A stretch of 50,817 bases of DNA from Bacteroidales bacterium. GTDB taxonomy: Bacteria > Bacteroidota > Bacteroidia > Bacteroidales > WCHB1-69. The notes below the pieces were generated by a model. That model saw only the letters and a program-made list of their open reading frames with translations, did no database searches and was not told the DNA's origin. A program made the translations under genes and the position numbers. The DNA is taken from positions 1 to 50,817 of the forward strand of contig JAFZWE010000012.1 in assembly GCA_017617445.1 (NCBI GenBank), given 5' to 3'. Shown here in pieces: positions 1-50,817 of this stretch (position 1 is the stretch's first letter; each line of letters starts with the position of its first letter).

Positions 1-107
1 AGTCTCTCCAGAGGATTTCCCAAGGAGTTGAGCTTGTCCAGGGTTTCTTCGTTGTCAAAAAGGCTGACGTTACCCAGTTTTTTGTATGCCAGTTTCTGTT
101 TGTTCAT
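1..107 (-). mobile_element. IS transposase, N-terminal fragment (IS5-like), runs off the left edge
   Basis: An ATG at 107 on the minus strand opens a frame of 35 codons that leaves the window. It begins MNKQKLAYKKLGN and contains a segment LNSLGNPLERL. Such a short basic N-terminus followed by an L-x-x-LGNPLE-L segment is what I recall from IS5-type transposases of Bacteroidota. The DDE catalytic core would lie outside the window, so the family call rests on about 35 residues only. A -7 box sits 20 bases upstream, so this is the promoter-proximal end of the gene and the element's terminal repeat should lie to the right, between about 157 and 290. I could not identify that repeat because the other end is not visible. 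Confidence 0.55.
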
Positions 108-126
108 TGTTCGTTCAAATTTTCTG

Positions 127-156
127 CAAATATACAAATAAATATTTGATTAACAA
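127..156 (-). promoter_or_regulatory. Promoter of the IS transposase
   Basis: Minus-strand TATATTTG at 134-127 matches the Bacteroidota -7 box TAnnTTTG. A TTG lies at 156-154, 19 bases upstream, as the -33 element. Predicted transcription start is about 123, some 16 bases before the ATG at 107. Confidence 0.6.
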
Positions 157-326
157 TGAATTACGGTTATTTTTTATAAAAATATGTTTAACGACATATT
201 AACGTAAACAGGGAAAACAGGTGCAATTTTTGGCAGCTTTTGCTTGTATTTATTTGATAGTCAGAGAGAAATAATTAGAAGTCACCATATGGATATACGC
301 TCCTCCGTCCGCTGGGCCGAGGCGGG

Positions 327-1958
327 ATGGCCGAGGTGTGGTATGCAGAAAACCAGATTGAGAAGCCTGCGGCGGTGAAAATCCTGAATGAGGACCTGTC
401 GCACAACGCGCAGATTGTGGAGCGTTTCCGCAACGAGGCGAAGATCACGGTGAAACTCAACCACCCGAACATTCGGCAGGTGTACGATTACGATGAGATT
501 GACGGGCGTCCCTGCATGGTGATGGAGTATTTAGAGGGTGCTGACCTCAGCTCCCGCATGAAAAATGGCGAGCGGTTCACCGACGAGCAGCTTAAAAAAT
601 GGTGGAACCAGCTGGCCTCCGCCCTCAACTACACCCATGCCCAGGGGGTGGTGCACCGTGACATCAAGCCTTCCAACATCTTTGTGACCCATGAAGGCGA
701 TGTAAAACTGCTGGATTTCGGCATTGCCAAGGTGCAGGAGGGTATCACTATGACTCAGACCGGTGCCACCATGGGCACACTGATGTACATGAGCCCGGAG
801 CAGGTGATGGATGCCAAGCATATTGATGCCAAAACCGACCTCTATTCATTGGCGGTGAGTTTCGTGCATCTGCACACAGGCAAAGCCCCGTATGACACGA
901 CCACCACCAACGATTATGAAATTCGCAAGAGCATTGTGGAATTTCCGCTGGAATTAGGGGATATTCCCGCCGAGTGGCAGAATTTCCTGCGGCCCTATCT
1001 GGCCAAGAATCCGAAGGACCGCCCCGCGTTGACGGAGTTCTCCGCAGAAACCAGTCCCAGCGGTATTGTTCCGCCGGTTGCCCCGGTTGCACATGCTTCG
1101 GATGAGACTGTGGTGGATGGTGACGCAACCGTGGATGGCACAAGAGTGGCGGAAGAAGGAACGGTGGCGGAAATGCCTCAAGCCACGGTCAATAAAAAGA
1201 GCAACTCTGGCCCCGCCTCACAGAAACCCAAGAAAAAGCGCAAGGGGTTGATTATTGGCATTATTGTGGTATTGCTGCTGGGCGGCGGAGTGACGCTGTG
1301 GATGAGTGGCATCGGCATGTTTTACAGAGGTTGCCATGGCCCGATAGCATATAATATACGCTACGGCACTATGACAGACCAGGATAATAATACCTACAAA
1401 ACAATAGAGATCGGAGATCAAGAATGGATGGCAGAGAATATGCGAGCAGTGAATGACCGTGAGGGCCATCCCCGAAAATATATCAAATGTCCGGACGGAC
1501 AAGATAAACAATATGGCTTCTTGTATGGTAGGGATGTGGCCCTGGACATCTGCCCCCAAGGGTGGAGGCTTCCTTCGGATGAGGATTGGAATCAATTGGA
1601 GAATTATGTAAGTGGCCTTAGTGATTATGTATGCGGTTGGAATCCAAAAAATATCGCGAAGGCATTGGCTTCTACAGAAGGGTGGGTATCCAGCAATGAA
1701 AATTGCGACATAGGATGTGACCGTGAGAGCAATAATGCCACAGGTTTTTCAGCACTTCCCGTTGGATGTTATAACGGAGGCTATGCTTTTACTTGGAAGA
1801 GTGCTTATTTCTGGAGTACTACAGGCTATCGTTATTTAGATTATTATGGCAAAATAATCAGCGATTGTTCGCCACACATAGGACATCCCACATATAACAA
1901 TAGCGATAGTCTGTATAATCTGAGTTTTTCTGTCCGTTGCGTTCGTTCGATCAAATAG
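327..1958 (+). CDS. Ser/Thr protein kinase with transmembrane segment and FISUMP ectodomain; 5' end abnormal
   Basis: Membrane-anchored Hanks-type kinase. Counting from the ATG at 327: catalytic lysine in AVK (K18), HRD loop at 110-112, DFG at 130-132, MSPEQ at 155-159, a Thr-rich linker with repeated TV motifs at 261-287, a transmembrane helix at about 308-326 preceded by a KKKRK stop, and an outer FISUMP domain (about 350-543) with IGDQEWMAENM, ICPQGWRLPSDEDW and the terminal SVRCVRSI. The glycine-rich loop GRGGMAEVW straddles the ATG: its first part is encoded upstream in the same frame, which is open back to codon 279 (KSPYGYTLLRPLG). A TAG at 276-278 closes it, and no ATG, GTG or TTG lies between. 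Either a non-standard start is used or the first codons were lost, possibly to the adjacent IS. The kinase half is GC-rich and the FISUMP half AT-richer. Confidence 0.85.
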   Translation: MAEVWYAENQIEKPAAVKILNEDLSHNAQIVERFRNEAKITVKLNHPNIRQVYDYDEIDGRPCMVMEYLEGADLSSRMKNGERFTDEQLKKWWNQLASALNYTHAQGVVHRDIKPSNIFVTHEGDVKLLDFGIAKVQEGITMTQTGATMGTLMYMSPEQVMDAKHIDAKTDLYSLAVSFVHLHTGKAPYDTTTTNDYEIRKSIVEFPLELGDIPAEWQNFLRPYLAKNPKDRPALTEFSAETSPSGIVPPVAPVAHASDETVVDGDATVDGTRVAEEGTVAEMPQATVNKKSNSGPASQKPKKKRKGLIIGIIVVLLLGGGVTLWMSGIGMFYRGCHGPIAYNIRYGTMTDQDNNTYKTIEIGDQEWMAENMRAVNDREGHPRKYIKCPDGQDKQYGFLYGRDVALDICPQGWRLPSDEDWNQLENYVSGLSDYVCGWNPKNIAKALASTEGWVSSNENCDIGCDRESNNATGFSALPVGCYNGGYAFTWKSAYFWSTTGYRYLDYYGKIISDCSPHIGHPTYNNSDSLYNLSFSVRCVRSIK

Positions 1959-2149
1959 AAGGGGAGCTTGTATGCCCTATTCCTATATAAATTTGTTTGC
2001 GCCAACATTGTATTGCGATCTTCTCCTATGGAAAGTGTATGGGTATAGTAACAGTTGCGCTCATGGCGAAAAGGTGTGCGGTCTCGTCGTTTTGAAATCA
2101 AATATAGGATAGTGATGGGTATAACCGCAGGCCCGTGGACTGCAAATGC

Positions 2150-3181
2150 TTACACGTAGTATTCCGCAATTCGTTTCATTTCGGAGCTCACATTGTTGCT
2201 CTCGTAAAGAATCCCGTAGATGGTTTCGGCAATCGGAATGCTCGCACCGAACTTCTTGTTCATCTCATGGATGCAGCGCACGGCATAGTAGCCTTCCGCA
2301 ATCATACTCATCTCCAATTGCGCCACCCGCACCGACAGCCCGTGCCCGATCATGTTGCCGAACATGCGGTTGCGGCTGTACCGCGAGTAGGCGGTCACCA
2401 GCAGGTCACCGAGATACACCGACTCGTCCAGGCACCGTTCGCCGGGAAACACCTGCCGCACAAAGTTCTTCATCTCCTTGACCCCGTTGGCAATGTAGGC
2501 GGCAATGAAGTTGTCGCCGTAGCCCAAGCCGCTGTAAATACCGGCCCCTAACGCATAGATGTTCTTCATCACCACGGCCAGTTCGGCCCCCTTGATGTCT
2601 TTGGAGACGGAGGCTCGCACGTATCTGTTGGTGAACATCTTGGCGACATCGGCGGCCAGGTTCTGGTTGACGGAGGCGGCGGTCAGGAAGGTGAACTTCT
2701 CCTGCGCAATCTCTTCCGCGTGCGAGGGACCGCTGATCATGGCCATGTTCTCCATCGGAATGTTGAATTCCGTGTGCAGGTAGTCGGTGATGAACTGCAT
2801 GGTTTCCGGAATGATACCCTTCACGGCGGTGATGATCTTCTTCTTGTTCATCCGGCTTTTCTTCAGCGGCTCCAAGGTCTTCTGCAAAAAAGCCGACGGA
2901 GTGACTATGATAACATAGTCCGCCTTGTTCACCACCTGCCGGAGGTCGTTGCTCACTTTAACATCTTTTGGGTCAATGAAGGTAGAGCTGAGGTATTTGG
3001 GATTGTGGCCGTATTTGCGCACGCCTTCTACAATTTCCTCCTCGCGAACCCACCAGTGGATGTGCTCCAAATTGGCAGACAATATCTTGATTATGGCGGT
3101 CGCCCAGCTGCCGCCGCCGATGACGGCCACACGGTATCTTAATCTCGTTTTCTTCCGAAAATAGGGGATGGCTTCTTCCAT
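2150..3181 (-). CDS. gpsA: NAD(P)H-dependent glycerol-3-phosphate dehydrogenase
   Basis: Cytosolic enzyme that reduces dihydroxyacetone phosphate to sn-glycerol 3-phosphate, the backbone for phospholipids. At 343 residues it is of normal length. It has an N-terminal Rossmann motif VAVIGGGSWATA (residues 18-29), the segment MISGPSHAEEIA in the nucleotide-binding half, and the catalytic-lysine helix AVVMKNIYALGAG followed by SGLGYGDNF. The start at 3181 leaves a short tail before the Rossmann fold and sits 31 bases after a predicted transcription start. It is monocistronic: the neighbours on both sides are on the plus strand. Confidence 0.95.
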   Translation of the reverse strand: MEEAIPYFRKKTRLRYRVAVIGGGSWATAIIKILSANLEHIHWWVREEEIVEGVRKYGHNPKYLSSTFIDPKDVKVSNDLRQVVNKADYVIIVTPSAFLQKTLEPLKKSRMNKKKIITAVKGIIPETMQFITDYLHTEFNIPMENMAMISGPSHAEEIAQEKFTFLTAASVNQNLAADVAKMFTNRYVRASVSKDIKGAELAVVMKNIYALGAGIYSGLGYGDNFIAAYIANGVKEMKNFVRQVFPGERCLDESVYLGDLLVTAYSRYSRNRMFGNMIGHGLSVRVAQLEMSMIAEGYYAVRCIHEMNKKFGASIPIAETIYGILYESNNVSSEMKRIAEYYV

Positions 3182-3215
3182 TCAGAAATGTTTTGATTAA
3201 CATTTTTTAGGGCTG

Positions 3216-3223
3216 CAAAAATA
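3216..3223 (-). promoter_or_regulatory. Promoter -7 box of gpsA
   Basis: Minus-strand TATTTTTG (3223-3216) fits TAnnTTTG. Predicted start of transcription is near 3212. No good TTTG was seen at the expected -33 distance. Confidence 0.5.
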
Positions 3224-3316
3224 CAAACAATATCCGAATAATCATAATTTTTATTTTTTTTAGAAAAAATAACGTCGACCATTTCTTCGCTTCGCACAGA
3301 TGCACGGCAAATTCAT

Positions 3317-3353
3317 TTTGCCAACGGGTGTAAATGTTTTTTTACTATTTTTG
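3317..3353 (+). promoter_or_regulatory. Promoter of the lipoprotein / barrel pair
   Basis: TTTG at 3317-3320 and TATTTTTG at 3346-3353, spaced 25 bases, which is slightly long for the -33/-7 pair. The gene's ATG follows at 3372. Confidence 0.5.
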
Positions 3354-3371
3354 CACATTCAAAAATATAAA

Positions 3372-4181
3372 ATGATGAAGATGATAAAATGGGCTGTGTT
3401 GGCTCTCCTGCCGTTGATGCTTTTCAGCTGTTCTTCAAATAAATCCGGAGAAAGTTCCGAAAATTCAAAGGGACAGACAGAGGCTGTTCAACCCAAGACC
3501 ATGGATGAGGCCACTTCCGTTTATGTCAACAAGTTTGCCAGCTACGGGTTCCGGACGCGCCGCGATGCAGTGGACAAGTACATGAATCTGTGCAGTGCAT
3601 GTGAGGACGCCCCGAGGGATGAGAAGGATCTCCCTCCCACAGTGTGGAGCAAAATCAATACCATTATTCCTTCTCTGCCTGATGCGCAAAGAATACAGGA
3701 AGATCTTATCGGACAAGAGCTGGAGGAGGGAAAGGAGGACGGCTATTTTGACGGCAAAAGATGGCTCGTGGAACGGGGACAGATCCGGGATTTCACTATT
3801 CTGGAGGAACAAAAAAGCTCCAAACGTTATGAAGCCAAAATTAAAATGAAGTTGTACAAGACGAGTTCATACGGGTTTGACGTGATTTTGAAGGTTGCTT
3901 ATGAGTTGCGTGACAAAGAGCTGGACTGGAATTTGGACTATGTCCTCAGCCAGGGTATGGACATCATCAAAACAGGCAACTATGACGGCATGGTCGTCGT
4001 GTCAAGTGATTGTTCCTATTTTCTGATAAATAAATGCAGTTCTCCTCTTTTGGTGGGCTATACTCTGGTGGAATCGGACGGGGATACTAAAAAGAGTTTT
4101 TGTGTCATGAAGGGCTACGAAAAATCTTATGTTGAAACCCATGGAACAGTGGTTATTGATTTTATTGAGAAGAACTATTAA
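3372..4181 (+). CDS. Lipoprotein of unknown function
   Basis: 269 residues beginning MMKMIKWAVLALLPL with a lipobox LFSC (Cys20), so it should be a lipid-anchored envelope protein. The rest is soluble and rich in charged residues, with no fold I recognise. It has a conserved-looking core around DGYFDGKRWLVERG and a predicted beta-rich second half. The ATG at 3372 is chosen because it opens the signal peptide and lies 18 bases past the -7 box; upstream in-frame codons would precede the promoter. Thirteen bases separate its stop from the next gene, a small outer-membrane barrel, so the two are probably co-transcribed and may act together at the outer membrane. That partnership is inference. Confidence 0.8.
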   Translation: MMKMIKWAVLALLPLMLFSCSSNKSGESSENSKGQTEAVQPKTMDEATSVYVNKFASYGFRTRRDAVDKYMNLCSACEDAPRDEKDLPPTVWSKINTIIPSLPDAQRIQEDLIGQELEEGKEDGYFDGKRWLVERGQIRDFTILEEQKSSKRYEAKIKMKLYKTSSYGFDVILKVAYELRDKELDWNLDYVLSQGMDIIKTGNYDGMVVVSSDCSYFLINKCSSPLLVGYTLVESDGDTKKSFCVMKGYEKSYVETHGTVVIDFIEKNY

Positions 4182-4194
4182 AAAATGTTTTAGG

Positions 4195-4911
4195 ATGAAG
4201 AGGTTTTTTGTTTTGATGTTTTTTCTGGCTTCCTTCGGTGCATTGATGGGGCAGTCTGACAGTTTGAAGCCTGCCAAGAAAGCCAGCAAGTGGGATCCGA
4301 ACCAGATTGTTGTGGTGCGCGACCGTCTGAATTTTGACATTTTCCATTCCTTTTGGATGGGCACACCCAAGGAAGGTGAGTTCATGAAGTTCAACCCTGG
4401 TTTCAACGTTTCGGCCATGTGGGATTTCAAGATGCCGCAGAACAAGTCCCTCTCTTTCGGCTTGGGCGTGGGGTTCTCCCTGTACACCCAGTACTCCAAC
4501 TGCATTTTGAAGTATGACTATGAGAGCCAGCTGAACAAGTATTATATCATGCCGTCAGATACTATTTACAAGAAGTGCCGCATGACCTATTCCAATGTGC
4601 ACATTCCTTTTGAAATCCGTTACCGGCATCCCTGTGGGTTCAAGTTCAGTGTCGGTGTGCATGTGGGCTTGGTTACCGGCTTGGCTCACAAGTACAAAGG
4701 GGATGATTGGGTGAACGGCGGCGACAGAAATTTGCACTACAAGAATCGGGATTTCTACGACAAGCAGAGATTCAGTGCGGATGTGTATATGAGGATGGGC
4801 TGGAAAGCGTTTGCCGTGTTCTATTCCTATCAGTTGAACAGGGTGTTTGATGACGGCAAGGGACCGAAGATGAATCCCATGTCCGTGGGTCTTTCCATCA
4901 GTTTGTTTTAA
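4195..4911 (+). CDS. Small outer-membrane beta-barrel protein
   Basis: 238 residues with a signal peptide MKRFFVLMFFLASFGALMG ending at about Q20. The mature part alternates hydrophobic and polar residues in strands ending in aromatic residues (for example FGLGVGFSLYTQY, FKFSVGVHVGLVTGL and AFAVFYSYQLNRVF) and finishes SVGLSISLF. A terminal Phe after alternating residues is the usual barrel-assembly signal. The pattern resembles the PorT / outer membrane beta-barrel families of Bacteroidota, but I cannot assign a specific one. The start at 4195 is chosen because it opens the signal peptide. The gene follows the lipoprotein gene by 13 bases and ends at a strong terminator. Confidence 0.75.
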   Translation: MKRFFVLMFFLASFGALMGQSDSLKPAKKASKWDPNQIVVVRDRLNFDIFHSFWMGTPKEGEFMKFNPGFNVSAMWDFKMPQNKSLSFGLGVGFSLYTQYSNCILKYDYESQLNKYYIMPSDTIYKKCRMTYSNVHIPFEIRYRHPCGFKFSVGVHVGLVTGLAHKYKGDDWVNGGDRNLHYKNRDFYDKQRFSADVYMRMGWKAFAVFYSYQLNRVFDDGKGPKMNPMSVGLSISLF

Positions 4912-4930
4912 AGGAAAAAACAAGTAAGAT

Positions 4931-4960
4931 AAAGAGCCATCGGAGCGGTGGCTCTTTTTT
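4931..4960 (+). terminator. Rho-independent terminator after the barrel gene
   Basis: AAGAGCCA at 4932-4939 pairs with TGGCTCTT at 4949-4956, and T residues continue to 4960. It overlaps the last codon of the convergent pcrA, and the stem could also slow transcription from that side. Confidence 0.75.
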
Positions 4961-7265
4961 ATTTGTTGGGGAGAATCAGTTTGGCGAATTTGAGCAGCAG
5001 TACTTTCTCTCCCAGTGTATCAAAAAAGATGGTGGCTTTCTGGTCGCCGGTGGGGCCTTCAATGCGTTGCACGGTGCCATACCCGAACTTGATATGGTAA
5101 ATGCGAGTCTCGGGCTTGAGGTCCGAGGGCTTGGCCATGCGTCCGATGGCGGCGATGTCCAGTTCCAGTTTGGGTTTGGCTGGGGCGGTTTTCTTTTCAA
5201 ATGTGCGGTTGGCCCAGTCATTTTCAATGGTGGATTTTTTGGCGAAGGCGCCTTTCCCGGAGGAGGCTTTCTCGATGGTCTTCAGGCAGGATGTCGGAAG
5301 TTCGTCTAAAAAGCGGCTGGGCTCGCAGAACTGCAGGGAGCCGAAGCGGTAGCGGGTTTGTGCGTGGGTGATGGTGAGCACTTTCTTGGCGCGGGTGATG
5401 GCCACGTAGAAAAGCCTCCGTTCCTCCTCCAGCTCTTTCCGGGAACCGATGGAGAGGGATGAGGGAAACAGGTTCTCTTCCAATCCGGTGATGTAAACAT
5501 AGTCGAACTCCAGTCCTTTGGCAGCGTGGATGGTCATCAGTTTGACCTGGGATACGTTTTCGTCTTCCTTCTGGTCGGCGTCAGTGAGCAGGGCCACACT
5601 CTCCAGAAAACGGTCCAGCGTGGGGTTGAAATCCTCGATCAGCTCACCGGTTTCTTCATTGAAGGTGGTCTCTTCTGCATTTTCGGAGAAGTCTTTCATG
5701 GCATCCAGCAACTCCTCCACATTGTCGGCGCGGTCCTTTTCTGAAGGGTCGGCTTTGAGGGCGGCAATGATGCCGGAGGCGAAGACGATGTGCTTGCCCA
5801 TCTCGTATGCGTCCTTGGAGGGGAGCAGCGCTGTGAAACTCTTGATTTTGGCGGCGAAGTCGGTCAGACGCTCCTTGGTGGGGTTGTTGACGGGCACTTC
5901 AAAGAACTGCGGGTTCTCGATGATGTCCCAGGCACGCACGCCGTGTTCACCGGCACAGGCGATGATTTTCTCCACGGTGGTCTCACCAATGCCGCGCAGC
6001 GGGTAGTTGATCACCCGTCGCAGCGATTCCTCGTCGTAATGGTTGATGGCCAACCGGCAGTAGGCCAGCAGATCCTTGATTTCCTTGCGGGCATAAAAGG
6101 AGGTGCCTCCATAGATTCGATAGGGGATGTGCTTACGGATTAAACACTCCTCCAGCGCACGCGACTGCATGTTGGTGCGGTACAAGATGGCAATGTCATT
6201 GTAGTTGACGTGGAAGTTGTGCTCTATTTCAAAGATGGAGTCGCACACCAGGGCGGCTTCGTCGCTCTCATTGGAAGAGGAGAGCACAGTGATGGGCGTG
6301 CCTTGCTCGTTGTCTGTCCAGACAGTCTTGGGAATCTGTTTGTTGTTGTTTTTGATGACGGCGTTGGCGGCGTTGACGATGTTTTGTGTGGAGCGGTAGT
6401 TCTGTTCCAGTTTTACGATCTTGGCCTCCGGATAGTCGCGTTTGAAATTGAGGATGTTGTTGATGTCCGCCCCGCGAAAGCCGTAGATGCTCTGTGCGTC
6501 ATCGCCGACGACACAGATGTTGTGATGTCCGGCGGCAATCTTCTTGATGATCATGTATTGGGCGAAGTTCGTGTCCTGATACTCGTCCACCAGTACATAC
6601 TGGAAGCGGTTCTGGTATTTGAAGAGCATTTCCGGGAAATCGCGCAGCAGGGCGTTCATGTAGTACAGAATGTCGTCAAAGTCCATGGCATTGGAGCTGT
6701 GCAGGCGCGTGTTATATCTTTTGAAGATCTCTGCCACCAAGGGTTTGCCGCATTCCTTGTCATACATCACGGCATCTTTGTTCTGGGCGTAGTCTTCCGC
6801 GTTGAGCAGGTTGGATTTGGCGGCAGAGATCCGGTTGAGTACATAGTTGACGACATATACCTTGGGGTCCAGGTTGAGTTCTTTGATGATGTTCCGGAGC
6901 AGGGATTTGCTGTCATCGGTGTCATAGACGGAGAGGAAGTGGGTGAAACCGATCTTGTCGGCTTCGGTGCGGAGGATGCGGAGGAACACAGAGTGGAAAG
7001 TGCCCATCTGTACGGCTTTGGCGCGTTGGTCACCGATGAGTTTGAGAATGCGTTCGGTCATCTCGCGGGCGGCCTTGTTGGTGAAGGTCAGGGCCAGGAT
7101 GCGCCAGGGGGCGATGCCCTGTTCCAGCATGTAGGCGATGCGGTAGGTGAGTACACGGGTCTTGCCCGACCCCGCACCGGCAATCACCATCTCCGGACCA
7201 TTGATCAGGCTGACCGCCTCTTTCTGGGATTCATTCAATTGAGACAAAATAGAACTTTGTTCCAT
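4959..7265 (-). CDS. pcrA: UvrD/PcrA-type superfamily 1A DNA helicase
   Basis: 768-residue 3'-5' DNA helicase/translocase for repair and removal of replication or recombination blocks. Visible motifs: Q-motif LNESQKEAV (10-18), Walker A GAGSGKT (30-36), motif Ia LTFTNKAAREM, motif Ic MGTFHSVFLRI, Walker B VDEYQDTN (226-233), motif III VVGDDAQSIYGFRGA, motif IV LEQNYRST, motif V VKLMTIHAAKGLEFDYVY and motif VI LFYVAITRAKK. The C-terminus (about 715-768) carries a small tudor-like module with IKFGYGTVQRI, as PcrA proteins do. PcrA and UvrD cannot be separated with certainty by eye. It is transcribed alone, from a promoter lying inside a long inverted repeat. Confidence 0.95.
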   Translation of the reverse strand: MEQSSILSQLNESQKEAVSLINGPEMVIAGAGSGKTRVLTYRIAYMLEQGIAPWRILALTFTNKAAREMTERILKLIGDQRAKAVQMGTFHSVFLRILRTEADKIGFTHFLSVYDTDDSKSLLRNIIKELNLDPKVYVVNYVLNRISAAKSNLLNAEDYAQNKDAVMYDKECGKPLVAEIFKRYNTRLHSSNAMDFDDILYYMNALLRDFPEMLFKYQNRFQYVLVDEYQDTNFAQYMIIKKIAAGHHNICVVGDDAQSIYGFRGADINNILNFKRDYPEAKIVKLEQNYRSTQNIVNAANAVIKNNNKQIPKTVWTDNEQGTPITVLSSSNESDEAALVCDSIFEIEHNFHVNYNDIAILYRTNMQSRALEECLIRKHIPYRIYGGTSFYARKEIKDLLAYCRLAINHYDEESLRRVINYPLRGIGETTVEKIIACAGEHGVRAWDIIENPQFFEVPVNNPTKERLTDFAAKIKSFTALLPSKDAYEMGKHIVFASGIIAALKADPSEKDRADNVEELLDAMKDFSENAEETTFNEETGELIEDFNPTLDRFLESVALLTDADQKEDENVSQVKLMTIHAAKGLEFDYVYITGLEENLFPSSLSIGSRKELEEERRLFYVAITRAKKVLTITHAQTRYRFGSLQFCEPSRFLDELPTSCLKTIEKASSGKGAFAKKSTIENDWANRTFEKKTAPAKPKLELDIAAIGRMAKPSDLKPETRIYHIKFGYGTVQRIEGPTGDQKATIFFDTLGEKVLLLKFAKLILPNK

Positions 7266-7300
7266 TGTAAATAGTTAAATGTCAGTAATAAATAAAAAAT

Positions 7301-7350
7301 AATGGTTTGCGTCAAATGCGTGCAAAGGTACGCTTTTTCCGCAAACCATT
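7301..7350 (-). promoter_or_regulatory. pcrA promoter inside an 11-bp inverted repeat
   Basis: Minus-strand TACCTTTG at 7330-7323 is the -7 box. It lies exactly midway between AATGGTTTGCG (7301-7311) and its perfect complement CGCAAACCATT (7340-7350). A third, weaker copy (GGTGGTTTG, 7354-7362) could pair with the right arm instead. The symmetry around the -7 box suggests an operator; no regulator is known. Confidence 0.5.
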
Positions 7351-7378
7351 CGGGTGGTTTGTAATTTTTTTCTACAGT

Positions 7379-8341
7379 TTATTCAAGCGTGAAACGGGTT
7401 TCTCCCAAAAGGCCTTTGTCGGAGAAGATTTGTACGATGTAGGTTCCCTTGATCTGCTTGTTCTGTTTGCGGTCCTGATCGCTGATATCCCAGTACATGG
7501 TGACATTTTCGGCGCGGTTGACGTAGTTGACTGTTTTCTTGACCGTATATTGCAGCCTCTGTCCGTTGTTCATGAAGGTGTAGGCATCGGCTTTGCCGGG
7601 GGTCAGCACATGTCCGTCTCCCGGACAGGATACTCTGCAATAGAGATTGTACTCGCCAGGTTCCGTGAGGCTGTTTGCTGCCAGCGTGAATGTGGTCTTG
7701 ATCCGTTCCGCCCGCGAGGCCTTGGTAGTCACCTCTTCCGGTTTGTTGCGTGATTTGGAATATACGCAGCACGCCCGGATGCTGTTGGCGGTAAGTTCCG
7801 CCGCTGTGCTGATCTTGTCAGTGAGCTCTTGGTTTTCCGTCGTGATCTGTGTGATCTTCTCTTGGGAGGTGGTCAGCTGGGTGGTCAGCTCTGCATTCTG
7901 CTGCTCCAGCTTGTGCTGGATAGTAATCAGGCTATCCATCTGGTGGACATATCTCTGGGAAATCTTCTGCACACGGTCCAGCTTGCGTTTGATGCTGTTG
8001 TAGTCGGCCTGGCGTGCCATGAGCCCTTCAATTTCAGCAATCTGGGCCATGATGATGCTGTCTTGGGTGGCCAAGGAGTCTGCTAACCCGCCGGCTTGCG
8101 CTTTGATACGGGCGTGCTCGGCTTTCAGTGAGTCAAGCTGGCGTACCAGATCCTCCCGGTCTTTGGTGACCTGCTGCTCTTTCACAACAATTTCTTTAAG
8201 CTGCGAATTTTTGGTGAAATACAGGACGGCAAACAGTATGGTGGTGGCTAGGAAAAAAATGGCCAGAAATCCACATGCGCGCGCATTTCTTTCAAAAAAA
8301 GAATTTGAATTTTTTTTGGGTGTTGAATCAGAAGTTTCCAT
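7379..8341 (-). CDS. Membrane-anchored coiled-coil protein of unknown function
   Basis: 320 residues. A short polar N-terminus is followed by one transmembrane helix at about residues 24-42 (ACGFLAIFFLATTILFAVLYF), then a long heptad-like stretch (about 47-190) rich in K, E, Q and L, such as EQQVTKDREDLVRQLDSL and LEQQNAELTTQLTTSQEKI, which should form a coiled coil. A beta-rich C-terminal domain (about 195-320) ends in ISDQDRKQNKQIKGTYIVQI and a ligand-like strand. The layout resembles periplasmic scaffold proteins. The ATG at 8341 is used because codons further upstream are antisense to the comF promoter. It stands alone on its strand between pcrA and comF. Confidence 0.75.
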   Translation of the reverse strand: METSDSTPKKNSNSFFERNARACGFLAIFFLATTILFAVLYFTKNSQLKEIVVKEQQVTKDREDLVRQLDSLKAEHARIKAQAGGLADSLATQDSIIMAQIAEIEGLMARQADYNSIKRKLDRVQKISQRYVHQMDSLITIQHKLEQQNAELTTQLTTSQEKITQITTENQELTDKISTAAELTANSIRACCVYSKSRNKPEEVTTKASRAERIKTTFTLAANSLTEPGEYNLYCRVSCPGDGHVLTPGKADAYTFMNNGQRLQYTVKKTVNYVNRAENVTMYWDISDQDRKQNKQIKGTYIVQIFSDKGLLGETRFTLE

Positions 8342-8349
8342 ATTAAGTG

Positions 8350-8357
8350 TATTTTTG
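8350..8357 (+). promoter_or_regulatory. Promoter -7 box of comF
   Basis: TATTTTTG, with a TTG 24 bases upstream at 8323-8325. The upstream half overlaps the first codons of the divergent coiled-coil gene. Confidence 0.45.
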
Positions 8358-8401
8358 CGGTTCCATTTACAAACTGCAAATTTACTATAAAATTGTATTT
8401 G

Positions 8402-9100
8402 ATGAAAAAAAAATTCCAACTCCTAAGTAACCTGCTCTCTGTCTTTTACCCTCGTCTCTGCATCAGCTGTGGAGACGCATTGCAGGAAAATGAGGAACAT
8501 CTTTGCCTCCATTGCCAACTTCACCTTCCTGAAACCAATGCCCATCTGTCAGCCGAGAACCCTTTGGAACAGATTTTCCGAGGGAGGGCCCAGGTGCAGG
8601 ACACTTTTGCCTTTTTGTCCTATCGGAAAGGTAATTGTGTCCAGAAAATTCTGCATCAGTTGAAGTACAAAGGCAACAAGGAGGTGGGAGCTTATCTGGG
8701 CGAGATGTATGGCCGCAAACTGGCACAGTCGGGAAAACTGGCCGATGCGGATTGTATTCTGCCGATTCCTCTTCATCCTAAAAAGAAGAAGGTCCGGGGT
8801 TATAACCAGAGTGAGTGGATTGCACGTGGATTGAGTGAGGCTACGGGCATCCCTTACGCGACCGATATCCTGGTCAGAAACACTTTTACGGAAACGCAGA
8901 CGAAGAAGAGCCGTTTCAACCGATGGCAGAATGTGAAGGATGTGTTTGCGGTGGTCCAACCCGACAGACTGGTGGGAAAGCATGTAGTGGTGTGCGATGA
9001 TGTGTTGACCACTGGGGCCACCACGGAAGCCGCCATCCAAAAGATTCTGGAAGTGGAAGGAACACGTGTCTCCGTGGTCACATTGGCTACGGCTCAGTGA
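8402..9100 (+). CDS. comF: ComF-family phosphoribosyltransferase-like protein
   Basis: 232 residues. The N-terminus carries a four-cysteine zinc ribbon, CISC (C20, C23) and CLHC (C35, C38), followed by a type I phosphoribosyltransferase domain with the PRPP-binding motif CDDVLTTGAT (about 198-207). ComF proteins are linked to natural transformation and to DNA processing after uptake; the Bacteroidota members are mostly uncharacterised. The ATG at 8402 is the one that places MKKKF directly before the zinc ribbon. The last 14 bases overlap the 3' end of the convergent OmpA-family gene. Confidence 0.9.
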   Translation: MKKKFQLLSNLLSVFYPRLCISCGDALQENEEHLCLHCQLHLPETNAHLSAENPLEQIFRGRAQVQDTFAFLSYRKGNCVQKILHQLKYKGNKEVGAYLGEMYGRKLAQSGKLADADCILPIPLHPKKKKVRGYNQSEWIARGLSEATGIPYATDILVRNTFTETQTKKSRFNRWQNVKDVFAVVQPDRLVGKHVVVCDDVLTTGATTEAAIQKILEVEGTRVSVVTLATAQ

Positions 9101-10712
9101 CCTCGTAGCGGGTGATCTGGATTTTCCGCTCCACAGAAGCGGCAATGCTATAGACCGAATTTCGCCGGTCGTTGGGGTTGTCGCTGACATCTTTTTTTGC
9201 CAATGCCGACCCTTCGGGCTCACGGAGGATTGTCAACCGTGCTTTTTCTTTGCCATTCAGGTAGGGGAGGAAGATGCCGTTGCGATACTCTTTGAGATAG
9301 TTCACAAAAGAGGCGATGCGGCGGGAGGAGAGGGCCAGGTTGTAGTCGCTCCTGTGCAGGGGACTGGCGAATCCACAGACAGTGAGGGTGACGCTGTTGC
9401 CGGATTGCAGGTCTGCAAGCAGGAACTGCGAGAATTCTTCTAACTTGCGGAATCCGTTGCGTACGGAGTCTTCAAAAAAGCGCTCAATGCGTCCTCGGGC
9501 GATTTCTGCATCAGTGCCCTTCAAACCACGAGAGTATTCGGCTTTGTAGGTGTCTTCCATGGCCAGATAGTCCGCCAGTGTGGCACGGTAGTTCTGACGC
9601 GTGGTCGTGTCGGTAGTCCTCGGATCCGGTTCGTCATTGTGGAAATAGAGGGTGATGGGCAGCAGCATGACAGCTTTTTCAGCCACAGACACCGTATCAA
9701 CGGACGGCGTTTCCTCCTGAGGAGGGGCTCCCTCGTCATTCAACCAGCGGTAATGGTATAAATCGGTACAGCAGGTATCAGCGGCATCTTCGGGATTTTT
9801 CGGACGGTTGGAGGCGAAGTATCCCTCCTTGTCATGTCCGTTGACCGTGAAATAGATGTCATTGGCATCGGAGTTGATGGGAACCCCGATATTGCCCGGC
9901 TCGCTCCAAGCAGCGAGCGCCCCGTCAGCATAAAAGATATCATATCCACCAATGGAACGGTCGGGAGCATCGGAACTGAAGTACATCCGTCCCCGCTCTG
10001 GGTCATAAAACGGAGTGACCTCATTGTCAGCGGAGTTGAGGATGCTGCCGGCATTGACGGGATCGTCAAAATGGCCGTTTTTGCAAATGGTGTACCAGAT
10101 GTCCAGCTCTCCCTGGCCGCGGGGGCGGTCAGATACAAAGTACATGACACTGTAGTTGTCCATGTCCACCCAGCAGGGCTGTGTGGTGGTGGTGCCGGGC
10201 AGGTTGATGCGTCTGTTGAGCATTTGGGGGTTGCTCCATTTCCCGGCTTTGCAGTCGCTTTTCCAGAGGTTGCACTGCAACTGCCTGCCCGATTCACGGA
10301 GACAGCGGGAAAATACCAGCAGCGTCCGGTCCGTGTTGAAGGTGAAATTGCAGTTGTAATATCGGTCGTCGTTGATTTTCGCGGAGAGGGAAGTGGGTCG
10401 GGAATACCCGCCGATGGTCAGTTTGGAGCGGTAAATCTTGGTGGTCCAAAACTGCTCAAAGAGCTCGGCATAGTCGTTTTCGCTTTCCGGCCGCAAGGAG
10501 GAGAAATAAAAGGTGGAGTCGGGGAACAGCACGCCGTTGTATTCGGAAAACTGTGTGTTGACTGATCCCGGGAGAGCGTTGATTTCCACGGGCAGGGTGT
10601 CTCTCCGGATGAACTCCAGCTGGGCTTTGCGTGAAGCCATGTCGGCGGGAGTCTGGGCCGGACAGAATATGGCTGGCAACATCATGAGCAGGAAAACGGC
10701 AGTTTTTTTCAT
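9087..10712 (-). CDS. OmpA-family outer-membrane protein with PD40/WD40-like repeats (PorE-like)
   Basis: 541 residues. A signal peptide MKKTAVFLLMMLPAIFCPAQ is followed by a TolB/PD40-type propeller (about 50-330) with repeated segments like RMYFSSDAPDRSIGGYDIFYAD, YVMYFVSDRPRGQGELDIWY-type blades and GYFASNRP. The C-terminal part (about 415-530) is OmpA-like, with LTVCGFASPLHRSDYNLALSSRR, the peptidoglycan-associating fold. This architecture accompanies PorP/SprF barrels in type IX secretion, and here the gene follows the PorP-like reading frame by only 6 bases, so the pair should be co-expressed. A role as a peptidoglycan anchor or partner of that barrel is an inference from family and context. 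Confidence 0.85.
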   Translation of the reverse strand: MKKTAVFLLMMLPAIFCPAQTPADMASRKAQLEFIRRDTLPVEINALPGSVNTQFSEYNGVLFPDSTFYFSSLRPESENDYAELFEQFWTTKIYRSKLTIGGYSRPTSLSAKINDDRYYNCNFTFNTDRTLLVFSRCLRESGRQLQCNLWKSDCKAGKWSNPQMLNRRINLPGTTTTQPCWVDMDNYSVMYFVSDRPRGQGELDIWYTICKNGHFDDPVNAGSILNSADNEVTPFYDPERGRMYFSSDAPDRSIGGYDIFYADGALAAWSEPGNIGVPINSDANDIYFTVNGHDKEGYFASNRPKNPEDAADTCCTDLYHYRWLNDEGAPPQEETPSVDTVSVAEKAVMLLPITLYFHNDEPDPRTTDTTTRQNYRATLADYLAMEDTYKAEYSRGLKGTDAEIARGRIERFFEDSVRNGFRKLEEFSQFLLADLQSGNSVTLTVCGFASPLHRSDYNLALSSRRIASFVNYLKEYRNGIFLPYLNGKEKARLTILREPEGSALAKKDVSDNPNDRRNSVYSIAASVERKIQITRYEVTEP

Positions 10713-10718
10713 TTTAGG

Positions 10719-12995
10719 TTACATGATGTCATACGGACAGGGCTCGAAGCCGGGCCGGTAGCTTTTTTGTTTTTTAAAGATATAGTAAAGAGAGACTTCA
10801 AATCCGCCTCGCACATGGCTTGCCGCCCGCAGGGTGGAAAGGTTGAGATCGTAGCTCAACCCCAGACGGAGATTTTCCCATTGCACGGTGCCGCAGATGA
10901 TGAGCGCGTCTGCCCAACGGTAAAAAATACCGCCCCCGGCGGCAAAACGGTTGCTCCGCGCTGTTTTGTAGTATTCGTATTCAAGCAGTGTCCCGAAAGT
11001 GATTTCGCGGTAGCGGTGCTGGAATGCAGTATATACCGCCGGCGACATCGCCAAACCCTCTACCAGTACAAACCGGGAGACAAAATATCCCGTGTATTTG
11101 CGATGCAACCGCGTGTTGGAATCATACAGCGATATATTGGGCTGGTGCAGGTGGCTGACACTCATTCCCAGGCCGAAATTGCTCTGCTTGCTGGGCGTGA
11201 TATTGAAGGAAATACCTGCGCCACAGTCAAATGTGGTGAACTTTTCTCGCCCGAAGACTTCCGAAATCGGTGCCGAGGCATCAAAAAATCCATGTTGGTA
11301 CTGCTCGTCAAAGGTAAGGGCTGCGTAGTCCAGACTCTGGTGTACCAGTCCGGCGTATGCCCCCAGCCCGATTTTGAATCGGTTTCGTTTGTCTAAGGCT
11401 TTGGTGAAAGCCACCGACAGTGCTCCCGTGAAGGTGCTGTATCTGGAATCGCCAGTACGGTCCGTGTTGAATTGCACGCCCACTCCAAGCAGTTGCCGGT
11501 ATGCATTGCTTTTATATACAGGGGCGTCAAAGGAGCCGGAGAAGGTGAGGTAGGGTTTGGAGACCGCCAACCATTGGGTCTTTTGGTTCACTCCAACCCT
11601 GAAAATACCATCAAAGGCTCCGGTGTTGGCGGGATTGAGGTAGATGGGGTTGGCATCAAATTGCGAGTAGTGAATGTCTTGTCCGAAAGAGGGCAGGAGG
11701 GAGGCTATAAAAACAGCGATGAGAAGGATGTATCTGTATTTGTCTTTCCAACAGTTTCTTAAATAGCGTCTGAGTTCGTTTTCGCGCGCGTTGTTTTGTG
11801 GTTCGTAAAATTTTTTTCCTCGTATCTGTTCCGGCAGAAACTCTTGGTTGACGAAATTCTGTTCATAGTCGTGGGCGTAGAGGTATCCGTCGTGGTAGCC
11901 GAGATCCTTCATGAGTCGGGTGGGAGCATTGCGCAAATGAAGGGGGACAGGCAGGTCGCCGGTTTTCTTCACCCAGTCCAAAGCTTCGTCAATGGCCAGA
12001 TATGAGGCGTTGCTTTTGGGCGATGAGGCCAGGTAAACAGCGGTTTGAGAGAGTATGATGCGGGCTTCCGGCATCCCGATTTGATGGACGGCCTGGAAGC
12101 AAGTGTTGGCTAACAGCAGCGCGTTGGGATTGGCATTCCCGATGTCCTCCGACGCTAAGATGATCATACGGCGTGCTATGAACAGCGGGTCTTCGCCCGC
12201 CGCCAGCATCCGCGCCATCCAATAGACCGCTGCGTTGGGATCACTTCCCCGCAGCGACTTGATGAAGGCGGAGATGATGTCGTAGTGGTTCTCACCGTTC
12301 TTGTCGTACACGGCCAGGTTCTTTTGGATGACTCGCTGCACATTCTCGTTGTTGATGGCAACCACTCCGTCCTGCGGTGGGATGGCGTTTACTACTAACT
12401 CTATGGCGTTGAGGAGTTTGCGTGCATCTCCACCGGAAGTGCGTAGCAGAGCCTCATCCTCCTCCACTTGGATGCGGATGCCCCGCTCGTTCTCCAAATA
12501 GTGGCAGGCATGTTCAAGAATCTGTTCCAATTCATTGCGTTCCAGATTTTTGAGAACATAAACCTGACAACGGGAAAGCAGTGGGGAGATAACTTCAAAT
12601 GAGGGATTCTCGGTGGTGGCACCGATGAGGGTGACAATGCCCTGCTCCACCGCGCCCAACAACGAATCCTGCTGGGATTTGGAAAAACGGTGGATTTCAT
12701 CAATGAACAAGATGGAGCGTCCCTCGTCTTTTTTGGCCTTCTCAATGATGTCCCGAATGTCTTTGACCCCGGAGTTGATGGCACTGAGCATGTGGAAGTG
12801 GGAGTCGGTGAGCTCGGCGATGAGCAGTGCCAGCGTGGTTTTGCCCACCCCGGGAGGCCCCCACAGAATCATGGAGTGCAGATTCCCCGTTTCAATGGCC
12901 TGACGCAGGGGAGCGCCATCTGCCATCAAATGCACCTGACCGATGTAACTGTCAAGTTTCTTGGGTCTTAATGTTTCTGCCAGAGGAATTTGCAC
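10719..12995 (-). CDS. rarA-porP fusion: RarA/MgsA AAA+ ATPase fused in frame to a PorP/SprF-like outer-membrane protein
   Basis: One frame of 758 residues holding two unrelated proteins. Residues 1-420 are RarA, a clamp-loader-like ATPase acting at stalled replication forks: LAETLRPKKLDSYIGQ, Walker A GPPGVGKT (46-53), Walker B LFIDEIHRF (96-104), GATTENPSF, and a C-terminal end FYEPQNNARENELRRYL typical of full-length RarA. At residue 421 a classical signal peptide begins (RYILLIAVFIASLLPSFGQ), then a PorP/SprF barrel with DIHYSQFDANPIYLNPANTGAF and the end GGFEVSLYYIF. No stop separates the halves, and no ATG, GTG or TTG lies in frame near the second signal peptide. The start is taken as GTG at 12995 because the more upstream TTG lies in the promoter's -7 box. 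How the barrel half is exported is unclear. Confidence 0.85.
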   Translation of the reverse strand: MQIPLAETLRPKKLDSYIGQVHLMADGAPLRQAIETGNLHSMILWGPPGVGKTTLALLIAELTDSHFHMLSAINSGVKDIRDIIEKAKKDEGRSILFIDEIHRFSKSQQDSLLGAVEQGIVTLIGATTENPSFEVISPLLSRCQVYVLKNLERNELEQILEHACHYLENERGIRIQVEEDEALLRTSGGDARKLLNAIELVVNAIPPQDGVVAINNENVQRVIQKNLAVYDKNGENHYDIISAFIKSLRGSDPNAAVYWMARMLAAGEDPLFIARRMIILASEDIGNANPNALLLANTCFQAVHQIGMPEARIILSQTAVYLASSPKSNASYLAIDEALDWVKKTGDLPVPLHLRNAPTRLMKDLGYHDGYLYAHDYEQNFVNQEFLPEQIRGKKFYEPQNNARENELRRYLRNCWKDKYRYILLIAVFIASLLPSFGQDIHYSQFDANPIYLNPANTGAFDGIFRVGVNQKTQWLAVSKPYLTFSGSFDAPVYKSNAYRQLLGVGVQFNTDRTGDSRYSTFTGALSVAFTKALDKRNRFKIGLGAYAGLVHQSLDYAALTFDEQYQHGFFDASAPISEVFGREKFTTFDCGAGISFNITPSKQSNFGLGMSVSHLHQPNISLYDSNTRLHRKYTGYFVSRFVLVEGLAMSPAVYTAFQHRYREITFGTLLEYEYYKTARSNRFAAGGGIFYRWADALIICGTVQWENLRLGLSYDLNLSTLRAASHVRGGFEVSLYYIFKKQKSYRPGFEPCPYDIM

Positions 12996-13013
12996 ACTAC
13001 ATTTTTTAGCCTG

Positions 13014-13021
13014 CAAAGATA
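13014..13021 (-). promoter_or_regulatory. Promoter -7 box of the rarA-porP frame
   Basis: Minus-strand TATCTTTG, with predicted transcription start near 13010. This excludes the TTG at 13016 as start codon and supports GTG at 12995, giving a leader of about 15 bases. Confidence 0.55.
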
Positions 13022-13034
13022 ATCTTTTTTATGG

Positions 13035-13064
13035 TTGTCATTAAAAAATTGTTTTCTATCTTTG
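13035..13064 (+). promoter_or_regulatory. Promoter of the T9SS-sorted protein gene
   Basis: TTG at 13035-13037 and TATCTTTG at 13057-13064, spaced 19 bases: a good -33/-7 pair. It faces away from the rarA promoter 36 bases to the left. Confidence 0.65.
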
Positions 13065-13088
13065 CAGCCGTTTTGCAAATATTTTATT

Positions 13089-14069
13089 ATGAGGAAATTT
13101 TATCTTTTTCTATTCGCGCTGATCATCTCTGTATCAGGTTTGAAAGCTCAGTCTTATGGCACTGTGGATCTTGGCATTTGGTTCATTGACAATGGCTCAA
13201 GTCAGCAGCAGATTAGCTCCATTACGGTTCCTTACGGCAGCGATTTTAACACCTGCTTCGCTGTTTATAATTTTTACATGGAGGAATTTTACGTGAATTT
13301 TTATGACACACTTCACTTGGATGCCTACCTTGACGGGCAGTTGATTGGCAATTTCGGCACCGATGTTCAGAGTATTCCTCTGGCCAGTGGCGTGTATTTC
13401 GATTTGCAGGCCATGCCCGCCTCTTATATTGCCTCGCACAACTACTACGGCACCCACACATTTGCTTATAAGGTTAGTCCCTCCTCCTATTGGAATGAGG
13501 CAGACTGGAGCGACAACATGGCCACCATCACGGTAGAATTTGTGGCTCCGCCGGTACAGAACTATACCATCCAGGTGATCAACACGGACGGAACAGTCAG
13601 CCCGTCAGGAAATGTTTCCGTGAGTCAGGGCGCTTCCCAGCCGTTTACCATCACAGCACCTGCCAACCGTCAGATTGACAAGGTTTATGCTGATGGCGTG
13701 GATGTGACCGCCGCCAACAACTTGGTCTTTTCTGACCCGTCACACGCCACCTTCACCTTTTACAACGTCACTTCTGACCATACTTTCTTTGTTACCTATA
13801 AGACGGATAACGGCACGGATGCAGTATCGGATTTTAACTTTGATAATGTGAGCGTAATGCCAAATCCTGCTGACCATCAGGTGACAGTGACTGCCCCGCA
13901 AGCCATCCGCCTCTTGGAACTTTACGATGCGACAGGGAAACAGGTGCTTCGCATGGAGCCGCACACCTCTGAAGCCGTTCTTCCTATGGCCGCCCTGCCC
14001 ACTGGGATCTATATGGTGAAAGTTTGTACTGACGACCAGACCGTGGTGCGCAAGCTTTTGAAAAAATAG
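13089..14069 (+). CDS. Secreted protein with a type IX secretion C-terminal sorting domain
   Basis: 326 residues. The signal peptide MRKFYLFLFALIISVSGLKAQ comes first. An Ig-like region of unknown role follows (about 23-155, VDLGIWFIDNGSS to ATITVEF), then a second beta domain (about 160-235) with YTIQVINTDGTVSPSGNV and DHTFFVTYK. The C-terminal 75 residues form a T9SS type A sorting domain: VMPNPADHQVTV, LLELYDATGKQVLRM, LPMAALPTGIYMVKV and a final KLLKK. The protein should cross the outer membrane by T9SS, lose the sorting domain and be released or attached to surface lipopolysaccharide. No enzymatic motif was seen. The next gene starts 24 bases later. Confidence 0.85.
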   Translation: MRKFYLFLFALIISVSGLKAQSYGTVDLGIWFIDNGSSQQQISSITVPYGSDFNTCFAVYNFYMEEFYVNFYDTLHLDAYLDGQLIGNFGTDVQSIPLASGVYFDLQAMPASYIASHNYYGTHTFAYKVSPSSYWNEADWSDNMATITVEFVAPPVQNYTIQVINTDGTVSPSGNVSVSQGASQPFTITAPANRQIDKVYADGVDVTAANNLVFSDPSHATFTFYNVTSDHTFFVTYKTDNGTDAVSDFNFDNVSVMPNPADHQVTVTAPQAIRLLELYDATGKQVLRMEPHTSEAVLPMAALPTGIYMVKVCTDDQTVVRKLLKK

Positions 14070-14092
14070 CGTGCTGTTGAGAATTTGCTTTT

Positions 14093-15637
14093 ATGGGAAA
14101 ACAGGAACAAAAACATTGGTGGTTGAATCTGCTTCCAGCAGTTGCGGCATGGAGCGTGCTACTTCTTTTTTTCATGTTGCCGTGCTTGACGGTTCTTCGT
14201 GCACAGCCGGTAGTGCATCCCGAACTGGGAGCACAGACCGCTGCACCTGATAGTGCGATTACTTTGCAGTTGGTACATAAAATGCAGCAATTCAACAGGA
14301 AAGAGACTTCCACGTTGGACAAGGACATTCATTCCCCCAAATCGGTGAACATCCACCCCGACGGGACCAAGTTCTACGTCAATTCCTTGGAAGGCGGCAC
14401 TACTGTCGTTTATGAGATGGGCACTTGGCGCAAGCTGAAAACCATCCGTCACCAGATCCGGAAATCCCACCAATCCCTGTGGGCGCCGCCCAGCGATTTG
14501 TTTCCGTTTACCCATTACTCTTCCGATACGCTTGACCTGGATGTGTTCATGGGCAAACCGGTGGAAAGTGCTTTTTCCCATGATGGACGATACCTGTGGG
14601 TGCCCTACTACCGCCGTACTTTCGACATCAATGCCCAGGATCCGTCGGCCCTCGCAGTCATTGACACCCGCACCGATTCCATTGTCCGGTTGATGGAGAC
14701 GGGACCGCTGCCCAAAATGGTGGCCTGCTCCCACAATGGCAACCGGGTGGCCATCACTCATTGGGGCGACAATACGGTGGCTGTGATAGACGCCTCCAGC
14801 GACAATCCCCGGGATTGGCACTATGAAAAACTGTACATCATTGATTATCAATTGAAACTGGATTACAGCCTTACGGAATCCGTCAACCGAGACGTCAATA
14901 GTGGCTATTGCCTCCGTGGGACGGTGTTCACACCGGACGACCGTTATCTTTTGGTAGGCTGCATGGGGGGCGATGGCGGCATTGCTGTGGTGGACATGCA
15001 ACAACAGAAGTATTTGGGAAGAGTGACAGGGATGCGTTCCAATACACGGCATCTGCTCATAAAAAACGGATGGTTGTATTTGAGTGTCAATGCGGCTGGT
15101 GTGATACAACGTATTGAGTTGCAGAAATTTCTGGATGCCATACCCCAGATGAAAAACCATCGGGTGAGATTGGAAGGCTGGGAGGAGTGCCCGGTGCTGC
15201 CCGGTGCACGCACCATTTCTATTTCGCCGAGCGGGAACTTTCTGTTTGCTGCCTGTAACTCCGGCAGTCGGCTTTGTGTGGTGGATACACGCTCCATGCA
15301 GATGATCGCCTCCGCCGAGGTGGACAGCTACCCTGTCGGATTGGACATCTCCGCCGATGGCACCATGGTTATTGTTACCTCTCAGGGACGCAACGACAAA
15401 GGAGGCAATGCGGTGGATATTTTCCGAGTGGACTACCAACAACCAGAGCAGGCTATTCCCGATCAAGAGAAACGGGGAACTTTGGAAACAGCTCCTTCTA
15501 CCGGGCCGACTTCCGGCTCTTGGGGGGTGCCGTCAGGTTGGCTTTGGGGTACGCTCACGGCAATGGTGCTGCTGGCAACGGGTGTGGTGGTGGTGCTCCA
15601 CCGTAGAAAAAACAAGGTGGGAGTTTGGACCGTTTGA
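14093..15637 (+). CDS. YncE/YVTN-type beta-propeller protein with membrane anchors
   Basis: 514 residues. A hydrophobic N-terminal segment (about 10-36, LLPAVAAWSVLLLFFMLPCLTVL) ends in AQP and may be cleaved. The body is a seven-blade-like propeller with repeated YVTN-type motifs: KSVNIHPDGTKFYVNSLEGGTTVVYEM, VESAFSHDGRYLWVPYYRRTF, KMVACSHNGNRVAITHWGDNTVAVID and RTISISPSGNFLFAACNSGS are examples (each is listed only in part). Near the end a second transmembrane helix (about 481-503, WLWGTLTAMVLLATGVVVVL) is followed by RRKNK, so the propeller should face the periplasm with a short cytosolic tail. Substrate or partner is unknown. It is likely co-transcribed with the T9SS-sorted protein upstream. 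Confidence 0.75.
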   Translation: MGKQEQKHWWLNLLPAVAAWSVLLLFFMLPCLTVLRAQPVVHPELGAQTAAPDSAITLQLVHKMQQFNRKETSTLDKDIHSPKSVNIHPDGTKFYVNSLEGGTTVVYEMGTWRKLKTIRHQIRKSHQSLWAPPSDLFPFTHYSSDTLDLDVFMGKPVESAFSHDGRYLWVPYYRRTFDINAQDPSALAVIDTRTDSIVRLMETGPLPKMVACSHNGNRVAITHWGDNTVAVIDASSDNPRDWHYEKLYIIDYQLKLDYSLTESVNRDVNSGYCLRGTVFTPDDRYLLVGCMGGDGGIAVVDMQQQKYLGRVTGMRSNTRHLLIKNGWLYLSVNAAGVIQRIELQKFLDAIPQMKNHRVRLEGWEECPVLPGARTISISPSGNFLFAACNSGSRLCVVDTRSMQMIASAEVDSYPVGLDISADGTMVIVTSQGRNDKGGNAVDIFRVDYQQPEQAIPDQEKRGTLETAPSTGPTSGSWGVPSGWLWGTLTAMVLLATGVVVVLHRRKNKVGVWTV

Positions 15638-15687
15638 GAAATGGAACTGAAAAGTAAGAATGGCATTGATTTTCCAGGAAATAAAAC

Positions 15688-16677
15688 ATGAAAGCGATTA
15701 AATTTCTTCTTTTTGCATTGATATGCATGATGACCGTGAATTTGAATGCAAAGAGCCGTTGCGCAGTGCTCGGTTTCTCAAATACATCTACTATGTCGCA
15801 TCAGGACATTGAAGGCATAGACGAAACATTTAGAGCATATTTCCAACCTGAGGGCTATATTATGGTTGAAAAAACGCAAATTGATGAGATTCTCTCCCAG
15901 CATCGTTTTAAGATAGATAGTCTTACAGAAGATGAAATAATCAGTTTGGCTAAGATGCTGAATGTGTCAAGAATTATTTATGGAGAAATTTGCAATGCTC
16001 AAGATAGTGGTTATCAAGTGAATGTGTATTCAATATATGTGTATACAAATGGTGGAAAAGATACTCTTGAGAAAGATTTGGGTGAAAGTCATGTCGTTAC
16101 GGGAGATTACAAAACTTCCATTAAGGAATTTGCACAGGTGCTATCAGAGAGACTTGCAATGCCAAAATTGAAAGAAAAATGCTGTAAAGAAGAAATACTT
16201 GTAGTAGTGTATCATTTTTCTGAGATTTCACCAGAAGAGCGAGCACATCTTTTAAAAGTGTTAGGCTATGTGGACCTGGGGTTACCCAGTGGAACAATGT
16301 GGAAAAACGAGAACGAAAAGAAACCACATGGACTATTTGACTATGATCTGGCATTGAGAATATTTGCCGAAGGTATTCCTGACAAAGCGCAATGGGAAGA
16401 GTTGGAAACAGTATGCTTATGGGCTTGGACGGGCAGTGGCTATCAGGTGACAGGGCCGAGTGGCAACTCCATCTATTTGCCTGCAGAGGGGATGCGTGGC
16501 TGCGATGGGAAAACACAAAGACAAGGAGTCGGAGTGTGGGGTTACTATTGGTCATCCAAAGATGTTACGGTGGATTCGGACAGTGCTTGGTGCTTCACTT
16601 TCTTTTCTCATTATCATATTGTGAGCATCATCGATCGATGCAGTGATCTGTCCGTGCGCCTTGTCTATACTAAATGA
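15688..16677 (+). CDS. Secreted protein with CsgG/TolB-like N-terminal domain and FISUMP domain
   Basis: 329 residues. The signal peptide MKAIKFLLFALICMMTVNLNA is followed by a region resembling the CsgG-type nucleotide-fold (about 24-155: RCAVLGFSNTS, YIMVEKTQIDEILSQ, LAKMLNVSRIIYGEI), although the final beta strands are divergent. The C-terminal part (about 192-329) is a FISUMP domain of the Bacteroidales style: VDLGLPSGTMW, DKAQWEELETVC, YQVTGPSGNSIYLPAEG, GYYWSSK and SVRLVYT. The usual cysteine-containing segment after the first motif is shortened to KNENEKKPHG. Codon use is AT-richer than in the flanking propeller and sodB genes. It lies 50 bases after the propeller gene; the function is unknown. 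Confidence 0.75.
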   Translation: MKAIKFLLFALICMMTVNLNAKSRCAVLGFSNTSTMSHQDIEGIDETFRAYFQPEGYIMVEKTQIDEILSQHRFKIDSLTEDEIISLAKMLNVSRIIYGEICNAQDSGYQVNVYSIYVYTNGGKDTLEKDLGESHVVTGDYKTSIKEFAQVLSERLAMPKLKEKCCKEEILVVVYHFSEISPEERAHLLKVLGYVDLGLPSGTMWKNENEKKPHGLFDYDLALRIFAEGIPDKAQWEELETVCLWAWTGSGYQVTGPSGNSIYLPAEGMRGCDGKTQRQGVGVWGYYWSSKDVTVDSDSAWCFTFFSHYHIVSIIDRCSDLSVRLVYTK

Positions 16678-16717
16678 CGCCATAGCGGGAGCTTCCGCTG
16701 ACGGGAAGAGAGTCGGA

Positions 16718-16742
16718 TTTTCACTTTACATTTTTCACTTTA
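16718..16742. repeat. Two direct 11-bp repeats upstream of sodB
   Basis: TTTTCACTTTA occurs at 16718-16728 and again at 16732-16742, one and a third helical turns apart and immediately before the sodB -7 box. It could be an operator or simply low-complexity intergenic repeat. Confidence 0.5.
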
Positions 16743-16748
16743 AAATTG

Positions 16749-16756
16749 TATCTTTG
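16749..16756 (+). promoter_or_regulatory. Promoter -7 box of sodB
   Basis: TATCTTTG, predicted transcription start near 16760, 23 bases before the ATG. The -33 region consists of the TTTTCACTTTA repeats rather than a clear TTTG. Confidence 0.55.
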
Positions 16757-16782
16757 CCCCGTCATTATAAAAATAGAAAATC

Positions 16783-17370
16783 ATGGGAAACTTTGAATTA
16801 ATTGCACTGCCTTACGAGGCTAATGCTTTGGAACCGGTAATCTCTGCCCAAACTATCGGTTTCCACCACGGAAAACATTTGCAAGGGTATGTCAACAACC
16901 TCAATGCCGCCATCGCCGGTACTCCTTTCGAGGCGATGCCGCTGGAGGAAATTGTGAAGAAAGCCGCCGGCGGAATGCTTAACAATGCCGGACAGATTCT
17001 GAACCACAACCTCTATTTCCTGCAGTTCACTGCTCCGAAATCCGACAACCGTCCTGTTGGTCAACTGGCTGCCGCCATCGATGCACAGTTCGGCTCCTTC
17101 GAGGCCTTCCAGAAAGAGTTCGTGCAGGCTGGTGCCACCCTCTTCGGCTCCGGCTGGGTGTGGCTTTCCGCCGATGCCGACGGCCAGCTGGTTATCACAC
17201 AGGAGACCAATGCTGCCAATCCTGTGCAGAAAGGCCTCACCCCGCTACTTACTTTCGATGTGTGGGAACACGCCTATTATCTTGATTATCAAAACCGCCG
17301 CCCCGACCACCTCAACGCCCTCTGGTCCATCGTCAACTGGCAGGTAGTAGAAAGCCGCTTCGCAAATTAA
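16783..17370 (+). CDS. sodB: Superoxide dismutase, Fe or Fe/Mn type
   Basis: 195 residues of the iron/manganese superoxide dismutase family, a cytosolic enzyme converting superoxide to hydrogen peroxide and oxygen. Metal ligands can be placed at H28 (FHHGKH), H74 (LNHNLYF), D158 and H162 (FDVWEHAYYLDY). Gln70 in NNAGQILNH sits where iron-type enzymes carry their active-site glutamine, favouring Fe or cambialistic use; the Bacteroides fragilis enzyme is cambialistic. Its own promoter lies just upstream. A heptamer repeat array follows the gene. Confidence 0.97.
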   Translation: MGNFELIALPYEANALEPVISAQTIGFHHGKHLQGYVNNLNAAIAGTPFEAMPLEEIVKKAAGGMLNNAGQILNHNLYFLQFTAPKSDNRPVGQLAAAIDAQFGSFEAFQKEFVQAGATLFGSGWVWLSADADGQLVITQETNAANPVQKGLTPLLTFDVWEHAYYLDYQNRRPDHLNALWSIVNWQVVESRFAN

Positions 17371-17413
17371 AAATGGAGAATTGAAAATTGAAAGAGTTGA
17401 GTGGTGGATTTTT

Positions 17414-17516
17414 AACTCTCAACTTTCAACTCTCAACTTTCAACTCTCAACTCTCAACTTTCAACTCTCAACTTTCAACTCTCAACTTTCAACTCTCAAC
17501 TTTCAACTCTCAACTT
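17414..17516. repeat. Tandem heptamer array (AACTYTC) between sodB and the DUF4139 gene
   Basis: Fourteen consecutive perfect 7-mers, mostly alternating AACTCTC and AACTTTC (a 14-bp higher unit), run from 17414 to 17511, with a degenerate last copy to 17516. The alternation breaks once, with two AACTCTC in a row at 17442-17455. Just upstream (about 17380-17400) is GAAAATTGAAAGAGTTGAG, roughly complementary to the array, so the two can form an imperfect hairpin between two convergent genes. No protein is likely to be made from it. Confidence 0.85.
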
Positions 17517-17520
17517 CCCC

Positions 17521-19164
17521 CTACCAGCTAATGCTTCTGTCTTTCGGGTGCTTCACGCTGTAGGTGATGCTGAACGTGCGTGTTTCGCCGGCCTTCAGGT
17601 TCACATCCCACGTTACCACGCCGATATCGCTCTTGTTATATGTTGCCGTTGGCGTGATGTTGGGCACTTTTACTTCAATGTCTTTGTTCGTTGAGATGGG
17701 GTACTGCTCCTTTAAAGTCAGTTTCACCTCCTTGTTCTGGTTGTTTTTCACCGTAATCAGGTAGGATTGCGTGACTGTGGTACTGTTGCCCACGTGCTTG
17801 GTCTCGCAGTACTGCTGCTGTTTTTCGCGCTTCACTGTGATGCGCGGGTCAGTGGCCAAAGTGACTGAAAACAGGCTGTCGGCTACATTGGGATTGATGA
17901 GCGTTTTGCCCACAAAGGTGTTGTTGAAGGTCACTGTGGCATAGCCCGGCAGCAGGTTGTGCTGTTCGTAGCCCGACAGTGTCGCAATGAGGTAGGTTTC
18001 GTCAGACAGTTTCGGGATACTATAATATTTGTAATCTGCATTGATTGTATAATCTTTTAGATCAATAAGTTGTATTTTCCCATTCCCGGGAATGTCGTAT
18101 GGGAGTGAGATAACATAGTTGACATGCACCTCCTGCATATCCACATCCACATAGTCGTTCATGATCATGGGAGCCGGGATTTCTTCCGCCATTTCATCCA
18201 TGTATTCAACATTTTCTTCAGAAGTCTCATTTGATTGTACCTTTGCTGCGGTGGCATAGGAGACTGTGTTTTGCATTTTGTTCATCCTGCTGCCATAGGT
18301 GGGATAGTAGAAGCTGAGGAACCATGTGGAGAAGACGGGAGCTTCGGTGGTGCGGTTAGGGGTGGCATTTGACAGGGTGAGCTGCACGTGATTCCAGTCC
18401 AAGCCGGTCCTCTGCTGCACCTGTGCCTTGGCTTGCAGAGTCACTTGCTGCTCCATATCATGGATGTTGAGATCATAGCAGGGGGTCCAGCTGGCCATTT
18501 CGGTGAAATAGGTGATGGTGAACTCTGTGGTGATGGCTTTGGGCACGCTCACGGAAAGACGCAGCACGCCATGTCGATGGCGATCCTTGGTTTGATCCTG
18601 CCTGATCTGGCGTTCTAACCGTTGGATGGTTTCACGCAGGTTGGCGATCTTGCTGTCATTCTCATCAATGCTTTTCTGCAAAGCGCCTGCTTTGGCTTTG
18701 TACAACTCCATGTTGGCGTTGATATCAGCCACTGAAACAGTCTGCTGTGTCTGTTGCATGTTGTGGAGGGTGCCTTCTTTGAGCAGTTTCAGCAGATGCT
18801 CGTAGCTGTCAAGGTCATTGATGGCGTCCGACAGCTTTTGTTTGTATAGTTTCAGTGAGTCTTTCATCTTATTGATATGGGCGCTTTCTTCTTGTAGGGT
18901 GAGGTAGTCTGTGGAAAATTCAGTGGAGGCAATGAGAACTCCTCCTGCATTGACTTTCAAGCTGTTGAGTACAATATTAGGACTCAACCCGTTGATAATG
19001 ACCTCCTGGCTTCCACTTTTCAATGTGGCAGTGGCGGTGTGGGTGAGCGTGGCACCGTTGAGGTAAACCGTAGCCTTTTCAACTTTTGACAAAACCTGTG
19101 TTTGGGCTACAACCCCTGCAGAGAAAAGGATTGCAACCAGAAAGAGGACAAATGATTTTTTCAT
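17521..19164 (-). CDS. DUF4139/DUF4140 (MuiA-like) protein
   Basis: 547 residues. The signal peptide MKKSFVLFLVAILFSAGVVAQ is followed by the DUF4140 N-terminal domain (VEKATVYLNGATLTHTATATL, about 28-120), a coiled-coil insert (about 95-205, with LYKQKLSDAINDL and LRETIQRLERQIRQ), and the C-terminal DUF4139 domain (about 215-545: ELTIS-like strands, TGLDWNHVQLTLSNATPN and the end GETRTFSITYSVKHPK). Family members are called mucoidy inhibitor A-like, but no biochemical role is established. It should be exported to the periplasm. The gene is convergent with sodB across the heptamer array and divergent from the Y-family polymerase gene. Confidence 0.85.
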   Translation of the reverse strand: MKKSFVLFLVAILFSAGVVAQTQVLSKVEKATVYLNGATLTHTATATLKSGSQEVIINGLSPNIVLNSLKVNAGGVLIASTEFSTDYLTLQEESAHINKMKDSLKLYKQKLSDAINDLDSYEHLLKLLKEGTLHNMQQTQQTVSVADINANMELYKAKAGALQKSIDENDSKIANLRETIQRLERQIRQDQTKDRHRHGVLRLSVSVPKAITTEFTITYFTEMASWTPCYDLNIHDMEQQVTLQAKAQVQQRTGLDWNHVQLTLSNATPNRTTEAPVFSTWFLSFYYPTYGSRMNKMQNTVSYATAAKVQSNETSEENVEYMDEMAEEIPAPMIMNDYVDVDMQEVHVNYVISLPYDIPGNGKIQLIDLKDYTINADYKYYSIPKLSDETYLIATLSGYEQHNLLPGYATVTFNNTFVGKTLINPNVADSLFSVTLATDPRITVKREKQQQYCETKHVGNSTTVTQSYLITVKNNQNKEVKLTLKEQYPISTNKDIEVKVPNITPTATYNKSDIGVVTWDVNLKAGETRTFSITYSVKHPKDRSISW

Positions 19165-19221
19165 AACAGTTTGATTAATATGATTTGTAACGTTGACACT
19201 ATCAATTTATTTTTTAAACTG

Positions 19222-19248
19222 TTGCAAATGGAGTTTTTTGTACCTTTG
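19222..19248 (+). promoter_or_regulatory. Promoter of the Y-family polymerase gene
   Basis: TTG at 19222-19224 and TACCTTTG at 19241-19248, spaced 16 bases. Predicted start is near 19252, about 45 bases before the ATG. I saw no palindrome resembling a LexA box around it. Confidence 0.6.
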
Positions 19249-19296
19249 CCGTTGTTTTTGTGCATTCTTTTCTTTTTATAAATATTTGAATAACAG

Positions 19297-20808
19297 ATGG
19301 AAATCGTGCAGCACACCTATCTGGCCATTGATTTGAAATCGTTTTATGCTTCGGTGGAGTGTGTGGAGCGCGGTTTGGATCCGCTGACCACCAATTTGGT
19401 GGTGGCCGACAAAAGTCGCACGGAGAAGACCATCTGTCTGGCGGTCTCGCCCTCGCTGAAACAGTATGGCATTGGCGGTCGTGCGCGACTTTTTGAGGTG
19501 GTGCAGCGGTTGCGTCAGGTGAATGCCGCCCGCCGCGCACAAGCCCCCGCTCGCCGGCTCACGGGCAAGTCCGTGTCGGATACAGAGCTTCGTACCCACC
19601 CCGACTGGGAGGTGGACTATATCGCCGCTCCGCCCCGCATGGCACATTACATGGCTTTCAGCGCGAAAATCTACGAAACTTACCTCAAATACGTGGCCCC
19701 GGAGGATATCCATGTCTATTCCATTGACGAAGTGTTCATGGATGTGACTGATTATTTGAAAACCTACCGCATGAATGCCCGTGAACTGGCCATGACAATC
19801 ATACGAGATGTGCTGGGGCAAACGGGCATCACTGCCACTGCGGGCATCGGCGCCAACCTCTATTTGTGCAAGGTGGCCATGGATATCATGGCCAAAAAAC
19901 AACCCGCCGACCGCGATGGAGTACGCATTGCCGAACTGGATGAAACAAGTTACCGCCAGCAGCTGTGGGACCATCGCCCATTGACCGATTTCTGGCGGGT
20001 GGGACGTGGTATCGCCCAGCGCTTGGCACAATACGGTATTGATACCATGGGCAAAATCGCCCGCTGCTCATTGCAGGATGAGGAACTCCTCTATCGACTG
20101 TTCGGGGTGAATGCCGAGCTGCTCATTGACCACGCTTGGGGCTGGGAACCCTGTACGATGGAAATGGTGAAATCCTACCGCCCCGAAAGAAACTCATTCA
20201 GCAACGGTCAAGTGCTGAGCACCCCCTATACTGCTCCCAAAGCCAGGGTGGTGGCTCTGGAAATGGCCGATGCCATGTCGCTGAAATTAGTGGCGAAAAA
20301 GCTTGTCACCGACCAGATTGTGCTGAGTGTGGGCTATGATGCCTCCAATATGTCAGATCCAAACAGACAGAGCCATTACCTAGGACCTGTCACAGTGGAT
20401 CATTACGGGCGGCAGGTGCCCAAGCATGCCCACGGCACTACCCGTTTCCAGCGCCCCACCTCTTCCTCCCGACAGATGGTGGATGCTGTCGCGCAACTGT
20501 TTGACCGTATTGTTCAACCCGACCTGTTGGTGCGCTATCTCAATGTCACAGTGGGAAATGTGGTGGACGAAAGCAGGGCAGGGGAGCGCGCGGAGGGAGA
20601 ACAGTTGGACCTTTTCGCAGACCATGAAGCTCTGGCACAGCAGCGGGAAAAAGAGGCGGAGGCATTGGAAAAAGAGAGGAAACTACAGGAGGCGCAGCTG
20701 GCCATCAAGCAGCGTTTCGGCAAGAACGCCATCCTGAAAGGGCTGAACTTTGAAGAGGGCGCCACCGCCCGGGAACGTAATCGACAGATAGGAGGACATA
20801 AGGCATGA
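19297..20808 (+). CDS. Y-family translesion DNA polymerase (UvrX/UmuC-like)
   Basis: 503 residues. Palm catalytic residues are D12 (LAIDLKSFYASVE, with Tyr17 in the steric-gate position) and D144-E145 (VYSIDEVFMDV). Little-finger and helix-hairpin-helix segments follow (ATAGIGANLYLCKVAMDIMA, FWRVGRGIAQRLAQYGI). It carries an insert relative to DinB (about 82-118) and a charged C-terminal tail that begins with the clamp-binding pentapeptide QLDLF (436-440) and ends in GKNAILKG and RNRQIGGHK. This layout matches the Firmicutes UvrX-type polymerases rather than DinB, and the overlapping YolD-like gene downstream supports that. It should perform error-prone bypass synthesis after DNA damage. Confidence 0.92.
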   Translation: MEIVQHTYLAIDLKSFYASVECVERGLDPLTTNLVVADKSRTEKTICLAVSPSLKQYGIGGRARLFEVVQRLRQVNAARRAQAPARRLTGKSVSDTELRTHPDWEVDYIAAPPRMAHYMAFSAKIYETYLKYVAPEDIHVYSIDEVFMDVTDYLKTYRMNARELAMTIIRDVLGQTGITATAGIGANLYLCKVAMDIMAKKQPADRDGVRIAELDETSYRQQLWDHRPLTDFWRVGRGIAQRLAQYGIDTMGKIARCSLQDEELLYRLFGVNAELLIDHAWGWEPCTMEMVKSYRPERNSFSNGQVLSTPYTAPKARVVALEMADAMSLKLVAKKLVTDQIVLSVGYDASNMSDPNRQSHYLGPVTVDHYGRQVPKHAHGTTRFQRPTSSSRQMVDAVAQLFDRIVQPDLLVRYLNVTVGNVVDESRAGERAEGEQLDLFADHEALAQQREKEAEALEKERKLQEAQLAIKQRFGKNAILKGLNFEEGATARERNRQIGGHKA

Positions 20809-21032
20809 ATACAGAGTACGATGATATCATCCACCTGCCGCACCATGTGTCAAAGAGCCATCTCCAGATGAGCATGGCCGCCCGTGCCGCACAGTTTGCC
20901 CCCTTCTCCGCTCTCACCGGCTATGGCGAGGAAATCCGCAAATCCGCCCAGCGAGTGGAGGAACTTTTTGATGGGGAAACCACTGATGGCGCTGATGCAG
21001 AGTGGTTTTCTCAAGAAACGGATTTTGAATGA
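20805..21032 (+). CDS. YolD-like small protein
   Basis: 75 residues, MNTEYDDIIHLPHHVSKSH then MSMAARAAQFAPFSALTGYGEEI. The RAAQFAPFSALTGY core is characteristic of YolD-like proteins, which in Firmicutes sit next to UvrX-type polymerases and have been proposed as their accessory subunit. Here the ATG overlaps the polymerase stop codon (ATGA at 20805-20808), so translation is probably coupled. No catalytic motif is present. The Firmicutes association is family knowledge; a role in regulating this polymerase is inference. Confidence 0.85.
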   Translation: MNTEYDDIIHLPHHVSKSHLQMSMAARAAQFAPFSALTGYGEEIRKSAQRVEELFDGETTDGADAEWFSQETDFE

Positions 21033-21064
21033 AAATCCCCTGTTTTTCCTTTCACTTTTTCCCG

Positions 21065-21072
21065 TATTTTTG
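21065..21072 (+). promoter_or_regulatory. Promoter -7 box of the lipid kinase gene
   Basis: TATTTTTG, with predicted transcription start near 21076 and the ATG at 21094. Confidence 0.55.
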
Positions 21073-21093
21073 CCGCTGTTATTTTAATTCGCG

Positions 21094-22032
21094 ATGAATC
21101 AGTTGAAATCCTTTGATTGGCAAATTATTGTAAATCCTAATGCGCTGAACAAAAAACGGTTGTCTATTCAAAGCCAGTGGCTGGAAGAGCTATCCCGTAA
21201 CGGAATACATTATAAATTATGGAACGCAAATGGTGCCGGGCAGGGAATGGCATTGGCTGAAAAACTCTGTCGGGAGGGCTGCCGCCACTTGATGGTGATG
21301 GGCGGAGATGGCAGCGTAAATGAAGTGGTAAATGGGATTTATCGCTCGGAAATTCCCGCCAACGAAATGTATCTGGCCATTCTTCCTTTGGGAACAGGAA
21401 ATGATTTCTGCCGCACTTTTGCATATCCCAAGGATAAATCCAAGGTAGTGGATTTCCTGCTGCACAACGACTTCCATCCTGTGGATGTGGGCGTGGTGGA
21501 GAGTGTCTGCGAAGGGCGTGTGGTGGCACTCCGCCGTTTTATCAATATTGCAGGTTTTGCTTTTGATGCCGCTGTGATACGGGAAACAGTAGGCGCCAAA
21601 CCAAAAATCGGCGCTTCCGCGGTGTATCTGTCCAAATTGTTGAAAGTCCTCTTTTCCTACCGTCCCATGTCGGTGACGGTTCATACCGAAGAAGAGGGGG
21701 ATTACACCTGCGAAATGTTCACTATTGCTGTGGGCAATGCGCAGTTCAATGGCAATGGAATGAGGCAAGTGCCTATGGCAGACCCGACAGACGGACTGCT
21801 GGATGTGGTGACGATCCGTAAGTTGAGCCCGCTTAAGGTGATGGCCAATGTGAAAAATCTGTTTTCTGGAAAGCACATTTCCTTGCCGGAAGTGAAGGTC
21901 TTTACGACCCGAAGTGTTGAGATTTCGTCCAAGCATCCGATACCTGGTGAGGTGGAGGGTGAAATGCTGGTGGAAGGGAATTATAGGATTTCTTTGGAAA
22001 CGTTGAAAATAAACATTTTAGGGAATATCTAA
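21094..22032 (+). CDS. Diacylglycerol kinase-family lipid kinase
   Basis: 312 residues of the DgkB/YegS/sphingosine-kinase fold. Visible are IIVNPNALNKK at the start, the ATP-binding GGDGSVNEV (70-78), the PLGTGNDF motif (98-105) and the C-terminal beta-sandwich with TDGLLDVVTIR. It should phosphorylate a membrane lipid (diacylglycerol, ceramide or sphingoid base) in phospholipid turnover. The substrate cannot be told; Bacteroidetes members are also candidates for sphingolipid metabolism. The last 15 bases overlap the end of tadA on the other strand. Confidence 0.9.
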   Translation: MNQLKSFDWQIIVNPNALNKKRLSIQSQWLEELSRNGIHYKLWNANGAGQGMALAEKLCREGCRHLMVMGGDGSVNEVVNGIYRSEIPANEMYLAILPLGTGNDFCRTFAYPKDKSKVVDFLLHNDFHPVDVGVVESVCEGRVVALRRFINIAGFAFDAAVIRETVGAKPKIGASAVYLSKLLKVLFSYRPMSVTVHTEEEGDYTCEMFTIAVGNAQFNGNGMRQVPMADPTDGLLDVVTIRKLSPLKVMANVKNLFSGKHISLPEVKVFTTRSVEISSKHPIPGEVEGEMLVEGNYRISLETLKINILGNI

Positions 22033-22482
22033 TCCCGACTGCTTTCTTTTTTTGATGAAAAAATCTTTCATCATTTTTTCACTTTCTTCCTTTAAAATTC
22101 CTTTTTTGATTTGCGTCTTGGGGTGTAGGATGGGAGCTTTCAGTGCGGTGTAGCCGCGTTTGGGGTCGGAGGCGCCATAAACTAACGTGCCCAGTTGAGC
22201 CCAGCTGATGGCGCCAGCACACATGATGCAGGGCTCTACGGTGACATATAGTGTGCATTCCGTCAAATATTTGGCCCCGAGAAAGTTGGCCGCCGCCGTA
22301 ATGGCCTCCATCTCCGCATGAGCGGTCACGTCATTCAATGCCTGCGTGTGGTTGTGCCCCCGTCCGATGATTTTGTTGTTCATTACTACTACAGCCCCAA
22401 TCGGAATTTCGTCTTCCATCAGGGCATCTTCAGCTTCCGCCAATGCCATTTTCATGAAATATTCATCTGTGAAAAGTTCCAT
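22018..22482 (-). CDS. tadA: tRNA-specific adenosine-34 deaminase
   Basis: 154 residues. Zinc-dependent deaminase that converts wobble adenosine 34 of tRNA-Arg(ACG) to inosine. The HAE motif (H55-A-E57) and the PCxxC motif (P84, C85, C88; EPCIMCAGAI) give the zinc site and catalytic glutamate; GRGHNHTQ is the typical N-terminal loop. The length is normal. It overlaps the convergent lipid kinase by 15 bases, and its start follows the GH20 gene's end by 45 bases, with no strong promoter seen between. Confidence 0.95.
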   Translation of the reverse strand: MELFTDEYFMKMALAEAEDALMEDEIPIGAVVVMNNKIIGRGHNHTQALNDVTAHAEMEAITAAANFLGAKYLTECTLYVTVEPCIMCAGAISWAQLGTLVYGASDPKRGYTALKAPILHPKTQIKKGILKEESEKMMKDFFIKKRKQSGLDIP

Positions 22483-22527
22483 TTCCCTTGATTTGAATTG
22501 ATGATATGATGTCGGATTTTCACTGCA

Positions 22528-25203
22528 TCATTCAGAAATTATGATTTCGTCCAAGAAAATATAAGATTCCGCTCCGGCAGCACCATGCTCCTTGGGTAGC
22601 GGCCCGGGGTTCTTGATGGTGATTTTGAGATGTTGGGTGTTGGCTTTCAATTTTTCTATTACGCATGTTCCAATGTGGTTGCCCTGGATTTGCTCTATAG
22701 CAAAATGCTGTTTTTTAACCAATTTGTACTCAATTCCATCTGTGGAGGCGTAAATTTCAATGTCCTGCGGGGCCAATATCCAGTCGTAGAAGTTTTGCAG
22801 ATAGCGGACGGTCACCTTGCCTATTTTTTGCATCTGGTTCCAATGGTACTCCACCGTGACATCCTGTCCTTGGTAGCCCTGCCATTTTCCATCACGGTAG
22901 CTGTCGGAGCCGATCTCACCGTCAAAAAGGGCGTTGCTTCCCCCACCGCTGTATTCCGGCCGGTAAGTGCTGTATGTCCCTGCCGACACTTCCGCTTTGG
23001 CCCACATCCCCGGATGCACTGCTATCACTTTTGCATTCCGCACCTCTTTGCCTTCCGGACTGACGGTCAGCGTCTTGACAACACAGGTTTGCCCCAGTGG
23101 AATGGGCGCTTCATATACGGGAGAGGAGGCCGTGGGGGTGGAACCATTTAAGGTGTAGTGGATCGGGCAGTCGTGCAACAGCGTCTCCAAAACCAAGGCG
23201 GGGTGTTCGCCAGAGTGCAATGTGATAAAGGTGTGCTGTGGAATATCTAACAATTTGTCTATGAGTATATTGTATTTCAATGAGTCCACATCGCGCCAGT
23301 TTTCCCGATATTGAAGTCCCCAGAAGTAGAGGAAGTTGTTTTGCAATCCCTTCAAATAAAGACTCAGGTCTTGAATGTCCTCTTCCAACCGTTGGCGTGC
23401 ATCGGGAGGCAGCGTCTCCGGATGCTGTCGCATATTGTAAACTCCGAATTGACAATTCTTGATCATCAGGTCGTAAAGCATTCTGTTGGCCGCATAAAGT
23501 GCTCCATAGATAATTTCTGGATGCTCGTATTGCGCAGTCTCCGACAAAATAAGTTTTTCCAGTTCAATGGTGCGGAATAGGTCAAATCGCAACAGCTTGA
23601 GTTGCTGTTTTTTGTCTGGTGTGAGCCGGTCTGGAAAGAAATGACAGGGGTCATTTTCCCATAGGGAGCTGAAATTGCATATTTCTGGCATATCAGAATC
23701 CTGGTATCTTGGCACTACACGCAGAAAATCGGCAATGATGTTTTCATTGTTGTAAAAATGGAAGAATTGGAAGTTGAAGTTGGTGTCAAAGGTGGCGATT
23801 CTCTGGAAGCGCTCCTCTTCTGCGGCAGAAGGTTCTGTCTGTACAATCGGGTTCCACGACATCTCCGCCCCCCATGCAAAGCCATGCCATGCATTTTGAA
23901 GCAACCCTTCGCCGGCATCGTTCCAAGCGGTGTTGATGAGTCCCCGTGCTCCCGACTGATAGCCGTCCCGCGCCATGTTGGCAATGTTTTTCTCATAGGC
24001 AGGCATCATCGGAAATACAGTGCTCCACATGCTGATTCCCGGCACCACCCAGAAGTCGTAGCCCGCGTCTCGGATGGGGTTGATCATGGCAGTGAAACTG
24101 TCAGCGGGCACATAGCTCCATACCAACATGCCGATATCTTTGGGTAAACGATTCTGTATCTCTTTGTCTTTTAGCACGATGTCTGCCCACATCAAGGTTT
24201 TCTTGCCGTATCGTTTTACCATGTTGTCCACCTTGACGATGTGCCGGATATAGGCTTCATTGCTTCCGATTTTGTTGACATATCCCGCTGCATTCCCCGT
24301 GCCCAACGACTCTGTTTCGTCGCAGTTGATATTGAAAAAAATGGAACTGTAGGCTTGGGATTCTTCTTGAATGATGTCGTCAAGGAATCGGTAGGTCTCC
24401 TCCAATGCGGGATTGAGATTGCATTTGCTATCTGCCAAATGAGCGTAATCGGGCTGGGCAAGGATTTTTTCAAAATGGGCAAAACATTGCTGGTTACCAA
24501 TGAGTTCAACATAGTATTTCTTAGCATAGGCGTCTAGTTCTCGGATTTCCGCTGCTGTCAAACCATCCTGTGGCGCATACGGATGTTTGCTGGATTTAAA
24601 GGTATGTTCCGTATAAAGAGTGAAGCAATTGAGCTTGTATTCTGCCAAAATCCGGATCTGTTCCTTCATGAAATCCAAAGTGGGGATAGGCCCCCGACTG
24701 ATATCATCCATCCATCCGCGATATTCCAAGGCTGGATAGTCCAAAATGCTGCAGCAAGGGAGAGATACCATCTCATCTTTTGTGAAATAAAGCCGATAAT
24801 GAAAACGGTACATTTGCTTCAGGCTTTGTACGGCATAGAAAAAAGCCTGGTCGGTCTGTGCCTGGACGAGGATGCGGCGTTCGGAAATTTGGATGCGGTA
24901 GGATTGAGCAGGAAATTGCGGGGCATTTATTTCTTTGACATACTGAAAATATATGGTTGGCCTGTCTTTTCTCCCATCTGGAACAGCAGATACAATGGGC
25001 TCGCATTCAGGAAGTTCTTTTAGTTCATCCAACAGCAGATCTGTATTTTTTATGGCGGGTTCAAAATAGAAGACAGGAGAGTCCCAAATGAAAGTTCCGT
25101 GTTGCATGGTGATTTCCTGTGGAGCGGGAATGATACCAAGGTTTTGTGCAACTATTTGTAACTGTATGAAAATTAATAAAATGAAAAGAAAATATTTGGG
25201 CAT
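22528..25203 (-). CDS. Secreted family 20 beta-N-acetylhexosaminidase with C-terminal discoidin domain
   Basis: 891 residues. The signal peptide MPKYFLFILLIFIQLQIVAQ is followed by the GH20 N-terminal domain (about 22-150; IIPAPQEITMQHG) and the catalytic TIM barrel (about 155-520) with EYRGWMDDISRGPIPT and the acid/base pair D295-E296 in NINCDETES. A chitobiase-type Ig-like domain (about 685-755, with HYTLNGSTPT) and a C-terminal F5/8 type C domain (about 760-890) follow. The enzyme should remove terminal GlcNAc or GalNAc from host or bacterial glycans in the periplasm or at the surface. The ISRGPIPT version of the catalytic-domain entry is common in Bacteroidota GH20. The ATG at 25203 opens the signal peptide; its -7 box lies in the terminator region of pyrB. 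Confidence 0.9.
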   Translation of the reverse strand: MPKYFLFILLIFIQLQIVAQNLGIIPAPQEITMQHGTFIWDSPVFYFEPAIKNTDLLLDELKELPECEPIVSAVPDGRKDRPTIYFQYVKEINAPQFPAQSYRIQISERRILVQAQTDQAFFYAVQSLKQMYRFHYRLYFTKDEMVSLPCCSILDYPALEYRGWMDDISRGPIPTLDFMKEQIRILAEYKLNCFTLYTEHTFKSSKHPYAPQDGLTAAEIRELDAYAKKYYVELIGNQQCFAHFEKILAQPDYAHLADSKCNLNPALEETYRFLDDIIQEESQAYSSIFFNINCDETESLGTGNAAGYVNKIGSNEAYIRHIVKVDNMVKRYGKKTLMWADIVLKDKEIQNRLPKDIGMLVWSYVPADSFTAMINPIRDAGYDFWVVPGISMWSTVFPMMPAYEKNIANMARDGYQSGARGLINTAWNDAGEGLLQNAWHGFAWGAEMSWNPIVQTEPSAAEEERFQRIATFDTNFNFQFFHFYNNENIIADFLRVVPRYQDSDMPEICNFSSLWENDPCHFFPDRLTPDKKQQLKLLRFDLFRTIELEKLILSETAQYEHPEIIYGALYAANRMLYDLMIKNCQFGVYNMRQHPETLPPDARQRLEEDIQDLSLYLKGLQNNFLYFWGLQYRENWRDVDSLKYNILIDKLLDIPQHTFITLHSGEHPALVLETLLHDCPIHYTLNGSTPTASSPVYEAPIPLGQTCVVKTLTVSPEGKEVRNAKVIAVHPGMWAKAEVSAGTYSTYRPEYSGGGSNALFDGEIGSDSYRDGKWQGYQGQDVTVEYHWNQMQKIGKVTVRYLQNFYDWILAPQDIEIYASTDGIEYKLVKKQHFAIEQIQGNHIGTCVIEKLKANTQHLKITIKNPGPLPKEHGAAGAESYIFLDEIIISE

Positions 25204-25224
25204 GGAACTGTTTTTTTGAGAGTG

Positions 25225-25232
25225 CAAAAATA
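25225..25232 (-). promoter_or_regulatory. Promoter -7 box of the hexosaminidase gene
   Basis: Minus-strand TATTTTTG with TTTG at 25252-25249, 16 bases upstream. The -33 element overlaps the U-tract of the pyrB terminator. Confidence 0.55.
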
Positions 25233-25249
25233 AGAAATCCTTATAAAAC

Positions 25250-25275
25250 AAAAAAGTCCGGCAGGATGCCGGACT
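25250..25275 (-). terminator. pyrB terminator
   Basis: On the minus strand AGTCCGGC (25275-25268) pairs with GCCGGACT (25262-25255) over a 5-base loop, followed by a run of T to 25250. It closes the pyrB transcript just before the hexosaminidase promoter. Confidence 0.85.
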
Positions 25276-25296
25276 GGTATTTGCTCAAAGGAGTTT

Positions 25297-26379
25297 TTAT
25301 TCTTTGGTTTTGCTGTCGCAATAGTAGCAGCGGATGGGGCCATTGACCGTTTGGCGGAAGAGGTGCGGCACTTTTTCGGCATTGCTGATGCACTTGGCAT
25401 TGGCGCAGAACAGGGTGCTGTCCTCCATGGTTTCGAAATGGATGGGCGTATCGTGTTCGGGGTCGTTCTTCCATTCCAGCAATTTGCAAATCAAAGCCAT
25501 GCGGACAAATTTTCCGTTTTCCACCTGGCGGAAGTAGGCGGCACGCGGGTCGGAGTCCACTTCGGGCAGGATTTCGTTGACACGCGGCAGCGGGTGCAGC
25601 ACGGCCATGTCACGTTTGGCTAATTTCATCTTTTCACGGTCAAGCACGAAGCTGTCTTTCACACGGTCAAATTCGTCTTCATCAAGGAAACGCTCTTTTT
25701 GAACGCGGGTCATGTAGAGCACATCCAGCTGTGACATCACCTCTTCCATGGAGCTAACCTCTTTGTATTCAATGCCGCGGCGTTCGCAAACATCGTGGCG
25801 AATGTATCCGGGCAGACGCAGTTCGTTGGGAGCGATGAGAATCACTTTCACATTGGAACGTGCAGAAAGGGATTTGATGAGGGAGTGAACGGTACGGCCG
25901 AACTTCAAGTCGCCGCAGAAACCGATGGTGAAGTTGTCCAGACGGCCCAGCTCGCGGGTGATGGTGAGCAGGTCGGTGAGGGTCTGTGTCGGGTGGCTGT
26001 GACTGCCGTCGCCGGCGTTGATGATCGGCACTCCCGATACTTTTGAAGCGGCCAGCGGAGCTCCTTCAATGAAGTGGCGCATGGCAATCAGGTCGGCAAA
26101 GCAGCTGACAGTCTTGGCGGTATCCTGCACGGATTCCCCCTTGGCTGTGGAGGAACTGGCGGCTTCGGAAAAGCCTAAAACATTGCCTCCCAGCTCCATC
26201 ATGGCAGCGGTAAAACTCAAACGGGTACGGGTACTCGGTTCGTAAAACAGCGTGGCAAGCTTCTTGCCTTTGCAGTGTTCCGCATACTTCTTGGGATTGG
26301 CGATGATGTCAAGGGCCAACTCAATGATTTCATCGGTTTCGGCAACCGAAATGTCCATGGGATCAATAAGATGTTTCAT
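25297..26379 (-). CDS. pyrB: Aspartate carbamoyltransferase catalytic chain with a PyrI-type zinc tail
   Basis: 360 residues, about 50 longer than a normal catalytic chain. It condenses carbamoyl phosphate and aspartate to N-carbamoylaspartate, the committed step of pyrimidine synthesis. Catalytic motifs: STRTR (49-53), SSSTAKGES (75-83), HPTQ (129-132), [13 protein letters not shown], and [10 protein letters not shown] (261-270). The extra C-terminus (about 322-360) has four cysteines, C325-X4-C330-X20-C351-X2-C354, in [14 protein letters not shown] and IRCYYCDSK. That is the spacing and sequence pattern of the zinc domain of the regulatory chain PyrI (C-X4-C-X23-C-X2-C in E. coli), without PyrI's nucleotide-binding half. 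No separate pyrI is in the window. It is expressed alone, from a promoter 150 bases upstream across a leader with a terminator. Confidence 0.95.
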
Positions 26380-26413
26380 AATATGGTTGTTTTTTTTGTT
26401 GATAATTCCAAAT

Positions 26414-26441
26414 AAAAAAAACGGCTTTCAAATGAAAGCCG
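26414..26441 (-). terminator. Terminator in the pyrB leader (putative attenuator)
   Basis: Perfect 8-bp stem CGGCTTTC/GAAAGCCG (26441-26434 and 26429-26422) with a 4-base loop, followed by eight T residues (26421-26414). It points leftward and lies 35 bases before the pyrB ATG, downstream of a promoter and a short open frame. Confidence 0.85.
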
Positions 26442-26448
26442 CCAATAT

Positions 26449-26526
26449 TCAAAAAATAAAAAATTCAATTTTTTCGCAAGTTTTTGTTGCGGGATGTAAA
26501 ATCAACTCTCTTCTGTCCTTTTTCAT
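26449..26526 (-). CDS. Putative 25-residue leader peptide of pyrB
   Basis: ATG at 26526, TGA at 26451-26449. The product starts MKKDRRELILHP and ends IEFFIF. The last four sense codons, TTT TTT ATT TTT, make a 13-nt U-rich tract in the mRNA, and the stop codon lies 7 bases before the terminator stem, so a ribosome at or near the stop would cover the stem's left arm. This is the arrangement expected for UTP-sensed attenuation as in enterobacterial pyrBI. The peptide itself need have no function. No alternative explanation for the U-rich tract is apparent, but a 25-codon frame can arise by chance. Confidence 0.55.
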   Translation of the reverse strand: MKKDRRELILHPATKTCEKIEFFIF

Positions 26527-26534
26527 AACGGCGG

Positions 26535-26542
26535 CAAAAATA
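26535..26542 (-). promoter_or_regulatory. Promoter -7 box of the pyrB leader
   Basis: Minus-strand TATTTTTG, with predicted transcription start near 26531, only about 5 bases before the leader ATG. No clear -33 TTTG. Between the terminator and pyrB the best alternative is TTTATTTG, one base off the consensus. Confidence 0.55.
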
Positions 26543-26617
26543 CTATTTTTTACGGCTGCCTTTACAGGTAAGAAAAATTTTTTTCAACAAAAAATGCACA
26601 TGTTAATGCGTTGATTC

Positions 26618-27412
26618 TTATTTGATTCCCCAAAACTTAAGGTCGCACTCAGCTTCAACTTCCGCTTCTGCGTCTTGGGGAAGGCCGGGAAATAGGTTCC
26701 GTTGGATGATTTCTTCGACTTGGTCAATGCTTTGGGCGCATTTTTTCAGTGACTGTGTGGCAGGAGTATTCTGCATGATCAGCCCGATGGCGTGGTAGCG
26801 CCCATCCTTGTTTACCAGAAATGCTTTGAAGAAGGCATCGGGCACGCTTACCTTGTGGTCTCCAATGTCTCCATGTTTGTATTCTGAAAAAACAGGTCCG
26901 CAAACCACATAAACTGTCCCGAATTCCTTGGCCAGTCGGCGAGCCATCTTCTCAGTGGCCAGCCAGGATTTGCTGCGGAAACTTTTGTCTTGCGGCGCAA
27001 TATTGGAAAAATAGTAGGTGGCGTCCCACGCTTCTTCGTCCCAATTCATGTCTTCCGGCGGAACTAACTGTCCCTTGATCCATTTGCTTTTTTTGTAGTC
27101 TGCAGCATCCGCCTGCCGCCCTTTGATTTGTGGATCTGAACAGAAATCCGCTTTGCGCTTCTCTTTGCTCCCCAACTTTTCCTGCGTCAGTTCGTAAGCC
27201 ACCCAATTGGGAACCAGTAGGGCGTGGTTATAGGATACTGTAAAACCGGGTTGTCGGAGGATCAACTCTCCAACCTCGTATTCAGGAATCTCTATGGGTT
27301 GTGCGAGTGGAGCCATGGATGTATCCGCCTGTTTTTTGCTTTTGCAACTTGTGCCAAAAACAAGCAGAAAGATGAGGGTGATGATGAGGGGATAATTTGT
27401 TTTTTTTCTCAT
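26618..27412 (-). CDS. DNA/RNA non-specific endonuclease-like lipoprotein, active site degenerate
   Basis: 264 residues. The N-terminus MRKKTNYPLIITLIFLLVFGTSC carries a lipobox (Cys23). The rest follows the beta-beta-alpha-metal nuclease family (NucA/endonuclease G): VSYNHALLVPNWVAYEL, the active-site region KGQLVPPEDM, TYYFSNIAPQ, and the helix WLATEKMARRLAKEFG then VYVVCGPVF. The DRGH motif reads I-K-G-Q, so the general-base histidine is Gln115, and the metal-ligand asparagine position holds Arg146; the helix Glu154 and Arg158 remain. By comparison with NucA (H124, N155, E163, R167, from memory) catalysis should be lost. It may be a binding protein. It is last in a leftward run, 22 bases after the LRR gene. 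Confidence 0.8.
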   Translation of the reverse strand: MRKKTNYPLIITLIFLLVFGTSCKSKKQADTSMAPLAQPIEIPEYEVGELILRQPGFTVSYNHALLVPNWVAYELTQEKLGSKEKRKADFCSDPQIKGRQADAADYKKSKWIKGQLVPPEDMNWDEEAWDATYYFSNIAPQDKSFRSKSWLATEKMARRLAKEFGTVYVVCGPVFSEYKHGDIGDHKVSVPDAFFKAFLVNKDGRYHAIGLIMQNTPATQSLKKCAQSIDQVEEIIQRNLFPGLPQDAEAEVEAECDLKFWGIK

Positions 27413-27434
27413 AATGTTATGGGCAGGGGAGGCT

Positions 27435-28067
27435 TCATTTTCCACGGGTGCTGTGGCAATCACAGGTGGAAGTCACTTCAATTTTGGTGTTTGGAAGCAG
27501 TTGTTCCATTTTTTCAAGTTCCCAGTCTCTTAAATCAATTTGTCTTAAATCTATGGTTTTTAATGTGTTTTCAAGTTCTGATATGCTTTCGGGCAAGGTG
27601 TAAAGAGGATTTTCCCATGCATCGATGTAGGTCAGTTGGTGCAAATGAGAGATGGTTTCCGGGAGTTCTTCAATCAGGTTGCGACTGATGATGAGGGTGC
27701 GCAGATGGGTGAGTTGCCCGATGCTGGCGGGCAGCCGTACGAGATGGTTACCCGATAGATTCAGGTAGGTAAGGTTGGAAAGCGTCCCTATTCGCTGATT
27801 CAATACATTCAGTTTGCATCTGGCTGCAGTCAGTTCTTGCAAGTTATAAAGTTGAAAAATCTCCTCGGGCAGGGAATCCGATTTGATTTTCAATTTCAAG
27901 CGATAGACCTCTCCGGGAACAGCCAGGGCCTCTTCCAAAGAGGTGAACACACGCTTTTGTTGGAGCTCCGCATCAGGAATAGGCTGGGAGGCCACAGACC
28001 ATACGCCTCCCCATAGGAGATGGACTCCGAGGAGTATTAAAAAAATGCGAATGGTCTTTTTTATCAT
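27435..28067 (-). CDS. Leucine-rich repeat protein, exported
   Basis: 210 residues. The signal peptide MIKKTIRIFLILLGVHLLWGGVWSVA is followed by about five leucine-rich repeats of the 23-residue bacterial type (from about 68 to 185): LYNLQELTAARCKLNVL, LSNLTYLNLSGNHLVRLPASI, LTHLRTLIISRNLIEELPETI and LHQLTYIDAWENPLYTLPESI. Such proteins are binding scaffolds, and no partner is indicated. The C-terminus is a short Cys-containing tail (STCDCHST). It sits between the alcohol dehydrogenase (18 bases) and the degenerate nuclease (22 bases), so the three are probably one transcript. Confidence 0.85.
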   Translation of the reverse strand: MIKKTIRIFLILLGVHLLWGGVWSVASQPIPDAELQQKRVFTSLEEALAVPGEVYRLKLKIKSDSLPEEIFQLYNLQELTAARCKLNVLNQRIGTLSNLTYLNLSGNHLVRLPASIGQLTHLRTLIISRNLIEELPETISHLHQLTYIDAWENPLYTLPESISELENTLKTIDLRQIDLRDWELEKMEQLLPNTKIEVTSTCDCHSTRGK

Positions 28068-28085
28068 GTTTTTAATGACAATAAA

Positions 28086-29252
28086 TTACCAACATTCGTG
28101 AAGCACATGGAGAATATCCTCTTCCTGCATGGGATAGTAGCCGCCGCCCGGGATGGTGGAATGGGCAATCAGAGGAAGCATCTCCTCTGTGGCTCCCAAT
28201 TCGCGCAGTGTGGCAGGAATCCCCAGTTCACGGAAAAAGTCCTCCAGCGCTTGGATGCCCTCCAGGGCTGTCTGCTCCTCGCTTTTCCCAGTGTCATCCA
28301 CATGCCAGACATTTTTCGCGAAACGAACGAATTTATGCAGCCCGTGACGGCAAATGTATCGGTAGTAGGCCGGGGAAATGACCGCCAGCCCGATGCCGTG
28401 AGGACAGTCGGTGTAGGCGCCGAGTTGGTGCTCTATCATGTGAACCTCCCAGTCCTGCGTTTTTGACAGTGCCAGAATCTTGTTCAGTCCCATGGTGGCG
28501 CACCACATGATGTTGCTGCGTGCCTCGTAATCCTCCGGATTGACCAGGGCCTTGCGCGACGCATTGATGAGAGACAGCATCACACCCTCTAACAAATAGT
28601 CACTGGTACAGTCGTCATCACCGGAAAAATATTGTTCCATCAGATGGGAGAAGATGTCTGCAATACCACTGACCATCTGTGTTTTGGGAACTGTGTAGGT
28701 GAATTCAGGATTTAAAATGGAGAATTTGGGACAGAGGTCAGGGAAGGGGAATACCCTGCCAACTTTCAGCTTCTTCTCCTCGTTGGTGATCACGGAACCG
28801 GTGTTCATTTCTGACGCGGTTCCAGTCATGGTAAGGACGGATGCCACCGGAACCACCTTGTTTTCAATAGGTCCTTGCTCCATCCAGTAATGCTGCCACG
28901 GATCACCCTCGTAGTATGCTGAAGCGGCAATGGCTTTGGAACAGTCAATGACACTGCCTCCTCCTACTGCCAGAATGAGGTCAATATGGTTTTCGCGCAC
29001 CAATCGGCCACCCTCCAATACCTGTGTGTAACGCGGGTTGGAGTTGATGCCGGCCAACTCTGTCACTTTTTTGCCTGTCTCGCGAAGGATGGCGCAGATT
29101 TGATCATAGATACCTGTTTTTTTGATGGAGTTTTTGCCATAAACCAGCAGAATGTTGGCTCCATAGCGCTGAAGTTCCTCTGTCAGGTGGCTCATGGATT
29201 TTTTCCCGAAATAAATGGTGGTGGGGTTACAATAGGTGAAATCGTAAATCAT
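28086..29252 (-). CDS. Iron-containing alcohol dehydrogenase (butanol dehydrogenase-like)
   Basis: 388 residues of the YqhD/BdhA branch. The N-terminal nucleotide domain has the GGGSVID motif in LILAVGGGSVIDCSKAIA and TMTGTASEMNTGSVI. The metal-binding helices are DIFSHLMEQYF and the histidine pair in WEVHMIEHQLGAYTDCPHGIGLAV. These enzymes reduce aldehydes to alcohols with NADPH in the cytosol, often detoxifying lipid- or sugar-derived aldehydes; the substrate is not known here. It follows murB by 18 bases in a leftward gene run. Confidence 0.92.
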   Translation of the reverse strand: MIYDFTYCNPTTIYFGKKSMSHLTEELQRYGANILLVYGKNSIKKTGIYDQICAILRETGKKVTELAGINSNPRYTQVLEGGRLVRENHIDLILAVGGGSVIDCSKAIAASAYYEGDPWQHYWMEQGPIENKVVPVASVLTMTGTASEMNTGSVITNEEKKLKVGRVFPFPDLCPKFSILNPEFTYTVPKTQMVSGIADIFSHLMEQYFSGDDDCTSDYLLEGVMLSLINASRKALVNPEDYEARSNIMWCATMGLNKILALSKTQDWEVHMIEHQLGAYTDCPHGIGLAVISPAYYRYICRHGLHKFVRFAKNVWHVDDTGKSEEQTALEGIQALEDFFRELGIPATLRELGATEEMLPLIAHSTIPGGGYYPMQEEDILHVLHECW

Positions 29253-29270
29253 GGTTTTCTTTTTATTACA

Positions 29271-30281
29271 TTATAAAATATTGACTTCAGCCTCCAAGCG
29301 GATGCCGAATTTTTCTTGGATTTTCTGTTGTACTTTTTGGTAGAATTCAAGAACCTCCTTACCGGTGGCCTTTCCGTAGTTGACAATCACAAGGGCCTGC
29401 TTGGGATAGATTCCAACGTTACCCTCCCGCCAGCCTTTGATGCCGGCCAACTCAATCAGCTGGCCAGCTGCCAGTTTTACACAGCTGTCGCCTGCAGGAT
29501 AAGAAACCAATTGGGGATAATCTTTTTCAATCTCCTCTTTTACAGAAAGGCGAACCACAGGGTTCTTGAAAAAACTTCCCGCACATCCCAGTTCTTGCAG
29601 GTCGGGCAGTTTGTTCTTCCGAATGGAACGGACTGTCGCTGCCACATTTTCAAGTGTCAGTGCGATTCCTGTTTGTTCCAATGAATCTCTCAATCCACTG
29701 TAAGTCAGTGTAAAATGCTCCTTTTTGGAGAGCTTGAACCGTACACGAGTGATGATAATGTCGTTTTTTAGCTCTTTTTTGAAAATGGAATCCCTGTATC
29801 CAAAGTGACATGCTTCATTGGCGAGCTCGAAAGGGTGGCGTGAGGAAATGCGCCATCCGAACACGCGGTCAATAACATCTTTCACTTCAACGCCGTATGC
29901 ACCAATATTTTGCACAGGACAACTGCCTACTTTCCCAGGGATACTCACCAGATTTTCCACTCCGTAATAATGCTTGCCGATGCAATAATCTACCCATTCA
30001 TCCCAATTTGTACCAGCAGCCACATCTATCCAGATATTTTCACTGTCTTCACGATGGATATGTATTCCCTTTGTGCACATTTGTAGCACAGTCCCGGAAA
30101 AGGGCTGGGTGAAAAGCACATTACTCCCTTCTCCAATAACGAAGTGCCCTCCATCCAACTGACCGCACGCCAACAACTGCGGAATTTCGTCTTCATCCTC
30201 CACCTGGATCAGTCGTTCGCAAGAGGCAGATATATGGAAAGTGTTATATTCTTTAAGTTCTTTATTATTAAATATTTTCAT
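29271..30281 (-). CDS. murB: UDP-N-acetylenolpyruvoylglucosamine reductase
   Basis: 336 residues. FAD enzyme that reduces UDP-GlcNAc-enolpyruvate to UDP-MurNAc with NADPH, the second committed step of peptidoglycan synthesis. FAD-binding motifs FVIGEGSNVLF and SIPGKVGSCPVQNIGAYGVEV, the substrate loop GYRDSIFK, the proton donor in CAGSFFKNPVV, and the C-terminal glutamate in EAEVNIL are all visible, giving a type I MurB. It sits between lnt (20 bases) and the alcohol dehydrogenase. Confidence 0.95.
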   Translation of the reverse strand: MKIFNNKELKEYNTFHISASCERLIQVEDEDEIPQLLACGQLDGGHFVIGEGSNVLFTQPFSGTVLQMCTKGIHIHREDSENIWIDVAAGTNWDEWVDYCIGKHYYGVENLVSIPGKVGSCPVQNIGAYGVEVKDVIDRVFGWRISSRHPFELANEACHFGYRDSIFKKELKNDIIITRVRFKLSKKEHFTLTYSGLRDSLEQTGIALTLENVAATVRSIRKNKLPDLQELGCAGSFFKNPVVRLSVKEEIEKDYPQLVSYPAGDSCVKLAAGQLIELAGIKGWREGNVGIYPKQALVIVNYGKATGKEVLEFYQKVQQKIQEKFGIRLEAEVNIL

Positions 30282-30301
30282 TTGTTTAATAAAGTATGGT
30301 T

Positions 30302-31960
30302 TTAGATGTTTTCCAGAGTATTTTTCCTTTTTGTTTGTACTTTTCTTCGGACACGCAGGGAGAGGGCGAGAAGCACGGTGGCAAGTGCAATAAACAAGCA
30401 GATGCGGGCGATGTAGTCTCCGTATCGGGTATAGAAGGTGAGGGTGTTGTTGGGAGTTAGGGTTTGGCGGATGGCGGTGCGTGTTTCATAGGCCGTACTC
30501 TGGTGAACATCGCCTCGTTCGTCAATAAAGGCGGATGTGCCGGTGTTGGCGGCGCGCAGGATGCTTCGGCGAGTCTCCACGGCACGCAGTTTGGAAAGCA
30601 GGAAGTGTTGTTTGTACCCGGGAGTATTGCCCCACCAGGCATCGTTGGTGATGACGGCCATCAGCTGTGCACCGTTGCGCACGAACTCACCGAAATGCTC
30701 GCCGTATGCCGATTCATAGCAGATGGGAACCCCCACCTTCACGCGGGATCCCTCCATCTCAAAAACACGTTGCACGCTGTCGCGTCCCAGTGAACCGCTG
30801 GTGCCTCCCAAATCAATGGCTGCCTTTTCCAGAAAACCAAAGATTTGTGGATAGGGCATTTTCTCCACGCCGGGCACCAATTTGCTTTTGAAATAGGTGC
30901 CAACAACCCCCTTGCGATTGTAGCAGATGGAGGTGTTGTAAAAGTCCATGTAATGGCCGTTGCCCGTTTCCCTCGCGGTTTCAGTCGCCTTGTGGTCGTA
31001 AAACTTCACAGTGGACATTCCTGTGATGATGTTGAGTTGGGGATAGGTGGCCAATGTGCTGTCAAACAGATCGAAAAAGTTGTAGTTTTCGTTGAGTGAG
31101 TTTCCGTGATCGTAAAGTCCATCGTAGCTGATAGAATGTGGGATGGCAGATTCCGGACATACGATTATGCTGGTTTTTGGCGTGAGCAAACTGTCTGAAA
31201 CTGACAGAATGCGTTGGGCCAATTCCCGATTGGAGAGAAAGTATTCTTCTTCCCAAGGATCCGTATTTGGTTGTGCAATAATTATTTCCAAATCTTTTTT
31301 AGGGTCTTGGTTGAAGTGCGGATAGGTATGATAATGTACCAGTGAGCCGACGGCGGGCAGGATGATCCAGAGTAGCAATGCACTGCCTGTACGAAGGGTT
31401 TTGCGCTGGTTGCCACGCAAGTTTTTCAGCAGCTGTGCCCCAATCAGGTTGGCTACCAGTATCCAAACGGTGCCGCCAAATCCTCCGGTGAATTCGTACC
31501 ATTGCACATATTCGGTGCAGGAGGAGAAGATGTTGCCCAGATTGAGCCATGGCCAAGTCAGATCCCAGTGGAGATGCAGGAATTCCCACGAGCACCAGAA
31601 GGAGACCAGCGCAGCGGCTTCGGCCATCATGGACAGGCCCAGACTGCGGAAACGCTGCCAGCAGCCAAACACCAACGACATGAACAGGGAATTGAGCACC
31701 ACCATGGCAATGGCACCTTCAGGAGTGCTGTTCCATACCCACCAGGTGGTGGAAGCATTCCAAATGAAAAAACTCAAATAGGAAAATAGAACCCCGTTCC
31801 AAAAGGGCGACCGCACTTTTTTCTCAACCAGATCCTGGCTGACCATAAGCAGCGGGATGAAGGCAAAAAAACTGAGGAATGCAAAACCGTGCGGGGGCCA
31901 TGACATCCAGAGCATTGCCCCTGTTAAAATGCTGAGCAGGAATTGCGTCGTTTTCTTCAT
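30302..31960 (-). CDS. lnt: Apolipoprotein N-acyltransferase
   Basis: 552 residues. Integral inner-membrane enzyme that transfers a third acyl chain to the amino group of lipoproteins. There are about six transmembrane helices in the first 200 residues (LLSILTGAMLWMSW, LSFFAFIPLLMV and so on), then a nitrilase-like periplasmic domain with the catalytic triad motifs ICPESAIPH (E), FKSKLVPGVEKMPYP (K) and VGVPICYESAYGE (C), and a last helix before a basic tail (RVRRKVQTKRKN). Bacteroidota lipoproteins are often reported as diacylated, so the presence of a full Lnt is worth noting. It lies 31 bases after lptB. Confidence 0.93.
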   Translation of the reverse strand: MKKTTQFLLSILTGAMLWMSWPPHGFAFLSFFAFIPLLMVSQDLVEKKVRSPFWNGVLFSYLSFFIWNASTTWWVWNSTPEGAIAMVVLNSLFMSLVFGCWQRFRSLGLSMMAEAAALVSFWCSWEFLHLHWDLTWPWLNLGNIFSSCTEYVQWYEFTGGFGGTVWILVANLIGAQLLKNLRGNQRKTLRTGSALLLWIILPAVGSLVHYHTYPHFNQDPKKDLEIIIAQPNTDPWEEEYFLSNRELAQRILSVSDSLLTPKTSIIVCPESAIPHSISYDGLYDHGNSLNENYNFFDLFDSTLATYPQLNIITGMSTVKFYDHKATETARETGNGHYMDFYNTSICYNRKGVVGTYFKSKLVPGVEKMPYPQIFGFLEKAAIDLGGTSGSLGRDSVQRVFEMEGSRVKVGVPICYESAYGEHFGEFVRNGAQLMAVITNDAWWGNTPGYKQHFLLSKLRAVETRRSILRAANTGTSAFIDERGDVHQSTAYETRTAIRQTLTPNNTLTFYTRYGDYIARICLFIALATVLLALSLRVRRKVQTKRKNTLENI

Positions 31961-31991
31961 TGATTTCGGATTTTAATGGATGGGGGATCTC

Positions 31992-32735
31992 TCAGGTAGT
32001 GCGGAGTTCAAAATTCTTACCCAAGTAAACTTTCCTGACGAATTCGTCATCTGCAAGCTCTTTGGCTGTGCCAGTCCGCAACACATTCCCTTCATGCAAA
32101 ATATAGGCACGGTCGGTGATGGCCAGCGTTTCATGTACATTGTGGTCTGTGATGAGGATGCCGATATTCTTGGTTTTCAATTTCCTGACAATTTCCTGAA
32201 TATCTTCAACCGCAATGGGATCCACCCCGGCGAAAGGTTCATCCAACAGGATGAATTTGGGATCGGAGGCCAGACATCGTGCAATTTCTGTGCGGCGACG
32301 TTCCCCACCGGAAAGGTTCTTGCCCAGATTTTTGCGCACCTTGTGCAAGTTGAACTCAGAAAGCAGGCTTTCCAGCTTTTCTTTCTGTTCGGCACGGGTA
32401 CGGTTGCTAAACTGCAGGATGGAGCGGATATTGCGCTCCACGGTCATGTCGCGGAATACAGAAGCTTCTTGCGGCAGGTAGGAGATGCCCAGCTGTGCTC
32501 TGCGGTACATCGGCATAGTGGTGATGTCATTGTCATCCAGGAATATCTTGCCTGACAAGGGGCGGATCATGCCGACAATCATGTAAAAAGAGGTGGTCTT
32601 GCCCGCACCATTCGGTCCGAGCAGCCCTACGATTTCTCCCTGTTCCACCTTGATGGAAGCCTCGTTGACTACCGTACGGGATTTGTACTTCTTGACCAAC
32701 TTCTCGGTCCTGATAATGTGTTGGTTTTCTTCCAT
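31992..32735 (-). CDS. lptB: LPS export ABC transporter ATPase
   Basis: 247 residues. ATPase that powers the LptFG complex to move lipopolysaccharide to the outer membrane. Walker [10 protein letters not shown]-loop LPQEASVF, signature [15 protein letters not shown], Walker [16 protein letters not shown] and the H-loop TDHNVHETL are all intact. It is 2 bases after the SRPBCC gene and precedes lnt, making this segment rich in envelope genes. Confidence 0.95.
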
Positions 32736-32737
32736 TG

Positions 32738-33142
32738 CTATTGTTTTTCAGCAGCTTCTTTGATTTTTCCAATGATGGTATCGGCCACTTTTTGCATCGG
32801 TCCCTTCACCATGCCAGCCAGAAATATCGGGATACCAGCTTCAACGGACATCTGCAAGGTGCAGCCAGTTCCGTTCCCATTGATGTCAAAACGACATCCC
32901 ATGGGAATTCCCTTATCGTTGGTGATGCTGTAGCAGATCTTGCTGTATTTCAACGCCTCTGCCAACTCCAACCGGAAAGAGGCCACTCCGTTGACATCAA
33001 AAGAACAGTAATTATCACCTGTTTGCAAGTTCTGTACCTGTTGCGGGGGGATGTGTTGCCCCAGTTGACGGCAATCACTCAGCAGTCCGAATACTTTCTC
33101 ATCGGTGGACTGAATGTTTTCAACACGACTTTCTATGGTCAT
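32738..33142 (-). CDS. SRPBCC-fold protein
   Basis: 134 residues. The pattern [31 protein letters not shown] at the start and a helix [25 protein letters not shown] at the end fit a SRPBCC (START-like) lipid- or ligand-binding fold. The Bacteroidota homologues sit in the same place between holA and lptB and are uncharacterised. It ends 2 bases before lptB, suggesting co-translation. The ligand is unknown. Confidence 0.7.
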
Positions 33143-33159
33143 TTGTTCAATATTAATTT

Positions 33160-34161
33160 TTAGTGTAAAATTCTATATACTAATTCTTTGTACAGCTCTT
33201 CTCCGTCGGCGGCATTGTCTATTCCCTTGCAACGGGCGTCAATATTGCGAAGGGTGCCGATGATTTTGATGAGTATCGGCAGGGAGTATCCCATGGCAAT
33301 GCGGGCCTCGCGGGCCAGTTGCTTTTCCGATTTTTGGTATCCAAAAACGGTTTTCATCTCCTCAATATTTTTTTGGGGTAGCAAATGGTATTCTATCAGT
33401 GAGTTGTAGTATTTGTACAAGCTGGCTACAGCCACAAGCACAGGATTGGCATTGAGGTTTTGGCTGAAGGCATGTACGATTTTGTACGCCTTGGCTTCAT
33501 CGCGGGCCACCAAAGCCTCCCGGAGTTCAAATACGTTGTATTGCTTGTTGATGCCGATGAATTTTTCAATGATGTCGGCCGTAATCTCCTGCCCCACAGG
33601 GATGATGAGCTCCAATTTGGAGAATTCGTTGTCAATGCGGGAGAGGTCGTTGCCGATGTGTTCTGAAATCAGTTCGGCAGAAGCGGGCTGGATGGTGAAC
33701 CCGTGCTCTTTGGCGCAAGAGGCAACCCAATCCGCCAGTTTGAAATCCTGCACCTTGGAGGAGACAAACAGCACAGCATTTTTTTCCCAGAATTTAAGGA
33801 CACTGTCGGAAGGCTTGGTGTATTTGTAGCAGATGACGAGCAGTGTGCTGGGGGAGGGGTGCTCCGCGTATGCCTTGATGGCATCCATTTTTTGCCACAT
33901 TTGGGCTTCCTTGACGATGACCACCCTTTTGTCAACGCCGAAGGGGAATTCCTTGGCACTGGTGACTACCTCTTCAGCCGTGGTGTCCTTGGCATAGTAA
34001 ACAGCCTGATTGAAGTCCCGGTCGGCTTCTGTCATCATGTTGTTTTCCAAATAATTGGCTATTTTATCAATGTAAAGAGGCTCTTCCCCCGTCAAAAAAT
34101 ATACAGGAGCGTACTCTTTTTTCTGGATTTTCTTGATGATGTCAGCGTAGGTGGTTCTCAT
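33160..34161 (-). CDS. holA: DNA polymerase III delta subunit (clamp loader)
   Basis: 333 residues. The delta subunit opens the sliding clamp for loading onto primed DNA. N-terminal AAA-like domain: VYFLTGEEPLYIDKIANYLE, KEFPFGVDKRVVIVKEAQMW. The collar domain follows (ELRALVARDEA-type helices and LREARIAMGYS). Sequence conservation is low in this family, but the LTGEEP-YID start and length are typical. Its ATG overlaps the tsaD stop (ATGA). Confidence 0.92.
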   Translation of the reverse strand: MRTTYADIIKKIQKKEYAPVYFLTGEEPLYIDKIANYLENNMMTEADRDFNQAVYYAKDTTAEEVVTSAKEFPFGVDKRVVIVKEAQMWQKMDAIKAYAEHPSPSTLLVICYKYTKPSDSVLKFWEKNAVLFVSSKVQDFKLADWVASCAKEHGFTIQPASAELISEHIGNDLSRIDNEFSKLELIIPVGQEITADIIEKFIGINKQYNVFELREALVARDEAKAYKIVHAFSQNLNANPVLVAVASLYKYYNSLIEYHLLPQKNIEEMKTVFGYQKSEKQLAREARIAMGYSLPILIKIIGTLRNIDARCKGIDNAADGEELYKELVYRILH

Positions 34162-35189
34162 GCTTGAAGTCTGTTTTTGGCCGCGGAATAAGGGGCGGCA
34201 TGTATATTTGAAAATTCTCCTTTCATGTATTTGAAATATCCACAGACCGCGATCATGGCTGCGTTGTCGGTGGTGAGGTCAATGGTGGGAACGTGCAGAA
34301 TGCGGTGGTATCGGTCTGCTAATTGCTGCATTGCTCCACGCAGCCCGCTGTTGGCGGAAACCCCACCGGCAATTACAAGATCCTTGCAATCATATTGTTG
34401 TAGCGCTTTTTTCACCTTGTCTGTCAGCGAGCGGATGATGGCATACTGGATGGAGGCAGCCAGGTCGGCCAAGTTATCTTGGATAAAGTCCGGGTTCTCC
34501 TTGAGACGGTCGCGCACAAAATAGAGGAAGGAGGTTTTCAGCCCGCTGAAGCTGTAGTCAAGTTCCGGCAGGTGCGCGATGGAAAAATCAAATTTCCTCG
34601 GGTCTCCTTGCTGCGCCAGACGGTCAATGACAGGTCCGCCAGGGTAGGGGAGATTGAGAATTTTGGCAGCCTTGTCAAATGCTTCCCCTGCCGCATCGTC
34701 AATGGTGCGTCCCAAAATCTCCATGTCAAAGTAATCGTTGACTTTCAGCAGCAGCGTGTGTCCACCGGAAACAGTCAGGCACAGGAAAGGAAACTCCGGC
34801 TTGGCCTTGTGCTCGCCGGATTTGTCCAAAAAGTTAGCCAAAACATGCGCCTGCAAGTGGTCCACCTCTATCAGCGGGATGTCCAAACTGTAGGCCATCG
34901 CCTTGGCAAAGGAGCTGCCAACCAGCAAAGAACCCAATAATCCGGGGCCATTTGTATAAGCTATCGCAGATATTTGTTTTTTGTGTATTTTTGCACGCTT
35001 TAGTGCGGTGTCCACCACCGGGATGATATTCTGCTGGTGAGCGCGTGAGGCAAGCTCCGGAACCACGCCCCCATATTCGGCGTGAACTTTCTGTGATGCA
35101 ATGACATTCGACAGAATTTCGGTGCCCTCAATCACGGCTGCCGACGTATCGTCGCAAGAGGATTCCACACCAAGGATATATACTGACAT
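34158..35189 (-). CDS. tsaD: tRNA N6-adenosine threonylcarbamoyltransferase subunit
   Basis: 343 residues. ASKHA-fold enzyme that places the threonylcarbamoyl group on A37 of ANN-decoding tRNAs, with TsaB and TsaE. Motifs: ILGVESSCDDTSAAVI at the start, the metal-binding histidines in ASRAHQQNI and SGGHTLLL, PYPGGPVID and VAGGVSANSGLR. The start at 35189 gives the normal N-terminus; longer readings are antisense to tamB. The promoter lies inside the first codons of tamB. It heads a nine-gene leftward run ending at 26618. Confidence 0.97.
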   Translation of the reverse strand: MSVYILGVESSCDDTSAAVIEGTEILSNVIASQKVHAEYGGVVPELASRAHQQNIIPVVDTALKRAKIHKKQISAIAYTNGPGLLGSLLVGSSFAKAMAYSLDIPLIEVDHLQAHVLANFLDKSGEHKAKPEFPFLCLTVSGGHTLLLKVNDYFDMEILGRTIDDAAGEAFDKAAKILNLPYPGGPVIDRLAQQGDPRKFDFSIAHLPELDYSFSGLKTSFLYFVRDRLKENPDFIQDNLADLAASIQYAIIRSLTDKVKKALQQYDCKDLVIAGGVSANSGLRGAMQQLADRYHRILHVPTIDLTTDNAAMIAVCGYFKYMKGEFSNIHAAPYSAAKNRLQA

Positions 35190-35201
35190 AACCGCTGAAT
35201 T

Positions 35202-38200
35202 TTGGGACGCAAAATTACGAAAAAAATAATAAAGATACTCCTTATTGTCGTCGGCTCTTTTCTCGCCCTCGACCTGCTGGTTGTTGCTCTCCTCTTTGTG
35301 CCCCCCATTCAGAACGCAGTGGTCAAGAAAGTGGCAGGGGTGCTTTCCGACAAATGGAACAGTGAAATCACCATCGGCCACATTTACATTTCCCCCACGC
35401 TGAAGCTGACCGTGGAGGATTTTACTATCCATGACGAACATGGCCAGCCCATGATCGCAGCCGGACACTTGGACAGCCGCCTGAAAAAAATCACCTTTAA
35501 GCCCTTCTCCCTTAGCTTCAGTGATATCCATACGGAAGATGTCCGCGTGATCATCCGAAAATACCACGGTGATGATGCCGTGAATATCTCCCGGTGGGCA
35601 CGGAATTTTAAAAACAACAAGCCGAAAAAGTCGCCGTTTGTCATGGAGGCCACCTCCATTACTTTGAAAAATGCCTATTTTCTTTACACCAATGACGATG
35701 TGAAACGCTCTGTCGCGGATGGGAAAATTGACTACGGATTTTTTGAACTGAAAGAGATTGACAGCCGGCTGGAACAGTTCAAACTTGTGGGGCCTGACAT
35801 TTCCGCCCATTTTGACCACCTCGCCTTCACCCAGTACACCGGATTTCGCCTGATGAACCTCTCTGGCGATTTCAGGCTGTGCCCCACCGGACTCACACTC
35901 CATAACGCCGCCCTGATGACCCCCACCTCCAGACTGTTCCTGGATTTTGCCTTTGAATACAACAGTTTCAAGGATTACAGCGATTTCCTGAACAAGATCC
36001 GTTTCAATGTGAAGATGAACACTTCAACGGCGGACATGCATGATATCAGCTATTTCGTGCCGCAAACGGCAGGCATGGACAACCGGCTGGTGCTGAGCTG
36101 CCATGTGACGGGACCCGTGAACCGTTTGAGCGTGTCGGAAATGGATGCCCGATTTGCCGACAGCACCCATCTCATGGGCGACCTCATCCTGGAAAATGTG
36201 ACAGACTTCATGAATGCCCGCATTTCCGCGGATTTTGAACATTGCACGGTGGATATGGCTGAGATACAGAGCTTTCGACTCCCGCAAGGCAAGACCATAG
36301 AACTGCCGGAGCAGGTGGCAAAACTGGGCACGGCATACGTGGATCTTTCCTATGCCGGCGTGGTGTCTGATGATTTTGATGTCTCTGCCCATCTGCGCAC
36401 CGTGATGGGAGATGTAACTGCAAAACTGTCCACCACAGTCCATAAAGAGGATGACGGTGTGGACTATAGTGCAATGGTGGATGCAAAAGGTCTTCAGTTA
36501 AAGCGGCTCCTCCCGAAACTGAACATGCTGGGAGCGGTCTCGGGACGTGTGGAGGCGGATGGGAAAGTGGGAAACCTGCAGGATTTCACCAAGACCTTGT
36601 CTGCGAAAATCAAGGGGAACCTGGCCAGCATTTATGTGAAAGGCTATCCGCTGCGCGATATACGGTTCACCGGCAATTACGCCAGCCGCCGCGTGAAAGC
36701 AGATGTCTCGATATTTGACCCCAACTGCGAACTGGCCTGCAACGGTAACATTGACCTCTCTGGGAAAGACAAGGATTACAAACTGTCGGCCACCATTGAC
36801 CATATCCTTCCCAACCGAATGTTCGCCCATCTTCCCCAGGTGGACAGCAATGCCAAGGATGGATTTGACAAGTTTGTCCGTTATGTGCAGAAACATCCGG
36901 AAGTAGCCCTCTCCATCGCTTCTGCCGAATGCGACATGCAAGGTTCCAATCTGGATAATTTGACTGGCACCCTGTTCATTGATGGGCTCAGTTATCAACA
37001 GGACAGCCTCGACTTGGTGACTGACCGCTTGCGCCTCATCATGATGCCCGGCGAGGACCGCAGGGAATTCCGTTTCTCGTCCGATTTGTTCAATGCTTCT
37101 CTGGCTACACAGTATCCTCTAAAGGAACTTCCTGAGGTTCTGCTGAATACGGTATATACCTATATCGGAAATTTGCTGCCCGAGCGGGAACTGAAACAAT
37201 TCACTTCTGCTGATGGAACAGGAAACCGGATTGTGGATCTCAACGTGACTACCTATCATTTGCAGCCAGTCCTGAATATGTTCGCTCCCAATATATCAAT
37301 TGCCGACAACAGCATGGTGAAGATTACAACCAGTGAAGCGCACACGCATGACCGCATTCAGGTTCATTCTTCCCATATCAGTATAGGCAATGGATTGAAT
37401 GTCAACAATTTTATTGTAGAGGGATCCCAATCTGACACCGCCCGGATGAAACTTTATGCTTCCGTTTCCAACCTGGTGGTCGGAGAAAAGAAAAATTTTG
37501 TCTTTGATGATATTGTCTTACAGGCGAATATGGGAAAACAACAGTTGGATTACGACCTGAAATGGAAGAATCCCGCAGTCATTTCTTCCCATAATTCGGT
37601 GATTGCCGGTGTGATGGATTTCAAGGAAAACAGAAATATTGAGGCACGGGTCAGTGAGTCTGAGATTTACCTCAAAGAATTCCCGTTCACTTTCAATCAG
37701 GACCATCTGATTACCATTGGGGATGGCAATGTGAAGTTTGACAATTTGCAAGTGCAGTCATTTGAAAGTAAGATTCTTCTCAACGGACGAATCGGTGCAC
37801 AGGATGACCTGACTGCAGTGATTGACAATTTTGACATTGATGTTGTAAATCAATATATTAAAACAGATAAAATGGCTTTGGACGGGAATCTGTCGGCGAA
37901 TATGCGGGTGCGCAAAAGAGGAGACAACCGTTATGTGACAGGCACAGCCATCATCAAAGATTTCTCGTTCAATGGCGAGGAGTTCGGTTATCTGTATGCC
38001 AATGCATTGGTTCCCTCGGATATGAACATTCGTTTCCGCGGCGGACTGATCAACCCGCAGATGTTCCCCGATTCGGCTACGGTTTTCAATTACACTTACG
38101 AAGATTTCAAAAAACAGCCGGGAGTGAACACTCATCTGAATGGAAATTTTAATTCAGAGAAAAAACGCCTGACAGTCAATGCCAACATCGACACGTTGAA

Positions 38201-39851
38201 ACTCGGTTTCCTTGAGCCCATGCTCGCCTCTTTCAGCCACAAGTTCACCGGGAATGCGTCTGGCGATATCACTTTTGTGATGGACAAGGATTCCCTCTAT
38301 TTTGACGGTGTGGCGGATATTCATCATGCCCAAATCGGAATATCCTCCTTGAATACCATTTATAATATTGATAAACAAAAGGTTGTATTTAATCAGGAGG
38401 GATTCCTTTTTAATCACATGATGCTGACAGACCAGTTCAACAATTCTGCGGAAATGAACGGTTACGTGAAACACACGAATTTTCAAAATTTTGCCATTGA
38501 TTTGAAAATCAGCACGCCCAAGATATTCGTTTTGAATACCAAGCAGGAGGACGACACCCCCTTCTATGGAGACGCATTCGTTTCTGGCGATGTCTCTATC
38601 TTTGGAAATACCAGTAAGCTGTCGTTCCATGGGAACAATATTGAAACAAAGAAAGGGACGGTATTCTGCCTGCCCATCAGTTTTGCCGACAAAGCGGTCA
38701 ATTCAGACGTGATTACCTTTACCACTCCCAAACGTCCCCAGAACGATGATGAGGAAGAGGTAGAAGAAGAGGACAATTATGGAGAGGAAATGGAACTGGA
38801 CTTTGACTTCACGCTGAAAGTCACTCCGGATGCCATCATCAAGCTGGACATGGACCTGTCGGCCTTTGGCGGAAACATCAACACCACAGGCGAGGGAACC
38901 GTCCGCTTCACCTATAACACAAAAACAGACATCAACATGTTGGGGGATGTGCAGTTGCATTCGGGAACTTTCGTTATGAATTTCGCCCAGCTGATGAACA
39001 AGAAATTCGATTTGCAACCAGGGGGAACCGTCACCTTTGACGGCGATTTGGATCATATAAATATAAATGTAAAGGCCCTCTATTCCACAACGGCCTATCT
39101 GGGCGATCTTTTCACTTCTGAGAACACCAATGTGCGCAGACTTCCGGTGAAGGCCTACCTGCTTTTCAACGGCAACCTCAATGACCCCGCCGCCATTGAC
39201 TTCGCTTTTGAACTGCCCAATGCCACATCGGATTTCAAAAACAGTTTTTACAATGTAATTGATACAACCAATATTCAAAATAAAACCGAGCAGTTCTTCT
39301 CATTAGTGATGCTGGGGAAGTTCGTCTCTTCACAGAGTCTGGTCAGCAATTTTAATATTGAGAATACCGGTATCGGCGTGCTGACCTCCACCTTGAGTAA
39401 TTTCATCTCACGCCAACTCAAGTTTGTGGATGTGAATTTGAACTACAATGCCGCCACCGAAGACAAATCGGCGGAATATAGTGTGCTTGCCTCCACTTCG
39501 CTGTTCAACGACAGGACCATCATCCAGGGCTATTTTGGCTATGTGGATGACAAAAACCAGTCGGATCTCTCCTCCCAGTTCATCGGAGATTTCAGTGTGG
39601 AACAAAAATTGAACGATCAGGGTACCTGGAGGCTGAAGGTGTTCAATGTCACCAATCAGGATGAACTGAGGAATGCCTCTCGCAACAGCCCCTACGCACA
39701 GGGGGTGGCTGTCATTTACAAACAGGATTTCAACAACCGGAAGGATTTGGCGGATTCGTTCAAGCGTACGCGGGACCAGCGCGAGGAGAAGAAAAAGAAG
39801 AAAACCGGAAAGCAAATGAAAATAAAGAAAAAAATTACCGAAGATCATTAA
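35202..39851 (+). CDS. tamB: TamB-type AsmA-like envelope protein (DUF490)
   Basis: 1549 residues. One N-terminal transmembrane helix (about 8-32, KIIKILLIVVGSFLALDLLVVALLF), then a very long beta-taco repeat body of short strands (for example ITIGHIYISPTLKLTVEDFTI) and the C-terminal DUF490 domain from about 1290 (INMLGDVQLHSGTFVMNFAQ, LDHININVKALYST, the end RDQREEKKKKK). These bridge-like proteins span the periplasm and are thought to carry phospholipid to the outer membrane and help barrel assembly. The start is TTG at 35202: a TGA at 35196 precludes an earlier one, and the next possible starts are inside the membrane helix. It is followed by the PAS gene after 15 bases. Confidence 0.9.
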   Translation: MGRKITKKIIKILLIVVGSFLALDLLVVALLFVPPIQNAVVKKVAGVLSDKWNSEITIGHIYISPTLKLTVEDFTIHDEHGQPMIAAGHLDSRLKKITFKPFSLSFSDIHTEDVRVIIRKYHGDDAVNISRWARNFKNNKPKKSPFVMEATSITLKNAYFLYTNDDVKRSVADGKIDYGFFELKEIDSRLEQFKLVGPDISAHFDHLAFTQYTGFRLMNLSGDFRLCPTGLTLHNAALMTPTSRLFLDFAFEYNSFKDYSDFLNKIRFNVKMNTSTADMHDISYFVPQTAGMDNRLVLSCHVTGPVNRLSVSEMDARFADSTHLMGDLILENVTDFMNARISADFEHCTVDMAEIQSFRLPQGKTIELPEQVAKLGTAYVDLSYAGVVSDDFDVSAHLRTVMGDVTAKLSTTVHKEDDGVDYSAMVDAKGLQLKRLLPKLNMLGAVSGRVEADGKVGNLQDFTKTLSAKIKGNLASIYVKGYPLRDIRFTGNYASRRVKADVSIFDPNCELACNGNIDLSGKDKDYKLSATIDHILPNRMFAHLPQVDSNAKDGFDKFVRYVQKHPEVALSIASAECDMQGSNLDNLTGTLFIDGLSYQQDSLDLVTDRLRLIMMPGEDRREFRFSSDLFNASLATQYPLKELPEVLLNTVYTYIGNLLPERELKQFTSADGTGNRIVDLNVTTYHLQPVLNMFAPNISIADNSMVKITTSEAHTHDRIQVHSSHISIGNGLNVNNFIVEGSQSDTARMKLYASVSNLVVGEKKNFVFDDIVLQANMGKQQLDYDLKWKNPAVISSHNSVIAGVMDFKENRNIEARVSESEIYLKEFPFTFNQDHLITIGDGNVKFDNLQVQSFESKILLNGRIGAQDDLTAVIDNFDIDVVNQYIKTDKMALDGNLSANMRVRKRGDNRYVTGTAIIKDFSFNGEEFGYLYANALVPSDMNIRFRGGLINPQMFPDSATVFNYTYEDFKKQPGVNTHLNGNFNSEKKRLTVNANIDTLKLGFLEPMLASFSHKFTGNASGDITFVMDKDSLYFDGVADIHHAQIGISSLNTIYNIDKQKVVFNQEGFLFNHMMLTDQFNNSAEMNGYVKHTNFQNFAIDLKISTPKIFVLNTKQEDDTPFYGDAFVSGDVSIFGNTSKLSFHGNNIETKKGTVFCLPISFADKAVNSDVITFTTPKRPQNDDEEEVEEEDNYGEEMELDFDFTLKVTPDAIIKLDMDLSAFGGNINTTGEGTVRFTYNTKTDINMLGDVQLHSGTFVMNFAQLMNKKFDLQPGGTVTFDGDLDHININVKALYSTTAYLGDLFTSENTNVRRLPVKAYLLFNGNLNDPAAIDFAFELPNATSDFKNSFYNVIDTTNIQNKTEQFFSLVMLGKFVSSQSLVSNFNIENTGIGVLTSTLSNFISRQLKFVDVNLNYNAATEDKSAEYSVLASTSLFNDRTIIQGYFGYVDDKNQSDLSSQFIGDFSVEQKLNDQGTWRLKVFNVTNQDELRNASRNSPYAQGVAVIYKQDFNNRKDLADSFKRTRDQREEKKKKKTGKQMKIKKKITEDH
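35210..35217 (-). promoter_or_regulatory. Promoter -7 box of tsaD, inside the first codons of tamB
   Basis: Minus-strand TAATTTTG fits TAnnTTTG, with transcription start near 35206 and a leader of about 17 bases. Only 12 bases separate the tsaD and tamB start codons. Confidence 0.55.
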
Positions 39852-39866
39852 CCATAAAATAGAGTT

Positions 39867-40208
39867 ATGTTAGATTATTTTCAACAAGCCCCAATCTCGG
39901 TCACTATATGTGATAAAAATGGTAAGATATTGGAAATGAGTGATAAAGCTGTCACTACATTCGTCAAGGATGGGAAAAGTTTGATCGGTCAATCCCTGTT
40001 GGACTGTCATCCGGAGCCGGCCCGTTCCAAACTGGTGGCCATGTTGCATGATCACAATGTGAATGCCTACACCATTGAAAAAAACGGTGTGAAAAAACTC
40101 ATTTATCAGATGCCCTGGTATGAGGACGGTGAATTTGCCGGCTATATCGAGTTGTCCATGGAAATTCCTTTTGAAATGCCTCATTTTGTGCGAATGCCCA
40201 AGCAATAA
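39867..40208 (+). CDS. PAS-domain protein, single domain
   Basis: 113 residues, essentially one PAS fold: YFQQAPISVTICDKNGKILEMSDKAVTTF, KSLIGQSLLDCHPEPARSKL, and the later strands LIYQMPWYEDGEFAGYIELSMEI. No kinase or output domain follows, so it should act as a small stand-alone sensor or ligand-binding protein in the cytosol. The ligand (heme, flavin or small molecule) cannot be seen. It lies 15 bases after tamB and 10 before the Bat-like gene, an unusual position for a sensor. Confidence 0.85.
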   Translation: MLDYFQQAPISVTICDKNGKILEMSDKAVTTFVKDGKSLIGQSLLDCHPEPARSKLVAMLHDHNVNAYTIEKNGVKKLIYQMPWYEDGEFAGYIELSMEIPFEMPHFVRMPKQ

Positions 40209-40218
40209 ACATTATAAA

Positions 40219-41223
40219 ATGCTCAAGTTCAGAAGTTTCTTGTTTTTATTATTGGGGATTTTATGGGGAATGAATGGACTGGCCCAAGTCCCCAATGTAT
40301 CGGTGAGCGCCCGGTTGGACTCCACACATATTCTGATTGGCGACCATTTGAAGCTGCATCTGAGTGCGACAGTGGACTTGGGACACAAGGCGGCTTTCCA
40401 GGATTTTTCACAATGGCAGCTGTTGAATTGTGAGGTGATTGAAGCCGCCACTCCTGTGACCACCCAAGGTAAAGGAACCACCACCTGCACCCAGGAGATT
40501 ACCGTCATCTCCTTTGACACGGGCATGGCCGTGATTGCCCCGATCTGTCTGGTGGTGGATGATACTTTGGCGGATTATTTCACTGACACGCTCGCCTTCC
40601 ATGTGGACAGCCTCCCCGTGTTTGTGGACACCACAAAGGCATTCTGTGACATCAAGTTGCCGATGGACGGCAAACGTGTCGCCGAAGGAGGAGACACGTC
40701 GTCTTCAAAAACTTGGAGCATAGTGCTTATTGTTTTGGGTGTACTGTTGATACTAGGCCTGCTGGCATTTCTGTTTTTCAAGTACCTGTGGCCCTATTGG
40801 AAGAAAAAACGCCAGCAGGTGCTCCAGATACGACGTAAGGAATTGTCTGGCACGGTGGCATTGAACCAGATTCGTCAGTTGAAAGCCAAGGAGTTGTGCC
40901 AGAAAGGGATGGTGAAGGAACACTATTCGGAATTGAGCATGATCTTGCGTACCTATATGGATGACCAGTGGAATGTCAATGCCAAGGAGATGGTGACGGA
41001 TGAGATCATGGAATCCATCGGGGAACTTGGCTTGGATGAAGTGATATTAGAAGATGTGCGCAGATTCCTGCGGCGTTCTGATCTGGTGAAGTATGCCCGT
41101 CAGCAGCCCATGATGGAGGAGAATGACGACCATCTGAAACGTGTGACACACTTTGTGGCTGAGACAGACCGTGTGGAACAGGCCAAGCTGGCTGAATTAA
41201 AACAGAAGAAAAAACACAGCTGA
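40219..41223 (+). CDS. BatD-like / DUF4381-like membrane protein upstream of batA
   Basis: 334 residues. The signal peptide MLKFRSFLFLLLGILWGMNGLAQ is followed by a periplasmic beta domain (about 24-150, with SVSARLDSTHILIGDHLKLHLSATV), one transmembrane helix (about 172-194, SIVLIVLGVLLILGLLAFLFFKYL), and a helical cytosolic tail (ALNQIRQLKAKELCQKGMVKEHYSELSMILRTYMDD). Proteins of this shape precede the vWA protein BatA in Bacteroidota aerotolerance loci. The start at 40219 begins the signal peptide. It ends 1 base before batA. Confidence 0.75.
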   Translation: MLKFRSFLFLLLGILWGMNGLAQVPNVSVSARLDSTHILIGDHLKLHLSATVDLGHKAAFQDFSQWQLLNCEVIEAATPVTTQGKGTTTCTQEITVISFDTGMAVIAPICLVVDDTLADYFTDTLAFHVDSLPVFVDTTKAFCDIKLPMDGKRVAEGGDTSSSKTWSIVLIVLGVLLILGLLAFLFFKYLWPYWKKKRQQVLQIRRKELSGTVALNQIRQLKAKELCQKGMVKEHYSELSMILRTYMDDQWNVNAKEMVTDEIMESIGELGLDEVILEDVRRFLRRSDLVKYARQQPMMEENDDHLKRVTHFVAETDRVEQAKLAELKQKKKHS

Positions 41224-41224
41224 T

Positions 41225-42247
41225 ATGAAAAACGAAGTTTTTTTTACCGCTCTGGGGTCTATGCGATTCGCTTACCCGCAGTTGCTCTGGCTGTTGCTGC
41301 TGGTGGCTGCATTGGTAGCCTGGCAGATATGGAAACGCCGTAAGATGCAGAGCACGCTGACCCTCAGCACCACACAGCCGATGGAAAAGGCCCCGCGCAC
41401 CTTCCGCTATCGGTTGCGCCATCTGCCCTTAATATTGCGTTCGCTCACACTCGTCTTCCTGGTGCTGGCTCTGGCCCGCCCACAAACTTCCGGCAGCCGA
41501 GTGGACGCCAAATCCTACTCCGAAGGCATTGACATCATGATCGCCCTGGACGTTTCAGGAAGTATGGATATGATGGATTTCAAACCGACCCGCCTGGAGG
41601 CATGCAAAACCATTGTGTCGGAGTTTGTGGATGCACGCCCCAATGACAATATCGGTTTGGTACTGTACGCCGGCGAGGCCTATACCCTCTGTCCACCTAC
41701 CACAGACCACTCCTATTTCAAAGAACTGGTCAAAAGTGTCCAGCGTGAACCGCTTCAAGACGGTACCGCCATCGGGGACGGGCTGGCCGTTTCGGTCAAC
41801 CATCTGAGAAACAGCAAGTCCAAAAGCAAAGTGGTCATTCTCCTTTCCGATGGTGTGAACAACGCCGGCTATGTGGACCCCATCAGTGCCGACTCCATGG
41901 CAGTACAGTTCGGAGTGAAAGTCTATACCATCAGTTGCGGCACCAACGGACGCATGGCTGGCATAAGAGTGCCTGGATATGGCATTATGCAGGTGCAAAC
42001 CGAATTGGATGACGCACTTCTGGAAAAACTCGCCGCACAAACCGGCGGCAAACACTTTTCTGCTGGAAATGAAAAGGAACTCCGCGACATCTATGCTGAA
42101 ATCGACAAGCTTGAGACCACCCGTTATGAGCAGAAAAATGTCGTGGAATGGAAACATGAACATTTTGTGGGCTTCCTCGTGATTGCCCTGTTCTTTTTCC
42201 TTTTGGAAATGCTTTCAAAGGTCGTTTTTCTGCGCACCAATCCCTGA
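41225..42247 (+). CDS. batA: vWA-domain aerotolerance protein BatA
   Basis: 340 residues. N-terminal BatA-type helices (about 17-34 and 66-84, FAYPQLLWLLLLVAALVAW and LILRSLTLVFLVLALARP), a von Willebrand A domain with an intact MIDAS DxSxS (D109, S111, S113 in ALDVSGSMD) and LLSDGVNNAGYVDP, and a last helix (about 312-332, FVGFLVIALFFFLLEML). BatA proteins are implicated in aerotolerance and are usually regulated by a MoxR ATPase; neither MoxR nor BatB is in the window. It ends the tamB-PAS-Bat-like-batA run. Confidence 0.9.
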   Translation: MKNEVFFTALGSMRFAYPQLLWLLLLVAALVAWQIWKRRKMQSTLTLSTTQPMEKAPRTFRYRLRHLPLILRSLTLVFLVLALARPQTSGSRVDAKSYSEGIDIMIALDVSGSMDMMDFKPTRLEACKTIVSEFVDARPNDNIGLVLYAGEAYTLCPPTTDHSYFKELVKSVQREPLQDGTAIGDGLAVSVNHLRNSKSKSKVVILLSDGVNNAGYVDPISADSMAVQFGVKVYTISCGTNGRMAGIRVPGYGIMQVQTELDDALLEKLAAQTGGKHFSAGNEKELRDIYAEIDKLETTRYEQKNVVEWKHEHFVGFLVIALFFFLLEMLSKVVFLRTNP

Positions 42248-42281
42248 TTTTTTTTTAGTGGATAAAAAATTTCAAATTGTG

Positions 42282-42311
42282 TTTGATGTCCAAAAAATTA
42301 ATGTACATTTG
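42282..42311 (+). promoter_or_regulatory. Promoter of the DUF4328 gene
   Basis: TTTG at 42282-42285 and TACATTTG at 42304-42311 spaced 18 bases, the best -33/-7 pair in the window. A leader of about 68 bases precedes the ATG at 42383. Confidence 0.7.
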
Positions 42312-42382
42312 CAACTTGTAAAAGAAAAACCTTTTTTGCACTGTAAATAATTAATTGTCAATGTTATATAAAACATTTTAGT

Positions 42383-43621
42383 ATGAAGAAATTTACAAAC
42401 AATGCTCGTTTGGGGCTCATTTCCATGTGTCTGAATCTTGTGATTCTCATTTTGGTTATCATTTCTGTGGTCAAATTGGGCACGTATGATGGCAAGAATA
42501 TCGTTTTGCAGGACTCTATTGAAAAGCCGTATGAGAAATGGCAGGATTCCATCAATAACCTCATGCGTTCTAATGAAATTGCCCAGAATGCCATTGACGG
42601 TCAGATGAAAAATTTGGACATTGCCCGTCAGGACTCTGCCAAGCATGCTGCCGAGTTGGCTGCTGCAACAGAGAAGAACGTGAAGGATTCTATCAACTTC
42701 AAGTTGGAAAATGACAAATCACATATTGAAAGCTGTCTCTTAGCCCTTTCAGATAGTTCGGAGTATATGCTTGCCTCTAATCGTGTGAAGGACAGCCTTT
42801 CCGCGGCACAGGAGGTTTTCAAGCCCATTGAAAAGGCCCGCACGGATTCCATCAATGAAATCAGACCCATTTTGAAAAGCCTGATCGCCATAGTGGTCAT
42901 TGCTGTTGTCCTGTTGATCATCAAATTCCTCGTCTTCGGTTTTTGGATGTACCGTAACTCCCTCAATGTCAAATATGTGGCTCCGTGGATTTCCAAAAAC
43001 AAGCCGGTGATGAACATTCTGGCTTGGTTTATTCCCCTTTACAATCTTTTCAAACCTTGTGGACTCTATTCCGAACTGCTTTCAGAAACGAAAGATGCTT
43101 TGAGAGGCAAGGGGCTCATGAAAGATTCCGACGACAGCGGACAAATGGAATCCATGGGTTTGTGGTGGGGCTCCATGCTTTTGGCACGCGTATTGCTGCC
43201 GTTCTTCCTGGTCGGCGGTCCCTTCGTGTGCTTCAATTTCTGGCTGCTTCCCGCTTTGGCAACCGCCAATATGGAAAATGTAAGCATGGGGTTGCTCTCC
43301 ATGGGCACCTATTTTGGAAACACCGGTATGTTCTTCTACCTTCGTCCTCACTGCATTGTGATGGCTCTGCTGGTTATTGCATGGGTGGTCTATGTATTGT
43401 ATGAATGCTATCTCATTTTCTCGTACAACAAACTTAACAAGATGATGTGTGATAATGAAAGTGCCTTTGACGTGACAGAACCCACTCAAATTGCTACTCC
43501 CCAGGTGAAGAAAGAAGATAAGGAAACCACCCAAATTCTGAATGAAAGAAAAGAAGAAACACAGGTGGCAAATGATAAAGCGGAAGTCACTCAAATTGCT
43601 GATGAAAGCAAGTCAGAATAG
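42383..43621 (+). CDS. Multi-pass DUF4328-type membrane protein with C-terminal TQ repeats
   Basis: 412 residues. One N-terminal helix (about 11-31), a soluble stretch (about 32-165) of coiled-coil-like character, then four more helices (about 168-190, 255-285, 325-350): IAVVVIAVVLLIIKFLVFGFW and LARVLLPFFLVGGPFVCFNFWLL. The DUF4328 signature YVAPWISKNKPVMNILAWFIPLYNLFKPC is present around 205-230. The tail carries four TQ motifs about 10-15 residues apart (EPTQIA, ETTQIL, EETQVA, EVTQIA), a likely substrate of a Ser/Thr kinase or FHA ligand. Function is unknown. Confidence 0.8.
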   Translation: MKKFTNNARLGLISMCLNLVILILVIISVVKLGTYDGKNIVLQDSIEKPYEKWQDSINNLMRSNEIAQNAIDGQMKNLDIARQDSAKHAAELAAATEKNVKDSINFKLENDKSHIESCLLALSDSSEYMLASNRVKDSLSAAQEVFKPIEKARTDSINEIRPILKSLIAIVVIAVVLLIIKFLVFGFWMYRNSLNVKYVAPWISKNKPVMNILAWFIPLYNLFKPCGLYSELLSETKDALRGKGLMKDSDDSGQMESMGLWWGSMLLARVLLPFFLVGGPFVCFNFWLLPALATANMENVSMGLLSMGTYFGNTGMFFYLRPHCIVMALLVIAWVVYVLYECYLIFSYNKLNKMMCDNESAFDVTEPTQIATPQVKKEDKETTQILNERKEETQVANDKAEVTQIADESKSE

Positions 43622-43643
43622 GCTAAACTTTTTAGATATGAAC

Positions 43644-43679
43644 AAAAATCCCCGCGAATCAGCGGGGATTTTTGTTTTT
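43644..43679. terminator. Bidirectional terminator
   Basis: AAAAATCCCCGC (43644-43655) pairs with GCGGGGATTTTT (43662-43673), a perfect 12-bp stem with a 6-base loop and T-rich flanks. It separates the DUF4328 gene from the convergent FG-GAP gene. Confidence 0.85.
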
Positions 43680-43690
43680 CATGACACATC

Positions 43691-45925
43691 TTACTTCCTG
43701 ATGATTTTAAAGAACCACCACTGCCCGTTGGAGCGAATTTGTCCAACATATATTCCTGAGGGAAGCGGACTGAGATTTAGCGAGATTTGCTGTTCATTGC
43801 AAATGGCTCGGGAGAGGACGGCCCTTCCAAAGGTATCGGTGATACAGAGCCAGCCGCAGGTATTTTCAGGAAGTTTCACTGTGCAAAGTCCTGTGGTGGG
43901 ATTGGGGAAAACGGATGCGGTTCGTTTGTTGCAGAGGGGTTGCTCGGCACTGACTGGCAGGGGAGTGGCGCCCTCAAAAAAAGAGAGACCGCCGGCCCAA
44001 TTGCCTGCAATAAGGTCCACATAGCCGTCTTGGTTGAGGTCAGCCACGGCGGGAGCACAGCGGATGCCTTCCCGGATGGTTTCCCTGGTGTTGTCAATGA
44101 GGAACGCTTCCCGCTGGCGGAATGTGCCGCCGAGGTTGCCGTCAATTTGGTCGTAATAGACAATGTGTCCCTGCTCCGTTCCGCAGAAAAGGACCGTTTC
44201 CTGCGACGGATGGCGAAAGAAGCAGGGAACGCAGTATCCGAAATAGGAAATTTCAGCATTGCGGACATCCACGCTGCCCAGCGTATCCGTGACGAGGCGG
44301 AAATCCATTTGTTGCTCGGTGTGGTTTTGCAAATAGGCAATGCGACCCCGCCGGTTCCCAACCAGCAGGTCGTTTTTCCCGTCCCGATTCAGGTCAAAAA
44401 GTTGTGGAACCGCATAATCGCCCACATCCACACCTGTGAAATTTTCAACGGGAGGAGCAAAAAACGGAACAGCGGGGTCAGCACTGAGATTACGGAAAAG
44501 GGTGAGTGTGCCGTCTTTTTCCCCGCACACCAAGTCTGTAATGCCATCGCGGTCCACATCGCCCAAGGCGGGAGCCAGAGCCACTTTTCCCCATTGACGC
44601 AAGTTTCCAAAATCACTCGTTTCAAGCTGGAACACAGGCACTTCATTTGTGCCGGTGTTGTGAAAATAGGCGATGGAAGATGTGAAGTGTGAGGTCAAGA
44701 ATCCATTTTCATAGACTGAAGAGTCGTAGGAACCGTAGTTGCCTACAAAAAGGTCCGTTCTGCCGTCCCCGTCCCAGTCATAAAGTACGGGAATCGCACC
44801 ACTTCCCACGTCAATCATCTGGTCTTGCAGAAAATCTTCTTGGATTTTGACATAACGGTTGTTTTCTGTAGAGTAGCGGTAGGCCCACACGCTGTTCAAG
44901 TCCTGCGATTTGTCCAGGTTGGGTGCAGCGGGAGAAGCCAGTATTTCCATGAAACCGTTGTTGTCAATGTCGACGAAGCTGAGCACCGGCATGGAATACA
45001 ATTGGATCGGATCCTCCGGGCTGGGGAATGGAAGTTGGGCAGTCATTTGCGCATCTTCCATGGTGCCGCCATTTTCCAGCAGGATGAGATTGGGGAAATC
45101 CATGTCCCCCAGCACTAAATCGGGCAGTCCATTCCCCGTAAAATCCTCAACATGCAGAGAGGAGCCCACATGACGGCTGGGCTCGGATTTGCGCCCGCAG
45201 TCACTTCCCAGTTGGATGGCGTTGTCATCGTCACCTTCCTCAAAATGTCCCCAGCATTCATCCTCCAGTCGGAATATCAAATGACCGCAGTCCCCGTATT
45301 CTTCCATGGAATAATTTTTATGAAGATGCACATATTTTCCTAAAATCCAGAAATTCAAAATGTCCAGATCTCCATCTCCGTCAATGTCCGTAACGGCCAG
45401 ATAATCATCGGGCGAGGCGTACAAGTTGGTGCTTGAGCCGTAGTATTCCGATTGCAGTTGTTCTGTGACCAGTTCAAAGGCGGTGTTCGGATCATCGGAG
45501 ATATTATGATATACAGAAATTCCTCCCAGGCCATAGGTGAAAATATCGGGTTGGTCATCGCCATCGTAATCGGCAAAAATCACCCAGTCGTGGATGGGAG
45601 GAAAAAAACGGCTGTATTCCGGTGCGAATTCAAAAGGCAGATGGTCGGTAGAACCGTTGTTGAGAAAGGGAATCAGGCGGTTGCCGTGCTTGTCAAAGAC
45701 CAAGAGGTCGTCCAAGTGATCGTGGTTCAGATCAATGGCCTGGCAACGGATGCTGTTGAGACCTCCAGCCCATGGAAAAAGCAACAGCTGTTCCTCGTTG
45801 GAGTAAACAGCTGTATGGTTGGTCCGGACAAATCCGAAATCGTGAAAAACCTGGGCTTGGGCAAATGCCGGAAAAGCAAATGCGGCCAGTAGAAGGAGCA
45901 GTCCTTTTGAGCAGCAGCGTGCCAT
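43691..45925 (-). CDS. T9SS-sorted FG-GAP/VCBS-repeat surface protein
   Basis: 744 residues. The signal peptide MARCCSKGLLLLLAAFAFPAFAQA is followed by an FG-GAP/VCBS propeller with calcium-loop repeats of the DxDxDGxxD type (AIDLNHDHLDDLLVFD, DIDGDGDLDILNFW, YDWDGDGRTDLFVG, DVDRDGITDLVCG, DLNRDGKNDLLVG and DLNQDGYVDLIAG), and a C-terminal T9SS sorting domain (VFPNPTTGLCTVKL, PLPSGIYVGQI, the end FFKIIRK). It should be exported to the cell surface. The start at 45925 is the ATG overlapping the stop of the preceding small gene (TGATG). Confidence 0.9.
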   Translation of the reverse strand: MARCCSKGLLLLLAAFAFPAFAQAQVFHDFGFVRTNHTAVYSNEEQLLLFPWAGGLNSIRCQAIDLNHDHLDDLLVFDKHGNRLIPFLNNGSTDHLPFEFAPEYSRFFPPIHDWVIFADYDGDDQPDIFTYGLGGISVYHNISDDPNTAFELVTEQLQSEYYGSSTNLYASPDDYLAVTDIDGDGDLDILNFWILGKYVHLHKNYSMEEYGDCGHLIFRLEDECWGHFEEGDDDNAIQLGSDCGRKSEPSRHVGSSLHVEDFTGNGLPDLVLGDMDFPNLILLENGGTMEDAQMTAQLPFPSPEDPIQLYSMPVLSFVDIDNNGFMEILASPAAPNLDKSQDLNSVWAYRYSTENNRYVKIQEDFLQDQMIDVGSGAIPVLYDWDGDGRTDLFVGNYGSYDSSVYENGFLTSHFTSSIAYFHNTGTNEVPVFQLETSDFGNLRQWGKVALAPALGDVDRDGITDLVCGEKDGTLTLFRNLSADPAVPFFAPPVENFTGVDVGDYAVPQLFDLNRDGKNDLLVGNRRGRIAYLQNHTEQQMDFRLVTDTLGSVDVRNAEISYFGYCVPCFFRHPSQETVLFCGTEQGHIVYYDQIDGNLGGTFRQREAFLIDNTRETIREGIRCAPAVADLNQDGYVDLIAGNWAGGLSFFEGATPLPVSAEQPLCNKRTASVFPNPTTGLCTVKLPENTCGWLCITDTFGRAVLSRAICNEQQISLNLSPLPSGIYVGQIRSNGQWWFFKIIRK

Positions 45926-46170
45926 CAATAGTGGTAGGTGGTCCTCCGTTTGTTCTTCATCACGTATGTGGTGTTGATCGGGCGGGAGCTCCTTTGCTTG
46001 GCTCGGTGCGTGCTCTTATATGCCTTGCTTCGTTTGCTCTGCATTTTCTTCTTTTTTGAAGAGAATTTACGCATATTGCGATAAGAAGGCTGGCAGGATG
46101 TCATGGACATGGCAGCCGGTATGCAGAAAATAAATAACAGGAAATAAACGATTAATCTGCTATATTTCAT
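45925..46170 (-). CDS. Small basic lipoprotein
   Basis: 81 residues. The signal peptide MKYSRLIVYFLLFIFCIPAAMSM ends before Cys26 (MTSC), then a highly basic tail (SKKKKMQSKRSKAYKSTHRAKQRSSR). It should be an outer-membrane lipoprotein of unknown function. The stop overlaps the start of the FG-GAP gene by one base (TGATG), so translation is coupled. The positive tail suggests binding to peptidoglycan or LPS, which is inference. Confidence 0.75.
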   Translation of the reverse strand: MKYSRLIVYFLLFIFCIPAAMSMTSCQPSYRNMRKFSSKKKKMQSKRSKAYKSTHRAKQRSSRPINTTYVMKNKRRTTYHY

Positions 46171-46221
46171 ATATTTGTGTATTGTTATTAACTATTTTGT
46201 GTTAAAAATGATACGGTCGCA

Positions 46222-46229
46222 AATTTACA
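46222..46229 (-). promoter_or_regulatory. Promoter -7 box of the lipoprotein / FG-GAP operon
   Basis: Minus-strand TAAATTTG, giving a leader of about 48 bases before the ATG at 46170. Confidence 0.55.
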
Positions 46230-46283
46230 AATTATTTCCTTAGTACGCACCTTTTTCTGTTTTTGTTACAATTTTTCTTTGTT

Positions 46284-47660
46284 TTATGCTGTAACGATGT
46301 CTTTCCCAATATCTTTGATATGGGGACAATGCAGCACACACTGGTCGCAAATGGTCAGTTCTCCGTTGAGGCGCTTGCGGATCATTTCCTTGTAACGCTC
46401 TTGTAATGTGTGGATTTTGATATGGTTGGCAATCTCATTGGCAAAAGCAAACATGAGAAGCATCCTGGCATTCCTCTCGCATATTCCGCGTGTACGGAGA
46501 TAGAACATGGCCTCATCGTCCAATTGGCCGACAGTGGTGCCGTGATTGCACTTTACATCATCGGCATAGATTTCCAAAAACGGCTTGGAGGTCACTTGTG
46601 CTTGGTCGGTAAGTGTGATGTTACGGTTGGTTTGCGCCGCGACAGTGCGTTGTGCATCGGGGCGCACCACCACATGCCCCAGAAAATGAGCCTTGGCCTC
46701 GTCATCTGCGATTCCCTTGTAAAGCTGGTAACTCTCGCAGTCCGGCACTTGGTGGTCAATGTAAATCTGATTGTCCACCTGCTGTTTTTTGTCCACCAAA
46801 TAAAGACCATACAGATGTGCGGATGAAAATGGTTCAGTCAAGTACACGTTGATCTTGTTGCGTAAATATCCCGTGTTGAAGGTCATGGCATTGGAGAAAA
46901 ACTGGGAGTGAGCCTTCTGCACCACCTCCACCTCGTTGAAAAGCAGGGATTCCGGATTTTTGTTTTCCATCTTATAGTAGGAGAGGCGGGCGTCCTCTTC
47001 CAAATGAACCTGGGTGACATTGTTGATGAAGGTTTTTTGGAATTGGATAGAGTCATCACATTGAATGAATGACAGTTGAGCGTTCCTTCCCAAGACAATC
47101 AAATTCCGGTTGTGAAGCATTAACTGTTCATTGGAATCTGTCAGGGAAATGAGTTGCACAGGCTTTTCAACAGCAACATTTTCAGGCACATATACAAAAA
47201 GCCCATCATTGAACATCATCCGGTTCAGGGCGGACAGGCTGTCCTCTCGATGACTTTCCGGCTGGGTGAGGTAGGGAAGAACCAACTGAGGGAATTTCTC
47301 CAAGGCAGCGAAAATGGAACCTGTAATCACGCCATCCTCGCTGACAGAAAGGGCATCTTTCCGATGAACATACCAACCGTTGAGAAACACAAACATTTGT
47401 GTATCTATATTTTGAACTTTGCAATGAAAATATTCCTCTACGGGACGATAGGCAGGTGGCTGGGTTTGGAATTTCCATTCCGCACTGGGAGCAATGAGGG
47501 TGTCAAACACCTGTCTGTTTTCTTTCCTATAGCCTGCAAAATCCTTTTGGATAAAGCTTTCCAATCCCCGTTCACGCAGGGCATCGGTGGTTTCATGATA
47601 GGGAAGTTCGGCTTTCAATCTGCCGAATTCCTTTTGTATGAATTGTTGGAAGGGCGTCAT
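46284..47660 (-). CDS. sufD: Fe-S cluster assembly protein SufD
   Basis: 458 residues. SufD is the scaffold partner of SufB and SufC in iron-sulfur cluster assembly. The right-handed beta-helix body contains IYIDHQVPDCESYQLYKGI, LGHVVVRPDAQRTVAAQTNRNI, the strongly conserved KPFLEIYADDVKCNHGTTVGQLDDEAMFYLRTRG and the C-terminal helices with MLLMFAFANEI. The ATG at 47660 lies 2 bases after the sufC stop. Upstream in-frame codons belong to the sufC overlap. Confidence 0.95.
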   Translation of the reverse strand: MTPFQQFIQKEFGRLKAELPYHETTDALRERGLESFIQKDFAGYRKENRQVFDTLIAPSAEWKFQTQPPAYRPVEEYFHCKVQNIDTQMFVFLNGWYVHRKDALSVSEDGVITGSIFAALEKFPQLVLPYLTQPESHREDSLSALNRMMFNDGLFVYVPENVAVEKPVQLISLTDSNEQLMLHNRNLIVLGRNAQLSFIQCDDSIQFQKTFINNVTQVHLEEDARLSYYKMENKNPESLLFNEVEVVQKAHSQFFSNAMTFNTGYLRNKINVYLTEPFSSAHLYGLYLVDKKQQVDNQIYIDHQVPDCESYQLYKGIADDEAKAHFLGHVVVRPDAQRTVAAQTNRNITLTDQAQVTSKPFLEIYADDVKCNHGTTVGQLDDEAMFYLRTRGICERNARMLLMFAFANEIANHIKIHTLQERYKEMIRKRLNGELTICDQCVLHCPHIKDIGKDIVTA

Positions 47661-47662
47661 AG

Positions 47663-48427
47663 TTAGTGTTGGTTTCTCTGTTCGTATTCCTGTTTGATCC
47701 AATCATATCCGCGTTGTTCAAGTTCCAGCGCGAGTTCCTTGCTGCCGGATTTAACGATTTTCCCATCAAATAACACATGTACGAAATCAGGTACGATGTA
47801 GTCCAGCAGACGCTGGTAATGGGTGATGACCACCGTGGAGTTCTCCGGGGACTTGAGTTTAGTGACTCCATTGGCAACAATACGGAGCGCATCAATGTCC
47901 AATCCGGAATCGGTCTCGTCAAGAATGGAAAGCCTGGGTTCCAGCATGGCCATCTGGAAAATCTCATTGCGCTTCTTTTCTCCTCCTGAGAATCCCTCAT
48001 TGACAGAACGGTCGCTGAGTTTCTCCGTCAGTTCCACCACTTTGGCTTTTTCCTTCATCATCTTGCGGAATTCAAGTTCCGATAATGCCGGAAGTCCACG
48101 GTAGCGCCGGATCTCCTCCACAGCCGTTTTCATGAAGTTTGTTATGCTGACGCCAGGAATCTCCACTGGATATTGGAATCCGATGAAAATACCCTCACGG
48201 GCACGGTCTTCCACCGACATGGCCAACAAATCCTTTCCTTCGTACGTGATGCTGCCTTCGGTCACGTCAAATATCTCCTTGCCGGCAATGACTGAGGCAA
48301 GGGTGCTCTTTCCCGTACCGTTCGGCCCCATAATGGCATGGACTTCCCCTTCCTTGATTTCCAAATTCACCCCTTTTAAAATTTCTTTTCCTTTTATGGA
48401 AACATGTAAGTTGTTTATTTTTAGCAT
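47663..48427 (-). CDS. sufC: Fe-S cluster assembly ATPase SufC
   Basis: 254 residues. ATPase of the SufBCD complex. Walker A GPNGTGKST, Q-loop FQYPVEIPGVS, signature FSGGEKKRNEI (SufC uses FSGGE), Walker B SILDETDSGLDIDA and a late histidine in VITHYQRLLDY are all present. It heads a sufC-sufD pair with its own promoter; the sufB gene normally found upstream in the phylum is absent here. Confidence 0.96.
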   Translation of the reverse strand: MLKINNLHVSIKGKEILKGVNLEIKEGEVHAIMGPNGTGKSTLASVIAGKEIFDVTEGSITYEGKDLLAMSVEDRAREGIFIGFQYPVEIPGVSITNFMKTAVEEIRRYRGLPALSELEFRKMMKEKAKVVELTEKLSDRSVNEGFSGGEKKRNEIFQMAMLEPRLSILDETDSGLDIDALRIVANGVTKLKSPENSTVVITHYQRLLDYIVPDFVHVLFDGKIVKSGSKELALELEQRGYDWIKQEYEQRNQH

Positions 48428-48461
48428 TTTATTTGATTTTTTTGTTTCAATTTTGAAGTTG

Positions 48462-48469
48462 CAAAGTTA
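48462..48469 (-). promoter_or_regulatory. Promoter -7 box of sufCD
   Basis: Minus-strand TAACTTTG. Transcription start near 48458, about 31 bases before the ATG. No IscR- or Fur-like box was recognised. Confidence 0.55.
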
Positions 48470-48479
48470 CAATTTATAT

Positions 48480-49577
48480 TTATTGTATGACTTGGGTTTT
48501 CAATTCTGTCATTTTGACGAGCCTAACCCCGTAATTTTCTGCTCCGCCACTCTTGTCAGGTCTTTTGAATTTAAAGTGATAGGAGAGGGGAGTGAAATCT
48601 TGGGGGGCAGTGAAGTTATTGGATATCATGCGGATGAAAAAATGGGTGACATCGTAGCCTTGGTAGGCGAAATTGAGGGTGCTGGGCACGGCACCGAAAC
48701 GGCGGATGAAGTTGTACTGGAAAACCTGTACTGCTTCGTCGTTTTCGTCAACATAGGTATCTGCAAAAAAATAGAGAGGGAAGGAGTGTATAGACATAAA
48801 GTCAAATTTGTTGTCTGTAAGTATTTTGGGATTCAAAAACCAATCCAATGCAGGTTTTTTCCGGGCGGCTTCCATCTTGGCGGCCAACTGTGCGCACTGA
48901 TTGGTGTTTTGTGTGCAGGCAATGACAACGTTGTTTTTCTCTTCAGAAAGCAGGGGAATGAATGAAGCGGTGTCAGAGAGAGAGGTAAAATGAATGCCGT
49001 TTTCTTGAAAATAATCGGCATAATCGTTCGCCTGCACAGTGCCCCACAGTATGATGTTGGCTCCCGGATACAGGTCGGCTATGACTGCTGCCCGCGCAGA
49101 GTTGCTGGGCATCAGCTTGTAAACGTATTTGTTGTCAGTGATGATCTCCTCCCTCGTGGACAGGGGGTTGGCCAATGGTATTTTATGCGCCTTGGCCAAT
49201 TTCGCCACGTATGGGAAAATATCCTTGGAAACAGGGGCGATGATAAGTTGGGCTTGCTGTACCTTGGGCTCTTTAAAGATGCGGTTGAGTTTGTTGGTAT
49301 CATTCCCGTTCAGCTCTCGGGCAATGATTTCCAGCTCATACCCCGCATCCTCCAATTCGGACAATGCAATCTGCGCCCCACACCAGAAGCCGACAAGACT
49401 TTTACTGAAAGTTTTGTGGATGTCGCGCGGCTCTTTGAAAGTCCCCATGCCGATCTGGTTGATTTCGCCACTGTTCATGGGCAGAAGATAAACCACGGTC
49501 ATGTGTGTGTGTGGTTGTGCGCTCGTTTGCAGGGCAAAGCCCAGCAGCAGCAGGAAAAAAGCGATTTTATGTTTCAT
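48480..49577 (-). CDS. Periplasmic binding protein type 1-fold protein
   Basis: 365 residues. The signal peptide MKHKIAFFLLLLGFALQTSAQ is followed by a Leu/Ile/Val-binding-protein-like fold: VVYLLPMNSG, GFWCGAQIALSELEDAGYELEII, QLIIAPVSKDIFPYVAKLAKAHKIPLANPLST, FAYQGYDVTHFFIRMI. Such proteins in this phylum are often stand-alone, without transporter subunits, and may sense or bind peptidoglycan fragments; no transporter genes are nearby. Its ATG overlaps the stop of the acyltransferase (ATGA), so the two are co-translated and may act in the same envelope process. Confidence 0.75.
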   Translation of the reverse strand: MKHKIAFFLLLLGFALQTSAQPHTHMTVVYLLPMNSGEINQIGMGTFKEPRDIHKTFSKSLVGFWCGAQIALSELEDAGYELEIIARELNGNDTNKLNRIFKEPKVQQAQLIIAPVSKDIFPYVAKLAKAHKIPLANPLSTREEIITDNKYVYKLMPSNSARAAVIADLYPGANIILWGTVQANDYADYFQENGIHFTSLSDTASFIPLLSEEKNNVVIACTQNTNQCAQLAAKMEAARKKPALDWFLNPKILTDNKFDFMSIHSFPLYFFADTYVDENDEAVQVFQYNFIRRFGAVPSTLNFAYQGYDVTHFFIRMISNNFTAPQDFTPLSYHFKFKRPDKSGGAENYGVRLVKMTELKTQVIQ

Positions 49578-50467
49578 TGCTGATGTTGTATTTCATCAAT
49601 ACTGACAGAGTGTTTCCAGCGACGGTGGCTCCACAGCCAATAGGCTGGCTGCCGGCGGATGGTCTTTTCCAGCAGGCGCACATATCTTTCGGTGATTTCG
49701 CCCGGGGATGTAGCCGTCGGATCTTCAGTGATGATGTGGTTGATGATTCTATAATGTCCGATCCTGTCCTTGATCACTTCATAATAAAGCACGGGAATAT
49801 TGTATTTGCGGGCGAAGTATTCGGCTCCGTAAATCACCCCCGTGGGCTGGTTCAGGAATAGGGTCTTGTAACTTTTGCTGATGTGGTTGGGGGATTGGTC
49901 GCTGAGCATCATGTATGCGCTCAGGATGCGGTTCTCTTCCCGTTCGCAGAACAATTCCCGCACATGGTCGGCGAATACCACCCGAGTGCCGTTCCGTGTG
50001 CGCGCCCTGTTGATGAGTTTTTCAAACATCTTGTTGCTGTTGGCCTTGCCCACACCCACCGCCTGATGCGGATATTGCAAGGGCAGACTCAGGATCATCC
50101 ATTCCCAGTCGTTGTAATGACTGGACATGAGGATGACGCTGCGCCCCTCTTCATGAAAACGGCGCACCAATTCCGGGTTTTCACAGCGGTAGCGACGCAT
50201 CACCTGCCGCTTCGACAGGGTGAGCATCTTGAGCATCTCTGCAGCGATCTGTGCCAAATGCAGGTAATATTTCCGGCGCAGCCGGACAATCTCACGCTCG
50301 CTTTTCTCGGGGAATGCTTTCCTCAAATTGTCAGTGATGATTTTTCTCCTGTAACGAATGACATAATGGATGACCAGATAGAAAAGGTATGAAATGCCAT
50401 ACAACATCCACAGCGGGAGGAGGGAGAGCGGGTAGAAAATCAGGTAAAAGGCGAGGGCAGTGATCAT
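49574..50467 (-). CDS. Lipid A acyltransferase (LpxL/HtrB family)
   Basis: 297 residues. The membrane-proximal N-terminal helix (about 3-35) is followed by the acyltransferase domain with the HX4E motif (H117...E122 in SSHYNDWEW) and the later conserved VYYAEY/ARKYNIPVLYYEVI region. It adds a secondary acyl chain to lipid A. Whether it is the lauroyl- or myristoyl-type enzyme cannot be told. It overlaps gmhB (ATGA at 50464-50467) and the periplasmic binding protein (ATGA at 49574-49577). Confidence 0.9.
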   Translation of the reverse strand: MITALAFYLIFYPLSLLPLWMLYGISYLFYLVIHYVIRYRRKIITDNLRKAFPEKSEREIVRLRRKYYLHLAQIAAEMLKMLTLSKRQVMRRYRCENPELVRRFHEEGRSVILMSSHYNDWEWMILSLPLQYPHQAVGVGKANSNKMFEKLINRARTRNGTRVVFADHVRELFCEREENRILSAYMMLSDQSPNHISKSYKTLFLNQPTGVIYGAEYFARKYNIPVLYYEVIKDRIGHYRIINHIITEDPTATSPGEITERYVRLLEKTIRRQPAYWLWSHRRWKHSVSIDEIQHQQ

Positions 50468-50817
50468 AGGGAAAGAGCGTATTGGTAAATGGAAGGTGTG
50501 ATGATATCAGCGCAGGAGCGGATTTCGGCTTCATTGCTGGCATCTACGGTACCGATGTAAACCGTTTTCATCCCGGCTCTACGTCCAAAAAGCATGTCGG
50601 AGGACTTGTCGCCGATCATCACACAACGGCTGAAATCCAGATCTGGGAAGTCTCGTTGGGCTTGCTGTGCCATCCCGATTCCGGGCTTCCTGCACGGACA
50701 CCCTTCGTTGGCATGATGAGGGCATACATAGATGGCATCCAGCTCAAATCCGTTTTCACGAAGAATGCCGCGCAGGAAACGGTGCACTTCGTCCACTTGT
50801 TCCATGGTGCATATTCC
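50464..50817 (-). CDS. gmhB: Heptose-bisphosphate phosphatase GmhB, C-terminal part (gene continues past the right edge)
   Basis: HAD-family phosphatase. At least 117 residues are visible; the frame stays open to the window edge (G-I-C-T precede the Met at 50805). The zinc-binding and substrate-loop motif CPHHANEGCPCRKPG is diagnostic of D-glycero-beta-D-manno-heptose-1,7-bisphosphate phosphatase / histidinol phosphatase. HAD motif III/IV is GDKSSDMLFGRRAGM. The N-terminal DxD is beyond the window. It begins the gmhB-acyltransferase-binding protein run, consistent with LPS heptose supply. Confidence 0.88.
   Translation of the reverse strand, partial: GICTMEQVDEVHRFLRGILRENGFELDAIYVCPHHANEGCPCRKPGIGMAQQAQRDFPDLDFSRCVMIGDKSSDMLFGRRAGMKTVYIGTVDASNEAEIRSCADIITPSIYQYALSL

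Follow-up and report, generated by a model that had tools for sequence, protein, structure and literature searches.

A conserved leader upstream of pyrB in a Bacteroidales bacterium and its probable role as a pyrBI-like, UTP-sensing attenuator

Organization of the pyrB Locus

The DNA analyzed (50,817 nucleotides, termed the window) carries pyrB on its minus strand, preceded by a short leader and, further upstream, by a nuclease gene (identity by Pfam) that ends at 26618 (Table 1). The leader begins with a box of the -7 type, from which the ATG at 26526 is separated by 8 nt (minus strand, read directly and by script), and the frame opened by this ATG closes with the codons TTT TTT ATT TTT and a TGA at 26451-26449. 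The U-tract at the end of the frame is 13 nt long (26463-26451), and the TGA lies 7 nt before a hairpin with a perfect stem of 8 bp which, as folded, has 10 pairs including two G-U (26443-26420). There are 17 T residues in the 30 nt before the hairpin of this leader, and 34 nt lie between the T8 run (26421-26414) and the pyrB ATG at 26379. The parts named in the original prediction (box, ATG, 25-codon frame, U-tract, TGA, hairpin, and U8), their order, and their coordinates are exact on re-reading. The terminator-like hairpin that follows pyrB suggests a transcript of this single gene.

Table 1. Features of the pyrB locus in window coordinates
Feature	Position	Strand	Basis
Promoter box, -7-type, TATTTTTG	26535..26542	-	Sequence; Bacteroidota consensus TAnnTTTG
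Leader open frame, 25 codons MKKDRRELILHPATKTCEKIEFFIF + TGA	26449..26526	-	Sequence, script
Weak candidate pause hairpin CGCAA-CAAAAAC-TTGCG	26475..26491	-	Centroid fold of leader
U-rich tract TTTTTTATTTTTT, proposed UTP-sensitive pause region	26451..26463	-	Sequence
Terminator hairpin (predicted), CGGCTTTC-ATTT-GAAAGCCG	26422..26441	-	Sequence, folding
U8 run 3' of hairpin, proposed termination point	26414..26421	-	Sequence
pyrB, aspartate carbamoyltransferase fused to PyrI-type zinc domain, 360 aa	25297..26379	-	Pfam PF02729, PF00185, PF02748
Terminator-like hairpin 3' of pyrB	25255..25275	-	Folding

Stability and Rarity of the Leader

Folding of the hairpin together with its tail gives -14.3 kcal/mol, a value that none of 200 shuffled sequences equals. 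The fold of the whole 151-nt leader barely exceeds its shuffles (z -1.44, 19/200 equally good), and within these 151 nt stability above that of shuffles is confined to the hairpin. The candidate pause hairpin is at the level of chance, with 36% of 300 shuffles folding as well. The 25 nt from 26467 to 26443 contain 16 T residues, a count reached by 0.18% of the 25-mers on the same strand. A rule-based scan for a box, an ATG 5-20 nt on, a frame of 8-60 codons, and a hairpin of at least 7 bp with T6 near the stop has one match on both strands of the 50.8-kb window, which is the pyrB leader, and none in 60 order-2 Markov simulations of the window; the arrangement is therefore not due to chance. 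No Rfam family has a match at its gathering score in the window.

Leaders of the Same Architecture in Congeners

Eight of the 12 congeners have a leader of the same architecture, placed before pyrC or pyrK and not, as in the window, before pyrB. It precedes pyrC in three of them (G001, G003, and G009) and pyrK in the other five (G002, G006, G007, G008, and G012); a DNA search with the window leader gave a match 4.4 kb upstream of pyrB in G001 and G009 and led to the leaders there. Directly before pyrB no leader is seen by eye in the 11 congeners that have this gene (148 nt upstream), nor in 80 named loci, nine of which are congener records. A hairpin scan extended to 2.5 kb upstream of pyrB in the same 80 loci finds T-run hairpins in two, neither of which is a leader, and is blind to the heads of pyrC and pyrK because these mostly lie further out. 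The expectation of conservation in relatives, which the original prediction had placed upstream of pyrB, thus holds for the frame, U-tract, and hairpin, all kept with changing sequence, and does not hold for the position, since the leader precedes pyrC or pyrK and never pyrB directly (0/11).

The congener pyrB lies late in a pyr gene cluster, with the leader further upstream. The genes pyrK-D-F-E-B are on one contig in eight congeners, and in six of these pyrC is upstream of pyrK on the same strand, closely spaced except in G007, where a few other genes intervene. Only the later part of the cluster is joined to pyrB in G002, G011, and G012, and G002 and G012 have two additional frames between pyrE and pyrB. 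PyrC, PyrK, and PyrB were located by protein search and pyrD in part by query P0003; congener pyrE was named by likeness to the own-genome pyrE found with TIGR00336, and the gene in the remaining position we take to be pyrF. A complete leader is missing in four of the 12 congeners: in G005 and G011 the box is followed by pyrC without a hairpin, G010 keeps the tract and hairpin without box plus frame and is near a contig end, and for G004 the protein search gave only distant PyrB and PyrK paralogues and no PyrC.

All nine leaders of the genus, that of the window included, place the ATG 8 nt from the box. The frame has 25 codons in seven of the nine and 23 in G012, and it is read through in G007, where the leader (locus L129) has an extra A after the U-tract compared with G002 that removes the stop, so that the frame crosses the hairpin and the pyrK start. 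Across the nine, 14-20 of the 30 nt before the hairpin are T residues. When the window leader and the three pyrC-type leaders are compared in pairs (six pairs), only 18-31 of the first 54 nt of the frame and 9-17 of the last 24 nt are identical. The sequence of the peptide thus drifts, whereas the length of the frame, its stop, the U-tract, and the hairpin are preserved. Two hairpin pairs are changed on both sides, CGGCTTTC/GAAAGCCG in the window compared with CGGCTTGA/TCAAGCCG in the pyrC-type leaders; these were read by eye because MAFFT misaligns the window hairpin.

The pyrK-type leaders have a distinct sequence and are 93% alike among their five members, so that five genomes weigh little more than two. 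A strong hairpin is placed just before their U-tract, with 0-0.3% of shuffles as stable, and one of its pairs is changed on both sides. In the pyrC-type leaders 24-99% of shuffles are as stable as the hairpin ahead of the U-tract (36% in the window), and only the pyrK-type leaders have a strong counterpart of the pause hairpin. What the sequences themselves show is the set of parts, the order in which these occur, and their conservation at congener pyr genes; the pyrB leader is almost certainly a real conserved regulatory leader.

Association of the Leader with Pyrimidine Genes

The pattern TTTTGCNGC-N3..8-ATG-N75..105-T8, run over 103 genomes of the family, has matches in 23, and the reversed pattern has four matches in all 103. 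In the 13 genomes of the genus the matches fall at 12 distinct places, which are the nine leaders, two tRNA-Lys genes, and one site inside a longer frame. A relaxed scan gave 21 distinct matches in ~0.99 million distinct bases, not a random sample because much of it was chosen around pyr genes; 15 matches are at pyr genes, and the other six are all in pattern-selected loci, five of them being tRNA genes. The leader accompanies pyrimidine genes and not the upstream neighbor.

This association bears on an alternative reading in which the hairpin only terminates the transcript of the nuclease gene and pyrB is transcribed from a separate promoter located after the hairpin. Terminators between co-directional genes are common, and among 80 pyrB upstream regions sampled across the order (described below) 28 show a hairpin and T-run within the final 420 nt, and by eye many of these hairpins directly follow the upstream gene and are succeeded by a leaderless pyrB. 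A degenerate box, TTTATTTG, is present at 26416-26409 and could serve such a promoter, but it is placed partly inside the U-run itself. A distance of 177 nt separates the hairpin from the nuclease gene, and the box and ATG lie upstream of the hairpin, in agreement with the original estimate of ~180 bp and a position downstream of a promoter. The hairpin accompanies pyr genes in nine genomes, before pyrC, pyrK, or pyrB, whereas nuclease homologues (36-47% identity, perhaps not orthologous) are on another contig than the leader or pyrB in all 10 congeners that have one. Termination of the nuclease transcript as the sole function of the hairpin is therefore quite unlikely.

Leaders beyond the Genus

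In other genera of the family one of 20 pyrB upstream regions (G055) has a similar leader, in which the box and the ATG are 17 nt apart and the stop codon falls within the hairpin; the other 19 have none by rule. No leader is seen by eye before pyrC in 19 loci of these genera, with the start alignment-placed and possibly off by some tens of bases. For pyrK none is seen by eye in 17 of 18 loci, and in the remaining one (L203) the match begins at residue 44.

Across the order, 354 of 384 genomes matched, and 80 pyrB upstream regions were taken from the listed best matches, three of the 80 being from the same family. A strict scan finds five pyrB leaders (L313, L344, L346, L361, and L362) in three other families and no such leader in the other 75 regions, with no match on the opposite strand and none in 10 x 80 simulated regions. 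The ATG is 7-8 nt from the box in L313, L361, and L362, and the frame runs through the hairpin as in Escherichia coli; in L344 and L346 the ATG is 16 nt from the box. The frames of the five end in or run through the terminator and are in this respect nearer to E. coli pyrL than the window leader is. Three further regions upstream of pyrB (L310, L343, and L364) have a short frame, a U-rich end, and a hairpin but do not satisfy the strict rule because of their box or the length of the stem, and are uncounted. The pattern search at the level of the order has matches in 51 of 393 genomes, and none of the 30 matches examined as loci by tblastn is beside pyrB, pyrC, pyrK, or pyrD.

Of the 20 regions upstream of pyrB in other genera of the family (L234-L252), 13 have a clear AGGAGG 4-14 nt before the start. 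Shine-Dalgarno sequences are described as generally absent in Bacteroidetes (PMC3155529), and these 13 regions argue against a blanket absence in the phylum.

Comparison with Known Attenuators

The window leader resembles that of E. coli pyrBI (pyrL) in having a short frame, a hairpin followed by a U-rich stretch, an intrinsic terminator, and pyrB as the next gene. The ATG is 85 nt from the terminator, compared with 88 nt in pyrL of E. coli K-12, and 35 nt from the upstream hairpin, compared with 32 nt; this hairpin is weak in the window leader, whereas a pause hairpin is known in E. coli pyrBI. The 30 nt before the terminator contain 12 T residues in E. coli, compared with 14-20 in the leaders of the genus. 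Substantial differences occur at the two ends of the frame. The box is 8 nt from the ATG in the window leader, whereas the -10 box is 25 nt away in E. coli, and the window frame of 25 codons stops 7 nt before the hairpin, whereas the 44 codons of pyrL run through the terminator. Another difference is the gene that follows, as the E. coli leader precedes pyrB and those of the congeners pyrC or pyrK. Attenuation of the pyrBI type is well known from E. coli, and its mechanism there is described in PMC10135430, PMC4824070, PMC3641672, and PMC5021804.

Amino acid attenuators such as those of trp and his, and the Flavobacterium psychrophilum candidates reported upstream of amino acid operons (PMC9723704), likewise combine a leader peptide and a terminator before biosynthetic genes. 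Sensing of charged tRNA by the leader peptide, for Phe or Ile in view of its TTT and ATT codons, has therefore to be considered in place of UTP sensing. The peptide ends are mostly rich in Phe (EFFIF, LNFLFI, LNFCFF, and FRFFIV), as such a sensor would have it, but the Phe number varies, with G003 ending in MIYLF and its one Phe. The controlled genes make pyrimidines, the window leader has a U-tract where amino acid attenuators have regulatory codons, and no antiterminator is predicted, there being no alternative to the hairpin in the minimum energy fold or in the centroid of the 151-nt leader. Sensing of charged tRNA is on this evidence very unlikely.

Attenuators of the Bacillus PyrR type also act before pyr genes; they require the PyrR protein, and a leader frame is unnecessary. 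In the window genome (~80% complete) no PyrR is found above the cut-off, profile NF003549 giving two matches of 22.8 and 21.9 bits against a cut-off of 138. Among the matches listed in one literature collection, none describes an attenuator of pyr genes, or one that senses UTP, in Bacteroidota; of these matches, the F. psychrophilum candidates and short frames in long 5' UTRs of Bacteroides thetaiotaomicron (PMC7366714) come nearest.

Proposed Mechanism

An attenuator of the pyrBI type is taken here as one in which read-through rises as UTP falls in a manner dependent on translation. Between the promoter and the first pyr gene an intrinsic terminator is present by sequence and fold, at which termination is predicted; a leader frame, predicted to be translated, is present between the promoter and this terminator, and a U-rich tract just before the terminator is present in all nine leaders of the genus. 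The frame of the window leader does not run through the terminator as that of E. coli pyrL does, and since this trait may belong to the definition of the pyrBI kind, we claim a likeness of mechanism to pyrBI and not strict membership. On these comparisons the best reading of the pyrB leader is a UTP-sensing, ribosome-coupled transcription attenuator of the pyrBI type, a reading that is probably correct. The original prediction of a UTP attenuator gains support from the leaders of like build at congener pyr genes.

In the following scheme we infer the start site, the pausing and termination of polymerase, its coupling to the ribosome, and the role of UTP as the signal. Polymerase would start near 26530, if the box is placed at -12 to -5 as reported for F. 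psychrophilum (PMC9723704), which would leave the leader AUG ~4 nt from the 5' end; in B. thetaiotaomicron, by contrast, ~3.7% of 5' UTRs are under 10 nt according to PMC7366714. An AUG so close to the 5' end would allow a ribosome to load at once, and the nearly leaderless start may in this way shorten the lag behind polymerase. When UTP is plentiful the U-tract would be crossed fast with polymerase ahead of the ribosome, the hairpin would fold, and termination near 26414 would give an RNA of about 117 nt. When UTP is scarce polymerase would dwell in the U-tract at the frame end and the ribosome would catch up. Once at the stop codon, which is 7 nt from the hairpin, the ribosome would, from usual ribosome footprints, cover the emerging 5' arm and permit read-through into pyrB.

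A conserved and translated leader could also have its read-through driven by another signal, such as a protein, a nucleotide other than UTP, or the overall rate of translation. Any change in the distance between ribosome and polymerase affects a coupled attenuator, and a near-leaderless start may be sensitive to initiation. The U-rich tract in all nine leaders and their location at pyr genes point instead to UTP, and a different signal is considered unlikely.

A wider proposal, put forward tentatively and with the balance tipped slightly against it, is a class of nearly leaderless, ribosome-coupled UTP-sensing attenuators in several Bacteroidales families. In such a class the module would be re-attached to whichever of pyrB, pyrC, and pyrK stands at the head of the pathway. 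It would work because the leader AUG ~4 nt from the 5' end loads a ribosome before polymerase is 100 nt away. If true, the class would be strong genetic evidence for tight coupling where Shine-Dalgarno starts are largely missing.

The UTP-sensing reading provides a concrete, testable case in which Bacteroidota may tune pyrimidine synthesis without a repressor, and it makes transcription-translation coupling in this phylum directly testable, since the switch works only if the ribosome trails polymerase closely. The near-leaderless start is a variation absent from E. coli pyrL. That sister species have the leader before different genes, pyrB, pyrC, or pyrK, suggests a way in which a regulatory module can outlast the break-up of an operon. 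Two points are additional to the original prediction, the near-leaderless start as a constant trait and the scattering of the pathway genes in the window species.

Pyrimidine Genes and Neighboring Features of the Window Genome

The window genome is an assembly of 2.07 Mb in 51 contigs, about 80% complete, and the junction of leader and pyrB is known from this one assembly. Its pyr genes are dispersed, with pyrC on contig C49, pyrK on C28, pyrE on C7, and pyrB on C29. Among these four genes inspected, the proposed attenuator is carried solely by pyrB, which encodes the first step of the pathway proper. pyrC follows close behind another frame without a leader. pyrD, pyrF, and the carbamoyl phosphate synthetase genes were covered by the pattern search alone, which in this genome matches only the pyrB leader and a tRNA. 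The window-species pyrK (L184) has the box TATTTTTG with its own ATG 8 nt on and no hairpin, so the gene itself looks nearly leaderless.

The C terminus of PyrB is the fused PyrI-type zinc domain (PF02748), and there is no Pfam match to the PyrI N-terminal allosteric domain in the protein; nucleotide feedback on PyrB may therefore differ, placing more weight on attenuation. Horizontal transfer of pyrB was considered and is not needed, as the protein is 97% identical to those of three congeners and the DNA just 86%. The best identities of the window-species PyrK and PyrC to congeners are 59 and 69%, respectively.

Upstream of the nuclease gene a leucine-rich-repeat protein is encoded at 27435-28067, to which only three records of a phage collection match at <60% identity. 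The segment 26520-26554 around the promoter box has many matching places in congeners and corresponds to a conserved extended -7 motif.
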